Below are positions 1 to 50,743 of a DNA stretch of 50,743 nucleotides, in pieces. The notes beneath the pieces are model-generated. The model was not told the origin of the DNA. It saw nothing but the letters and a program-made list of their open reading frames with translations, and searched no databases. The position numbers were made by a program, and so were the translations under genes. Source of the stretch: an uncultured Deferribacteraceae bacterium (GTDB taxonomy: Bacteria; Chrysiogenota; Deferribacteres; Deferribacterales; Mucispirillaceae); NCBI GenBank assembly GCA_947041165.1, contig CAMRCY010000014.1:1-50743 (forward strand). Reading direction: 5' to 3'. Position 1 is the stretch's first letter. Each line of letters opens with the position of its first letter.

Positions 1-184
1 CATCGTTATAAGATTTAATTATATCAACAGTGCTATCCGTTGAACAATCGTCAACAATAATTATTTCAAGGTTAGTATATGTTTGATTTAATACAGACTC
101 TAATGTTTCAGCTAAATATTTCTCACCATTATAAGTAGTGAGGATAACGGAAACTAAATGTTGGTTATCTGTTTTTTCATTCAT
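1..184 (-). CDS. GT2 family glycosyltransferase, N-terminal fragment (cut by window edge)
   Basis: Only the first 61 codons are inside the window; the rest lies to the left. The fragment carries the GT-A fold start typical of family 2 glycosyltransferases: [13 protein letters not shown], then an acidic VDDCSTDST stretch that binds the nucleotide sugar. The ATG overlaps the stop of the next gene upstream (TAATG), so it is translated as part of the same minus-strand operon. Bases 1 to about 110 are almost identical to about 2284-2393 in the third gene of the cluster. This implies recent duplication or gene conversion. The sugar donor and acceptor cannot be told from this part. Confidence 0.85.
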
Positions 185-1299
185 TATTTTTTATCCTTTG
201 GCAATTTTTTGTTACCTAAAAAATACCATTTCATTGCACGTGAAAATCTTTTAAACCAATCTTTTAATAGAACAGCATCACTCTCTAAATAAGGTTTTAG
301 TTCTTCAATAGAGTGATAATATTTTAATGCTTTTAATGGCGTTAAGACATTTGATAGGCTAAGAAAAATTTTGAATTTAACAGCCAATTTTTTTAAAAGA
401 ATTTCGTGATCAAACACATTACTTTCGAGGTTATATTTTATTATCATATTATAATAGTGGATGATCCATTCGTTTGTTTTTCCTGTATATGATAACACAT
501 CATTACGTTTTCTCACAGCGATATGGTTATTTATATCTTCTTCAGTAGCAAAAGGCAGCATAGCTTTTAATAAACTTTGAAGCATAATTGTGTCTTCTCT
601 ATAGTTTACATTTAAGTCATTTTTAGATGTGTTAGTTTCATGAATTCGGTAAGCAACATATTTATTTTCTAATACATACCATTTAATTCTTAATGCCATA
701 AACTGCACAAACAGTAAGCTATCGGCGGTAACTTTTAGTTCAGGTGTATAAGGGGTGTCTAACAATTTTAATACAGAAGATCTATACATTATTGTTGGAT
801 GTAAAAAACTTATATCAAAAAGATTTTCAACAGCTAGCTCTTTTTCATTTAATGCTACAACAGGTTCTGAAATGCTAAGGTTTTTGTAGATCATTTCTTT
901 GCTAATACCTGTATCAAAATAAAACATTTTAGAGTTTAATCCAGTAAGGTCTTTATTTTCAAGGAGTACTTTTAACATTCCTTCAGCTCTATATGGAGAA
1001 GATATATCATCGTGATCTTGCATCATAATAAATTCGCCTGTTGCAAGTGATAACGCTTTATTTGTGTTATTCGCAATACCTAAATTTTTCTCGTTTAGAT
1101 ATAGTTTTATTCTTTTATCTGTATAGGATTTAATTATTTTAATAGTTGTGTCAGTTGAGCAGTCATCAACAATAATTACTTCAAGGTTTTTATATGTTTG
1201 ATTTAATACAGATTCTAAAGTTTCTGCTATGTATTTCTCGCCGTTATATGTTGGGAGAATTACTGATATTAAAGGAGATGTTACACTATCTTTACTCAT
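184..1299 (-). CDS. GT2 family glycosyltransferase
   Basis: This 371-residue protein has a GT-A catalytic domain in roughly its first 110 residues ([37 protein letters not shown]), where the QDHDD motif is the metal/nucleotide-sugar site of family 2. The C-terminal 250 residues differ strongly from those of its neighbours. No membrane span is obvious, so it is probably cytoplasmic or peripheral. It probably adds a sugar to a lipid-linked or surface glycan; donor and acceptor are unknown. It lies third of four tandem paralogs read from right to left. The gap to the previous gene (1300-1384) is short and terminator-free, so co-transcription is likely. The catalytic segment shares long identical DNA with the next paralog, whereas the rest does not, giving a mosaic look. 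Confidence 0.88.
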
Positions 1300-1384
1300 A
1301 TTATTATTGATTCCTCTTTATTTGTCTGCTAATCAAAGCTTCGCATTATTAACACTTATTACATTATAGCATATATATGATATT

Positions 1385-2476
1385 TTATATTTCTTTATTT
1401 TTAAATAGAATCCAACTTAAATTTCTTAAAAATCTTTTCTGATATTCGCTTAAAAATTTTGGAAAAGATACAGTATATGGTTTTAACTCATCTATCGATG
1501 TGTATACTTTATATGCTATAAAAGGCGAATATATATTTGCTAAAATTGATGCTGTTTTAAATCTAGCAACAGTTTCTTTTTTTAAAATATTATCATCGCA
1601 AAAATCATTATTAATATTTAATGCTAATATTTTTTTAAAATGATTGATTAAACTTTCATTATCTATTTTAAGCACCTCTTGTTTCAGCATTAATTTTGCG
1701 TGTATAAGTGCATCACGATCAGATATATCTTTTAAATATCCTTTTATTGTGATCGTCAATATCTCTAGCTTATCTTTGTAAATTTGTGAATTTTTAAATT
1801 TTACAGTTGTGTTAGTTTTATGAATTCTATAGGCAAGCAGATCATCTTTTAAAAGTATCCAACTTGCACCTGCAACATTTAGTTTGCTCATAAAATGAAT
1901 ATCGCCATCAACTATAAACTTATTGCTGTAGTAACTATCTAATTTATTTAGCAGAGATTTTTTATAGAAAAGTGTTTGGTGTCCAGGGTAGCTATATACG
2001 CCGATCGCATTAAACTCGTTAGCAGTTTTATCTATATTATATGTATCTACTTTATTATATATTGTACTTGGTGGATTATCTTTAAAACGGTTAGCATGTA
2101 AAGTTACACCTGTAACATCTGGGTGATCGATTAAACATTTAAGTTGTAGCTCTGCTCTTGACGGTGAAGATATATCATCGTGATCTTGCATCATAATAAA
2201 TTCGCCTGTTGCAAGTGATAACGCTTTATTTGTGTTATCCCCTATACCAAGATTTTTTTCATTAACAGATAATTTAATTCTCTCATCGTTATAAGATTTA
2301 ATTATATCAACAGTGCTATCCGTTGAACAATCGTCAACGATAATTATTTCAAGGTTAGTATATGTTTGATTTAATACAGACTCTAAAGTTTCTGCTATGT
2401 ATTTCTCGCCGTTATATGTTGGGAGGATAACTGATATTAATGGAGAGTTGGTGCTAATGTTACACATATTATACAT
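1385..2476 (-). CDS. GT2 family glycosyltransferase
   Basis: A 363-residue family 2 glycosyltransferase. Residues about 12-120 form the nucleotide-sugar domain ([36 protein letters not shown]). The C-terminal part resembles the next paralog (2549-3625) over its full length, including a shared SIDELKPYTVSF stretch followed by an EYQKRF motif near the end. The first residues (MYNMCNIS...) are variable, so the start could be the second methionine. The gene sits between two paralogs with short AT-rich gaps. It shares identical DNA blocks with the fragment at the window edge (near 2284-2393) and with the gene at 184-1299 (near 2178-2238). Substrate unknown; a role in surface or protein glycosylation is inferred. 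Confidence 0.88.
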   Translation of the reverse strand: MYNMCNISTNSPLISVILPTYNGEKYIAETLESVLNQTYTNLEIIIVDDCSTDSTVDIIKSYNDERIKLSVNEKNLGIGDNTNKALSLATGEFIMMQDHDDISSPSRAELQLKCLIDHPDVTGVTLHANRFKDNPPSTIYNKVDTYNIDKTANEFNAIGVYSYPGHQTLFYKKSLLNKLDSYYSNKFIVDGDIHFMSKLNVAGASWILLKDDLLAYRIHKTNTTVKFKNSQIYKDKLEILTITIKGYLKDISDRDALIHAKLMLKQEVLKIDNESLINHFKKILALNINNDFCDDNILKKETVARFKTASILANIYSPFIAYKVYTSIDELKPYTVSFPKFLSEYQKRFLRNLSWILFKNKEI

Positions 2477-2548
2477 TGATCCTTATTACTTTTATTTACT
2501 ATCTAAGATATAATGTTTTGACAATTATTGAAATAATACAAGTATAAC

Positions 2549-3625
2549 CTACTCTGTATTTCTTCTCTTTTTATATGTCAACCACGTTAAGTTTGTAAAA
2601 AATCTTTTTTGATATTCGCTAAAAAATTTCCAAAAAGATACTGTATATGGTTTTAGTTCATCAATAGATTTATATACTTTATACGCTGTGATAGGTGAAT
2701 ATATATTTGCTAAGATGGATGCAGTTCTAAATTTTATATCTGTTTCTTTTTTCAATGTTGTATCATCACAGAAATCGTTATTAATATTTAATGCGAGTAT
2801 TCTTTTAAAATGATTTATCAAATTTATATTATCAATTTCAAGCAATTCTCTTCTTGCCATCAATTTTGCATGCATGACAGCATCTGTATCTGATATTTCT
2901 GCAAAATGTCTTTTCACAAGAAGAAGTGATATCTCTAAGACTTCTCTATATATTTGAGGTTTTTTATATTTTGCTGTTGTCATAGTTTTATGCACTCTAT
3001 ATGCAAGCAGATCATCTTTTAAAAGTATCCAGCTTGCTCCTGCTAAGTTCAATTGCTCAATAAAATAAAGATCTCCAGCTATTGTAAACTTACTGCTATA
3101 ATAACTATCAAGTTTTTCTAAAATAGATCGTCGATAAAAAAGTGTCGGATGTGTGAGGAAATGATATAATCCTAGTGCTTTTAACTCTCTACTGTTTTTA
3201 TCTATATTATAGTTATCTGATTTTTTATAAATATCATCAGGCGGTGTATCAATAAAACTTTTTACATGTAATGCAACCCCTGTAACATCAGGGTTATCAA
3301 CTAAACATTTATACTGTAACTCTGCCCTTGACGGCGAAGATATATCATCATGATCTTGCATCATAATAAACTCTCCAGTTGCAAGGGACAATGCTTTATT
3401 ACTATTCTCTCCGATACCAAGATTTTTTTCATTCACATATAATTTTATTCTCTCATCATTAAATGATTTAATTATTTTAACAGTTTTATCGGTTGAGCAA
3501 TCATCAACAATAATCACTTCAAGGTTTTTATATGTTTGATCTAGCACAGATTGTAAAGTATCTGCTATAAACAACTCACCGTTATAAGTGGGAAGTATAA
3601 CAGATACTAAATTATTTTTAATCAC
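2549..3625 (-). CDS. GT2 family glycosyltransferase
   Basis: This 358-residue protein is a family 2 glycosyltransferase with the same order of motifs as its neighbours ([35 protein letters not shown]). It is the closest full-length paralog of the 1385-2476 gene, differing throughout by point changes. It starts with GTG, whose first bases overlap the TGA stop of meaB (GTGA). That ties the glycosyltransferase row to meaB translationally, although the functions look unrelated. No transmembrane helix is evident. The acceptor is unknown. Confidence 0.87.
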   Translation of the reverse strand: MIKNNLVSVILPTYNGELFIADTLQSVLDQTYKNLEVIIVDDCSTDKTVKIIKSFNDERIKLYVNEKNLGIGENSNKALSLATGEFIMMQDHDDISSPSRAELQYKCLVDNPDVTGVALHVKSFIDTPPDDIYKKSDNYNIDKNSRELKALGLYHFLTHPTLFYRRSILEKLDSYYSSKFTIAGDLYFIEQLNLAGASWILLKDDLLAYRVHKTMTTAKYKKPQIYREVLEISLLLVKRHFAEISDTDAVMHAKLMARRELLEIDNINLINHFKRILALNINNDFCDDTTLKKETDIKFRTASILANIYSPITAYKVYKSIDELKPYTVSFWKFFSEYQKRFFTNLTWLTYKKRRNTE

Positions 3626-4536
3626 TTAATATTATTCCATAGGATTTCTACAGTACTATATGGATCATTACCATCTTCAATAAGTGCTTTCACTTTATCA
3701 GGTGGAAAAATATCGTTAATCAATTTCTCTTTCACAGCACCATATGCAACATGTACTAATCTTTCATTAAGCTTTCTTCTTTTTAATTTATTTTCTTTAA
3801 AGAAGTCTTCGTGAATATTAATTCTTTCAATTAGTTCGTCAACGCCTTCACCCTTTTCAGCCATAGTTTTTAAAACTTCAACTGTCCATTCGTCACGTTT
3901 AGGAGTAATTTCTAACATCATTTTAAGATCATTACTTGTTCTTTCAGCACCATCTCTATCAGATTTGTTAACAACAAATATATCTGCTATTTCAAATATA
4001 CCAGCTTTAATCGCTTGTATGTCATCACCAAGTCCTGGAACTGTTACAACGATACAAGTGTCGGCTACCATAGCGATTTCAACTTCATCTTGTCCAACAC
4101 CTACTGTTTCAATTATAACTATATCTTTTCCCATAGCGTCCATAATAGCCACAATGTCCATAGTTGAAACTGAAAGTCCACCAAGATTTCCTCTTGTACC
4201 AACACTTCTAATAAAAACACCTTCATCAAGTGAGTGTGTTGCCATACGAATTCTATCACCTAAAATAGCACCACCAGTAAATGGGCTTGTAGGATCTATT
4301 GCGACTACTCCAACTGTTTTACCAGCTGCACGAAATTTTGTTATTAGTTGATCAGTTAAAGTTGATTTTCCTGATCCTGGAGCTCCTGTTATACCGATAA
4401 TGTGAGCATGTCCAGTTTTTTTCCATATCTCTTTCATAAATACTTGATAGCCTTCACGTCTATCATCAGATAATCGCATTAATCTAGCCGCTGCGATTAC
4501 TTCTCCGTTTAATGCTCTTTCAACAAGATTGCTCAT
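3622..4536 (-). CDS. meaB: Methylmalonyl-CoA mutase-associated GTPase MeaB
   Basis: The MeaB/ArgK G protein protects and reloads adenosylcobalamin-dependent methylmalonyl-CoA mutase, gating cofactor transfer and ejecting damaged cobalamin. The 304-residue protein has a P-loop GAPGSGKST at residues 51-59, the family motif AIDPTSPFTGGAILGDR, an ETVGVGQDE switch and a NKSD base-recognition motif. Length is slightly below the usual 320-330. The start ATG is preceded by a purine-rich AAGGTGAAAAA. The cobalamin-binding subunit lies one gene upstream at 4873-5274, separated by a terminator and repeats. The large catalytic subunit is not in the window. The stop overlaps a glycosyltransferase start, which is an odd partner for this gene. 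Confidence 0.95.
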   Translation of the reverse strand: MSNLVERALNGEVIAAARLMRLSDDRREGYQVFMKEIWKKTGHAHIIGITGAPGSGKSTLTDQLITKFRAAGKTVGVVAIDPTSPFTGGAILGDRIRMATHSLDEGVFIRSVGTRGNLGGLSVSTMDIVAIMDAMGKDIVIIETVGVGQDEVEIAMVADTCIVVTVPGLGDDIQAIKAGIFEIADIFVVNKSDRDGAERTSNDLKMMLEITPKRDEWTVEVLKTMAEKGEGVDELIERINIHEDFFKENKLKRRKLNERLVHVAYGAVKEKLINDIFPPDKVKALIEDGNDPYSTVEILWNNIK

Positions 4537-4570
4537 TTTTTCACCTTTAAATATTTTAATCGTAGCTAAA

Positions 4571-4817
4571 TAAGCTTATAATAAAAGAATAGAAATAAAA
4601 CTTAAAATTTTTTAATTATACTAAACAACTTATTAAAACAGAATAGAAATAAAATTTATAACTTTTTAATTATATTAAACAACTTACCAAAACAGAATAG
4701 AAATAAAACTTAAAATTTTTTAATTATACTAAAGAAACTTATCAAAACTAAATAGAAATAAAATTTATAACTTTTAATTATACTAAATAAACTTATCAAA
4801 ACAGAATAGAAATAAAA
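4571..4817. repeat. Tandem array, 54-bp unit, about 4.5 copies
   Basis: Direct repeats with an exact 54-bp period fill the gap between meaB and the mcmA2 terminator. The shared core GAATAGAAATAAAA occurs near 4587, 4641, 4695, 4749 (slightly changed) and 4804. On the minus strand each full unit carries a perfect TATAAT hexamer (complements at 4615-4620, 4669-4674, 4723-4728, 4777-4782). The units sit directly upstream of meaB and could multiply its -10 elements. No matching -35 is convincing. The array's right edge runs into the terminator. Confidence 0.85.
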
Positions 4818-4847
4818 CCGCCCAAAAAATGTAGGCGGCTTTTTTAT
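4811..4847 (-). terminator. Intrinsic terminator after the B12-binding subunit gene
   Basis: CCGCC (4818-4822) pairs with GGCGG (4834-4838) around an 11-nt loop. T-rich tracts flank it on both strands, so it can act in both directions. It lies about 30 bp after the stop of the minus-strand gene at 4873-5274, which is the natural user. Confidence 0.8.
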
Positions 4848-4872
4848 TTATAGTGATAAATTTTTAAAACAA

Positions 4873-5274
4873 TTAAGCAGACTTAGGCTTGATATTATCA
4901 TTAATAAATTGTACTGCATCATCCGTTGGAGTTCCAGGAGTGAATATTCTAGTTACGCCAGCTTTATATAAAGCAGGGATATCATCTTCAGGAATAACTC
5001 CGCCACCAAACACTGATATGTCTGACGCGCCTTTCTCTTTTAACAACTCAATAACTCTTGGAAAAACTGTTGCGTGTGCACCTGATAGAATAGATAGACC
5101 GATTGCATCTACATCTTCTTGGATAGCTGTTGCAACAATTGCTTCAGGTGTTTGTCTTAAACCTGTGTAGATCACTTCAAATCCAGCATCTCTCAACGCG
5201 CGAGACATAACTTTAACACCTCTGTCATGGCCATCTAATCCTGGTTTAGCCATCAAAATTCTAATCTTTGACAT
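4873..5274 (-). CDS. mcmA2: Methylmalonyl-CoA mutase, cobalamin-binding small subunit
   Basis: This 133-residue protein is a stand-alone B12-binding domain. It has the DxHxxG motif as DGHDRG at residues 14-19, with His16 the lower axial ligand of cobalt. The SxL motif (LSILSGAH) and the GG motif (VFGGG) that cradle the dimethylbenzimidazole tail follow. It matches the small subunit of split mutases that convert succinyl-CoA and (R)-methylmalonyl-CoA using adenosylcobalamin. The catalytic large subunit is elsewhere. A strong GGAGGA ribosome site precedes the ATG. Neighbour meaB is its chaperone GTPase; CobO at 35189 can make the cofactor. Own promoter and terminator suggest monocistronic expression. 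Other B12 domains (e.g. glutamate mutase S) are less likely given the MeaB neighbour. Confidence 0.9.
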
Positions 5275-5295
5275 AGTCTTAATCCTCCATTAGTT

Positions 5296-5324
5296 TCTAT
5301 AATGCTTTTATATTTACTTGTCAT
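5296..5324 (-). promoter_or_regulatory. Putative sigma70 promoter for mcmA2
   Basis: On the minus strand ATGACA (5319-5324) and TATAGA (5296-5301) are separated by 17 bp, leaving a leader of about 15-20 nt that still contains the GGAGGA site. Match quality is moderate. Confidence 0.4.
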
Positions 5325-5369
5325 AAGTATAAATTATTACAACAGAATTTACAAGCTTTATATATGAGT

Positions 5370-6188
5370 TTATAACTTTTTATCTAAATAGTCTCTAAGT
5401 CCCTCGCCAAAAAGATTATAACCTAATGCTGTTATTAAGATCGCAACACCTGGAAATAAAGATAGCCACCATGCAAAAATAATATTATCTTTACCGCTTG
5501 TTAATATATTTCCCCATGAAGGTGTTGGAGGTTGCACACCTAGCCCTAAAAAAGATAAACTAGATTCTGTCAATATCACACCTGACATAGATAATGTTGC
5601 TATCACAAATATAGGTGAGGCAACATTTGGTAATATATGTTTGAATAAAATTTTAAATGATGAAATGCCTGATATTTTTGCAGCAAGCACATACTCTCTT
5701 CCAACAACAGATAAAGTTTCAGCTCTAACAAGACGAGCTACACCCATCCAACCTGTTAACCCGATAATTATCATTACATTAATAATTGATGGTTTCAAAA
5801 ATGCAATCACAGCGAGTATAAGAAAGAATGATGGAAAGGCTAACATGATATCTGTGAAACGCATAATAACAGTATCTACAAATTTACCGTAAAACCCAGA
5901 AAGAAGTCCTAGTATTGCACCGATGAATACTGATATTCCAACAGCTACAAATCCTACAAATAATGAAACTCTTGAGCCGTATAAAACTCTTGAAAATAAA
6001 TCTCTACCTAACTCATCTGTACCAAATAAATGTTCTCTACTTGGGGGTTCAAATGTAGTTAATATATTTATCTCTTCTGGATTATAGTTTGTTATAAATG
6101 GTGCAAATATCGCTACTATAACAAAGAACAATACAATTGATAATCCTATAATAAGAATTAAATCTTTCTTTAATGTTAATCTTCTCAT
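5370..6188 (-). CDS. Peptide/nickel ABC transporter permease, OppC/DppC type
   Basis: Inner-membrane permease of a peptide importer, forming the channel with OppB. About six hydrophobic spans are visible, and the cytoplasmic EAA loop (AAKISGISSFKILFKHILPN) that docks the ATPase lies in the C-terminal half. The open frame continues upstream to a TTG at 6257. I prefer the ATG at 6188, because MRRLTLKKDLILIIG matches the family start, an AGGAG lies 13 nt upstream, and the TTG has no ribosome site. The extra 23 residues would also begin inside a decayed repeat of the oppB 3' end. Co-transcribed with the upstream oppB and the binding protein; ATPase genes are not adjacent. Confidence 0.9.
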   Translation of the reverse strand: MRRLTLKKDLILIIGLSIVLFFVIVAIFAPFITNYNPEEINILTTFEPPSREHLFGTDELGRDLFSRVLYGSRVSLFVGFVAVGISVFIGAILGLLSGFYGKFVDTVIMRFTDIMLAFPSFFLILAVIAFLKPSIINVMIIIGLTGWMGVARLVRAETLSVVGREYVLAAKISGISSFKILFKHILPNVASPIFVIATLSMSGVILTESSLSFLGLGVQPPTPSWGNILTSGKDNIIFAWWLSLFPGVAILITALGYNLFGEGLRDYLDKKL

Positions 6189-6249
6189 AAAGTGATTTAT
6201 GCTCCTTTGCTTGTCTATGAAATTTATAATACTTTTATGAGTATTCTGT

Positions 6250-6410
6250 TGGATCAATATATATGCAACTGTTATCTGTAATTAAATTATATATGATTAC
6301 TAAATTAGAACTTAATATATAGATTAATGTTATCTGTGATTAAATTAAGTTTATGAATATCTAATTCGTGGATCTATATAAGCGTATGCTATATCTGCAA
6401 TCAAATTTCC
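6250..6410. repeat. Three-unit direct repeat ending in the oppB 3' coding end
   Basis: The core TATCTG(T/C)(A/G)AT(T/C)AAATT occurs at 6273, 6331 and 6392, giving periods of 58 and 61 bp. The third copy is coding sequence for the last residues of OppB. The two downstream copies are non-coding and more diverged. GGATC(A/T)ATATA begins units one and three. Confidence 0.7.
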
Positions 6411-7325
6411 CACTAATGTTAATAGTGATCCTATAACTAATATTCCCATAACTGTTGGATAATCTCTCATCATTACTGATTGATAAAATAATTGTCCCAT
6501 ACCTGGGATAGAAAATACCGATTCAAATATAACTGATGATCCGATTAGTCCTGGTATTGATAAACCTAATAATGTAACGATAGGCAACATAGCGTTTTTT
6601 AATGCATATCTAAAAAGGATAGTTTTTTCACTAACGCCTCTGGCTCTTGCTGACATTATATAATCTTGTCCTAAAACTTCTAATGTTGATGTTCTGCCAA
6701 ATCTTGATATTGATGCTATACCACCAAAAACTGTGATTGCTATAGGTAAAGTTATATGTTTGATTATGTCTGACAATTTTGCAAGTGTTGAAAGTGAGTC
6801 AAAGTTATATGACGTAAGTCCTGAAATAGGTAGCCATCCTAAAACAATTCCGAAAAAATACATACACATAAGTGCTAACCAAAACATAGGTATCGCAAAA
6901 CCAACAAACACAATAATTGTGACTGTTTTATCAAATACTGAGTTTCGATAATATGCAGAGAGAACGCCAAGCGGAAGTGCGATTAAGAATATTAAAATCA
7001 TACTGATAATATTTAAGCCTAAGGTTATCGGTAACCTGTCACCGATTTTATCTATTACTTTACGCCCATCTGATGAGAATGAATCTCCAAAATCTAATGT
7101 TGCAAATTTCTTTAACCATATTAGATACTGTTTATATATAGGTTGATCGAGGTTATACATTTTAACAAACTTATCTCGTGCAGTTTCAGAGTATTTAGGG
7201 TTTAAAGATTGTTGAATAGTAACAGTGTCACCTGGTGCTAAATGCATAACAAAAAATGATATAACGGTTATACCGATCAATATAGGAAACATTGCAATCA
7301 TTCTTTTAATAATATATTTTAGCAT
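6351..7325 (-). CDS. Peptide/nickel ABC transporter permease, OppB/DppB type
   Basis: This 324-residue inner-membrane permease opens with MLKYIIKRMIAMFPILIGI and a FFVMHLAPGD motif, both hallmarks of DppB/OppB. Six spans are visible, and the EAA loop near ARARGVSEKTILFRYALKNA contacts the ATPase. Its partner OppC follows. The peptide-binding protein precedes, across a tandem repeat. Substrate is probably di- or oligopeptides. Nickel or another solute cannot be excluded from sequence alone. Confidence 0.92.
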   Translation of the reverse strand: MLKYIIKRMIAMFPILIGITVISFFVMHLAPGDTVTIQQSLNPKYSETARDKFVKMYNLDQPIYKQYLIWLKKFATLDFGDSFSSDGRKVIDKIGDRLPITLGLNIISMILIFLIALPLGVLSAYYRNSVFDKTVTIIVFVGFAIPMFWLALMCMYFFGIVLGWLPISGLTSYNFDSLSTLAKLSDIIKHITLPIAITVFGGIASISRFGRTSTLEVLGQDYIMSARARGVSEKTILFRYALKNAMLPIVTLLGLSIPGLIGSSVIFESVFSIPGMGQLFYQSVMMRDYPTVMGILVIGSLLTLVGNLIADIAYAYIDPRIRYS

Positions 7326-7337
7326 AATCTATCTGTC

Positions 7338-7501
7338 CTTACTGTTAAAAATAATACTGTTTAATACTCGAAACCTTCTAGCATGCTTACTGTTAAAAAT
7401 AATATTGTTTAATACTGGAAACCTTCCAGCATGATTACTGTTAAAAATAATATTGTTTAATACTAGAAGTTTTACACAATGCTTACTGTTTAAAATAATA
7501 C
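7338..7501. repeat. Tandem array, 48-bp unit, 3 copies plus a partial copy in coding sequence
   Basis: Unit starts at 7338, 7386, 7434 and 7482 give an exact 48-bp period. The fourth, partial copy is the 3' end of the peptide-binding protein gene and includes its TAA stop (7483-7485), sharing CTTACTGTT and AAAATAATAC. The second unit contains a perfect hairpin, CTGGAA (7415-7420) / TTCCAG (7424-7429); it is imperfect in the others. The array fills the gap before oppB. Confidence 0.85.
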
Positions 7502-9165
7502 TTTTGCTCTAACTTTCTTACATACCAATCAATAAGATTATGTTTTAATCCAGCAGGAGCAGGTTCGATATTTTTAAATCTTTTACTTAGTGCAACATTT
7601 GCATAAGGTGTATATAGGAATATATATGGAGCATCATCTGCAATCAGTTCTTGTATCCTATTATAGATCACTTGGCGTTGTGAAGGCTCATAGGTTTCTC
7701 TACCCTCTATAAGCAGTTCATCAACTTCATCATTTTTATAACAGATAAAATTTAAACCTTTACCATCACATCGTGAAGAGTGCCAGACATCAAAAAGATC
7801 AGGATCTTGAACTATATTCCAACCCATTACGATAACTGAAAATCTTCCTTTGTTGATATTTTCTGATAAGAATGTTGACCATTCAACAATTCTAATCGTT
7901 ACATCAATTCCTATATCTTTATAAGCTTTTTGTAAAATTTCTGCTATCTGACTTCTAACTTTATTTCCTTGATTAGTTAATATTTCAAACTCAAACTTTT
8001 TGCCATCTTTATCAAGAAACCCATCGTCATCTGTATCTTCATAACCGATCTCTTTTAAAAGTGCTACAGCTTTTTCTGGGTTATAATCGTATCGTTCAAC
8101 ATTTCCATTATACCACATCGTATCTGTTTTATATGGACCAGTTGCCTCTTCTGCTCTATCGTATAAAATTCCTGTTATAATATCTTTTTTAGGTGTTGCA
8201 TAACTTAACGCTTTTCTTAAAGTGCTATTATCAAATGGTGCACGTCTAAGATTAAATCCAACATAAGTGTATGATGAGTCTAGATATGAATATGTGTTAT
8301 AGTTCTCTTTATATCTATTCATATTAGTTTGTTTTGTTGCCTGCATTGCTGAAAGCGACATCGTATCAATAGATCCATTAAGCAGTTCTAAAAACGATGT
8401 TGCAGTATCTGGAATTACTCTAAATATAATTCGTTCAAGATATGGTTTAGATTCAAAATAATCTTCGTTTACGATTAGTTGAATTGAATCACCTTCAGAC
8501 CAACTAAGCATTTTATACGGACCAGTACCGATAGGCATTCTTTGTAATGCAGATTGCGTTACAAGTTTTCCATCAAGCAGATGTTGAGGCATCATCCATA
8601 TTCCCCAGCTATTTAAAGCAGGCGAAAATAAAGTTTTATATCTAACAGTTACTGTATGGTTATCGATAACTTTAAATGACTCTATCAATCTAAAATCAGC
8701 ATCATAAGATGTTGGAGTAAGATTATCTATCATAAATCTATAAGTGAACTCTACATCTTTTGCAGTAAAAGGAACGCCATCGTGCCATTTAACATCTTTA
8801 CGAAGATGAAAAGTGATCTCCATTTTATCATCAGAAATCTCCCATGACGAAGCTAAATCGCCAACTAGTTCCAAGTTTTTATTATACTTAACAAGTCCGT
8901 TATATATATAACTTGTAACATCATGCGAAGCTGAGTCTGATGATATCGCAGGGATAAGATTTATCGGTTCACTTATTGTAACAGTTGCAAAAGCATCCCC
9001 AGGTGCAGGATCTCTTGATATAAATGAGTGTAGTTCATCAAGCTTTGTGTTTGATGCTTCGTAATGAAAATCTGTTTTATCATTGCCACTATTTAAGAAA
9101 ATTATTGCAAGGATGATTGCAACTACTGTGATTACTGCTAAAATTAAATATACGATTTTTGACAT
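7483..9165 (-). CDS. Extracellular solute-binding protein of a peptide ABC transporter (SBP_bac_5)
   Basis: This 560-residue protein belongs to the OppA/DppA family that captures peptides in the periplasm and delivers them to OppBC. It has an N-terminal hydrophobic segment (residues about 4-26) with no lipobox cysteine, so it is a cleaved signal or a membrane anchor. Family motifs are present: YNGLVKYNKNLELVGDLA, the adjacent WKWHDG-like motif KDVKWHDGVPFTAKDVEFTY, and RKALSYA. A longer N-terminal tether than usual suggests membrane attachment. It is first in the order binding protein, oppB, oppC. Its last codons are the parental copy of the 48-bp array that follows. Confidence 0.93.
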   Translation of the reverse strand: MSKIVYLILAVITVVAIILAIIFLNSGNDKTDFHYEASNTKLDELHSFISRDPAPGDAFATVTISEPINLIPAISSDSASHDVTSYIYNGLVKYNKNLELVGDLASSWEISDDKMEITFHLRKDVKWHDGVPFTAKDVEFTYRFMIDNLTPTSYDADFRLIESFKVIDNHTVTVRYKTLFSPALNSWGIWMMPQHLLDGKLVTQSALQRMPIGTGPYKMLSWSEGDSIQLIVNEDYFESKPYLERIIFRVIPDTATSFLELLNGSIDTMSLSAMQATKQTNMNRYKENYNTYSYLDSSYTYVGFNLRRAPFDNSTLRKALSYATPKKDIITGILYDRAEEATGPYKTDTMWYNGNVERYDYNPEKAVALLKEIGYEDTDDDGFLDKDGKKFEFEILTNQGNKVRSQIAEILQKAYKDIGIDVTIRIVEWSTFLSENINKGRFSVIVMGWNIVQDPDLFDVWHSSRCDGKGLNFICYKNDEVDELLIEGRETYEPSQRQVIYNRIQELIADDAPYIFLYTPYANVALSKRFKNIEPAPAGLKHNLIDWYVRKLEQKYYFKQ

Positions 9166-9258
9166 TTTTAACGCTCTATTACTTTTTATTTATGAATATA
9201 TTTGCTATGCTTATAAATTGTTTTTTATTTATTATGCAACTACTAAATTTTACAATCA

Positions 9259-10383
9259 TTATTTATATGATTTTATAAAATCATAATTTATAATCTCATC
9301 AACCGAACTATCAGGTTTAAGCAAAATATCTTCAACTGAATTTTCTGCGTATGAATGATTAAAGTAAAGGTTTTTCATATCAATTAATTTTGTTCTTTTC
9401 AACATATCCGTATAATATTCATAGTTGCAATCTTTACCGTTAAACCCATTTGTATCGTATAAGTTTCTAATATTAATCCAATTATTCCATGATGTAATTT
9501 CTGCATTTGATAATTCTAGAAGTTCCTCAAAATTTTCTTTACCGCTGTATGAGTAGGTTATAGCTGATTTAGTAGATTTATTGCTGTAAACTTTCTCTAA
9601 ATATTTAGGGAAAGTATCTATAAATGCATAATCTAATTTTATATTTTTACTACTACCGATATTTTTATCTATACCGTTATCGTTAATATTTCTTTCAAAA
9701 GAACATCCTAAAACCGTGCTTAGATATTGTTCATTTAGTGCGCCTAAATAATCTGCTCTAAATATCGAAGCTATTGAACCACCATCTACAACATGAAATG
9801 CAGTAAAAAATTTCATTGAAGCAGATTTATACTCCATCCATGCAAGACGTTCTTTTTCAATGATAGCTTGCTGTTGTTTAGTTAAAGAGAAAAAATATTT
9901 ATATTCATAATACTCTAACAACAATCTATTAAAACCGTTTTCGACATAACTTATATTTGTCATATCTGCTTGAGTATTGAAGTTATAAAGTTTAGGAAAA
10001 GTTTTCTCTATTGCCTCTTTTAATTCTGTATAAGAGTTGTAATTATCTTTTAATACTGTATCGGGAGTTATCAAATATTTATTAACGTACCATAAAACAA
10101 AATCATAATTTCTTGATGATATCAGTTTAGCTAACTCACTATTTACAATCAGATATAACTGATTAGATATTAGAAGTTCAGTCGCTGGAACATCAGTATC
10201 GTTAAAAAGTAAACCGTTATTTTTTACTGCCTTTTTCTCTAAAACAGTTAATAATGTTTGATACTTTTTATCTGTATTTTTACCAATATCAATATTTCTG
10301 TTTTGTCTGTCTACAGTTTTGCATCCAAATATTGTACATAATAAACAAACAATTAAAAGGAGTGCTTTTTGCTTTTTAAACAT
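9259..10383 (-). CDS. LprI-like (DUF1311) lipoprotein, putative lysozyme inhibitor
   Basis: The last third holds a lysozyme-inhibitor LprI-type domain: ERLAWMEYKSASMKFF followed by VVDGGSIASI and a conserved cysteine after a YLSTVLGC stretch. The N-terminus is a signal peptide ending in IFGC, giving a likely lipidated Cys21 if the ATG at 10383 is used. The frame opens two codons earlier at a TTG. The gene starts 2 nt after the stop of its paralog, so the pair is translationally coupled. Family members bind and inhibit host lysozyme at the cell surface, but many DUF1311 proteins have no proven activity. A perfect 18-bp palindrome, ATGATTTTATAAAATCAT (9267-9284), lies in the last codons. Confidence 0.75.
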   Translation of the reverse strand: MFKKQKALLLIVCLLCTIFGCKTVDRQNRNIDIGKNTDKKYQTLLTVLEKKAVKNNGLLFNDTDVPATELLISNQLYLIVNSELAKLISSRNYDFVLWYVNKYLITPDTVLKDNYNSYTELKEAIEKTFPKLYNFNTQADMTNISYVENGFNRLLLEYYEYKYFFSLTKQQQAIIEKERLAWMEYKSASMKFFTAFHVVDGGSIASIFRADYLGALNEQYLSTVLGCSFERNINDNGIDKNIGSSKNIKLDYAFIDTFPKYLEKVYSNKSTKSAITYSYSGKENFEELLELSNAEITSWNNWINIRNLYDTNGFNGKDCNYEYYTDMLKRTKLIDMKNLYFNHSYAENSVEDILLKPDSSVDEIINYDFIKSYK

Positions 10384-10385
10384 TA

Positions 10386-11552
10386 TCAAAACGCTTTCTC
10401 TAGAACCTCTTTAAGGTTATAGTTGATAACATCTTTCATAGAACTATTATCTTTTAATAAAATCTTGCCGTAAGAATCTAATATAAAAGAATAATTTGTA
10501 TATACGTTTCTAAGATCAATTAATTTCTGTTTTTTCAATTTTTCAGTATAATAATCATACGCACACTTTTTATTATCTAATCCACTTTGATTGTAAGACT
10601 CTCTAATTTTTATCCATTCATTCCATGCTTCAAGTTCAGCGGTAAGCAATGTGATAATTTTATCTATAGATTCTTTAGAGTAACTACTCTCAAGATATAC
10701 AAGATACTCTTTAAAATATTTAGGTGCAGAACTAATCAATTTATCATCAACTTTAACAGTTGCTCCAAGATCATCATTATCAAATGAACAACTTAAAATT
10801 GTACCGTAATATTGATTATCAAGATTTATTGAGTAATCGCTATAATGCATAGATGCTATACTTCCACCATCTACAACATGAAGTTCATAAAATGTATCCC
10901 TTGCAAGAGCTTTATATTTTATCCAAGCTTCTCTCTCTTTTGCTAATATTTTTTTTTGTTTATCTGTTAATGTTGAAAGGTATTGATGTTCGTACGATTG
11001 CAACATTAATGAGTAAAAGTCGCGTTCCATAGCTTTCATAAAACCCATATCTAATTGAGTAAAAAATTTGTTCTCAGGAAAAAGATCACTTAGTATAGTT
11101 TTAAATTCATCGTATGAACTATATTTATCTTTTAAGGCAGTTTTGTTATCTGATAGATATGTGTTGATATACCATATTAGTAGATCATATCTATCTTCTG
11201 ATATAATCACCATTAGCTCGTTAGCCATGTTGATATATTTATCCTCTTCAGATAGGTTCGCAAGTTCGTGCTCTTCTTTAGTTGTTTTGCGGTCTTCATT
11301 ATCTTCAGCTCTGTTCTTAAATTGGAATCCAACTGAACTTTTTATTAAAGAATTTATTATTTTTTGATTTTCTTCATCAATAGCTAAATTTTGTTGTGCA
11401 ACAATTTTAGATGTTTTCTCTTCAGTAGTTTTTATTTCTTTAGAGTTCGTGATATCAATAATTTCATCTTGAGCAATTACAACTAGAGAATTACCTAACA
11501 GAATAATAACCGAACAAATAATTAATAGTAGTGCTTTTTGCTTTTTAAACAT
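10386..11552 (-). CDS. LprI-like (DUF1311) secreted protein, paralog of the adjacent gene
   Basis: A 388-residue paralog of the next gene, with the same start MFKKQKALLLI. Here the signal peptide ends in VIAQD, with no cysteine, so it is predicted to be soluble in the periplasm or secreted. The LprI-type core is EREAWIKYKALARDTF, then HVVDGGSIASMHYSDY and a YGTILSC cysteine. A long charged linker (about residues 30-90) precedes the shared central region. A tandem duplication followed by divergence explains one lipidated and one soluble form. Role in lysozyme resistance is inferred from the domain only. Upstream is a 58-bp repeat array. Confidence 0.72.
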   Translation of the reverse strand: MFKKQKALLLIICSVIILLGNSLVVIAQDEIIDITNSKEIKTTEEKTSKIVAQQNLAIDEENQKIINSLIKSSVGFQFKNRAEDNEDRKTTKEEHELANLSEEDKYINMANELMVIISEDRYDLLIWYINTYLSDNKTALKDKYSSYDEFKTILSDLFPENKFFTQLDMGFMKAMERDFYSLMLQSYEHQYLSTLTDKQKKILAKEREAWIKYKALARDTFYELHVVDGGSIASMHYSDYSINLDNQYYGTILSCSFDNDDLGATVKVDDKLISSAPKYFKEYLVYLESSYSKESIDKIITLLTAELEAWNEWIKIRESYNQSGLDNKKCAYDYYTEKLKKQKLIDLRNVYTNYSFILDSYGKILLKDNSSMKDVINYNLKEVLEKAF

Positions 11553-11642
11553 CTCTAATATATCCCCTAAATATTACTAATACCTAATTTATCTGAAAAT
11601 CCAAATATTAATCCAACTCCAAATTCAACTATAAACTTAGCC

Positions 11643-11849
11643 AGGTTACAAACTAAGTTTAATTACAAAACATAAGTTTTAGTTATAACGCATAAGCTTA
11701 GTTACAATGCATAAGTTTAATTACAAAACATAAGTTTTAGTTATAACGCATAAACTTAGTTACAATGCATAAATTTAATTACAAAACATAAGTTTAGTTA
11801 CACTGCATAAACTAGATTACACTGCATAAACTTAGTTACAAAACATAAG
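11643..11849. repeat. Tandem array with 58-bp period built from 19-20-bp sub-repeats
   Basis: ATTACAAAACATAAGTTT-type blocks recur about every 19-20 bp. A higher-order period of 58 bp is exact between 11661, 11719 and 11777. It occupies the gap between the secG terminator and the LprI-like genes. No reading frame or clear hairpin is seen. Confidence 0.85.
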
Positions 11850-11867
11850 TAACTTCTAATCCATAAA

Positions 11868-11911
11868 AAACAAAAAACAAAAAGCATTAAACTTAAAAAT
11901 CTAATGCTTTT
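11868..11911 (-). terminator. Intrinsic terminator after secG
   Basis: A perfect 10-bp stem, AAAAGCATTA (11880-11889) with TAATGCTTTT (11902-11911), is followed on the minus strand by a T-rich TGTTTTTTG tract. It closes the tpiA-secG end of the parAB operon. Confidence 0.85.
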
Positions 11912-12016
11912 GAATGATAATTATTTTTATTGTCATTTCTACTAAATAATAGTGAAAATATCTATAATTGTAAATGCATTTGCAATTATATCGCTACTGT
12001 TTATTATTAAATTATC

Positions 12017-12391
12017 TTACTTATTCTCTTCTAAATGTATAGATTCATCATGTCCAAGAGAAGCACCACCTTTTTTCTCACCAACATCTGGTTTACTAGT
12101 AGGTATAATTTCTTCACTAGTTGTAGTGGGTAGAGTTCTTGCATCTCTTAAAAGTGATTTACTACTGTTGCTTGATATCACAGCTAAAGTTAATGACAAA
12201 ACAAGAAAAGTTGCTGCAATAACAGTAGTTATTCTATTCATTATGTTTGCTGGTGCTCTAGGACCAAACATCTCACCAGTTCCACCACCAAGTGCTGAAC
12301 CTAAATCCGATCCTTTACTATTTTGTAGTAGCACAACTATAATCAACAGAATAGAAACGAATATATGTAACCCTAAAATAACATTATACAT
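12017..12391 (-). CDS. secG: Preprotein translocase subunit SecG
   Basis: SecG is the small third subunit of the SecYEG channel. It flips or stabilises the membrane during SecA-driven export. The 124-residue protein has the two membrane helices of the family. The conserved cytoplasmic loop between them reads LLQNSKGSDLGSALGGG followed by EMFGPRA. The C-terminal tail (about 45 residues) is charged and variable. It follows tpiA, as in many bacteria, and ends in a strong terminator. Confidence 0.95.
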   Translation of the reverse strand: MYNVILGLHIFVSILLIIVVLLQNSKGSDLGSALGGGTGEMFGPRAPANIMNRITTVIAATFLVLSLTLAVISSNSSKSLLRDARTLPTTTSEEIIPTSKPDVGEKKGGASLGHDESIHLEENK

Positions 12392-12415
12392 TTTATTTAA
12401 ACCCTCGAATTCATA

Positions 12416-13180
12416 TTATTTTTTATCAAAATTTATTATTTTGAGAAAATCTTCACTTTTTAATGATGCGCCACCAACAAGTGCGCCATCAATATCTTTC
12501 TGAGATAGTAACTCTTTTGCATTACTAGGAGTAACTGAGCCACCATAAAGTATGCGTAACTTATCGGCTACTGCTTTGCCTTTAATTTTCGCAACATACT
12601 CTCTTATTGCTTTATGCATGTTTTGAGCATCTTTAGAAGAGGCTGTAACACCAGTTCCAATCGCCCAAACAGGCTCATAAGCTAAAACTATTTTAGATAA
12701 TGATTTAATATCTTTTAAACCTTTACCAACTTGAGCTAAAACAGTTTCAACCGCAGCTGAAGCTTCTCTATCCCATAAAGTTTCACCAACACATAATATC
12801 ACATTTAAATTATGTTCTAAAGCTTTTTTCACTTTTTCGTTAATTATCTGATCTGTATCAACATATAGTTGTCTACGTTCAGAGTGTCCAACTAGAGTGT
12901 ATTTAGCTCCACTTGCTGCAACCATAGCTGCTGAAGTTTCACCAGTAAATGCACCTTTCTCTTCATGAGAAATATTTTGTGCTGCTACAATTATCGAATT
13001 TTTAATCTTCGATAAGCTACAAAGTGCAGGTTGGATAAGAATTGCAGATGGTGCAACAAGCACATCTACTTTTTTATAATCGATATCAGCGTTAGCTAAC
13101 TCTTCAACTAACTTTTTACCAGCTAGTTTATCCAAATTCATCTTCCAGTTTCCTGCTATTAATGGTTTACGCTTTGACAT
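12416..13180 (-). CDS. tpiA: Triosephosphate isomerase
   Basis: TpiA interconverts dihydroxyacetone phosphate and glyceraldehyde 3-phosphate in glycolysis and gluconeogenesis. The 254-residue length is standard. Visible signatures are the N-terminal AGNWKMN (catalytic Lys), VGHSERR (catalytic His), the catalytic-glutamate motif AYEPVWAIGTG, and the phosphate loops YGGSV and VGGASL. The gene lies between bactofilin and secG with short gaps, consistent with one operon. Nothing unusual. Confidence 0.97.
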   Translation of the reverse strand: MSKRKPLIAGNWKMNLDKLAGKKLVEELANADIDYKKVDVLVAPSAILIQPALCSLSKIKNSIIVAAQNISHEEKGAFTGETSAAMVAASGAKYTLVGHSERRQLYVDTDQIINEKVKKALEHNLNVILCVGETLWDREASAAVETVLAQVGKGLKDIKSLSKIVLAYEPVWAIGTGVTASSKDAQNMHKAIREYVAKIKGKAVADKLRILYGGSVTPSNAKELLSQKDIDGALVGGASLKSEDFLKIINFDKK

Positions 13181-13246
13181 TGTTTTATCTCCAAATTATG
13201 TACTATGATTACAACATTAAAAATTATTTGCCTATGCAGACTAATA

Positions 13247-13618
13247 TTACTTAGTTTTAGTATCTTCACTATTTTTAAGTGGAGTCATTTCAGACTTACC
13301 ATTAAATATAGCGCCTTCTTCCATTTTTATAGTAGCACTTCTTATAATTCCAGATACTACTGCTGGCTTATAAAGTTCAACTTTATGTTTAGCAGATATA
13401 ACGCCATCAAATTTACCATAAATTTTAATAGTGCCTGCTTCAACTTCAGCATTCACACTACCAGACTCTGCAATAACCAATGTATCATTAGTTTTAATAT
13501 TGCCTTCAAAGTTGCCATCAATACGAACAACACCATCAAAAACTAATGTCCCATTAAATGAAGTGTTTTGACCTAGAAAAGCATCAATTCCACCGTTTGC
13601 ATCATTTGTTTTAATCAT
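13247..13618 (-). CDS. Bactofilin (polymer-forming cytoskeletal protein)
   Basis: Bactofilins polymerise without nucleotide into filaments that position cell-wall or chromosome-segregation machinery. This 123-residue protein has the beta-helical repeat core: TLVFDGVVRIDGNFEG, then DTLVIAESGSVNAEVEAGT, IKIYGKFDGVIS and VSGIIRSATIKMEEGA. Short disordered tails flank the core, as usual. Its start overlaps the parB stop by 4 bp (ATGA), a context in which bactofilins are known to help ParABS anchoring in some bacteria. Confidence 0.93.
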   Translation of the reverse strand: MIKTNDANGGIDAFLGQNTSFNGTLVFDGVVRIDGNFEGNIKTNDTLVIAESGSVNAEVEAGTIKIYGKFDGVISAKHKVELYKPAVVSGIIRSATIKMEEGAIFNGKSEMTPLKNSEDTKTK

Positions 13619-14559
13619 ATTTCTCCTCTAACCTTTTTAATAATTCTATCTAAATCATCATGTGATCTATACTTAATTTCAATTGTTCCAGAACCGTTCT
13701 TATCTTTTATGATAACTTTAGATGAGAAAAAGTTCTCGAACTCTTCTGCAAGAGCTCCAACATGTGGATCTATAGAATCAGATGATGCAACATCTATGTT
13801 AGCTCCATCATCTATATTTTTATTAACTTTATTAACTAACTTTTCAATATCTCTTACAGTTAGATCTTTGTCAACAATCTCTCTATATAGCTCTAATGTA
13901 CGCTCAGGATCGGTTATAGTCAATAAAGCTCTACCGTGTCCCTCTGTGATAACTTTATCTTCTATCGCTTGCAGAACGTCACTAGGCAGGTTTAAAAGTC
14001 TTAATCTGTTTGTTATAGCAGATCTACTTTTACCCATCATTTTTCCTAGATCTTCTTGACGATAATTAAAATCATCTATCAATTTTTTATATGCTTTTGC
14101 AAGTTCAATCGGGTTTAAATCTTCTCTTTGTGCATTTGTTATTAATGCTAACTCTAACCTTTCAACTTCGGTATCAACTTTTCTATAAATTGCAGGTATA
14201 GTTGTTTTACCAGCAAGTCCTGATGCTCTCCAACGTCTTTCGCCTTCAATTATCATATATTTATCAGAGCTATCGGTTTTTGTTACAACGATAGGCTGTA
14301 TAACACCTTTTTCAAGAATAGATTTTGCAAGTTCAGATATAAGCTCATCATCAAAAACTGTTCTAGGTTGTTGATCGTTAGGTATAATATCCGTTAAAGG
14401 CAACTCTAATAAGGTGTTAGTTTTAGTGGTGTTATTACTTTGAGTATTATCGTCACTACTGTTGTTTTCATTATTATTGTTATCATCACTACTATCAGTT
14501 GTTTGATTTCCTTGAGGTATAAGAAGATTTAATCCTCTTCCCAAACGTTGTTTTTTCAT
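13615..14559 (-). CDS. parB: Chromosome-partitioning protein ParB
   Basis: ParB is the CTP-dependent clamp that loads at parS and organises the origin region. The 314-residue protein starts with the typical KQRLGRGLNLLIPQ, then an asparagine-rich linker (residues about 17-48). A ParB/Srx domain follows, with QPRTVFDDE and the GERRWRAS box that binds CTP. A helix-turn-helix region comes next (LGKMMGKSRSAITNRLRLLNLP, split here as two helices), then a C-terminal dimer domain. It overlaps parA by 4 bp. No parS-like palindrome was found in the window. Confidence 0.95.
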   Translation of the reverse strand: MKKQRLGRGLNLLIPQGNQTTDSSDDNNNNENNSSDDNTQSNNTTKTNTLLELPLTDIIPNDQQPRTVFDDELISELAKSILEKGVIQPIVVTKTDSSDKYMIIEGERRWRASGLAGKTTIPAIYRKVDTEVERLELALITNAQREDLNPIELAKAYKKLIDDFNYRQEDLGKMMGKSRSAITNRLRLLNLPSDVLQAIEDKVITEGHGRALLTITDPERTLELYREIVDKDLTVRDIEKLVNKVNKNIDDGANIDVASSDSIDPHVGALAEEFENFFSSKVIIKDKNGSGTIEIKYRSHDDLDRIIKKVRGEI

Positions 14560-15326
14560 GTTTTTTGCCTTCCTAATATCTCTTTTGCAAGATCAATATA
14601 AACCTCAGCACCTTTAGATTTTGTTTGATATGTTATAATCGGCATACCATGGCTCGGAGCTTCACTTAAAGCAACTGCTCTTGGGATAATAGTTTCAAAC
14701 AATTGATCAGGCATATGTTCTTTTACTTGATCATACACATCTTTAGATAAATTATTTCTTTTATCATACATGGTAAGAAGTATACCCTCTATCTCTAAAT
14801 CTTTATTTAAATTCTCTTTTATAAGATTTATAGTGTTCAATAATTTACCTAAACCTTCCATCGCATAATATTCACATTGTAAAGGTATTATAACAGAGTT
14901 TGCTGCTGTTAATGCGTTTATTGTTAATAATCCGAGTGATGGAGGACAGTCTATTACTATAATATCGTACTCATCCTTAATTTTTGCCAGAGCTTTTTTT
15001 AACTTCTGTTCTCTAGACAAAGTATTGATGAGTTCTATTTCAGATGCTGATAGATCGATTGTTGCAGGAATAAGATCTAATCCATCTATACTTGTTTTAA
15101 CGATAGCACTTTTAGGGTCTATATCATCTATTAAAACTTCGTAAATAGTTTTATCAAACGATTCTGCATAAACTCCAAGTCCACTTGTAGCATTCGCTTG
15201 TGGATCAAAGTCGATAAGTAACACCTTCGCATCAGCTATTGCTAGTGATGAAGATAGGTTGATTGATGTAGTAGTTTTACCTACTCCGCCCTTTTGATTA
15301 ACTACTGCAATTATTTTTCCACTCAT
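14556..15326 (-). CDS. parA: Chromosome-partitioning ATPase ParA
   Basis: ParA is a Walker-type ATPase that forms nucleoid-bound gradients to separate origins with ParB. The 256-residue protein has the deviant Walker A motif KGGVGKTT with signature lysine (residues 12-19), Walker A' at DFDPQANATSGLG, and Walker B at IVIDCPPSLGLL. The length fits a Soj-type chromosomal ParA without an N-terminal DNA-binding domain. It heads the parA-parB-bactofilin-tpiA-secG run and is divergent from pepA. Confidence 0.96.
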   Translation of the reverse strand: MSGKIIAVVNQKGGVGKTTTSINLSSSLAIADAKVLLIDFDPQANATSGLGVYAESFDKTIYEVLIDDIDPKSAIVKTSIDGLDLIPATIDLSASEIELINTLSREQKLKKALAKIKDEYDIIVIDCPPSLGLLTINALTAANSVIIPLQCEYYAMEGLGKLLNTINLIKENLNKDLEIEGILLTMYDKRNNLSKDVYDQVKEHMPDQLFETIIPRAVALSEAPSHGMPIITYQTKSKGAEVYIDLAKEILGRQKT

Positions 15327-15389
15327 GATTTATAGGTTTACCTGTTTATATAAAATTAATGTAAGTTATGATTGTATCATTATATTCTA

Positions 15390-15417
15390 TTGCAATCAAT
15401 AAAATCTTAACTATAAT
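15390..15417 (+). promoter_or_regulatory. Putative sigma70 promoter for pepA-stt3
   Basis: TTGCAA (15390-15395) and a perfect TATAAT (15412-15417) are 16 bp apart, about 65 bp before the pepA start. The same region on the minus strand also offers a TATAAT for parA, so the promoters may overlap. Confidence 0.5.
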
Positions 15418-15481
15418 GAAAAATATATTATTTGATGAATTAAATCAAGTTTGAATTAGTGATATCAACTGGAGTACTATA

Positions 15482-16981
15482 ATGAAGATTTCTTGTAGAA
15501 AAAAAATAGCATTTGATTCTAAAAAAGATGCAATACTTGTTCCTGTTTATAAGAACATTAGGTCGTTAAAACCTATAACTGGAAGAAAAATTGATGATGA
15601 AATAGAAAATATTATTCAGTCAGATTATTTCAACTTTCAAGAGAAAGAGGTTAAGAGTTTTTATATTGAAATAAATAAAAAATTGAAAAAGATATATTTA
15701 ATTAATGCTCCTAAAGAGCTGGAAGATAAGAAAAAATATCTTGAACTTGGAGCAAAATTTGCAAAAATTCTTAAAGCAGATAAAATAGAAAGCATATCTA
15801 TGATATCTTTTGAAGATATTTACAATGAGAAAAAAGACTTTTCAGCAACTTATGGATTTATTGAAGGAATGATGTTTGGACTGTACTCATTTGATATGTA
15901 TAAAACAAAAAAAGAGAGCTATTCAACTGTTGAACTTGAAGTTATAACATCTCAACAAAGATTAAAAAATTATATCGATGAATGCTCAGACGATGTTAAT
16001 ACAATATTTAAAAATGTTAATATGACAAGGGATTTAGTTAATATTCCTTCTAACGATTTAACGCCTATTGCGTTTGCTAAATATATTAAAGATGAATTAG
16101 CAGATAATATTGATATAGAAATATTTGATGAAAAAGCGATCGTTGAAAATGGATATTCATTAATAGATGCAGTCGGTAGAGGATCTGCTAATAAGCCTAG
16201 ATTTGTTAAATTGTTTTATAATGGTGATGAGGCTACAGAGTTTAATATAGCATTAGTTGGTAAAGGTGTAACCTTTGATACTGGTGGTACAAACTTAAAA
16301 CCTAGTGGAAGTATTGAAAGTATGAAATGTGATATGGCAGGTGCTGCGACTGTGTTTTCTGTTATCAATCTTGTTGCACAACTTAAACTTAAAGTTAATA
16401 TTTATGCGTATTTACCTCTTGTTGAAAACTGTATTAGTAGCACGGCTATCAAGCCTAGTGATGTAATAAAATCAGCATCTGGAAAAACTGTTGAAATTAT
16501 GAACACCGACGCTGAAGGAAGATTAATATTAGCTGATGCATGTTATCTTGCAACAAAAACTGATCCTGAAGTTATCGTAGATGTTGCAACATTAACTGGT
16601 GCATGCGTTGTGGCTCTTGGTCCATATTGTGCAGGATTTTTCTCTAATAGAAAATTTTTAAGTAAACAATTAGCAGATATTTCAAGTGAAATCGCTGAAG
16701 ATATATGGGAGTTGCCTATATATGAAGGTTATGAATCTGGTATTGATAGCACTGTTGCAGATATGCAAAACATGAGTTCATTTAAAAGAGAGGGTGGTGC
16801 AATACACGCTGCAATCTTTCTTAAACAGTTTGTAGATAATTATCCTTGGATACATTTAGATATTGCAGGCCCAGCTTTCCTAGATAGAGAACATCCTATT
16901 TTTGGAAAAGAAGCAACAGGGTTTGGAGTGAGATTATTATTTAATTTTATAAAAACACATTATTGTAAAAGGGGAGAGTAA
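15482..16981 (+). CDS. pepA: Leucyl aminopeptidase, M17 family
   Basis: A cytosolic M17 aminopeptidase that removes N-terminal residues from peptides using two metal ions; it forms hexamers. The 499-residue length is standard. The catalytic domain shows GKGVTFDTGG (metal-binding Lys and Asp), KCDMAGAA, and the family signature NTDAEGRLILADA with its catalytic Arg. The N-terminal half (about 160 residues) is variable, as usual. Upstream lies TGGAG as ribosome site. The stop overlaps the stt3 start by one base (TAATG), forming a two-gene operon. Peptides imported by the nearby transporter could be its substrates. Confidence 0.94.
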   Translation: MKISCRKKIAFDSKKDAILVPVYKNIRSLKPITGRKIDDEIENIIQSDYFNFQEKEVKSFYIEINKKLKKIYLINAPKELEDKKKYLELGAKFAKILKADKIESISMISFEDIYNEKKDFSATYGFIEGMMFGLYSFDMYKTKKESYSTVELEVITSQQRLKNYIDECSDDVNTIFKNVNMTRDLVNIPSNDLTPIAFAKYIKDELADNIDIEIFDEKAIVENGYSLIDAVGRGSANKPRFVKLFYNGDEATEFNIALVGKGVTFDTGGTNLKPSGSIESMKCDMAGAATVFSVINLVAQLKLKVNIYAYLPLVENCISSTAIKPSDVIKSASGKTVEIMNTDAEGRLILADACYLATKTDPEVIVDVATLTGACVVALGPYCAGFFSNRKFLSKQLADISSEIAEDIWELPIYEGYESGIDSTVADMQNMSSFKREGGAIHAAIFLKQFVDNYPWIHLDIAGPAFLDREHPIFGKEATGFGVRLLFNFIKTHYCKRGE

Positions 16982-19023
16982 TGCTTAATTTGTTGAATAA
17001 ACCGTTTAAGAGAGATAAGGTAGCGTTAATTATAGTATCTGTTGCGATATTGATTGTTGTAGCAATTTCTATATCGAGTAAACTATATGAACTTAAGTTT
17101 TGGAATGAAAATAAAGAAGTTTTTTATGTTGATGATATACCGATGATGACAACTTTAGATGCATATAAATTTACACGTCATGCTGATGAATATCGTAAAG
17201 GGATTTATGATACATCTACAATGGATAAAAAAATATTCTATCCAGAAGGTGCACACTTTCCTGATCCTGTACCTTTAATAAGTGTGGTGATTGAAAAAAC
17301 ATCTTCATTATTTGATATAAATCTTCATAAGGCAGCGATATATACTATACCGTTTATGTTCGGTTTATTTGTGATACCACTTGGGATATATTTCTATTTA
17401 TTAGGATATCCTGCACTCGGAATTTTCGGTGGATTAATAGGAATGTTTGCACCGATGTATGCTGGCAGAACATCGCTTGGAAGAATTGATGCTGATAGTA
17501 TGATAGTATTCTTTATGGTTCTCGCATCATTATTTGTATATCTTGCATCGACAGTTAGAGATGATAAAAAATGGAAGCTTTATCTCTATTCATCACTTGC
17601 AGGATTTACGATAAGTATCTTCTTCTACTGGTATCATCATGGGGTGTTTAATATAGTGTATTTTGCACTGTTAGTTTTTATGTTAGCTATATCAAAATTT
17701 AAAATTAAAGATATCGTGATCGCTTCAGTTTTATATATAATATTTAGTAACCCACTCTATTTACAACATGCTGTTGTTCAGATGATCCAATCTATACAGG
17801 TATATTTATTCCCTGTTAAAGCATCTAATTTTGACAACTTTTTTCCTAATGTTTACTCAACAATAAGTGAGGCAAAAAGATCTGTCACTATTGGAGAGTC
17901 TTTAGCTTATGTTGTGCCTAATATATATATAGCAGGTTTAGGTTTAATATCTGTTGGAGTTTTTGCGATAAGAAATTTTAAAAAATGTATACCTTTAGCA
18001 CCTCTTTTTGCATTAGGCTTAATGACGTTTGTTTCATCAAATAGATTTTCAATGTTTTTAGGGCCAGCAGTAGGAGTTGGTATCGGATATATTTTTCATG
18101 TAATTATATCAAATATAAACTTTAAAGTTAAGTATGAGCAGTATCTAAAAATAGGTGTATCAACTGCGTTAGCATTTGTTGTTTATGGGATATTTTTGGT
18201 TGCAGGATACAGTAGTTATAGCTCTAGATCAGGCCCGTCAATAGTTACACCTATATACGATGTTTTTGTTGAAATGGATGAAACTCTTCCAAAAAATTCT
18301 AATGTACTAACATGGTGGGATTACGGTTTAGCATTGATTGATGCAGGAGATTTTAATGCTTTTCATACAGGTATGACGCAAGCAAGTCCTAAGACATATC
18401 TTATCGCAAAAGGGTTAACCTCTAGTCAGCAAGATTTATACAGTTTCACATCGTACTTAGGTAGAAATGGTATAGCCGAGCTAAATAATTTTATTGAAGA
18501 TAACTATACGTTAGAGATGGTACTTGATAATATATCTAGGTTCAATGAAGGTCCAGTTGATAATAAGACTTATGTGCTGTATACAAATGATATGGTTGGC
18601 AAATATGGAGCTATATCTTATCTATCATTTTGGAATCCTAAAACTGGTGTTAGTGATCCAAGAAATTTCGATCAATTAAACTGTACTGAAATGAACGACA
18701 ATATATTAACTTGTAATGGTTTAGTGATCAATTTAACTACAGGAATAATTAACAATCGTGCAACATTGCTTAACACATATTATACAGAAAATGGAAATGT
18801 TAGTGAGAAGATTGATTATCAATTTAGTGGTGGCTACACATTAATTATCAACAGAAGTGGTAGGGGAATTAACGCAGTATATTTAATAGCTGAAAAAGAT
18901 ATTGAGAGTTCATTTATAGATCTGTTTTTTCTAAATCAACCAGATGAAAATCTTTATGAACTAGTGATTGATAGCTATCCATTTGCAAGGCTATATAGAT
19001 TAAAAGAGAAAGTGGCACAGTAG
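16981..19023 (+). CDS. STT3/PglB-type oligosaccharyltransferase
   Basis: Integral membrane enzyme that moves a lipid-linked oligosaccharide onto asparagine of exported proteins. The 680-residue protein has about 12-13 membrane helices in its first 400 residues, with acidic metal-site motifs in the external loops (TLDAYKFTRHADEY, and GRIDADSM). The soluble C-terminal domain carries the diagnostic WWDYG at residues 445-449, which recognises the sequon. Known bacterial homologs (PglB) occur in Campylobacter, some Deltaproteobacteria and related low-GC lineages. The glycosyltransferase row at 1-3625 could help build its donor glycan, but no flippase or polyprenyl-phosphate sugar transferase is seen here. 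It is coupled to pepA. Confidence 0.93.
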   Translation: MLNLLNKPFKRDKVALIIVSVAILIVVAISISSKLYELKFWNENKEVFYVDDIPMMTTLDAYKFTRHADEYRKGIYDTSTMDKKIFYPEGAHFPDPVPLISVVIEKTSSLFDINLHKAAIYTIPFMFGLFVIPLGIYFYLLGYPALGIFGGLIGMFAPMYAGRTSLGRIDADSMIVFFMVLASLFVYLASTVRDDKKWKLYLYSSLAGFTISIFFYWYHHGVFNIVYFALLVFMLAISKFKIKDIVIASVLYIIFSNPLYLQHAVVQMIQSIQVYLFPVKASNFDNFFPNVYSTISEAKRSVTIGESLAYVVPNIYIAGLGLISVGVFAIRNFKKCIPLAPLFALGLMTFVSSNRFSMFLGPAVGVGIGYIFHVIISNINFKVKYEQYLKIGVSTALAFVVYGIFLVAGYSSYSSRSGPSIVTPIYDVFVEMDETLPKNSNVLTWWDYGLALIDAGDFNAFHTGMTQASPKTYLIAKGLTSSQQDLYSFTSYLGRNGIAELNNFIEDNYTLEMVLDNISRFNEGPVDNKTYVLYTNDMVGKYGAISYLSFWNPKTGVSDPRNFDQLNCTEMNDNILTCNGLVINLTTGIINNRATLLNTYYTENGNVSEKIDYQFSGGYTLIINRSGRGINAVYLIAEKDIESSFIDLFFLNQPDENLYELVIDSYPFARLYRLKEKVAQ

Positions 19024-19154
19024 AGATAGGTGTAATTTATAAGAATTCAACTAAATAAATTTAGTAAAATTGTTTAGAGTATTTAATGTGAGAGAAGATT
19101 TTTAGTTTAGATATAAATTGATTTAAGTTTTAATTTTTGTTTCAGATTTTGTTA

Positions 19155-19190
19155 AGGGGTAGGTGCATGATAAATGTGTCTACCTCTTTT
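19155..19190 (+). terminator. Intrinsic terminator after stt3
   Basis: AGGGGTAG (19155-19162) pairs with CTACCTCT (19180-19187) with one G-T wobble, followed by TTTTGTTATTT. It sits 130 bp after the stop of the plus-strand pepA-stt3 operon. Confidence 0.6.
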
Positions 19191-19202
19191 GTTATTTAAG
19201 AA

Positions 19203-19240
19203 TATAAAAAAACTCCATCACCTTAGAGTAAATGATGGAG
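19203..19240 (-). terminator. Intrinsic terminator for the nuclease-like orphan
   Basis: A perfect 8-bp stem, CTCCATCA (19213-19220) and TGATGGAG (19233-19240), is followed on the minus strand by seven T. The remaining intergenic bases to 19385 are AT-rich with nothing else recognised. Confidence 0.75.
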
Positions 19241-19385
19241 CAAAAAAAATATTTTATTTATAATCATTTTGTAAAATATATATTAATTTATAAAATAATA
19301 AAGATATATAAAACTTGATATATGAGATGTAAACTAATCTTAATAAAGTTTATTCTAAAAATTTAAATTCTAAAATTATACTATT

Positions 19386-20348
19386 TTACAGATACCTTTT
19401 AGATAAATAATCTCCTAATTTTGCGTACGATGGAAGAGTTGAGATATAATCAATGATAAATTTATTATCAATAATTTTATACTTATCTTGATTGCTGATA
19501 GCATCTCTCCAACTAGCTTCCATATCTTTACTACTAGGTTTATATATTTTTTTAAGCAGTTTATCATTTGCTGTAGGAATAACATGCAGATGAATAAAAT
19601 TATCAGCTTTTACACTCTCAGTATTATTACTTAAAACCATTTGCTCTGCCCATAAAGTTTGACGCATAAGTTGATAGAACGGCTCGTAATAGAAAAGACC
19701 TGTATATGATTGTTTTAATTGTTCAGAGTTTTTAATCAGTTGGTTATATCTACTTCTTCTAATTTCGCCATTAGATCCTTTTGCTTTATCCTCATTACTA
19801 TAATGTTCTGTATACATCCACTCAATAGGTATAATCCACTTCTCGCCATTTGTATGTTTTGCATAAATTAGTGCATCTATAGATGTACGATCTGAGCCTC
19901 TTATTGATGAACGCTCATTTAGATGGTCGTAACCACTTATAGCCTCAAACGCTATAAACCCTTTATCTTTATCTGATGAGATCGGCAAAACTTCTGTAAA
20001 CCTGTCACCCTCTGCAAACTTATTTTCTGCTATATGGTTTAATAAACTGAGTACTGTATCTTTATCTTTTCTTATTGCGAATAGGTGATTTACACAAGCG
20101 ATTTGTGATGAGAGCAGATGTCCTGTTGGCTGTTTCCCTTCTACCCACCATGACACTTTATTTTCTGTAAAATATTTTTTTGCATCATCTTTTATAGCTG
20201 GATATAAATTATCATCGCCATCAAGAAGCATGAAAGCTCTTTTTTTCTCTCTATACAATCCCCAAACTTTTGCTCCCTCAAATAGATCAGACTCTGTGAT
20301 AAGTGCTGCCTGTCTTTTCCTTTCATCCTCTTGATATTTTGATGACAT
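19386..20348 (-). CDS. Putative PD-(D/E)XK nuclease-like protein (PGN_0703-like), possibly inactive
   Basis: This 320-residue protein resembles the PGN_0703-type family of putative restriction endonucleases. It has a WWVEGK then HLLSSQIACVNHLF stretch, followed by a PD-(D/E)XK-like core: Asp158 in SIDALIYAK and Glu176 in IPIEWMYTEHY. The lysine expected two residues after the glutamate is Met178 (codon ATG, one base from AAG), so catalysis is doubtful unless another lysine substitutes. No methyltransferase is adjacent. It is isolated between two minus-strand terminators and preceded by a 25-codon mini-gene. An accessory or acquired gene is likely. Family assignment rests on motif resemblance only. 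Confidence 0.5.
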   Translation of the reverse strand: MSSKYQEDERKRQAALITESDLFEGAKVWGLYREKKRAFMLLDGDDNLYPAIKDDAKKYFTENKVSWWVEGKQPTGHLLSSQIACVNHLFAIRKDKDTVLSLLNHIAENKFAEGDRFTEVLPISSDKDKGFIAFEAISGYDHLNERSSIRGSDRTSIDALIYAKHTNGEKWIIPIEWMYTEHYSNEDKAKGSNGEIRRSRYNQLIKNSEQLKQSYTGLFYYEPFYQLMRQTLWAEQMVLSNNTESVKADNFIHLHVIPTANDKLLKKIYKPSSKDMEASWRDAISNQDKYKIIDNKFIIDYISTLPSYAKLGDYLSKRYL

Positions 20349-20369
20349 TTAATTTCCCCTTGTTTCCAT

Positions 20370-20447
20370 TTATTTTCGTATATCTGTAAATACAGAACTT
20401 TCTAGTGATGATAAAAAATATTCTGTATCTACATAGTCGTAACTCAT
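20370..20447 (-). CDS. Possible 25-residue peptide or leader ORF
   Basis: A 25-codon frame starts at an ATG that has a good AGGAG ribosome site 7 nt upstream. It stops 22 bp before the start of the nuclease-like gene. The predicted peptide (MSYDYVDTEYFLSS...) is acidic and has no membrane segment. It could be a leader peptide, a small partner protein, or the remnant of a longer gene. Nothing in it is recognised. Confidence 0.4.
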   Translation of the reverse strand: MSYDYVDTEYFLSSLESSVFTDIRK

Positions 20448-20483
20448 AACTTTCTCCTGCTTTAATAATTATTATTTTGTAAT

Positions 20484-20525
20484 ATAAAAAAATGGATAGC
20501 ACAGCCTAAAACTATTACTATCCAT
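20484..20525 (-). terminator. Intrinsic terminator after purA
   Basis: A perfect 8-bp stem, ATGGATAG (20492-20499) and CTATCCAT (20518-20525), is followed on the minus strand by seven T. It ends the aminotransferase-hisZ-purA run. Confidence 0.78.
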
Positions 20526-20601
20526 CTTATCTATTGTATACTATTAAACTTAATAACTAATAATTTGTACTTAATCTTTAAATATTAAAAGATTAAAAAA
20601 C

Positions 20602-21888
20602 CTAAAATATATCTGATAATACAACTGTTTCTTCTCTATCAGTTCCAAGAGATACTAAGCAGTAAGGAACGTTTAAAAACTTAGTTATGAAATCAAGATA
20701 CTCTCTTGCTTCCACAGGTAAGTCTTTGATACTTTTAGCTTTTGTTATATCAGTTTTCCAACCTTTAAAAGTTTTGTAAACTGGTTCAATTCGGTTTAGT
20801 TTATCTATTTCTGCTGGAAAAGTAGTAACTTTTTTGCCATCAATTTTATATGCAATACAAACTTTGATTTTAGGCATAACATCTAAAACATCTATTTTTG
20901 TAAGCGCTATGTAACTTAATCCGTTTACCATGCAAGCATATTTTGCAGCAACTAAATCTAGCCAACCACATCTTCTTGATCTACCAGTTGTTGCTCCAAA
21001 CTCATTTCCTGCTTTTCTTAAAAGTTCGCCGTCTGCATCAAATAGTTCTGTAGGGAATGGGCCTTCACCAACTCTTGTTGTGTATGCTTTTAAAACACCA
21101 ACAACTTGATTGATTTTTAATGGAGATACTCCAGTACCGATTGATGCACCACCTGCTGAACCGTTTGATGATGTAACAAATGGATATGTACCAAAATCAA
21201 GATCTAATAAAGTGCCTTGAGCACCCTCTAACATAACTTTCTTTTTTTTGTCGATAAGGTTATTGACTAAAACTGCAGTATCAGTCACATAATCTTTAAT
21301 CTCTTTAGCGAATTTTAAACATTGAGATATAACTGTCGCTTCATCAAGCGGATCAATGTTATAAACCTTAGTTGCGTATGCGTTAATTTCTTCAAGGTTA
21401 TCTCTAATTTTATCTGTTAATATTTTTTTATCAAAAAGATCAGATATTCTAATACCCATTCTTCCTGTTTTATCCATATAACAAGGGCCTATTCCTCTAC
21501 CAGTTGTGCCTATTTTTTTAGCACCTTTAAGCTCTTCTTTATGCTTATCAAACAGTGTGTGATAAGGCATAATAACGTGTGCTCTATCAGATATATAAAA
21601 TCTTTTATTAAAGCTTATACCTCTTTTTTGTAGAGCTTTGATCTCTTTAATAAGTGCAGATAGCTCAATAACTACTCCGTTTCCGATGACATTGATAGTT
21701 TTTTTATGAATTATACCTGATGGTACAAGATGCAGAACAAACTTGTCACCTTCAACCCAAACAGTATGGCCTGCGTTATGACCACCTTGATATCTAACTA
21801 CAACATCTGCTTGTTTTGCGTAAAGATCAACTATCTTACCTTTACCTTCATCTCCCCACTGCACTCCTAAAATAACTGAACATCCCAT
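20602..21888 (-). CDS. purA: Adenylosuccinate synthetase
   Basis: PurA joins aspartate to IMP using GTP, the first committed step to AMP. The 428-residue length is standard. Visible motifs are the P-loop-like QWGDEGKGKIVD at residues 10-21 (catalytic Asp), GHNAGHT, the IMP-binding GTTGRGIGPCYMDK, TSSNGSAGG and TRVGEGPFPTEL. A clear AGGAGG lies before the ATG. It follows hisZ by 24 bp, a pairing seen in many bacteria. Nothing unusual. Confidence 0.97.
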   Translation of the reverse strand: MGCSVILGVQWGDEGKGKIVDLYAKQADVVVRYQGGHNAGHTVWVEGDKFVLHLVPSGIIHKKTINVIGNGVVIELSALIKEIKALQKRGISFNKRFYISDRAHVIMPYHTLFDKHKEELKGAKKIGTTGRGIGPCYMDKTGRMGIRISDLFDKKILTDKIRDNLEEINAYATKVYNIDPLDEATVISQCLKFAKEIKDYVTDTAVLVNNLIDKKKKVMLEGAQGTLLDLDFGTYPFVTSSNGSAGGASIGTGVSPLKINQVVGVLKAYTTRVGEGPFPTELFDADGELLRKAGNEFGATTGRSRRCGWLDLVAAKYACMVNGLSYIALTKIDVLDVMPKIKVCIAYKIDGKKVTTFPAEIDKLNRIEPVYKTFKGWKTDITKAKSIKDLPVEAREYLDFITKFLNVPYCLVSLGTDREETVVLSDIF

Positions 21889-21912
21889 AACATTGGCCTC
21901 CTAATATAGACC

Positions 21913-23034
21913 TTAATTTTCGATAACTTCTTTAAACTTATATATAGATATGAACTTCGGCAATGAGGCTTTATCGTTAATAAAAATAACTCTAAATCCT
22001 TTGCTTTGTAGTTCTATATACTTTTTAAAATTTTTCTCACCAACAATAAGATAATCGTAGCTATCGCTATAATCGAATATTGTATCAAACTGCATTAATT
22101 TATCTAGGTGTAATGCAAACCCTGCTGCATTAATATCTTTACCAAATTTACTCATTAAATTGTTATATCTTCCACCGCTACCTAAAAGGTGTCCCGATAA
22201 TGGATGAGTTAATTCAAAGCTTATACCTGTGTAGTAATCTAAACCTCTTATTTCTGAAATATCAAACACAAGCGTGTCTGCATCTACTCCTAATAATATT
22301 AGATTATCGACAACTTTTTTTAGATAGTCAACACGTTTAGATAAAAACTCATCAAATGCTGTAATTTCTTTTAACTTATCAAAAATCTCTACACCACCAA
22401 AAAGTGATGTTACAGATATAATAAGTTCTTTCATTTTACTATCAATTTCAACATTTTTTAGCTCATCTTGTAATAGGTATGTTGACTTTGTTGATATAAG
22501 GTTTTTAATTTTATCCTGATTAACAGGTATCGCATTTATTATATATGATAAAAACTCTTTATCACCGATAATAATTTTATAATCTTTAAGGTTAATAGTT
22601 TTTAACGCTTTATCAGCAAGTAGAAGAATTTCTGTATCGGCATGAAACGAGTCATTACCAAAAATTTCTACACCTATCTGAACACTATCACTTCTAACAC
22701 CTTTGCTAAGTGTTGTTCTAAATACTGATCCGTTATATTGTACTCTAAGAGGTAGAGGATAGTCAGACATATATCCTACCACACTTCTACAAACTTGAGG
22801 AGTAAAATCAGGACGCAGAACAAAAGATTTACCAGATGCTCTATCGGTATAGCGGATAGTTGTTTCATCAGATATATCAAAACAAGTTTCTTTAAGTATA
22901 TCGTATCGTTCATATAGTGGGAAATCTAATTTTATATATCCGAAAGAATCAAATAAATCTTTGATGTTTTTTATGATATTTTCTTTTCTTGCAACCCTTA
23001 AAACTGCAGGTTCTGTTCCGTTTTTTATTTGCAT
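21913..23034 (-). CDS. hisZ: ATP phosphoribosyltransferase regulatory subunit HisZ
   Basis: HisZ is a catalytically dead class II histidyl-tRNA synthetase paralog. It activates short-form HisG and confers histidine feedback. The 373-residue protein carries the class II core: motif 1 region near GYIKLDFPLYERY, motif 2 with VLRPDFTPQVCR, and RGLDYYTG. It lacks a C-terminal anticodon domain, as expected for HisZ. True HisRS is longer and would keep the histidine A motif. hisG is not in the window. The start lies 7 bp after the aminotransferase stop. Confidence 0.9.
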   Translation of the reverse strand: MQIKNGTEPAVLRVARKENIIKNIKDLFDSFGYIKLDFPLYERYDILKETCFDISDETTIRYTDRASGKSFVLRPDFTPQVCRSVVGYMSDYPLPLRVQYNGSVFRTTLSKGVRSDSVQIGVEIFGNDSFHADTEILLLADKALKTINLKDYKIIIGDKEFLSYIINAIPVNQDKIKNLISTKSTYLLQDELKNVEIDSKMKELIISVTSLFGGVEIFDKLKEITAFDEFLSKRVDYLKKVVDNLILLGVDADTLVFDISEIRGLDYYTGISFELTHPLSGHLLGSGGRYNNLMSKFGKDINAAGFALHLDKLMQFDTIFDYSDSYDYLIVGEKNFKKYIELQSKGFRVIFINDKASLPKFISIYKFKEVIEN

Positions 23035-23041
23035 AATTATT

Positions 23042-24196
23042 TTATTTCTCTGGTATATATTTTATAAAAATTTCTTGAGCAGCTTTAACTCCAGCAGATA
23101 GTGGTATTTTAGCACCAAATTTTACTAATCCCATCTCAATAGATGACACAGCTGTGATTGTATCGAAAAGATCGTGATACCCTAAATGTGATATTCGTAA
23201 AACTTTTCCATCTAACTGATCTTGTCCACCAGCTATTGCTACACCACATTTTGTTCTTAAAAATTTAACGAACGCTTTTCCGTCTATCCCAGCTGGTAAG
23301 TAACAACCAGTTACAGCGTCAGATGGAGATTTCTCAGCTAACAATTTTAATCCGATTGCAGTGCAAGCAGCTCTAGTTGCAGCGGCGTTTATTTTATGTC
23401 TATTAAAAACATTATCAAGCCCTTCTTCTAAAAGCATTTTAAGAACTTTGTTAAGCCCTATAATAAGTGATACACCTGCAGTCCACGCTGTTGTGTTTTT
23501 CTCTTGATTTTTACGTTCTTTTTTAAGATCTATATAGAATTTTTTTTGTGTGTTTTTATCAACCATACCCCAAGCTTTTTTGCTTAATGATATAAATGAT
23601 AAACCAGGAGGTAACATAAACGCTTTTTGTGAACCAGATATTAATATATCTACTCCCCATTTATCTGTTTCAGTATCATGAACTCCGACAGATGTTATAC
23701 CGTCTACCACTAGTATCGTATTTTCTCTATCTTTAATAATTTCAGCAACTTCTTTAATAGGGTGATAAACAGTTGTTGATGTTTCACTTCCTTGCATTAA
23801 GACAGCTTTAATTTCAGGGTTTTTATCAAGTGCAGTTTTGACATCTTGAGGATTAACCGCTTCTCCCCATTCAACTTTAATTTCAACAACTTTAACTCCA
23901 GCCATTGTGCAAAGCTGTGTCCATCTTTCAGCAAACTTTCCACCGTTTATAACTAAGGCAGTGTCGCCATCATTTAAAGTGTTTATAACGGCAGCTTCCA
24001 TAGCTAGTGTTCCTGAACCTAACAGTATCAATACATCGTTATCAGTTTTAAAAACAGATTTTAAACCTGTTCTAACTTCTGCAAAGATAGACTCAAACTC
24101 AGATGTTCTGTGATGCATCATCGGTTGTGCCATTTCAAGCAATATTATCTCTGGAACTTGTGTTGGACCTGGAGTTAGTAGGTATTTTTTTAACAT
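23042..24196 (-). CDS. PLP-dependent aminotransferase, alanine-glyoxylate / serine-pyruvate type
   Basis: A class V fold aminotransferase of the small archaeal/bacterial AGT group. It may use alanine, serine or phosphoserine as donor. Family motifs are LLTPGPTQVPE at the start, MHHRTSEF, LGSGTLAMEA, DGITSVG, and the PLP lysine in SGSQKAFMLPPG. I prefer the ATG at 24196, because LKKYLLTPGPT is the family start and GGGGGA lies 10 nt upstream. The frame opens six codons earlier (24214). Just upstream is a perfect palindrome that may control it. Similar proteins have been annotated as serine or 2-aminoethylphosphonate enzymes; the exact substrate is not clear. First gene of the run with hisZ and purA. 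Confidence 0.85.
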   Translation of the reverse strand: MLKKYLLTPGPTQVPEIILLEMAQPMMHHRTSEFESIFAEVRTGLKSVFKTDNDVLILLGSGTLAMEAAVINTLNDGDTALVINGGKFAERWTQLCTMAGVKVVEIKVEWGEAVNPQDVKTALDKNPEIKAVLMQGSETSTTVYHPIKEVAEIIKDRENTILVVDGITSVGVHDTETDKWGVDILISGSQKAFMLPPGLSFISLSKKAWGMVDKNTQKKFYIDLKKERKNQEKNTTAWTAGVSLIIGLNKVLKMLLEEGLDNVFNRHKINAAATRAACTAIGLKLLAEKSPSDAVTGCYLPAGIDGKAFVKFLRTKCGVAIAGGQDQLDGKVLRISHLGYHDLFDTITAVSSIEMGLVKFGAKIPLSAGVKAAQEIFIKYIPEK

Positions 24197-24204
24197 AGAA
24201 ATTT

Positions 24205-24233
24205 TTTCCCCCATAGGGAAAATTTTTCCCTAT
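24205..24233 (-). promoter_or_regulatory. Palindrome overlapping the leader and ribosome site of the aminotransferase gene
   Basis: On the minus strand ATAGGGAAAA, one base, and UUUUCCCUAU form a perfect 10-base inverted repeat, followed at once by GGGGGAAAAAA that contains the ribosome site. The UUUUCCC arm can pair either with the upstream arm or with the ribosome site, but not both. It could be a DNA operator or an RNA switch. Confidence 0.45.
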
Positions 24234-24545
24234 ACATATATATTAGTCTTATAAACGTATATAAAACCTATAAATATTTAAAACTTATGAATAATTAAAA
24301 CGTACAAATAATGACTAAACTTGTAAATAGATATAATACCTATGAATATATTTAAGTTACAAAAAAAAATGTAAACAGGTAAATATCTTCAGTTTATCAA
24401 TATATATAAAACTTATAATAGTATAGAACGCACAAATATATTTAATATAATAGAGCGTATCAATAATATATGATATTTACAAATATGTAATTGTTAAAGC
24501 ATACAAAACAAAGTTCATATAAATATGAGCAGTTACAATAACATA

Positions 24546-24815
24546 ATAAGTTTGCAATACACAATGCTACTAATAACAGAATAAGTTTGTAATATACAAC
24601 GCTACTAATAACAGAATAAGTTTGTAATATACAACGCTAGTAATAACTCAATAAGTTTGCAATACACAACGCTACTAATAACTCAATAAGTTTGCAATAT
24701 ACAACGCTACTAATAACAGAATAAGTTTGCAATACACAACGCTACTAATAACAGAATAAGTTTGCAAATAGACAATAATTTTAATAACTTAATCAGTTTG
24801 TAAATACACAACGCT
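24546..24815. repeat. Tandem array, 35-bp unit, seven or more copies
   Basis: ATAAGTTTG(C/T)AATA(C/T)ACAA-type units start at 24546, 24581, 24616, 24651, 24686, 24721 and 24756, an exact 35-bp period, with a degenerate eighth copy after. The left flank 24240-24540 is AT-rich with weaker, irregular copies and no gene. Units are contiguous, without spacers. Confidence 0.9.
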
Positions 24816-24881
24816 ACACTTCTAAAATATTATGTGAATGTTAAATTTATACAATAATTACAAAAGTATCAAGATTAATTT

Positions 24882-25208
24882 TTAAAACTTATCATTTTTA
24901 AATTGTAACTGTTGTTCATACATCAATTTTAACATGTTATATCCGTAAAGTTTTGGTGGATACATCAGCATAACTTCTCTTAATACTGCTTTATTGTTTG
25001 CATGTTCTTGTATCCATGCATAAGCAGTCACTTCATTTGTATATACCTGTAACTTTAATTCAGGAGAAAATTTTGGATCAACATATTTTGTCGCAATCCA
25101 AGTTTCTATCTGCTTGTTCGTCTTTTCTGAAAGATCGTATGCATGCCCATTAGAATACGATACCGTTAAAATAATTAGTGTTGCTAAAGTTAAAAACAAT
25201 TTGTTCAT
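24882..25208 (-). CDS. Small secreted protein of unknown function
   Basis: A 108-residue protein with a clear signal peptide (MNKLFLTLATLIILTVSYS, cleavage near GHA). The mature part is a mostly helical, charged domain (LSEKTNKQIETWIATKYVDP, MYPPKLYGYN). I use the ATG at 25208, which has GGAGG directly upstream; an earlier in-frame ATG at 25220 has no ribosome site. It lies 36 bp after the RND pump gene on the same strand, so it may be co-expressed and act in the periplasm. I recognise no family. Confidence 0.7.
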   Translation of the reverse strand: MNKLFLTLATLIILTVSYSNGHAYDLSEKTNKQIETWIATKYVDPKFSPELKLQVYTNEVTAYAWIQEHANNKAVLREVMLMYPPKLYGYNMLKLMYEQQLQFKNDKF

Positions 25209-25256
25209 AAAAGCCTCCAATAATAAATATAGTTGTGCTGTTATTATATATTATCG

Positions 25257-28200
25257 TTAAAACTTAAACCATTCTTTAAATGTGATGTCTTTTCTCATAT
25301 CACCTTTTAATCCACCTCTTGTGAAAGAGTATAGAACTGGGACAACAACCAATGTTAACATAGTTGAGAAGCCTAAACCAAATATAACTGCATTTGCCAT
25401 AGATCCCCACCACTGACTCATCTCTGCACCATTCACTATTGATAAAATTCTGATATCTAATCCGTATCCGATAGACATAGGTAGTAAACTTAATATTGCT
25501 GTGATAGCTGTCAACATTACTGGTCTAAATCTTACTGCTCCTGCTTGAACAACAGCGTTTCTTATCGTATAACCACGATCTAGAAGTTTGTTTGTGAAAT
25601 CTATCATAATAATACCGTTGTTAACAACAACTCCAGCAAGAGATATAATCGCTATACCACTCATGATTATTCCGAAATTTGTTTGCGTTATAAGTAATCC
25701 CCAGAACACGCCACCTAATGATAACAGAACCGTAACCAATATAATCATCACTTGAGGTACTGAATTAAACTCAAGCAGTAAAACTATTAATATAAGAAAA
25801 ATAACTAATAGAAACGCTAACGATAAAAACTTGATAGCTTCTTCTTGATCTTGTGTTTCTCCAGTAAAGTTTATATCGTAACCTAACGGAAGTTGATAAT
25901 CTGCTAATCTTGTTTTAATTTCATTTAAAATATCTATTGATGAAACATCTTCTCTATTTTCACCTGTAATATTCACGGCACGTTTAAAATTATTACGAGT
26001 GATCGTTCCGTAACCAGCTGATAAATATACATTCGCAACTGATGATAGTGGAACATAACTTCCATTACTTGTTGATATACGCATATTTCTAACATCTTCT
26101 ATCGATTGTCGCTCTGATTTTGGAAGTTTAACTTTTATATCGTAATCATCGCTACCTTCTCTATAAGTTCCTGCTAATAATCCATACATAGAATTTCTAA
26201 CTGATGCTGCAATCGCTTGTGTTGAAAGTCCTAGTAACGCTGCTTTCTCTCTATCCACATCTATTCTAATCTCTGGTTTAGTTAAAACAAGATCATCTGT
26301 TAGATCAAGCAATCCTTTTATATCTGCAATCTCGTTCTGAATTTTCATAGAGAGAGCTTTAAGTGTGTCAATATCTTCACCAGATATCTCAATTGATATC
26401 GGTTTACCTGTTGGAGGTCCCATCTCTGGAACTTCTGATGTTACAAGTGCACCTGGGAAGATTTTTAATTTCTCACGAATTCTATTTCTTACAGATGTTG
26501 ATGATTCCTCTCTGTCTGCAAAATCATGAAATTTTAATGATACTCGTCCAAGATGAGTTGATGAACTTCCAGCTCCTGCTGGTGATCCTGCTGTGCTGCC
26601 AACTGCACCACCGATCTCTCCTAAAACACTTCTAACTTCAGTTTCATTATCTACCATGCCTTCAATTATTTTAACAAAACCAGATGTTGTTTCAGCGTTA
26701 GTTCCTTGAGGTGCTTCAACATTAAAGTAAATCGTTTGAGGATCTGATTGAGGAAAAAATTCTAATGTTAATGGTGATACAATAAATATTACTATAGGAA
26801 GAACAACTGTTCCAACTGTTAGTAACAGACATTTTATTCTATGGTTTAATGCAAAATGAACAGTTTTCATGTAGAACCTCATAAATCTACCGAAATCTTC
26901 ATCCTCATCTGATCTAATCTTACCTTTACCAACTTTCATAAATGTTGCGCATATTACAGGGTTAAAAAGCAATGCTACAAAGAACGATGCAGTTAAAGTT
27001 ACTATCATTGTTATAGGTATGAAACTCATAAAGTCACCTACAATTCCTGGCCAAAACAACATAGGAACATAGGCTACAATGTTTGTAGCAGTAGCACCGA
27101 TTAGAGGCCAACCCACCTCATCTGCTGCAGCTTTTGCCGCATCAACACTATTCATACCGCTCTGCATGTGACGATAAGCGTTCTCAACTATTACAATAGC
27201 GTTATCAACTAACATTCCGAGTGCAATAATTAATGAAAAGAGAACAACCATACTTAAAGTTATACTCATTAGATGTAAAACTATAAAGGTTATCATCATA
27301 GAGAACGGGATTGCAAATGCTGTGAAAATAGAATTCCTTACACCAAGGAAGAGAAATAAAACTAAGATAACTAATATGAGTCCAGTTAAAAGAGTATTCT
27401 CAAGTTCATACACCATTAGAAGAATTTCATCTGATCTATCTACTATGATATCAAAATTAACAACAGGAGGTAATCTATCTTTAGCAATCTGTAATATCTT
27501 TTTAACATCTGATGCTATCTCAATAACATTATCACCAGGACGTTTTTTAACCGATAAAGATATAGCATTTATTCCATCAATTCTTGCATATGTATCTTGA
27601 TCTTCAAATGAATCTGTAACTGTTGCAATATCTTTTAAGTATACAGGTTTATTTTCTCTAACAGCGATAATGATATTTTTCATATCATTAATATTTTCAT
27701 AAGTTCCAGGTATAGTTAATAGATATTTACCTTTTCCGATATCTATTGTTCCACCAGGTATATCTATATTTTCTGTTCTGATCGCTTGTCCTATCTGGTC
27801 GATAGAAATTTTATAAGCTTGAAGTCTGATATAATTAAATTCAACCAAAATCTCTCTTGCAGGTCCTCCAGATTGGTTTACTTCTAAAACCCCTCTAACG
27901 CCTTCAATTTCGTCTTCAATTTTATCAGCTATTTTTTTAAGATCAGCTTGTGGGATATTTTTTCCTGATATTGCGATTGTCATAATAGGAAAATCTGACA
28001 TTGATGCTTCAACAACAAATGGATCTTCTTCAAGATCAGCCGGTAGATCTCTCTCAGCTAGATCTACTTTATCTTTCACAAGTTGTAATGCGGTATTAAT
28101 ATCCATTCCTGATTGGAACTCGATACTTATTGTGGATATGCTTTCAGAGCTTGATGCAATAACCTCTTCAACACCTTTAAGACCTTTTAACTGTTTCTCC

Positions 28201-28400
28201 ATAGGAATAGTTATAAGTGTCTCAATATCTTCAGGGGATGCACCAGCGTAAATAGTGTTGACGATGATAAATGGAAGCTCAACATCTGGTTCAGATTCTC
28301 TTGGTAGTGCTGAATATGCCATAGCACCAAAGATTGTTATCATAATCATTAAAAGGAACATGGTCGAGCGATATTTCAACGCGATATCTGTCATTAACAT
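25257..28400 (-). CDS. RND-family efflux transporter, inner-membrane pump
   Basis: A 1047-residue AcrB/MdtB-like proton-driven pump with two repeats of six membrane helices and two large periplasmic loops. Family signs are the N-terminal PRESEPDVELPF, TM4 with GMLVDNAIVIVENAYRH (the proton-relay aspartate), and a C-terminal block with VVVNNGIIMIDFTN and PMSIGYG. It belongs nearer to the drug/lipid HAE groups than to the heavy-metal CzcA group. Exported substrate is unknown. The periplasmic adaptor gene lies upstream, separated by a 310-bp gap of decayed repeats. No TolC-type outer-membrane gene is near. Confidence 0.94.
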   Translation of the reverse strand: MLMTDIALKYRSTMFLLMIMITIFGAMAYSALPRESEPDVELPFIIVNTIYAGASPEDIETLITIPMEKQLKGLKGVEEVIASSSESISTISIEFQSGMDINTALQLVKDKVDLAERDLPADLEEDPFVVEASMSDFPIMTIAISGKNIPQADLKKIADKIEDEIEGVRGVLEVNQSGGPAREILVEFNYIRLQAYKISIDQIGQAIRTENIDIPGGTIDIGKGKYLLTIPGTYENINDMKNIIIAVRENKPVYLKDIATVTDSFEDQDTYARIDGINAISLSVKKRPGDNVIEIASDVKKILQIAKDRLPPVVNFDIIVDRSDEILLMVYELENTLLTGLILVILVLFLFLGVRNSIFTAFAIPFSMMITFIVLHLMSITLSMVVLFSLIIALGMLVDNAIVIVENAYRHMQSGMNSVDAAKAAADEVGWPLIGATATNIVAYVPMLFWPGIVGDFMSFIPITMIVTLTASFFVALLFNPVICATFMKVGKGKIRSDEDEDFGRFMRFYMKTVHFALNHRIKCLLLTVGTVVLPIVIFIVSPLTLEFFPQSDPQTIYFNVEAPQGTNAETTSGFVKIIEGMVDNETEVRSVLGEIGGAVGSTAGSPAGAGSSSTHLGRVSLKFHDFADREESSTSVRNRIREKLKIFPGALVTSEVPEMGPPTGKPISIEISGEDIDTLKALSMKIQNEIADIKGLLDLTDDLVLTKPEIRIDVDREKAALLGLSTQAIAASVRNSMYGLLAGTYREGSDDYDIKVKLPKSERQSIEDVRNMRISTSNGSYVPLSSVANVYLSAGYGTITRNNFKRAVNITGENREDVSSIDILNEIKTRLADYQLPLGYDINFTGETQDQEEAIKFLSLAFLLVIFLILIVLLLEFNSVPQVMIILVTVLLSLGGVFWGLLITQTNFGIIMSGIAIISLAGVVVNNGIIMIDFTNKLLDRGYTIRNAVVQAGAVRFRPVMLTAITAILSLLPMSIGYGLDIRILSIVNGAEMSQWWGSMANAVIFGLGFSTMLTLVVVPVLYSFTRGGLKGDMRKDITFKEWFKF

Positions 28401-28455
28401 AAGCTAACCTATTTTAAAGAGATAAAATCATTTGATGATTTTTTACTTATTTTTA

Positions 28456-28760
28456 TTTTTTTTTACTCTACAACTTTATATTTAATTTCCTAGATAAAAA
28501 TTGATACATATTAACTATTTAATTTTAGCAATTTATCTATTAATTATTATATTGTTTTACTGTTTCTACGTTTAAGTTATTAGATACAAATTGTGTACTT
28601 TAAGAAACAATTTTTCGATAACTTATTCTGTTATTTTATTACTCTACTATGTTACTCTACTACGCTGTTACTTTACTACTATGATATTATTATAGTACTA
28701 TACTACTATATTATTTTACTACTTTTACGTTTGATCCGTCAGATAAAAATTGTTGCCCAC
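28456..28760. repeat. Decayed direct repeats of the adaptor gene 3' end
   Basis: The last codons of the adaptor gene (28711-28754) are echoed at about 28550-28593 and 28456-28503. AGATAAAAATTG is identical at 28741 and 28492, and appears as AGATACAAATTG at 28582. TTTTACT and TACGTTT blocks keep the same order. Between the copies lie short TTACTCTACTA(T/C)G micro-repeats. No gene lies in 28401-28710. Confidence 0.7.
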
Positions 28761-29799
28761 TAACGACTAGTTCATCATTATCATTTAGTCCAGATAGAAC
28801 AATTGCTTTATCGTTTATCATTGGACCTAAAACAATTTCTCTTTCAACTGCTTTACCGTTATCATTTAAAAATACATAATTTTTGCCATTTCTACTTACG
28901 ATAGAATAGAAATTAACTGCTATAGAATCGTGTAATATTCGTTGAGTTATCTCAGCTCTAACAATTCTTCCAGGTCTGATTGTTTGAGCATTTTTAAGAT
29001 CTACTCTAACTTTATATGTTAATGTTTGTGGATCAGCTGAAACAGATATATAGTTTATCTGACCAGTTACGATATTATCTCTACCTGTTCCATCAGCAGG
29101 ATATACAGAAACATTGTCACCTATTTTAAGAAATTGAATATCTTGTTCAGAAACATCAAGGTATATTTTCAGTTTATCAAGCACAACGATATTTGCAACT
29201 ATGTATCCAGCATTAATAAACTCTCCAGCTTTAGGGTTCATAATATCTACAACACCGCTTACTGGGCTTTTCAAGATGCTTTTGCTCTCTTGTTCTTTAG
29301 CAACACGATAAGATGCTTCAGCTATTTTAAATGCATTGTATGCATCATCATAAGCTTTTTGCGATACAGCGTTACCTGCAAATAAATTCTTCGCTCTATC
29401 AAAATCTGTTTTAGAAGATTTTAATTGTACAGAACTACTCACAAGGTTCGCTTTCAACTCTTCAGTGTCTAGCATTAAAATTATGTCACCAACTTTAACA
29501 GTGTCACCTTCATCTACATAAGTCTTATTAACAAGCCCATTTGTTTCAATAGCAACAGGTACTGTTTCCCATGCTTCTGCAACCCCTGGAACAATATTGA
29601 CTTCTTTAACTATTCCACGATCAACAATTTCAACTTTAATATCAGTAGATCTAGTATCATCTTGCGTACTAAGACTATCAACGTCTTTATCACGAGATTT
29701 AGGAATCAATACAACAATTAACAAGATAATTACTAGCACTATAATGATAATTTTATTACGACTTAAATTCGGTAGTTTTATGTTATTCGGCAATTTCAT
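28711..29799 (-). CDS. RND efflux periplasmic adaptor (membrane fusion protein)
   Basis: A 362-residue HlyD/AcrA-type adaptor linking the RND pump to an outer-membrane channel. An N-terminal membrane segment (residues about 15-32, IIIIVLVIILLIVVLIP) anchors it; there is no lipobox. Then come a lipoyl half-domain (VAIETNGLVNKTYVDEGDTV), a helical hairpin, the returning lipoyl half (KSPVSGVVDIMNPKAGEFIN) and beta-barrel/proximal domains. It starts 24 bp after ccmD, so the pump genes may be transcribed with the ccm cluster. Its 3' end seeds decayed repeats. Confidence 0.93.
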   Translation of the reverse strand: MKLPNNIKLPNLSRNKIIIIVLVIILLIVVLIPKSRDKDVDSLSTQDDTRSTDIKVEIVDRGIVKEVNIVPGVAEAWETVPVAIETNGLVNKTYVDEGDTVKVGDIILMLDTEELKANLVSSSVQLKSSKTDFDRAKNLFAGNAVSQKAYDDAYNAFKIAEASYRVAKEQESKSILKSPVSGVVDIMNPKAGEFINAGYIVANIVVLDKLKIYLDVSEQDIQFLKIGDNVSVYPADGTGRDNIVTGQINYISVSADPQTLTYKVRVDLKNAQTIRPGRIVRAEITQRILHDSIAVNFYSIVSRNGKNYVFLNDNGKAVEREIVLGPMINDKAIVLSGLNDNDELVVSGQQFLSDGSNVKVVK

Positions 29800-29823
29800 A
29801 TTTTGAGCCTCTAGTTTATATCT

Positions 29824-29970
29824 TTATTTATTTTCTAATTCTTCATTATCTTCTAAAGAGGCTAAACGCTTCTCAAGAGATTTAACTTTTCCACCTATTT
29901 TAATGAAATAGTACGCTAACAGAAACCAAATGACTGAGTACGCTGAAATTAAATACCATATATTCTTCAT
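29824..29970 (-). CDS. ccmD: Haem exporter protein CcmD
   Basis: This 48-residue protein fits CcmD, the small single-span subunit that helps release haem-loaded CcmE from the CcmABC complex. It has one N-terminal membrane helix (IWYLISAYSVIWFLLAYYF) followed by a basic then acidic coiled-coil-like tail (KVKSLEKRLASLED), the standard CcmD layout. A GAGGT ribosome site lies 6 nt before the ATG. It lies 30 bp after ccmC, exactly where ccmD is expected. Confidence 0.85.
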   Translation of the reverse strand: MKNIWYLISAYSVIWFLLAYYFIKIGGKVKSLEKRLASLEDNEELENK

Positions 29971-30000
29971 AATTATACCTCAATTTTTATACTTAATAAA

Positions 30001-30669
30001 TTATTTTTTTTCTTCAATTATAGATATGCGTCTTTCTAAACTACTAACCAACAATCTTTTAATGAGAAGTGCAATATATAAAATAGTGAAAATTCCTAGA
30101 CAAACAAACAGAGATGTTAACATATCTGGATGAAGTCCACCACCACCTTTTTGTACAACATTCGGGTGAATTGTTCTCCATAATCTTATTGATAGAAAAA
30201 CAATAGGAACATCAATAAAGCCTATTATACCTAATGCTGCTGAAAATTTTGCACGTTGGTTAACATCTGCAACATATTGTCTTAATAAAATATAGCCAAC
30301 ATATATGAACCATAAGATTAATGTTGTTGTTAATCTTGGATCCCATGTCCAATATGCTCCCCATGTAGGCTTTGCCCATATCGGACCTGTGAGTAAAACT
30401 ATCGTTGTAAATAGTAAACCAACTTCAGCTGAGGCTTCTGCTATATCATCAAATAGAAACTTTCTACTAACTAAAAAACATATACTCATTAAAAAAGTTA
30501 TAAAAAAAGCGAAAAATCCTACCCATGCTGATGCAACATGAAAGTAAAAAATCTTCTGCACTATGCCCATTCTGGCTTCAACTGGTGCATAAACAAATGC
30601 AAAATATAAACCGATAGGAACGGCAATTATAAGTAGTATATCGAATACTCTTGACACTTTTGATAACAT
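30001..30669 (-). CDS. ccmC: Haem exporter/handling protein CcmC
   Basis: CcmC is the membrane protein that attaches haem to CcmE on the periplasmic face. The 222-residue protein has six membrane helices, the haem-handling tryptophan-rich motif WGAYWTWDPRLT, and conserved periplasmic histidines (FYFHVASAW, and a second in the WRTIHPNVV stretch). It lies between ccmB, separated by a 98-bp-unit array, and ccmD. Length and layout are standard. Confidence 0.94.
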   Translation of the reverse strand: MLSKVSRVFDILLIIAVPIGLYFAFVYAPVEARMGIVQKIFYFHVASAWVGFFAFFITFLMSICFLVSRKFLFDDIAEASAEVGLLFTTIVLLTGPIWAKPTWGAYWTWDPRLTTTLILWFIYVGYILLRQYVADVNQRAKFSAALGIIGFIDVPIVFLSIRLWRTIHPNVVQKGGGGLHPDMLTSLFVCLGIFTILYIALLIKRLLVSSLERRISIIEEKK

Positions 30670-30755
30670 TTTAGTTCTAACCTCGTAAAAATATTAGTTG
30701 ATAACAAACAATTAGTAACACTAAATGTTTGTTATCAACAACTGATAGAAAATCA

Positions 30756-31050
30756 TACATATTGTACTGTGAAAATTATATTATAAACTGTAAAAATCAG
30801 TAAACCTGTAACGTAATTAAAAATTGCTCTTCAACTACATGGCGTAATAATTATACATATTGTACTGTGAAAATTATATTATAAACTGTAAAAATCAATA
30901 AACCTGTAACGTAATTAAAAATTGCTCTTCAACTATATGGTGTAATAATTATACATATCGTACTGTGAAAATTATATTAAAACTACTCTTCAACAATTGA
31001 TGGAAATATCACAAATATTACTGATGTGAAAATTATATTAAATACCGATA
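30756..31050. repeat. Tandem array, 98-bp unit, derived from the ccmB 3' end
   Basis: TACATATTG/TACATATCG occurs at 30756, 30854 and 30952, an exact 98-bp period. The units resemble the last ~95 bp of ccmB coding sequence: CTCTTCAAC plus a TGG block, and the 16-mer TGTGAAAATTATATTA, which is exact both in the array (from 30768) and inside ccmB (31025-31040). The array fills the ccmB-ccmC gap. Confidence 0.85.
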
Positions 31051-31660
31051 AAATCTTTATCCAATTATAACTTCCTGCTATATCGCCACCTGCTACAAAA
31101 ATATTTGTTGAAAGTATTGCAGCTAATATAACTGGTATCAGGATCGGCAATAATAGTAATGGAAGCATAGCTTCTCTGCTTCTGCTTTTTACAGATATCA
31201 CCGAAAACAATGTACCTAGTAATGAAAAAGCGTAAGTTGTAAGAAATATGATAAGTAACATTAACGGATGAGATAATATATTTATAGAGTAAAAAACCGA
31301 AAATATCGGAAGAATAATTATCTCTAATAAAATCATTGAAGCCATATTTGCTAAAAACTTGCCGAAAAATATCGCAGTCGCATCTATCGGAGCTAATAAA
31401 ATAGCTTCAAAATTTCCACCGTTCACTTCATTCAACATCGATTTACCAAGCCCTAATAGACCTGAAAATATAATCGCTATCCAAAATATACCACCAGCTA
31501 CTTCAATCTTACTATCGCTTGATGGTTCAAGTATAAAGCTAAAAACAGTAACGGTAAGCAATCCAAACACAGCCATCGAATTGATAGACTCTTTTGTTCT
31601 AAACTCTACCATCAGATCTTTTTTTAAGATAGCATATACTGCTTTAAAATAACTTATCAT
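30983..31660 (-). CDS. ccmB: Haem exporter permease CcmB
   Basis: CcmB is the membrane partner of the CcmA ATPase in the CcmABCD complex that frees holo-CcmE. The 225-residue protein has six membrane helices. Its N-terminus, KKDLMVEFRTKESINSMAVF, and the central GGNFEAILLAPIDATAIFFGK loop match the family. It starts 10 bp after the ccmA stop. The 3' end is the apparent source of the 98-bp array downstream. Confidence 0.92.
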   Translation of the reverse strand: MISYFKAVYAILKKDLMVEFRTKESINSMAVFGLLTVTVFSFILEPSSDSKIEVAGGIFWIAIIFSGLLGLGKSMLNEVNGGNFEAILLAPIDATAIFFGKFLANMASMILLEIIILPIFSVFYSINILSHPLMLLIIFLTTYAFSLLGTLFSVISVKSRSREAMLPLLLLPILIPVILAAILSTNIFVAGGDIAGSYNWIKILSVFNIIFTSVIFVIFPSIVEE

Positions 31661-31670
31661 AAAGTAAATA

Positions 31671-32387
31671 TTAATCCTTATCTGTAACTTGTGCTATATA
31701 TATGTTTTCAAAGTTTGATTTATCTATATCTGTAATGTTCTCATTAAAAGCAACTTTACCTTTCTTCATTATAACTATTTTAGATGATAACTCTAACCCA
31801 ACTTGAATATCGTGAGTAACCATAACGATTGTCTTATTATCACTTAACTGATCTTTTAAAAGTGATGTTAAAACTTTTGATGCAACAGTATCAAGCCCAG
31901 TATACGGTTCATCAAGAAGAATTATATCAGGATTATGAACAAGCGATCTAATGATTGATGCTCTTTGCAACATGCCTCTTGAATAAGTTCTTATAAGATC
32001 ATCTTTACGTTTAAATAGATCGACCCTTTTAAGCAGATCATCAACAACTTTTTTAGGAGATTTAACATTGTAAAGTGATGCATAAAAAAGCAGGTTTTCA
32101 TAAGCTGATAGGTTTTCATATAGAAAAGGTTGATGAGATATCACACCTAATCTTTTTTTAAAAGCATTGCCAAGTTTTTTATATGGAACTCCTGAGAGAT
32201 TGATCTCTCCTGAAGTTTGTCTACTTTGTAATGATATCAGTTTGAGGAGGGTAGATTTACCTGCTCCGTTTGCACCAAAGATTGTAACGAAGTCAGATTT
32301 ATTAATAGATAAAGTGATATTGTGTAAGGCTTTAATGTGACCATATTGTTTTGTGATATTTACAATATCTATTAAACTATTAGACAA
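31671..32387 (-). CDS. ccmA: Haem exporter ATP-binding protein CcmA
   Basis: A 238-residue ABC ATPase. Walker A is GANGAGKSTLLK at about residues 35-46, the signature is YSRGMLQRASI, Walker B is ILLDEPYTGLD, and the switch histidine is in MVTHDIQ. The position directly before ccmB identifies it as CcmA, whose ATP hydrolysis releases haem-loaded CcmE from CcmC. It is preceded by a probable terminator after ccmE, so it may have its own promoter. Confidence 0.93.
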   Translation of the reverse strand: MSNSLIDIVNITKQYGHIKALHNITLSINKSDFVTIFGANGAGKSTLLKLISLQSRQTSGEINLSGVPYKKLGNAFKKRLGVISHQPFLYENLSAYENLLFYASLYNVKSPKKVVDDLLKRVDLFKRKDDLIRTYSRGMLQRASIIRSLVHNPDIILLDEPYTGLDTVASKVLTSLLKDQLSDNKTIVMVTHDIQVGLELSSKIVIMKKGKVAFNENITDIDKSNFENIYIAQVTDKD

Positions 32388-32427
32388 AACAACTCCTTAA
32401 TATATCTACTAATATAACATTATACTT

Positions 32428-32479
32428 TTAGAAAAAATTGTAATCTAAAATTGTATAAATAAGGGGTATTTTAGATTAC
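32428..32479 (-). terminator. Terminator-like hairpin between ccmE and ccmA
   Basis: A perfect 12-bp inverted repeat, GTAATCTAAAAT (32440-32451) and ATTTTAGATTAC (32468-32479), has a 16-nt loop and is followed on the minus strand by AATTTTTTCT. It could end the ccmE message or serve as an operator. Confidence 0.6.
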
Positions 32480-32567
32480 TTAGTAGAAACTTAGCTGTAT
32501 ATGATAAATTTTAATTAATCACAACAGCTTATTATGTTATAAAACTTCCACCAACTGAGAACTTCTG

Positions 32568-33005
32568 CTACATACTACTAAGAGCAACCTCTTCTGGGTG
32601 AGCGTTTGGATCTTCTGTTTCATATTTAGAAGGACATTTTGCTAGAAGAGTTTTTGCAATAAAAAGCTCTTTTTTAGGATCGTAATTACCTTCTAATATA
32701 ACCGTAACACCTTCTTCGAAAGCATCAGGAACAACACCACCGAATTCAACATGCATAGATGATCCTTGTGTATCAACTACTTGAAACTTAATCATCTTCT
32801 GGTTAAGCTCGCCTTCAATAACTGAATCAGATACAACCTCGCCAGAAACTCTCATCCCTTTTGCATTATATTTTGACGGATCAGATAATAGTTCCGTAAC
32901 TTCTGCATAATACATTGTATAGTCAGTTAGTCCAGTAAAAAGAAGATAACCAATCGCAGACACTGTAACTACTCCCGCTAAAACCAATTTCACAATTTTA
33001 CTCAT
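32568..33005 (-). CDS. ccmE: Haem chaperone CcmE, CxxxY variant
   Basis: CcmE is the membrane-anchored periplasmic chaperone that carries haem covalently to the cytochrome c synthetase. The 145-residue protein has an N-terminal anchor (residues about 5-25) and the OB-fold beta-barrel (GMRVSGEVVSDS, IKFQVVDTQG, VTVILEGNYD). In classical CcmE the haem bonds to a histidine in HxxxY. Here the site reads LLAKCPSKYE, with Cys124 and Tyr128, i.e. the CxxxY variant known from some archaea, Desulfovibrio and other bacteria, often in systems lacking CcmH. It leads the ccm cluster on the minus strand. Confidence 0.92.
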   Translation of the reverse strand: MSKIVKLVLAGVVTVSAIGYLLFTGLTDYTMYYAEVTELLSDPSKYNAKGMRVSGEVVSDSVIEGELNQKMIKFQVVDTQGSSMHVEFGGVVPDAFEEGVTVILEGNYDPKKELFIAKTLLAKCPSKYETEDPNAHPEEVALSSM

Positions 33006-33446
33006 CTAAACTCCCTTATGATATCGACTTAATAAAACAATATCATATTTATATGACAACGCTATTCTATATAAGTTTAATAAATTTTGCAAATATATAT
33101 ATATAATATCTTTTAATCAATTTTTAAACGAACTTTATAAGCGTTATGAAAAACGAAAAAAGATAGTAATATAATATCTGAATACGTATATTCTATTGAT
33201 TTATTATATTATTTGCAACATAAATTATAATTATTTTTCAACTAAGACAATTTTAATCTATTTATAGATGTTACAACAGTTTTAAAAGTTAGTGTATGAT
33301 ATTATTCTCTTTACCTAGTAGATCATATTGTTTATAATTTCAGATAGTCACAAGTTGATGAACTTTAATTAATATAGAGTATCCAAATATAAGTAAAATA
33401 AATAATATAAGTAAGTTAGATGTAATATTTAAGGAGTGTCATTATC

Positions 33447-34175
33447 ATAGATTTAATTGATGTACCAACGTTTTTTTCAGCATTTATAGCAGGTATTCTA
33501 TCATTTCTTTCGCCGTGTGTTCTACCACTTATCCCTGGATATATATCATTTATATCTGGCAAAAGTGTTAAAGAGTTAACCGATCAAAAAAATGTTAGTA
33601 AAGAAGCTGTAATCGGTGCGATCTTTTTCGGATTAGCATTTTCATCTGTTTTTATAATGCTTGGCATGTCTGCAACATATGTTGGATCGTTACTTAACGA
33701 GTATAAAGTTGTGCTTTCAAGGGTTGCAGGTGTTATTATTATTATCTTCGGACTAAATATGTTAGGTGTGTTAAAGATAAGTTTTCTGTTTAAACAGGCG
33801 AAAATAAACTATAAAAAAAACTCAGCTGTACCATATTATATTCAAGCATTTATATTAGGGTTAGCGTTTGTTCTAGGATGGACACCGTGTATAGGTCCTA
33901 TATTATCAGCGATACTTATATTGGCTGCGAAGGGTGATTCTGTATATTATGGTGCAAAACTGCTAGCTGTGTATTCGCTAGGTTTATGGATACCGTTTCT
34001 TGTGACAGCAATTGCACTTGGAAGAATAATGAAGTTTACTAAGAAAATAAGTAAATATATTATATGGATTGAAAGGATCTCAGCTGGATTGCTTATTATA
34101 ATTGGTGTGTTACTTATTACAAATAACATGACGATAATCGTTGCATTCTTGTCGCAGTTTCTACCGATATATTAA
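33447..34175 (+). CDS. ccdA: Cytochrome c biogenesis protein CcdA, apparent non-canonical start codon
   Basis: CcdA carries electrons across the membrane to keep periplasmic thiols reduced for haem attachment. The full protein is about 242 residues with six membrane helices and the two reactive cysteine motifs, FLSPCVLPLIPGY and GWTPCIGPIL. The first ATG in frame is at 33657, but conserved sequence including the first cysteine motif lies before it. In-frame TAA at 33423-33425 limits the gene, and only ATT (33441), ATC (33444) and ATA (33447) are available after a good AAGGAG (33431-33436). I give the ATA position, which is one base from ATG; a start-codon mutation is the alternative. It is divergent from ccmE across about 440 bp without other genes. 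Confidence 0.85.
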   Translation: MDLIDVPTFFSAFIAGILSFLSPCVLPLIPGYISFISGKSVKELTDQKNVSKEAVIGAIFFGLAFSSVFIMLGMSATYVGSLLNEYKVVLSRVAGVIIIIFGLNMLGVLKISFLFKQAKINYKKNSAVPYYIQAFILGLAFVLGWTPCIGPILSAILILAAKGDSVYYGAKLLAVYSLGLWIPFLVTAIALGRIMKFTKKISKYIIWIERISAGLLIIIGVLLITNNMTIIVAFLSQFLPIY

Positions 34176-34259
34176 TTGTTGAGAAAAGTTGAATTGATAT
34201 TTTGAAAGAGTAGATTTTGAATTGATATTTTGAATTGTTAGATTTTGAAATAAAATAAT

Positions 34260-34311
34260 AATAGGGAGATCGTAATGTATCATTAAATATGATATTAACT
34301 ATCTCCCTATT
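34260..34311. terminator. Bidirectional terminator-like hairpin between ccdA and the next gene
   Basis: A 10-11-bp stem, ATAGGGAGAT (34261-34270) and ATCTCCCTAT (34301-34310), encloses a 30-nt loop that itself can pair. T-rich tracts flank it on both strands. It separates convergent ccdA (+) and the gene at 34424 (-). Just before it, 34192-34245 holds a small direct repeat (GAATTGATATTTTGAA, twice). Confidence 0.65.
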
Positions 34312-34423
34312 TTATAATATGTTATAAACTTACTATTAAATTAAAAACTTTAACATTTTTAATATTTAAAACTCACACCAAAACCAAATTATTTAAAACC
34401 ACCAAAAAAGTTTTATAAAATTT

Positions 34424-34840
34424 TTATCCAACTACGTTTAAGTTCACACCTTTTTTCAGATGAGATGCAGTGTATGCAGGCATTATATCATCGTAGGTAC
34501 TTTTAACATATGGAACATCAATCGCTTTACGCATCCCTTGTTGATTAACTTTGTTAACATCAACAACTTGTTCAGATGCGACTCTAATTTTGTTTGTTGT
34601 TGCTGCTTTATCCCATTTTGCATAGGCTTGATAGCTTTCTCTTCTTGCTGCATCTTGACGATGAAACACTTGTCTATCGATCTTATAAGAGTTGTTCTGT
34701 GATACATTTCTGAAACCAGTATTGGTGTATGAATTGTCAACAGTAACACTGTTATTTGGCCCAATCATTTTATTAATATAGTCTTTTGGTTTAATATTGA
34801 CCATATTGATATAATTGAGCCCGATTTTTCCGGCACTCAT
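34424..34840 (-). CDS. Protein of unknown function
   Basis: A 138-residue soluble, asparagine- and lysine-rich protein. I start it at the ATG at 34840 (MSAGKIGLNYINM), which has AAGGAG six nt upstream; the frame runs back 17 codons without a ribosome site. No signal peptide, membrane helix or known motif is seen. The middle part (RQDAARRESYQAYAKWDKAA) looks helical. It is single, between the ccdA terminator and the cobO terminator region. I cannot assign a family. Confidence 0.65.
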   Translation of the reverse strand: MSAGKIGLNYINMVNIKPKDYINKMIGPNNSVTVDNSYTNTGFRNVSQNNSYKIDRQVFHRQDAARRESYQAYAKWDKAATTNKIRVASEQVVDVNKVNQQGMRKAIDVPYVKSTYDDIMPAYTASHLKKGVNLNVVG

Positions 34841-34985
34841 ATTATTCTCCTTCACTACAAAGTAATCATTTTTACTACTAAAATCTTTCAACGCCCTAAG
34901 TATCTATTATAATAACTATCGTCATTTAAATCAATAGAAGAGTACGAAAAATATTTTTTAATGTTTTTTGTTGATATTTTGGATA

Positions 34986-35021
34986 TAAAAAAAGCAAGTA
35001 AATTAATGTAACTTACTTGCT
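34986..35021 (-). terminator. Intrinsic terminator after cobO
   Basis: A perfect 9-bp stem, AGCAAGTAA (34993-35001) and TTACTTGCT (35013-35021), is followed on the minus strand by TTTTTTATA. It ends the nth-larC-cobO run. The stretch 35022-35188 has no gene; it holds one weak copy of the cobO 3' end near 35062-35080. Confidence 0.82.
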
Positions 35022-35188
35022 AATAATATTTTGTGAATAATTTTAACTCTAACTTATATATTGTGATCGTTAAATTAACTCTAAACAATAAACATAAAAC
35101 TCTAAACCTAAACTGTATCTAAAGATTGTAAACATGCGGATGTGTTAATCAATTTTTGCTCATCTGTATGCTACTAACGATCTAAAAA

Positions 35189-35716
35189 TTAACTCTCTAT
35201 CCCAACTCTTGCATCAACACCTATATTATAGTAATGTTTGATCTCTTTCATCTCAGTTACAAGATCAGCTCGTTCTATTACTTTTTCTGATGCGTATCTG
35301 CCAGTTAAAATCAGTTCAACATGTTCAGGTTTTTTATCGATTAATGCTAAAAGATCTTCTTCAGTGATAACTTTAAAATATAGTGCAACATTTATTTCAT
35401 CTAAAATAACTATATCAAATTCGCCAGAAGTTAATTTCTTTTCACATAATGCTAAACCTTCTTTTGCCATTACATAATCTTCTTCTGATGGATCGCCGAA
35501 TATAAAACATTCTCCACCTAATTTAACAACTTCAACATTTGGTGCAAGCAGTTCAAAACTTTTAAGCTCTGAATAATCTTGTCCTTTTAAAAATTGTCCT
35601 ATAAAAACTTTATATCCAGCACCAACAGCACGGAGCGCTAAACCGAATGATGCAGTTGATTTTCCTTTACCGTTACCAGTGTACACTTGTACATATCCTT
35701 TACTTTGTTTTTCCAT
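35189..35716 (-). CDS. cobO: Cob(I)alamin adenosyltransferase (CobO/BtuR type)
   Basis: CobO transfers the adenosyl group of ATP to cob(I)alamin or corrinoid precursors, making adenosylcobalamin. The 175-residue protein has the family P-loop YTGNGKGKSTASFG near residues 12-25, the IGQFLKG motif and the IVLDEINVAL Walker B. Its cofactor product is what methylmalonyl-CoA mutase (4873-5274) needs. It lies 26 bp after larC in the same operon; both handle metallocofactors. Confidence 0.94.
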   Translation of the reverse strand: MEKQSKGYVQVYTGNGKGKSTASFGLALRAVGAGYKVFIGQFLKGQDYSELKSFELLAPNVEVVKLGGECFIFGDPSEEDYVMAKEGLALCEKKLTSGEFDIVILDEINVALYFKVITEEDLLALIDKKPEHVELILTGRYASEKVIERADLVTEMKEIKHYYNIGVDARVGIES

Positions 35717-35742
35717 TGTACTATCTCCTTTAACGACTATTT

Positions 35743-36912
35743 CTATTGATTGTTTATAATACCTATAGCTTTATAATACACTTCAATCGGAGTCATGTCT
35801 ATTATCTTTGATACTGCAACACAATCATCCCATTCAGGTGATGCTTTTTCTATATCGCCATATTTGAGAATTTTAACCTTAATTATATTTCCAAACAGAT
35901 CTATATTTTTAAACTCTCTATCCATAATAACTCTATCAACCTCTAATATACGAATACCAGCTGTTGTAGAGAATTTAAAGACTGTTTCAATTATAATATC
36001 TTTTAAATTAAAAGGAAGAATTATATTTATAATATGTGTTGGACGATTTTTTTTACCAGTTGCATGAGTATAGGAAACATCATACGCTCCAACTGATAAA
36101 AGATTATCAAGCAGAAACCCTAACGCCTCTCCAGTCATATCATCTATGTTTGTAGATATCTGATAGATTTTATCTGTATAATTTTTATCACTGTTATCAT
36201 CTAATAATATCGTTCTAAGCAGATTAGGAATTTCAATGAACGACATATTTCCAGTTGAATATACTTCTTTAATTATCGCACCATTAAACGCATTTTTAAA
36301 CTCATGGACATTAGCTTTTAAAATCGCAGCACCAGTTGGGGTTGTGAGTTCGCCTTCAACATCTATGCGTTTAACATCAATACCATTTAATATTCTAAGA
36401 GTTGCAGGGGCAGGAAGGGGAAGAATTCCGTGTTCAGTTTTAACAGTTCCATAACCTAAAACAGGTTTGCTTGATATAACTTTATTTATATTAAGGATAT
36501 CAAGAGCGTATGAAACACCAACGATATCAATAATACTATCTATCGCACCGACCTCATGAAAGTGTACTTTTTCAACAGGCATATTATGAACTTCAGCTTC
36601 AGCTATAGCTAAAATTTCAAATGTTTTTATAGAGTTCTCTATAACTGTTTTTTTAAGGCTACTATTTTCTAGAATATTTTTTATATCATTAAGGTTACGA
36701 TATCTTTTATTATCATCGGTTGTTTTAATTTTAAGTAGGTTGGCAGATATCGAGTGTCGATCAATTTTTTCAACTGATAGATCAATTTTAATATCTGTTA
36801 ATTTAGATAATATATCAGAGATCTCTTTTGCATCAACACCTAAAGATATAAGTGCTGATAAAGCCATATCTCCAGATATACCAGAGAAGATATCGAAGTA
36901 TAATGTTTTCAT
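35743..36912 (-). CDS. larC: Nickel-insertion protein LarC (DUF111)
   Basis: LarC is a CTP-dependent cyclometallase that inserts nickel into the pyridinium pincer cofactor of lactate racemase and related enzymes. The 389-residue protein starts with YFDIFSGISGDMALSAL, then has EVHNMPVEKVHFHEVGAIDSI with clustered histidines, and TNIDDMTGEALGFLLD in the C-terminal domain. Here it is one continuous gene, unlike the programmed-frameshift larC1/larC2 of Lactiplantibacillus. LarB, LarE and LarA are not in the window. Confidence 0.92.
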   Translation of the reverse strand: MKTLYFDIFSGISGDMALSALISLGVDAKEISDILSKLTDIKIDLSVEKIDRHSISANLLKIKTTDDNKRYRNLNDIKNILENSSLKKTVIENSIKTFEILAIAEAEVHNMPVEKVHFHEVGAIDSIIDIVGVSYALDILNINKVISSKPVLGYGTVKTEHGILPLPAPATLRILNGIDVKRIDVEGELTTPTGAAILKANVHEFKNAFNGAIIKEVYSTGNMSFIEIPNLLRTILLDDNSDKNYTDKIYQISTNIDDMTGEALGFLLDNLLSVGAYDVSYTHATGKKNRPTHIINIILPFNLKDIIIETVFKFSTTAGIRILEVDRVIMDREFKNIDLFGNIIKVKILKYGDIEKASPEWDDCVAVSKIIDMTPIEVYYKAIGIINNQ

Positions 36913-36984
36913 ATAGTTATTACTTCCAGATTATTTTAATACTGTTTATGTTTCTTTAAATTGTTAAATTGATTTGTAGAAGCT

Positions 36985-37157
36985 ACGTAATTATTTTTAA
37001 TAATATGTTACTTTATATTATTAACATTTTGCAACATTGGATAATTATTTTAATATTATTTTGTAAAATTTAGTAATTGCTTACTGTTGCATATTCATTT
37101 TAATAACATTTTGCAAAGTTATATAATTATTTTGAATATTGCTTTGTTCTTTTTAGT
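36985..37157. repeat. Decayed direct repeats of the nth 3' end
   Basis: TAATTATTTT(G)AATATT with a downstream TTTAGT occurs at 37124-37157, which includes the nth stop, and at 37042-37074. A weaker copy lies near 36988 and a partial one near 37092. The stretch 36913-37126 holds no gene. Confidence 0.6.
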
Positions 37158-37801
37158 CCTACTTTAATATTATCTTTATAGAAACCACAAATTTCATCAG
37201 ATAGATCACATAGGTGGCAATCGGTTTTTTTTGCTTTACAGGTATATCTTCCAAAAAGTACCATTTGGTGTGAAAATTTTGTCCAGCTTGTTTTAGGTAT
37301 TTTTTTCATAAGATCAAATTCAACTTTCACAGGATCAGATAATATCGTTAAGCCGAGCCTATTAGATACTCGGAGCATGTGAGTATCAACAACAATCCCA
37401 GCTGTATTAAATGCATTACCAAGCACAACGTTTGCAGTTTTTCTGCCAGCACCAGGGAGTTTAATTAGATCTTCAAGAGTGTTCGGAAGGATACCACCAA
37501 AATCATCAACTATCATTTTTGATGCGAGTAGAATATTTTTACTTTTGTTTTTATAAAATCCAGTTGAGTGAACAAGTTTCTCTATATCGGTTATATCTGC
37601 TAAAGCCATTTCATAAGCTGTAGGATATTTTTCAAACAAGTTTGGAGTAACTTTATTCACCTGTTTATCTGTGCATTGAGCAGACAAGATAGTTGCAACT
37701 AAAAGTTGAAATGGTGTTTCATAAAAAAGTTCGCATCTAGGATCATCATAGATTTTATCAAGATAATTTAATATGGTTTTTAATCTTTCAGCTTTTGTCA
37801 T
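37127..37801 (-). CDS. nth: Endonuclease III
   Basis: A DNA glycosylase/AP lyase that removes oxidised pyrimidines. The 224-residue protein has LVATILSAQCTDKQVN at the start and the helix-hairpin-helix LPGAGRKTANVVLG with the catalytic lysine. VDTHMLRVSNRLG carries the catalytic aspartate. The C-terminal iron-sulphur loop is Cys-x6-Cys-x2-Cys-x6-Cys; the usual last spacing is five, so the loop has one extra residue. It starts 40 bp after rlpA. Confidence 0.95.
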   Translation of the reverse strand: MTKAERLKTILNYLDKIYDDPRCELFYETPFQLLVATILSAQCTDKQVNKVTPNLFEKYPTAYEMALADITDIEKLVHSTGFYKNKSKNILLASKMIVDDFGGILPNTLEDLIKLPGAGRKTANVVLGNAFNTAGIVVDTHMLRVSNRLGLTILSDPVKVEFDLMKKIPKTSWTKFSHQMVLFGRYTCKAKKTDCHLCDLSDEICGFYKDNIKVGLKRTKQYSK

Positions 37802-37840
37802 TTAATTATATTCAATTTTATTTATTTAATAGTCGTAATT

Positions 37841-38767
37841 TTATCTAGCTATTACGAACGCACCAGGAAATTTATCACCTATCAGATCGGCTTCTGTTTT
37901 TGCATCTGTTTTAGATTTATATCCTGTTATACGAACTCTATTAAAAGTTTTATTATCGTAATCACCAACTGTTGTTTCAGTTGTATAGTTATCATTTGTT
38001 ACTTGTTCAACAAATTTATCTAAATTATTTTTTTCAGTAAAGGCTGCTATCTGCACAGCGAAATCACCTTTATCAAGATCAACTTCTTCACCTTTAACAG
38101 CGTAACAGTTTGGATCTTCTGATAGCACAGTTAATTTAACTTTTGCAGTACCTTTTTTTAGCATACCAATTCGTGCAGCTCCAGCTTCTGATAGATCAAT
38201 AACTCTACCTTTAGAAAATGGTCCTCTATCGTTTACTCTCACAACTATTTGTTTACCGTTTTCTAGGTTTTCAACTTTAACAAGTGTAGGAATAGGTAAT
38301 GTTCTGTGTGCTGCAGTCATCGCTGTTTGATCATATGTTTCACCGTTAGCAGTTTTTTTACCGTTAAATCCAGGTCCGTACCAAGATGCAACACCCTCTT
38401 CTGTAAAGTTTTCAGCTGAATCTATAGGATAATAAGTTGTGCCGTTTATAACATAAGGCTTACCGATTTTTTTACGAGTACCCTCAGGAATAGTTACACA
38501 CATAGTTTCTAGTTCGTCATAATTGAGCATAGTTTCTGGTTGTTCAACAACATCCATATCTTTACCATGATACTCATAAGTATCGTCATTCATTGCAACA
38601 GCATCAGGTTCTGGCTCTTTCTCTTCTTTAGGTCTAGGTGGTGGAGTAAACGCTCCTAGTGGTTGACGAAAATCATCGTATGATGAACGGTAGAGAGATT
38701 CGTATGGAGCACAAGAAACAGACATAACTATTGTAGTTATAATTAAGGTCAAAATATTAAAACTCAT
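37841..38767 (-). CDS. rlpA: Septal ring lytic transglycosylase RlpA-like lipoprotein
   Basis: RlpA-type proteins cleave or bind denuded septal peptidoglycan glycans. The 308-residue protein has a lipoprotein signal (Cys19 in VMSVSCAP) and an acidic proline-rich linker. The double-psi beta-barrel domain follows, with GVASWYGPGFNGKKTANGE and VRVNDRGPF carrying the catalytic aspartate region. A C-terminal SPOR domain (FAVQIAAFTEKNN) binds septal glycan. This is the full RlpA architecture. It is divergent from the tRNA nucleotidyltransferase gene. Confidence 0.93.
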   Translation of the reverse strand: MSFNILTLIITTIVMSVSCAPYESLYRSSYDDFRQPLGAFTPPPRPKEEKEPEPDAVAMNDDTYEYHGKDMDVVEQPETMLNYDELETMCVTIPEGTRKKIGKPYVINGTTYYPIDSAENFTEEGVASWYGPGFNGKKTANGETYDQTAMTAAHRTLPIPTLVKVENLENGKQIVVRVNDRGPFSKGRVIDLSEAGAARIGMLKKGTAKVKLTVLSEDPNCYAVKGEEVDLDKGDFAVQIAAFTEKNNLDKFVEQVTNDNYTTETTVGDYDNKTFNRVRITGYKSKTDAKTEADLIGDKFPGAFVIAR

Positions 38768-38854
38768 TTGCCAACAACTCCAACTGTATTAATATTTGAT
38801 TTATATCAAACAAACAGTATAATAAATAAAATATTTTAGTTGGTAATATTAAAG

Positions 38855-40051
38855 ATGTCAATAATAGATAGTAGTTTCATTAGAAAGAACGTAGATCAGA
38901 GAATACCTTTTTTAAGCAGTTTAAAGGTTGTTGCAGATGATATGAACGCAGAGTTTTATATAATTGGTGGAACAGTAAGGGATATAATTTTAGGCAATGA
39001 TACAATCGATATCGATATCGTGCCGTTTAATGTTGATTATATTTTGTTTGCTAAAAAGTTTGCTAAAAAGATAAATGCGTTTGCAATTGAGTTTAAAGAG
39101 AATGTGTCTATTATTGATAAAAAGAGCAAAATACATTTAGCGGATATATCTGCTCCTCGTGGGGTTGATGTTTATGCAGATATCAAATTGCGTGATTTTA
39201 CGATAAATAATTTAGCGATCGATAGTGAGTATAATTTAATTGGTGACTATACTGATATCGAAAATAAAATTATAAGAGAAGTGTCAGACAAAACTTTTAC
39301 AGATGATCCATTAAGGATTTTAAGAGCGTTTAGGTTTCAATCAAAATATGGTTTTATGATTGATGAAGACACTATGCAAAATTTAGCTTACAACATATCT
39401 AAATTAAAAGAGAGTGCTGGCGAGAGAGTTAATAGTGAGATCTGTAAAATTATTGATGGTGAATATTTTAGTTTATGTTTAAAAACGGTAATGGATAACA
39501 ATTTATTTACATCATTAACCCCATTATATTTTGCAGGTGATTATAATCTGTTTTGGAGCAAAGTTGAACAGTATATAATTGAGATGAGAGAAAATAGTAA
39601 CGACTACGCAAATGATAATAAATTAGATATACTAATGGTTCTAATGTTAAATTATAAAGTTGCAGGTATAGTTATAGATTATCTTAAACTATCTAACAGT
39701 AGCAAAAAGTTTGTAAATAATATGTTCAAAGTGATTGATGAGTTTAAACGAATAGCTAATGATCGTGATTATAAAAAGTTCTGCTATAGGATTTATGATA
39801 AGTACGATATTGTGATGTACATATTTAAACTTCTAAAATTTGATACTAGCAAATTAGATATTATTGATGGACTGTATAGCGAAATGGATATAAATAGAGC
39901 TGAATTAATATCTGGTGATACATTGCTAAATGAGGGTATAAAGCCGTCAGCAGAGTTTAAAGTGATTTTAGAAGATCTAAAAATACTGCTATCATTTAAT
40001 GAGATTGATATAGAAGGTGTGAGTGAGTATTTAAAAAATATTAGTAAGTAA
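38855..40051 (+). CDS. CCA tRNA nucleotidyltransferase / poly(A) polymerase family protein
   Basis: A class II nucleotidyltransferase that adds CCA (or A, or CC) to tRNA 3' ends. The 398-residue protein shows IIGGTVRDIILG followed by the metal-binding DTIDIDIV. It also has the RRDFTINNLA-like motif KLRDFTINNLAID and the LRILRAFRF motif that selects the incoming base. I start at the ATG at 38855; the frame opens five codons earlier at a TTG. No strong ribosome site is visible. Whether it makes the whole CCA or only part cannot be told; some related bacteria split the task between two enzymes. Confidence 0.88.
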   Translation: MSIIDSSFIRKNVDQRIPFLSSLKVVADDMNAEFYIIGGTVRDIILGNDTIDIDIVPFNVDYILFAKKFAKKINAFAIEFKENVSIIDKKSKIHLADISAPRGVDVYADIKLRDFTINNLAIDSEYNLIGDYTDIENKIIREVSDKTFTDDPLRILRAFRFQSKYGFMIDEDTMQNLAYNISKLKESAGERVNSEICKIIDGEYFSLCLKTVMDNNLFTSLTPLYFAGDYNLFWSKVEQYIIEMRENSNDYANDNKLDILMVLMLNYKVAGIVIDYLKLSNSSKKFVNNMFKVIDEFKRIANDRDYKKFCYRIYDKYDIVMYIFKLLKFDTSKLDIIDGLYSEMDINRAELISGDTLLNEGIKPSAEFKVILEDLKILLSFNEIDIEGVSEYLKNISK

Positions 40052-40103
40052 TTGGCAAGGTTTTTTTGTTATATATATATTGATGATGAGGTGGTTATAA
40101 ATT

Positions 40104-40844
40104 ATGAAACTTGTAAGATATTTAATAGGCAGTACAGAGTATAGAGGGATTTTAGATGGTGATACGATATCAAGAATACATGGATCGTTTTTTCACAGCT
40201 ATGAGATCAGTAAAGATAGATATAACATTAATGAAGTTAAAATTTTACCACCTATTTTGCCATCAAAAATAATCGGATTTAGAAAGAATTATAAATCGGA
40301 GTCTATATCAGATATTCCATTAATGTTTCTAAAACCACCAACAACAATTATATCTGCATACGATGATATTATCTATCCAGACAATATCGACACTCTACAT
40401 TTAGAGATTGAGGTTGCATTAGTTATATCAAGAAAAGCACGCTGTGTGAAAGTTGAACATGCTAAAGATTATATTTTAGGTTATACGATTGCAAATGATA
40501 TAACAGCACGAAACTCTAAACTTCCTGAAAGTTATACTGAGGGAAAATGTTACGATACAACAACTCCACTAGGGGTGTATATAGATACAACTTTTAATAT
40601 AGATGATGATATTGAGATGGTTACAAAGATCAATAATGAAACTGTTCAAAGTGGAAAATTTGCAGATATACATTTTTCACCTTATGAACTAATAGCACAC
40701 GCATCAAATGTTATGACGTTGCAAGCAGGCGATATTATATTAACGGGCACACCAGCTACGCCTCCTGAAGTTAAGGTTAATGATGTGGTTGAACTAAGTA
40801 TAACAGGACTTCATAAACAAGTTAATAAAGTTGTGAAAAGCTAA
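40104..40844 (+). CDS. Fumarylacetoacetate hydrolase family protein
   Basis: The FAH fold acts on beta-keto or dicarbonyl acids (fumarylpyruvate, oxaloacetate decarboxylation, or homoprotocatechuate intermediates). The 246-residue protein has an N-terminal beta region, then the metal-site HLEIEVALVISRKAR, GYTIANDITARN and the C-terminal GDIILTGTPA. The exact substrate is not clear from motifs. It is preceded by GAGGTGG. The gene's last bases and stop are repeated 56 bp downstream. Confidence 0.9.
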   Translation: MKLVRYLIGSTEYRGILDGDTISRIHGSFFHSYEISKDRYNINEVKILPPILPSKIIGFRKNYKSESISDIPLMFLKPPTTIISAYDDIIYPDNIDTLHLEIEVALVISRKARCVKVEHAKDYILGYTIANDITARNSKLPESYTEGKCYDTTTPLGVYIDTTFNIDDDIEMVTKINNETVQSGKFADIHFSPYELIAHASNVMTLQAGDIILTGTPATPPEVKVNDVVELSITGLHKQVNKVVKS

Positions 40845-40915
40845 AGAATGTTAAAAAGTTAGTATACTGTTTTAAAAGACAGTATGTTTGATAAGGCTAA
40901 AGAATGTTAAAAAGT
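40840..40915. repeat. Direct repeat of the FAH gene stop region
   Basis: The 20-mer GCTAAAGAATGTTAAAAAGT occurs exactly at 40840-40859, which holds the TAA stop, and at 40896-40915, a 56-bp period. A weaker match follows in each copy (GTTTGATAA versus GGTTGATAA). The second copy runs up to the start of the next gene. Confidence 0.85.
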
Positions 40916-40928
40916 GCGTGGTTGATAA

Positions 40929-41201
40929 ATGTTGAAAAAAGATAAAGAAGGTATGGTTGGTAAAATAGAAATTGATTGTCATATCTGTGGCATGTGTTGC
41001 GAGTTCATGTCTATATCATCGCTTAAAAAAGAGATTGATGTTAGGTGTGAGTATTTAGAAAAAGATAATAAGTGTAGCGATTACGAAAATCGTCCTAAAG
41101 TTTGTAGAGAGTATAAGGCAGATTTATTATGTTACTTTATTTCATCATTAGATCATGATGAACAGGTAAAAATATTTAAATCGGTATACGGAGATATGTA
41201 G
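40929..41201 (+). CDS. CxxCxxCC-family metal-chelating protein (YkgJ/UPF0153-like)
   Basis: A 90-residue cysteine-rich protein. The N-terminal half has CHICGMCC, the family's CxxCxxCC motif. Later come CEYL, KCSDYENRPKVCREY and LLCYF, which complete a predicted zinc or iron-sulphur site. Function in the family is unknown. It is shorter than many members. The gene sits between the FAH-family gene and coaE on the same strand. Confidence 0.85.
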   Translation: MLKKDKEGMVGKIEIDCHICGMCCEFMSISSLKKEIDVRCEYLEKDNKCSDYENRPKVCREYKADLLCYFISSLDHDEQVKIFKSVYGDM

Positions 41202-41245
41202 GTATGTAGTGCAATAACATAAAGAGTAAAGGAGATTACTATATT

Positions 41246-41881
41246 ATGAGGATAGCATTAACAGGTGGGATCGGATCAGGAAAAAATTATATAGCAACAT
41301 TATTTGAAGAGCTTGGTTGTTACACTATAGATTTAGATCAGATATCAAAAACAATCTATACAAAAGATAGCGAAGTGTATAATCATATCGTTGAGGCGTT
41401 TAGTGATTATAATATTTTAGACGCAAATTATGAGATTGATAGAAAAGCGTTAAAAGATATTATATTTAAGTCTGATGAAAAAAGAGAATTGCTTGAAAGT
41501 ATTGCACACAAATATATAATGGCAGAAGATAGAAGGCTTGCTCGCAAGATTAAATCTAAAGATAGTAAAGCTATTATAATAACTCATGCAGCTTTACTTA
41601 TTGATGCTGGATTTTATAAAGGGTACGATCTAACAATTCTTATCTATACCGATATTGAAACACAAATTAAACGAGTGGTATCACGAGATAATCTCCCTGT
41701 TGATATAATTAAAAATATTATTGCAGCTCAACTGCCTTATGAAGAGAAACTTAAATGTGCTGATATGGTGATAGATAATAATTCATCAGATGATAAAGAT
41801 ATTAGAGATGAGGTTGCAAGAGTTTTTAGAGTAATCAAGTTAATTGAACACGGCTCAAAACATAGCGATAAAATTGTATAA
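41246..41881 (+). CDS. coaE: Dephospho-CoA kinase with altered P-loop
   Basis: CoaE phosphorylates the ribose 3' hydroxyl of dephospho-CoA, the last step of CoA synthesis. The 211-residue protein starts with ALTGGIGSGKNYIATLFEEL and has the family DLDQISKTIY, a lid region around SRDNLP, and the TDIETQIKRV stretch. In the P-loop GxxxxGK(S/T) the residue after the lysine is Asn14 (codon AAT) rather than Ser or Thr. That residue normally holds Mg2+. An AAGGAG lies upstream of the ATG. Confidence 0.92.
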   Translation: MRIALTGGIGSGKNYIATLFEELGCYTIDLDQISKTIYTKDSEVYNHIVEAFSDYNILDANYEIDRKALKDIIFKSDEKRELLESIAHKYIMAEDRRLARKIKSKDSKAIIITHAALLIDAGFYKGYDLTILIYTDIETQIKRVVSRDNLPVDIIKNIIAAQLPYEEKLKCADMVIDNNSSDDKDIRDEVARVFRVIKLIEHGSKHSDKIV

Positions 41882-41932
41882 GTTGAAATGTTTACTAATA
41901 AAGTTGTTGTGTGTTTAGGGGTAGTAGATAGA

Positions 41933-41970
41933 TAAAAAAATGGGAAAGAAATATTAATATCTCTTTCCCA
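41933..41970 (-). terminator. Intrinsic terminator between coaE and the exchanger gene
   Basis: A perfect 9-bp stem, TGGGAAAGA (41941-41949) and TCTTTCCCA (41962-41970), is followed on the minus strand by seven T. It serves the minus-strand exchanger gene; on the plus strand the tail is weak. Confidence 0.82.
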
Positions 41971-42016
41971 AATAATTGATATAAAATGTTATATCAAAAT
42001 ATTATGTTTTTAAAAC

Positions 42017-43012
42017 TTAGCTTACTGCAAGGTATGACATATACACATAGACAACATACAGAATTAAAAAAGCAATTCCTACAAATCTATTCATAACTTT
42101 TCCGAACCATATAAAGAATATTAATATAAATGATACAGCTCCCATCACAGGCAGATCAAACATTACTATAGAGTGTGGGAATGTAACAGGTTCAATTATT
42201 CCAGATACACCTAAGATAAATAGAACATTATATATGTTACTTCCGATTATATTACCAAGCACAATATCTGATTCTTTTTTAATAGTTGCAATAACTGCTG
42301 CTGCAAGTTCCGGTAGTGATGTTCCAACGGCTACAACTGTTAAGCCGATTAATGTTTCACTAATATTAAAGTTTCTTGCAAGCTCAATTGCAGACTTAAC
42401 AAGCATATCAGCACCAAACAATGTTAATCCTATCCCAGCTATTGCGATCGCTATATAGATATAGATACTTTTGTTATATGTTTCAGTTTCGACTGGCCCA
42501 GTTTCGACTGGCCCAGTTTCGACTGTTTTAGTGCAAAGTGGATCAGTATCTTCTGAAGTTACACAGTATGCTTTTTTATCTTCTCTGTATGAGTACACGA
42601 TAAATATTATTAATGATGTGATGAAGATAATCCCTATCGGTAGATTAACATGTCCAAACCATGCAGCAACTGCAACAAGCAGTAGTGATATAATAAGCAT
42701 TATAGCATCACGTCTATATCTTTTTCTTAATTGGTTAATAGGCAGTATTGATGCTGCAATTCCAAGCACAAGAAGTATATTTGCGATATTACTTCCAACA
42801 ACATTTCCTATTGCGATCCCTGGTGAATTAAGTATTGATGCTTTAAGAGTTGTAACAAGTTCAGGAGTTGATGTCCCAAACCCAACAATCACAATTGATA
42901 TTATTATTTTTGACACATTCAGTTTGTAAGCAACAGCTGTTGAGCCGTTCACAAGAAGTGTGCCTCCAGCTACAAGCATTGATAAGCCGATAAGAAGATA
43001 TAGATACGTCAT
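42017..43012 (-). CDS. Calcium/sodium antiporter, CaCA (YrbG-like) family
   Basis: A 331-residue inner-membrane cation exchanger with ten membrane helices in two inverted halves. Each half has an alpha repeat: VGFGTSTPELVTTLKA with IGNVVGSNIANILLVLG, and VAVGTSLPELAAAVIA with LGNIIGSNIYNVLFILG. These form the ion site. The loop between the halves contains an in-frame repeat of five residues (VETGP, twice, then VETET), encoded by a 15-bp DNA repeat. Substrate is Ca2+/Na+ by family. Ends in a strong terminator. Confidence 0.93.
   Translation of the reverse strand: MTYLYLLIGLSMLVAGGTLLVNGSTAVAYKLNVSKIIISIVIVGFGTSTPELVTTLKASILNSPGIAIGNVVGSNIANILLVLGIAASILPINQLRKRYRRDAIMLIISLLLVAVAAWFGHVNLPIGIIFITSLIIFIVYSYREDKKAYCVTSEDTDPLCTKTVETGPVETGPVETETYNKSIYIYIAIAIAGIGLTLFGADMLVKSAIELARNFNISETLIGLTVVAVGTSLPELAAAVIATIKKESDIVLGNIIGSNIYNVLFILGVSGIIEPVTFPHSIVMFDLPVMGAVSFILIFFIWFGKVMNRFVGIAFLILYVVYVYMSYLAVS
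42482..42530. repeat. 15-bp coding tandem repeat in the exchanger gene
   Basis: CAGTTTCGACTGGCC occurs twice in full, followed by CAGTTTCGACTG, in frame, encoding VETGP units in the cytoplasmic loop. Slippage could change loop length by five residues without breaking the frame. Confidence 0.85.
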
Positions 43013-43148
43013 TTTTCACTACCCTTATTTTAATTACATTATTTCACTTCTATATAAATGAGTTAAAATAAATTAACCTTTAATAAAATATGAACGCCTA
43101 TTATACAGATAACTTTATAAATTGAAACCCTTTATTAAATACTATTTA

Positions 43149-44054
43149 TCAACTACCTTTAAAATAATTTACAGCAGCACCGATTACACCAGCTTTATTT
43201 TTAAGTGATGCAACTTCAACTATCGTTATTCCTTTATATAGAGGAAAAATATCGTTGTTGATTATTTTGATCGTATCATCTAAATAATATTTTGATAATT
43301 CAGATAATCCACCACCCAATTTAACTTTATCAGGAACAAATATGTTGATAAGATCGGTTATAGCTTTTGCAAGATGTTTAGAGTATATATAAAATGTTTC
43401 TTTAGCGATGAGATCACCTTCATCAACTAATGCTCCAATTTTAGCAGGTGACAGATTAGATTCTGTGTTTGACAGTTCATTATAAGTTAAAGTAAGTGCA
43501 TGTAAGTTTGCATATTCATCAAGACAACCATATCGACCACATCCACATTTCCTACCGTTATCAACAGATATAATATGTCCTATCTCAAATGTTGATGTAT
43601 GTGATTTATGAAGCTTACCGTTAATAATTACACCACCACCAACACCCGTTCCAAGTGTTAAAAGTATCATATTATTTATCTCTGCTTTTTCGATATAATG
43701 ATATTCACCGAGCGTTGCAAGATTTGCGTCATTTTCAATAAGTATGGGGATATTTTTAAATGTGTTTTTAAGATCAGCTAAAATATTTTTACCGTTTAGA
43801 ATAGTTAGGTTAGGAGCGAATATAGTATTTTTGTCATAATTATATCCACCAGGAATAGCAACAGATAAAGCATTTATATCGTTATTATATAGAGATGATA
43901 TATAGTCAATTAGTTCTTCATAAGTTGTAGGAGTTTTCGATTTTATCTCATCAGCGATATTATAATCTGAGTCGATTAAAGCTGTTTTAATATTTGTTCC
44001 ACCGATATCAACTGCTAAAACCGATCTACTATTTTCAAGATTTTCTTTATTCAT
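43149..44054 (-). CDS. ROK-family sugar kinase (glucokinase-like)
   Basis: ROK kinases phosphorylate glucose, N-acetylglucosamine or N-acetylmannosamine. The protein is about 301 residues from the ATG at 44054. The P-loop is AVDIGGTNIKTALID, the catalytic ENDANLATLGEYH follows, then LTLGTGVGGG and the EIGHI plus CGCGRYGCLDEYA zinc motif. That zinc site marks true ROK kinases. No helix-turn-helix is present, so it is not a repressor. The frame opens at a GTG directly after the mtaB stop. I prefer the ATG, with AGGTG 9 nt upstream. No terminator is seen in the 136-bp gap to the exchanger gene. Confidence 0.9.
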   Translation of the reverse strand: MNKENLENSRSVLAVDIGGTNIKTALIDSDYNIADEIKSKTPTTYEELIDYISSLYNNDINALSVAIPGGYNYDKNTIFAPNLTILNGKNILADLKNTFKNIPILIENDANLATLGEYHYIEKAEINNMILLTLGTGVGGGVIINGKLHKSHTSTFEIGHIISVDNGRKCGCGRYGCLDEYANLHALTLTYNELSNTESNLSPAKIGALVDEGDLIAKETFYIYSKHLAKAITDLINIFVPDKVKLGGGLSELSKYYLDDTIKIINNDIFPLYKGITIVEVASLKNKAGVIGAAVNYFKGS

Positions 44055-44066
44055 TTTATAAAACAC

Positions 44067-45350
44067 CTAGTTGGGGATAATATCCCCGTATAATTTATTG
44101 TCTTTAAATTCAGTAATTAAAACATTATTAAATTTGTTAGGTTTAATATCAGATGTGCTGTGATTAAGGTTAATATTTAAATAATTATCTGTATGTCCTT
44201 TATCGCCTTTCTCGGTTAATACTCTAAAAGTTTTACCTATACTAATATCAACTAGATCTTGATATCTGTTTGAAGCAATATCTTGCAATATTTTCATTCT
44301 CTTCTTTTTGATAGTGGAGTCAATTTTGTTATCCATGCTTGAAGCTTTAGTTCCTTCTCTATCAGAGTATTGAAAAATATGGAAGAAATCGGTTGTAGCA
44401 GTTGAAAGGGTTTCAATAGTATTATTAAAATCATCATCTGTTTCAGATGGAAAGCCAACTATAATATCAGAACCGATTGTCAAGTTTACAATTTGTTCTT
44501 TAGCTTTTAAAGCAGTGTTTATGTATTCATCTTTTAGATAAAATCTATTCATCAGTTTTAATATGTTATCACTTCCAGATTGCAAAGGAATATGTAGATG
44601 AGCAGATATTTTATCAGGGTTATCTTTCATTATATTAATTAAGTCATCGTCTATTTCGTTCACCTCTAAAGATGAGAACCGTATACGAAAATCACCTTTA
44701 ACTTTTATAAGTCTTTTTACAAGCTCGGTGAAATTATATCCGTGTTCTTTACCGTATAATCCGATATGGATACCAACAAGCACGATCTCTTTATATCCAC
44801 TTTTAACTGCGTTTGTAAAACTTTCAACAGATAGATCTATATCGAGTGATTTTGAACGTCCTCTAAGAGTTGGAATAATACAGTAGCTACATTTTGCATC
44901 ACAGCCATCTTGTATTTTAAAATAGTTTCTAGTGCGTTTACTTTCATCGCTATCAACAACACCTGTAAATATAGATTTATCATCTAAGATTTTAACGATA
45001 TTATTAGTATTATTACAACCGAAATAGGAGATAATATTTTCGACGATTAATTCTTTAGAGAAGTTATCAACAACAAGATCTATATTATCTGTAGATGTAA
45101 GAATTTTATCGTTTGCCAAACAACCAGTCATAACTATTTTTAGATGAGGCAACCGTTCTTTACTTTTTTTAATATAATCTTCAACTTTTTTCGCAGCAGT
45201 TTCAGTTACAGCACACGAGTTGATAATCATAATTTCTGCAAGTTCAAGATTACTAGTTTGAGTAAATCCATTAGATAGCAATTTAGACATAATAAGTTCT
45301 TCTTCGGCGATATTAACTTTACAGCCGAAAGATTTTATATAATATAACAA
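44067..45350 (-). CDS. mtaB: tRNA threonylcarbamoyladenosine methylthiotransferase MtaB
   Basis: MtaB is a radical-SAM enzyme that converts t6A37 to ms2t6A37 in tRNAs reading ANN codons. The 427-residue protein has the UPF0004 domain (KSFGCKVN, INSCAVTETA, MTGCLA) with three cluster cysteines. The radical-SAM CDAKCSYCIIP (Cys-x3-Cys-x2-Cys) follows, and then a C-terminal TRAM-like region. A perfect palindrome, GGGGATA A TATCCCC (44073-44087), overlaps the last codons just before the ROK gene start. Confidence 0.93.
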   Translation of the reverse strand: MLYYIKSFGCKVNIAEEELIMSKLLSNGFTQTSNLELAEIMIINSCAVTETAAKKVEDYIKKSKERLPHLKIVMTGCLANDKILTSTDNIDLVVDNFSKELIVENIISYFGCNNTNNIVKILDDKSIFTGVVDSDESKRTRNYFKIQDGCDAKCSYCIIPTLRGRSKSLDIDLSVESFTNAVKSGYKEIVLVGIHIGLYGKEHGYNFTELVKRLIKVKGDFRIRFSSLEVNEIDDDLINIMKDNPDKISAHLHIPLQSGSDNILKLMNRFYLKDEYINTALKAKEQIVNLTIGSDIIVGFPSETDDDFNNTIETLSTATTDFFHIFQYSDREGTKASSMDNKIDSTIKKKRMKILQDIASNRYQDLVDISIGKTFRVLTEKGDKGHTDNYLNINLNHSTSDIKPNKFNNVLITEFKDNKLYGDIIPN

Positions 45351-45690
45351 CTGTGACTCCTCGGTAGATTAATCGATTTATTGTATACCAATATTTCATT
45401 GTTTGCCAATAAAATAAATATCTATATACCTAGATAGTTGAAAGATTTATATGTGATTAAACGGTTTTATATTGAAAAATAGTAATTTACTTGATTTATG
45501 CTAGATTAAAATGTTATCCTACAGTTATTACTGTTATCTTACTCTAAAATTAATACAGTAACTACAACGTGAAATTTAGCGATTATTATAGAGCAGTGTT
45601 AAAATCGGATTAGGCTTTAAGAGTACTACTTACAATTGTATATTAAAAAAACGGTAGAGTTCTACTACCCCTAAAAAGAGAGAGAGCTTC

Positions 45691-47079
45691 ATGGACTTTA
45701 TCTTATTTATTGATACACCGTCCAAGCCAGATATTTCCAGTTGTATTGCGTCGAAATATAAGGTATCGAACAATCTTATTGATGCTAACGTCGTTATCTC
45801 TGAAAACGAGATTACGCTTCCTGCTGATATTTTATATATAAATATATCGAACAAGCGAAAAGCTCACAACATATTATTTATAGATATATCTTTAGATGTT
45901 GAAACGATAATACTGTTAATTGAAGGTATGGCTGCCACCTATATAAATACGATGAAGATTTGTAGGTATGTTGCAAACCCACAGTTAAAAAATAGTGGTG
46001 CGTTGCTTTTAACAGATAAATTAAATAGATATGAAAACATTATCAACAACATAGGATTTTCTGTATTATACATAAACAAAACTGGAGAGATTTTATACTC
46101 TAACAAACATTTCAATGATCTTAGACGTGATAGCAAAGAGGGTTTAATGAAAAACTTTTTTGCTATGCTTGATCAGAAATTGATAGCAACTTTAAGATCG
46201 TTTATTGAGAGTAGTTCTGTTGTGAAGATGAGAGATTTTGTTGGTAGCATTATATTAGATAATGATGCAACTTTAATGATAGAGGGTAAAATTGTATCAT
46301 TTAAAGAAGATAAAGGTCATTATGAAATAGTTTTCGATTCTATGATAGATAAGGTAAAAAGCTCTGAAAATATTAGAAAACTTGAAGAACAAGCTTTAGT
46401 TTCAGGATTTTCAAGACATATATCTCATAATATTATGAATGCTTTAACGGCAGCAGGTGGGTTTATCCGTCAAGTTAAATCAAGAACAGATAGCGATCCG
46501 TATATGTCAAATATGTGGAAAATAATCGAGAGCAAGCTTCAGTTAATTGAAGAGGTGGTTTTAAGTTACAGCGACTACACACACTCATTATCATTTAAGT
46601 TAAATAATGAAGTTAATCTTTCACATTTTTATAAAGATCTTGTAACAACTATTGCTGATAAACAAATTGATAAAGATTTCTCGGCACAGTTATATAGATT
46701 TACAGATATGTATGATATGACGTATGATTTCACAGCGTTAGATAATTATACGGTGATGGGTAATATCCAATTTTTAAAATTGTCACTATGTTACATTATA
46801 AAAGATAATATACGATTTTTTGCAGACGATGTGCCATTATCATTTCGTGTGAAATCAAGCGTTATCAATAATAGATTTTCGTTAACTATATTAATAGAGG
46901 GTGTTGAGATCGCAGATCAAGTTTTAAGCACAATATTAGAACCGTGGGATCATAGCATACATATACAAAGTTTTGATTACTGGGGAATAGTTATTGCAAA
47001 ACAGGTTATTGAGCGTCACATGGGACAACTTGAAATTTGTAAAACAGATAATGGTATAGAGATCTTGTTACTATTTTAG
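45691..47079 (+). CDS. PAS-containing histidine kinase-like protein with degenerate ATP domain
   Basis: The 462-residue protein has an N-terminal region of about 100 residues of unclear type. A PAS-like domain (NIGFSVLYINKTGEILYSNK) follows. The dimerisation/phosphoacceptor helix reads FSRHISHNIMNALTAA, with His246 in SHNIMN. The C-terminal domain resembles HATPase, but the usual G1 and GLGL G2 boxes are missing: EPWDHSIHIQ and SFDYWGIVIAKQVIERHMGQ stand in their place. ATP binding is therefore doubtful. It could be a pseudokinase, phosphatase or phosphotransfer protein. No membrane span and no response regulator gene nearby. The 340-bp gap before it (45351-45690) has no other gene. Confidence 0.72.
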   Translation: MDFILFIDTPSKPDISSCIASKYKVSNNLIDANVVISENEITLPADILYINISNKRKAHNILFIDISLDVETIILLIEGMAATYINTMKICRYVANPQLKNSGALLLTDKLNRYENIINNIGFSVLYINKTGEILYSNKHFNDLRRDSKEGLMKNFFAMLDQKLIATLRSFIESSSVVKMRDFVGSIILDNDATLMIEGKIVSFKEDKGHYEIVFDSMIDKVKSSENIRKLEEQALVSGFSRHISHNIMNALTAAGGFIRQVKSRTDSDPYMSNMWKIIESKLQLIEEVVLSYSDYTHSLSFKLNNEVNLSHFYKDLVTTIADKQIDKDFSAQLYRFTDMYDMTYDFTALDNYTVMGNIQFLKLSLCYIIKDNIRFFADDVPLSFRVKSSVINNRFSLTILIEGVEIADQVLSTILEPWDHSIHIQSFDYWGIVIAKQVIERHMGQLEICKTDNGIEILLLF

Positions 47080-47156
47080 AATAGGTTTAGTGAGTTTGTT
47101 AAGTTAGTAAAAGTTTAAAGATAGAAGTGTAAATATATTTAAAAGGTGTTTTGTGT

Positions 47157-48020
47157 ATGAAAAATATAATTGATAAAGCGTCGATATTAGTCGAGAGTCT
47201 ACCATACATTAATAGATTTTCAGGCAAGACGTTTGTGATAAAATATGGTGGGCATGCTATGGAGGATAGTGATTATCAATATAGTTTTGCACAAGATATA
47301 ACGTTACTACATTATGTTGGTATAAAAGTTATTATCGTCCACGGCGGCGGTCCTCAGATCGGTGAAATGTTAGATAGGTTATCTATCAAGTCTGAATTCA
47401 AAAGTGGAATGCGTGTAACAGACTCAGATTCTATTGAGATAATTGAGATGGTTTTATCAGGCAAAATCAATAAAAACATTGTATCATTAATAAATAAAGC
47501 AGGCGGATCAGCGTTAGGTTTATCAGGTAGAGATGCTAATTTAATTGTTGCAGATAAATTATATTTAAATGAGAACGGCGAGAAGATAGATATCGGATTA
47601 GTAGGTGATATCAAAAGTATCAACACCGAAGTTATTAATCATATAGCTGAAAAATTTATTCCAGTTATAGCACCGATCGGTGTAGGAGATGATTTTACGC
47701 CATTCAATATTAATGCAGATGTTGCAGCAGGAGCTATCGCATCAGCCTTAAAAGCAGAGAAGTTAATACTTTTAACAGATGTTGACGGTGTGAAAGATAA
47801 GTCAGGTGATAGAATTTCAACTATCAAATTATCAGATGTAGATAGTTTGCGTACAGATGGCACATTAACAGGTGGGATGATCCCAAAAGTTGAGTGTGCA
47901 GCATCGGCTATAAAAGCAGGCGTAACTAAGGCACATATAATAGATGGACGAGTGTTACATTCAGTCCTATTAGAAATTTTTACAGATTCAGGTATAGGAA
48001 CTCAGGTGGTAGATGGATAA
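47157..48020 (+). CDS. argB: Acetylglutamate kinase
   Basis: ArgB phosphorylates N-acetylglutamate in arginine synthesis. The protein is 287 residues from the ATG at 47157, with AAGGTG upstream; a TTG two codons earlier is the alternative. Family motifs are FVIKYGGHAMED, IVHGGGPQIGEML, LSGRDANL, and the TGGMIPKV substrate loop. The C-terminal region lacks an obvious N-terminal arginine-sensing helix extension. Its stop overlaps the pcm start by 8 bp. Confidence 0.95.
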   Translation: MKNIIDKASILVESLPYINRFSGKTFVIKYGGHAMEDSDYQYSFAQDITLLHYVGIKVIIVHGGGPQIGEMLDRLSIKSEFKSGMRVTDSDSIEIIEMVLSGKINKNIVSLINKAGGSALGLSGRDANLIVADKLYLNENGEKIDIGLVGDIKSINTEVINHIAEKFIPVIAPIGVGDDFTPFNINADVAAGAIASALKAEKLILLTDVDGVKDKSGDRISTIKLSDVDSLRTDGTLTGGMIPKVECAASAIKAGVTKAHIIDGRVLHSVLLEIFTDSGIGTQVVDG

Positions 48021-48639
48021 TTTTAATTTTGATGTAAAATCTCCTAAATATTTTATAGACGATATAATACGTAAAGCTGCAGGTGGTGATGCAAGAATAA
48101 TTAATGCATTTGAAGTTATTCCAAGGGCTGTTTTTATACCAGAAGCGTCAAGACATCAAGCTTATGATGATATCTCATTGCCGATAGGACAAGGACAAAC
48201 GATATCGCAACCGTCGTTACTTGCACATATGTTAAAGAAGTTGGATATAAAAGAAACAGATACTATTTTAGAGATCGGTTCAGGATCAGGATATCTAGCG
48301 GCATTGCTATCAAAAATGTGTAAGAATGTTTATTCGGTTGAGCGTATAGCTCCACTATTAAATTCAGCAAGAAAGTTATTAAGAAGAATGAGTATATCAA
48401 ATGTACATTTTTTATTAGGTGATGGAGCTTTAGGTTGGGAAGATCACGCACCATACGATAAGATTGTTGCATCAGCTGGAGCTACAAAAATCCCAGATAA
48501 TTTAGTTGCACAATTATCAGATAATGGAAGATTTTTAATTCCGCTCAATGATAGCTTAATGTGCTATATCAAAGAGAACGGCACAATTATTGAAGAGAAA
48601 GGTGTGCCTGTTAAATTTGTAGATTTTGTAGGCAGTTAA
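48013..48639 (+). CDS. pcm: Protein-L-isoaspartate O-methyltransferase
   Basis: Pcm methylates isoaspartyl residues in aged proteins to start their repair, using S-adenosylmethionine. The 208-residue protein has the SAM motif ILEIGSGSGYLAALL, GQGQTISQPSLLA upstream, and the post-I motif in VYSVERIAPL. It overlaps argB by 8 bp. Its last codons, GTA GGC AGT TAA, form the first unit of the array that follows. Confidence 0.95.
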   Translation: MDNFNFDVKSPKYFIDDIIRKAAGGDARIINAFEVIPRAVFIPEASRHQAYDDISLPIGQGQTISQPSLLAHMLKKLDIKETDTILEIGSGSGYLAALLSKMCKNVYSVERIAPLLNSARKLLRRMSISNVHFLLGDGALGWEDHAPYDKIVASAGATKIPDNLVAQLSDNGRFLIPLNDSLMCYIKENGTIIEEKGVPVKFVDFVGS

Positions 48640-48866
48640 TTTTCCTGCTTACGACCATGGCTATATGTATTTTGTAGGCAGTTAATCTTTCCTACTTACG
48701 ACTATAGCTATATGTATATTGTAGGCAGTTAGTTTTACTACTTACGACTACTGTTATATGTATATTGTAGGCAGTTAATCTTTCCTACTTACGACCATGG
48801 CTATATGTATATTGTAGACAGTTAATTTTCCTGCTTACGACTACGGCTATATGCATATTGTAACCT
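48628..48866. repeat. Tandem array, 46-47-bp unit, five copies, starting inside pcm
   Basis: GTAGGCAGTTAA-type units start at 48628 (the pcm 3' end with its stop), 48674, 48721, 48767 and 48814, with a remnant at 48860. In each unit GTAGGCAG can pair with a downstream CTGCTTAC or CTACTTAC, with a wobble and in some units a mismatch. Each unit is therefore a small hairpin with TTAA in its loop. Confidence 0.9.
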
Positions 48867-48920
48867 AGTATATTTCTATAATAGTATCAATCTTAACAAT
48901 ATATATACGTGTGCAATATA

Positions 48921-50036
48921 CTACTTAGTTTCGTTATCGTTTTTCACAACATTGATAACAACAATCTCTGCTTTAGTAGCAATCCTCAATCTTAATCCCC
49001 ATAGGTATATTCCACTTGTAACAACTTGAGTAGTATTATCATACTCTTTCACTCCGTAATCATTCTGATACATATATTTTACTATTAGATTAATCGGAAA
49101 CAGTTGTCCAGCGTGAGTATGTCCTGATAGCAGAAGATCTATGTTGTTATTTTTAGCAGACTCAATACTTTCATCGCTCGGTATATGATCAATAACTATT
49201 GATAGATAACTTTCATCAATATCTTTTACTAAATCGGTTAAATTATCTCTATTGATTTTAGATTCAACTTTAGAAATTGAGAAAGGAATATCTAAATCTC
49301 TACCTATAATATTAACAGAGAGGTTGTCGATAGTAGAAACTTCATCAACTAGCATAATCAAATCACTATCTTGAAGAGTAGGCACAACGATATTTTTAAG
49401 CCCAGCGTAGTAATCATGATTTCCAAGAGCAGCGTAAATCGGCATATTAATATTTCTTAACACAGCTATATTTTCTTCAGTCATATCTTTCACATCTGCA
49501 TCTATAATATCTCCAGCGAAGATCGCAAAATCTGCATCTATGTTATTTATCTTATCAACATACATATTCAATCGTTTTAATGATGTAGTTCTATCAACAT
49601 GCATATCTGCTATTAAAACTATTTTAAGATTTCTAGAGATATTTTTATCGGTGTACACAGTGTACTCTTTAATAATCGGTGTCATGCTGTTTAGGTAACC
49701 GTATATATATATGATAGCAGTGGCGATCATTATTATGTAAGGAGTTTTAAGTGGAGTCCTATTTTGTATGTGTAGGAGAGTTAATATATTGACAATAACG
49801 AACACCATAAACAATATAAATGTTATACCCATTATATGGTATGCAATAGATAAAATATATGGAGGCACTTCAACATTAAATTGATACTGTAAAATTCTAA
49901 GTATTAAGAATGACTCAATAACAATAAGTGTAATCGGTATTGAAATATAACTTGCAATGTTTGGTAGTAGATATTTATATACGTTGAACGAGATATATGT
50001 AGCAAGAAAAAGATTAAGAATAAGAAATTTTATCAT
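48921..50036 (-). CDS. Membrane-anchored metallophosphoesterase
   Basis: A calcineurin-like phosphoesterase with a membrane N-terminus. The 371-residue protein has four or so hydrophobic helices in residues 1-125, then the YkuE-like catalytic domain. Metal-site motifs appear in order: VLIADMHVDR, FAGDIIDA, LGNHDYYAG and SGHTHAGQLFP. Some relatives (LpxG and UDP-diacylglucosamine hydrolases) act on lipid A precursors; others on phosphodiesters. Which one applies here is not clear. A 9-bp inverted repeat, TAGTATATT (48866-48874) and AATATACTA (48915-48923), overlaps its stop. Confidence 0.88.
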   Translation of the reverse strand: MIKFLILNLFLATYISFNVYKYLLPNIASYISIPITLIVIESFLILRILQYQFNVEVPPYILSIAYHIMGITFILFMVFVIVNILTLLHIQNRTPLKTPYIIMIATAIIYIYGYLNSMTPIIKEYTVYTDKNISRNLKIVLIADMHVDRTTSLKRLNMYVDKINNIDADFAIFAGDIIDADVKDMTEENIAVLRNINMPIYAALGNHDYYAGLKNIVVPTLQDSDLIMLVDEVSTIDNLSVNIIGRDLDIPFSISKVESKINRDNLTDLVKDIDESYLSIVIDHIPSDESIESAKNNNIDLLLSGHTHAGQLFPINLIVKYMYQNDYGVKEYDNTTQVVTSGIYLWGLRLRIATKAEIVVINVVKNDNETK

Positions 50037-50702
50037 TTATAAATCACCTTAGTAATAGTTGGAAAATTAGTATAGTTATGGAAATAAATTTTGTAAATAT
50101 AAAACATGTAGAATTTTATAACGTAAATAATCGGTTATAAGAGTATCATATTTTTAAAAGACACTTTATTTAGGGAGATCATTTAACTCAATTATTGTCA
50201 TACTATAGAGATAGTGATAGAGAGTAAGTTCAATTAATTCTCAAAATATGATGAATTAGAAACTAAGTTTAACTTTATTTTAGATAATTATTAAATTTAA
50301 ATTTCATGAAATCACAATATTTTTGATTATATTTATTTTAATATTGATGAATATTAAATAACTTTTTAATAGATTAAATTTATATTTAGTTAAGAGAATA
50401 AGTTATTTTATGATGATAAAGATATCTTTAACACAATTAAACTATATTATTTTATAATGTATTTACATCAAATATTTTATAAAAATCGGAATATATAGAT
50501 AAAACTTCATGAATATTTTGAAATTTTTTAAAATATTTTAATTTCATGTTAAATTATTATGTTGGTTGAGTGCAATTTGAAATTCTTTTATTTATAAGCT
50601 ATTTAGGAGATATCATAAGGTGTATTCGTTTGTATAAATGTCAAAATACTTTATATTTTAAGATCAATTTAGATATATTTATAAATTATTATTTATTTTT
50701 TC
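50037..50702. other. Gene-free AT-rich region
   Basis: I see no convincing coding frame, RNA gene or long repeat in this stretch. It is very AT-rich with many A and T tracts, which fits curved or UP-element-like DNA before the promoter at the window end. Confidence 0.6.
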
Positions 50703-50737
50703 TTGACAAAGAGTTTGAATTAGTAGAGTATAGCAAT
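50703..50737 (+). promoter_or_regulatory. Strong consensus-like promoter, probably of an rRNA or tRNA operon
   Basis: A perfect TTGACA (50703-50708) sits after an AT-rich block and is followed 17-20 bp later by GAGTAT/TATAGC. The downstream bases AATCCGAAG look like a stable-RNA leader. The transcript would run out of the window to the right. The -10 is the weak part. Confidence 0.5.
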
Positions 50738-50743
50738 CCGAAG

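Follow-up and report, generated by a model that had tools for sequence, protein, structure and literature searches.

How did a fivefold repeat come to lie across the end of a gene, and does the RNA copied from it do anything? This question is raised by the pcm locus of an uncultured Deferribacteraceae bacterium, which we analysed within a window of 50,743 nucleotides, the whole stretch of DNA studied here (contig 14). We found a tandem array at 48626-48862 with a period of 46 bp and a dimer period of 93 bp, 5.1 copies and 87% matches, and five units of 46, 47, 46, 47 and 46 bp tile positions 48626-48857 exactly (Table 1). Head-to-tail copies of one unit of roughly 10-100 bp are what defines a minisatellite, and the array at the pcm end is one. 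Units 2 and 4 differ by two mismatches. An initial annotation of this DNA had described five units of 46-47 bp separating convergent pcm and metallophosphoesterase genes; the array is real, its anatomy and coordinates had been given essentially correctly, and the strands of the two genes fit. The annotation had also placed the pcm stop codon inside the first hairpin, and the TAA does lie in the loop of the unit 1 stem. Its statement that the first unit is coding holds for the first 14 bases of unit 1, which are the last pcm codons, and not for the remainder of the unit, which lies past the end of pcm at 48639.

Table 1. Features at the pcm end of the window, in window positions.
Feature	Coordinates	Strand	Remarks
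pcm, protein-L-isoaspartate O-methyltransferase	48013-48639	+	NF001453 and TIGR00080, above cut-off
Five-unit minisatellite, 46 or 47 bp per unit	48626-48857		Single genomic site
Unit 1, 46 bp	48626-48671	+	Contains the pcm stop codon (48637-48639); sole unit with a complete stem
Unit 2, 47 bp	48672-48718	+	C.A mismatch in stem
Unit 3, 46 bp	48719-48764	+	C.A mismatch in stem
Unit 4, 47 bp	48765-48811	+	C.A mismatch in stem; nearest to units 1 and 2
Unit 5, 46 bp	48812-48857	+	A.C mismatch in stem
TTGTA remnant after the last unit	48858-48862	+	Identical to the start of unit 1; putative duplication junction
Metallophosphoesterase-family gene	48921-50036	-	Convergent with pcm; similar to YaeI, below the cut-off of that model

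Unit 1 can fold into a hairpin with a 10-bp stem, TTGTAGGCAG/CTGCTTACGA, in which positions 48626-48635 pair with 48645-48654. The initial annotation had every unit forming such a hairpin, with arms that varied and mostly kept pairing, and it took this as a sign of selection for RNA structure. Within the array, however, the complete stem is confined to unit 1. Units 2-4 share the unit 1 form of arm 1, GTAGGCAG, and have CTAC in place of CTGC against GGCAG, which replaces a C-G pair with a C.A mismatch. In unit 5, arm 1 is GTAGACAG, giving an A.C mismatch. The change from CTG to CTA breaks a pair with no compensation. Against 300 shuffles, unit 1 gave p = 0.04 with a fold of -11.7 kcal/mol. The folds of units 2-5, at -5 to -7 kcal/mol, did not surpass those of shuffles on either strand (p 0.18-0.67). 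Folding of the whole array was unremarkable on the plus strand (z -1.27, with 19 of 200 shuffles at least as good) and a little better than that of shuffles on the minus strand (z -1.75, 5 of 200), a weak structure that counts against an array without function. In an eight-row alignment of the units and sibling sequences, whose stem register proved right when the partners were slid, no covariation was found beyond that of shuffles, the alignment being small, with two poorly aligned rows and little power. A selected structured RNA is expected to fold better than shuffles and to show compensatory changes across its copies. The array as a whole does not, and unit 1 taken alone with its one counterpart in the closest sibling species would do so weakly.

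The same data bear on the suggestion, also made in the initial annotation, that the array is a terminator or stability element. Stacked hairpins would then stop the transcripts of pcm, and perhaps of the convergent gene as well, or protect their 3' ends. The full stem of unit 1, the location between convergent genes and the weak folding excess on the minus strand all speak for such a role, as does the lack of a classical terminator there, which the annotation had noted correctly: our terminator scan of positions 48000-50100 returned no site and no U-tract. An intrinsic terminator, however, is a G+C-rich stem directly before a U-tract, and the unit 1 stem is followed by CCATGGC. Moreover, one sibling species (G001) has the gene pair with neither array nor hairpin in a gap of about 35 bp, and across the genus the units of 85 intergenic arrays folded with a mean z of -0.34 to -0.85, as against -0.53 for ordinary downstream sequence, 30-80 bases past stop codons, in the host genome. 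Array units in the genus are therefore about as structured as other downstream intergenic DNA, and structure is not the driver of the arrays. We consider a terminating or stabilizing array very unlikely, and the broken stems, the shuffle tests and the missing U-tract were our grounds for ruling out a structured-RNA reading of it.

We compared the locus in three sibling genomes of the host's genus (G001, G002 and G003, one genome per species). The named close relatives of the host genome are uncultured Deferribacteraceae MAGs. The convergent pcm and metallophosphoesterase pair is present in all three siblings. The short gap of G001 lacks the second arm as well as the array and hairpin; the gap of G003 is roughly 80-100 bp, with no array and an incomplete hairpin. 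The nearest sibling by pcm DNA (92%) is G002, where we found one copy of the unit, with an 11-bp stem of -14.3 kcal/mol (z -4.3). The number of units is thus five in the host versus one or none in the siblings, and the other relatives examined had no array near pcm. These observations support expansion, which the initial annotation had offered as its alternative to selection. Just downstream of the single homologous unit, the pcm-metallophosphoesterase gap of G002 also contains a 65-bp x 2.2 array of unrelated sequence (L022:5645-5789).

The copy in G002 also raises a narrower functional explanation, in which function is confined to the hairpin around the pcm stop codon, a single 3' element inherited from an ancestor and kept in the host and G002, and the array is a by-product of its duplication. 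The stability of the G002 hairpin argues for it, and so does the retention of ten pairs in unit 1, whose stem differs from that of G002 in a compensatory pair (C-G / U-A) and a single U-G / C-G change; both fit selection on a single hairpin and weigh against a locus without function. Arm 1 is coding, however, and constrained in any case, and with just three stem differences a chance retention is plausible. The hairpin is missing or incomplete in the other two siblings, and windows spanning stop codons have no general structure in the host genome (mean z 0.01). We therefore regard this explanation as rather unlikely. The stem sequences, the one line of support for a selected hairpin, hint that an older single hairpin may have been maintained at the pcm 3' end, in numbers too small for proof.

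We consider it likely, with a probability of about 0.85, that the array is instead an intergenic minisatellite of the VNTR type that arose in the lineage of the host species and that probably lacks a sequence-specific function. A 46-bp segment, running from the last pcm codons into the gap, would have been duplicated between two copies of TTGTA one unit apart, probably through strand slippage or unequal exchange. TTGTA stands at the start of unit 1 (48626) and again at 48858, and duplication between two such copies yields exactly a unit and remnant of this kind. Further multiplication would have followed, partly as dimers; the 93-bp dimer period and the similarity of units 2 and 4 suggest later copying in this form. 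The first copy would have left pcm intact, which would explain why the stop codon is located in unit 1. That the array probably has no sequence-specific function we infer from the loss of the stem in later units and the lack of an array in the siblings.

Growth in place also competes with arrival from elsewhere, in which a repeat family that is dispersed or mobile, and resembles MIRU, REP or CRISPR sequences, would have inserted a copy behind pcm. Short intergenic units with hairpin potential are in keeping with such a family. The unit, however, was matched at one site in the whole 2.14-Mb, 70-contig genome, where a MIRU-type family would occupy several, and its units follow one another without spacers. 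There was no exact pattern match in viral contigs and no Rfam match in the window. Conserved pcm codons form the start of unit 1, and the lone G002 copy can be aligned with it, as expected of an array that grew where it stands. In addition, GTAGGYAG at the pcm end is common to all four species, which argues that the array grew out of the pcm end and was not inserted. An inserted element is, in our judgement, almost certainly the wrong explanation.

To place this minisatellite among others, we ran TRF, with simple masking of ORFs, on sampled stretches of the host genome and its relatives. Since many of these stretches started where a contig does, and contigs frequently open within an array (9 of 20 in G003), the counts were restricted to arrays lying more than 500 bp from the ends of a stretch. 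The host sample of 451 kb contained 29 intergenic arrays with units of up to 150 bp, a density of 64 per Mb that extrapolates to roughly 140 arrays in the genome. The corresponding densities in the sampled stretches of G002, G003 and G001 were 35, 15 and 15 per Mb, and the host exceeded these siblings combined (p about 1e-4) in a comparison of genomes that differ in assembly quality. Outside the genus we sampled 789 kb from three genomes of two sister genera (G004, G005 and G006). Intergenic arrays with units of up to 150 bp were absent from 400 kb of G005 (p about 1e-8 for host versus G005), and arrays of any kind from 389 kb of G004 and G006. Units in the genus had a median length of 47 bp and a slightly higher GC content than the rest of the intergenic DNA (0.276 versus 0.238); a strand-composition bias was sought and did not exceed background.

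Repeats of other kinds were also seen. G005 has three intergenic arrays with units of 208-274 bp (L125:504-1270, L129:2863-3430 and L132:2549-2959), which fold very strongly (mean z -4.4) and are a different kind of repeat. Long coding repeat arrays at L042:3303-8096 and L049:461-6889 are built of 108-bp (36-aa) and 63-66-bp repeats; we take the former to resemble Sel1-type repeats and the latter leucine-rich repeats. The window itself holds a perfect 15-bp x 2.8 repeat (42484-42525) within a sodium/calcium-exchanger-like ORF (42017-43012, minus strand), which yields VETGPVETGPVET in a loop of the product, and five further intergenic minisatellites at 4554-4818, 7338-7502, 11654-11850, 24537-24817 and 30751-30984, whose units of 54, 48, 58, 35 and 98 bp are unrelated. 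Four of these five were checked against the siblings and were not arrays of that unit there.

Fifteen host arrays had an orthologous site in at least one sibling, and 13 of them lacked a counterpart array of the same unit in the sibling or siblings tested, at sites where the aligned flanks were 73-96% identical. The array at 4554-4818, for example, is a single 52-bp stretch in G001, and that at 7338-7502 has an orthologous site without a detected array. The two arrays common to siblings are at L037:18591 and L052:3441 of the host, the latter being 39 bp x 7.0 in G001. With respect to genes, an array overlapped the adjacent ORF by 3 bp or more at 20 of 90 3' ends versus 3 of 51 5' ends (Fisher p = 0.016), a count based on crude ORF calls in which all three 5' overlaps come from G001. 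It may be that this bias reflects only an easier tolerance of duplication at the end of a gene than at its start.

Among the repair and replication genes checked, we found no cause for the abundance of arrays being limited to the genus. The gene mutS1 is present throughout the genus and does not explain it; nor does SbcD, which was not detected in the genus, yet is weak or absent in array-free relatives too. We did not find recG and mutS2 in the host genome, although they are present in its siblings. Their neighbours in the same sibling block (G003 L076:8373-19229), murJ and a membrane-protein gene, were not found in the host genome either, which makes a missing contig likelier than a true loss; judging from this gene content, the absence is probably an assembly gap, despite an estimated completeness of 98.56%. 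A 13-kb DNA query of the block gave no match among the 40 candidates scored of 230. The duplication phenotype of yeast rad27 points to a lost 5' flap nuclease of Pol I as another candidate, and this was ruled out by the presence of the domain and its conserved aspartates in polA. In the host Pol I (polA, L034:5129-7543, minus strand), about ten residues are inserted near SKSETPNDLTSK, past the EADD motif in the 5' nuclease domain. The insertion is absent from the four relatives aligned, and the three remaining members of the genus have PF02739 matches of the same length.

Known systems offer parallels to both the array and its abundance. ETR-F/VNTR3239, in the rnc-fpg1 gap of the M. tuberculosis complex, varies in copy number between isolates in correlation with downstream gene expression, and other mycobacteria have just a few bp between the two genes (PMC2734929). 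Like it, the pcm-end array consists of intergenic units of tens of bp, is found in one lineage only and corresponds to a short gap in relatives. It differs in beginning inside the gene end, whereas the rnc-fpg1 array starts 40 bp after the stop codon (PMC2734929), in lying between convergent genes, and in that its copy number is known here from one genome per species. MIRU elements of Mycobacterium, which resemble the pcm unit in size and intergenic position, are scattered over 41 sites (PMC2734929), unlike the single site of the pcm unit. Closer to the pattern in the genus are the tandem repeats of Borgs, archaeal extrachromosomal elements, whose units are enriched in A (PMC9879509). As in Borgs, there are many independent arrays with differing units that are rarely conserved between close relatives (13 of 15 here), lie in intergenic DNA or start within an ORF end, have partial-repeat flanks and are virtually absent from the comparison genome. 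Unlike Borg repeats, the arrays of the genus sit on bacterial contigs and have no A-versus-T bias (gene-strand AT skew -0.03, compared with 0.00 in other intergenic DNA). We tentatively suggest that a peculiarity of replication or repair in the genus could be making new intergenic tandem duplications of about 20-150 bp, favouring gene 3' ends and leaving every species with a separate set of arrays, perhaps a hundred in number, which would be the bacterial-chromosome counterpart of Borg tandem repeats.

A text search whose coverage leaves out most subscription journals returned no paper on Mucispirillum and tandem repeats, and repeats are not mentioned in a study of related Deferribacterota from insect guts (PMC12887300). 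The pcm-end array is a new locus of an ordinary kind; the abundance of such arrays in the genus is unusual. The array is a caution against taking hairpins in repeats for selected structure. Because many sampled contigs begin inside an array, such arrays probably limit short-read assembly of genomes of the genus, and they could serve for strain typing. With tens of arrays per Mb here, and none of this kind sampled in the sister genera, these genera provide a natural comparison for asking what allows bacteria to form and retain small tandem duplications.
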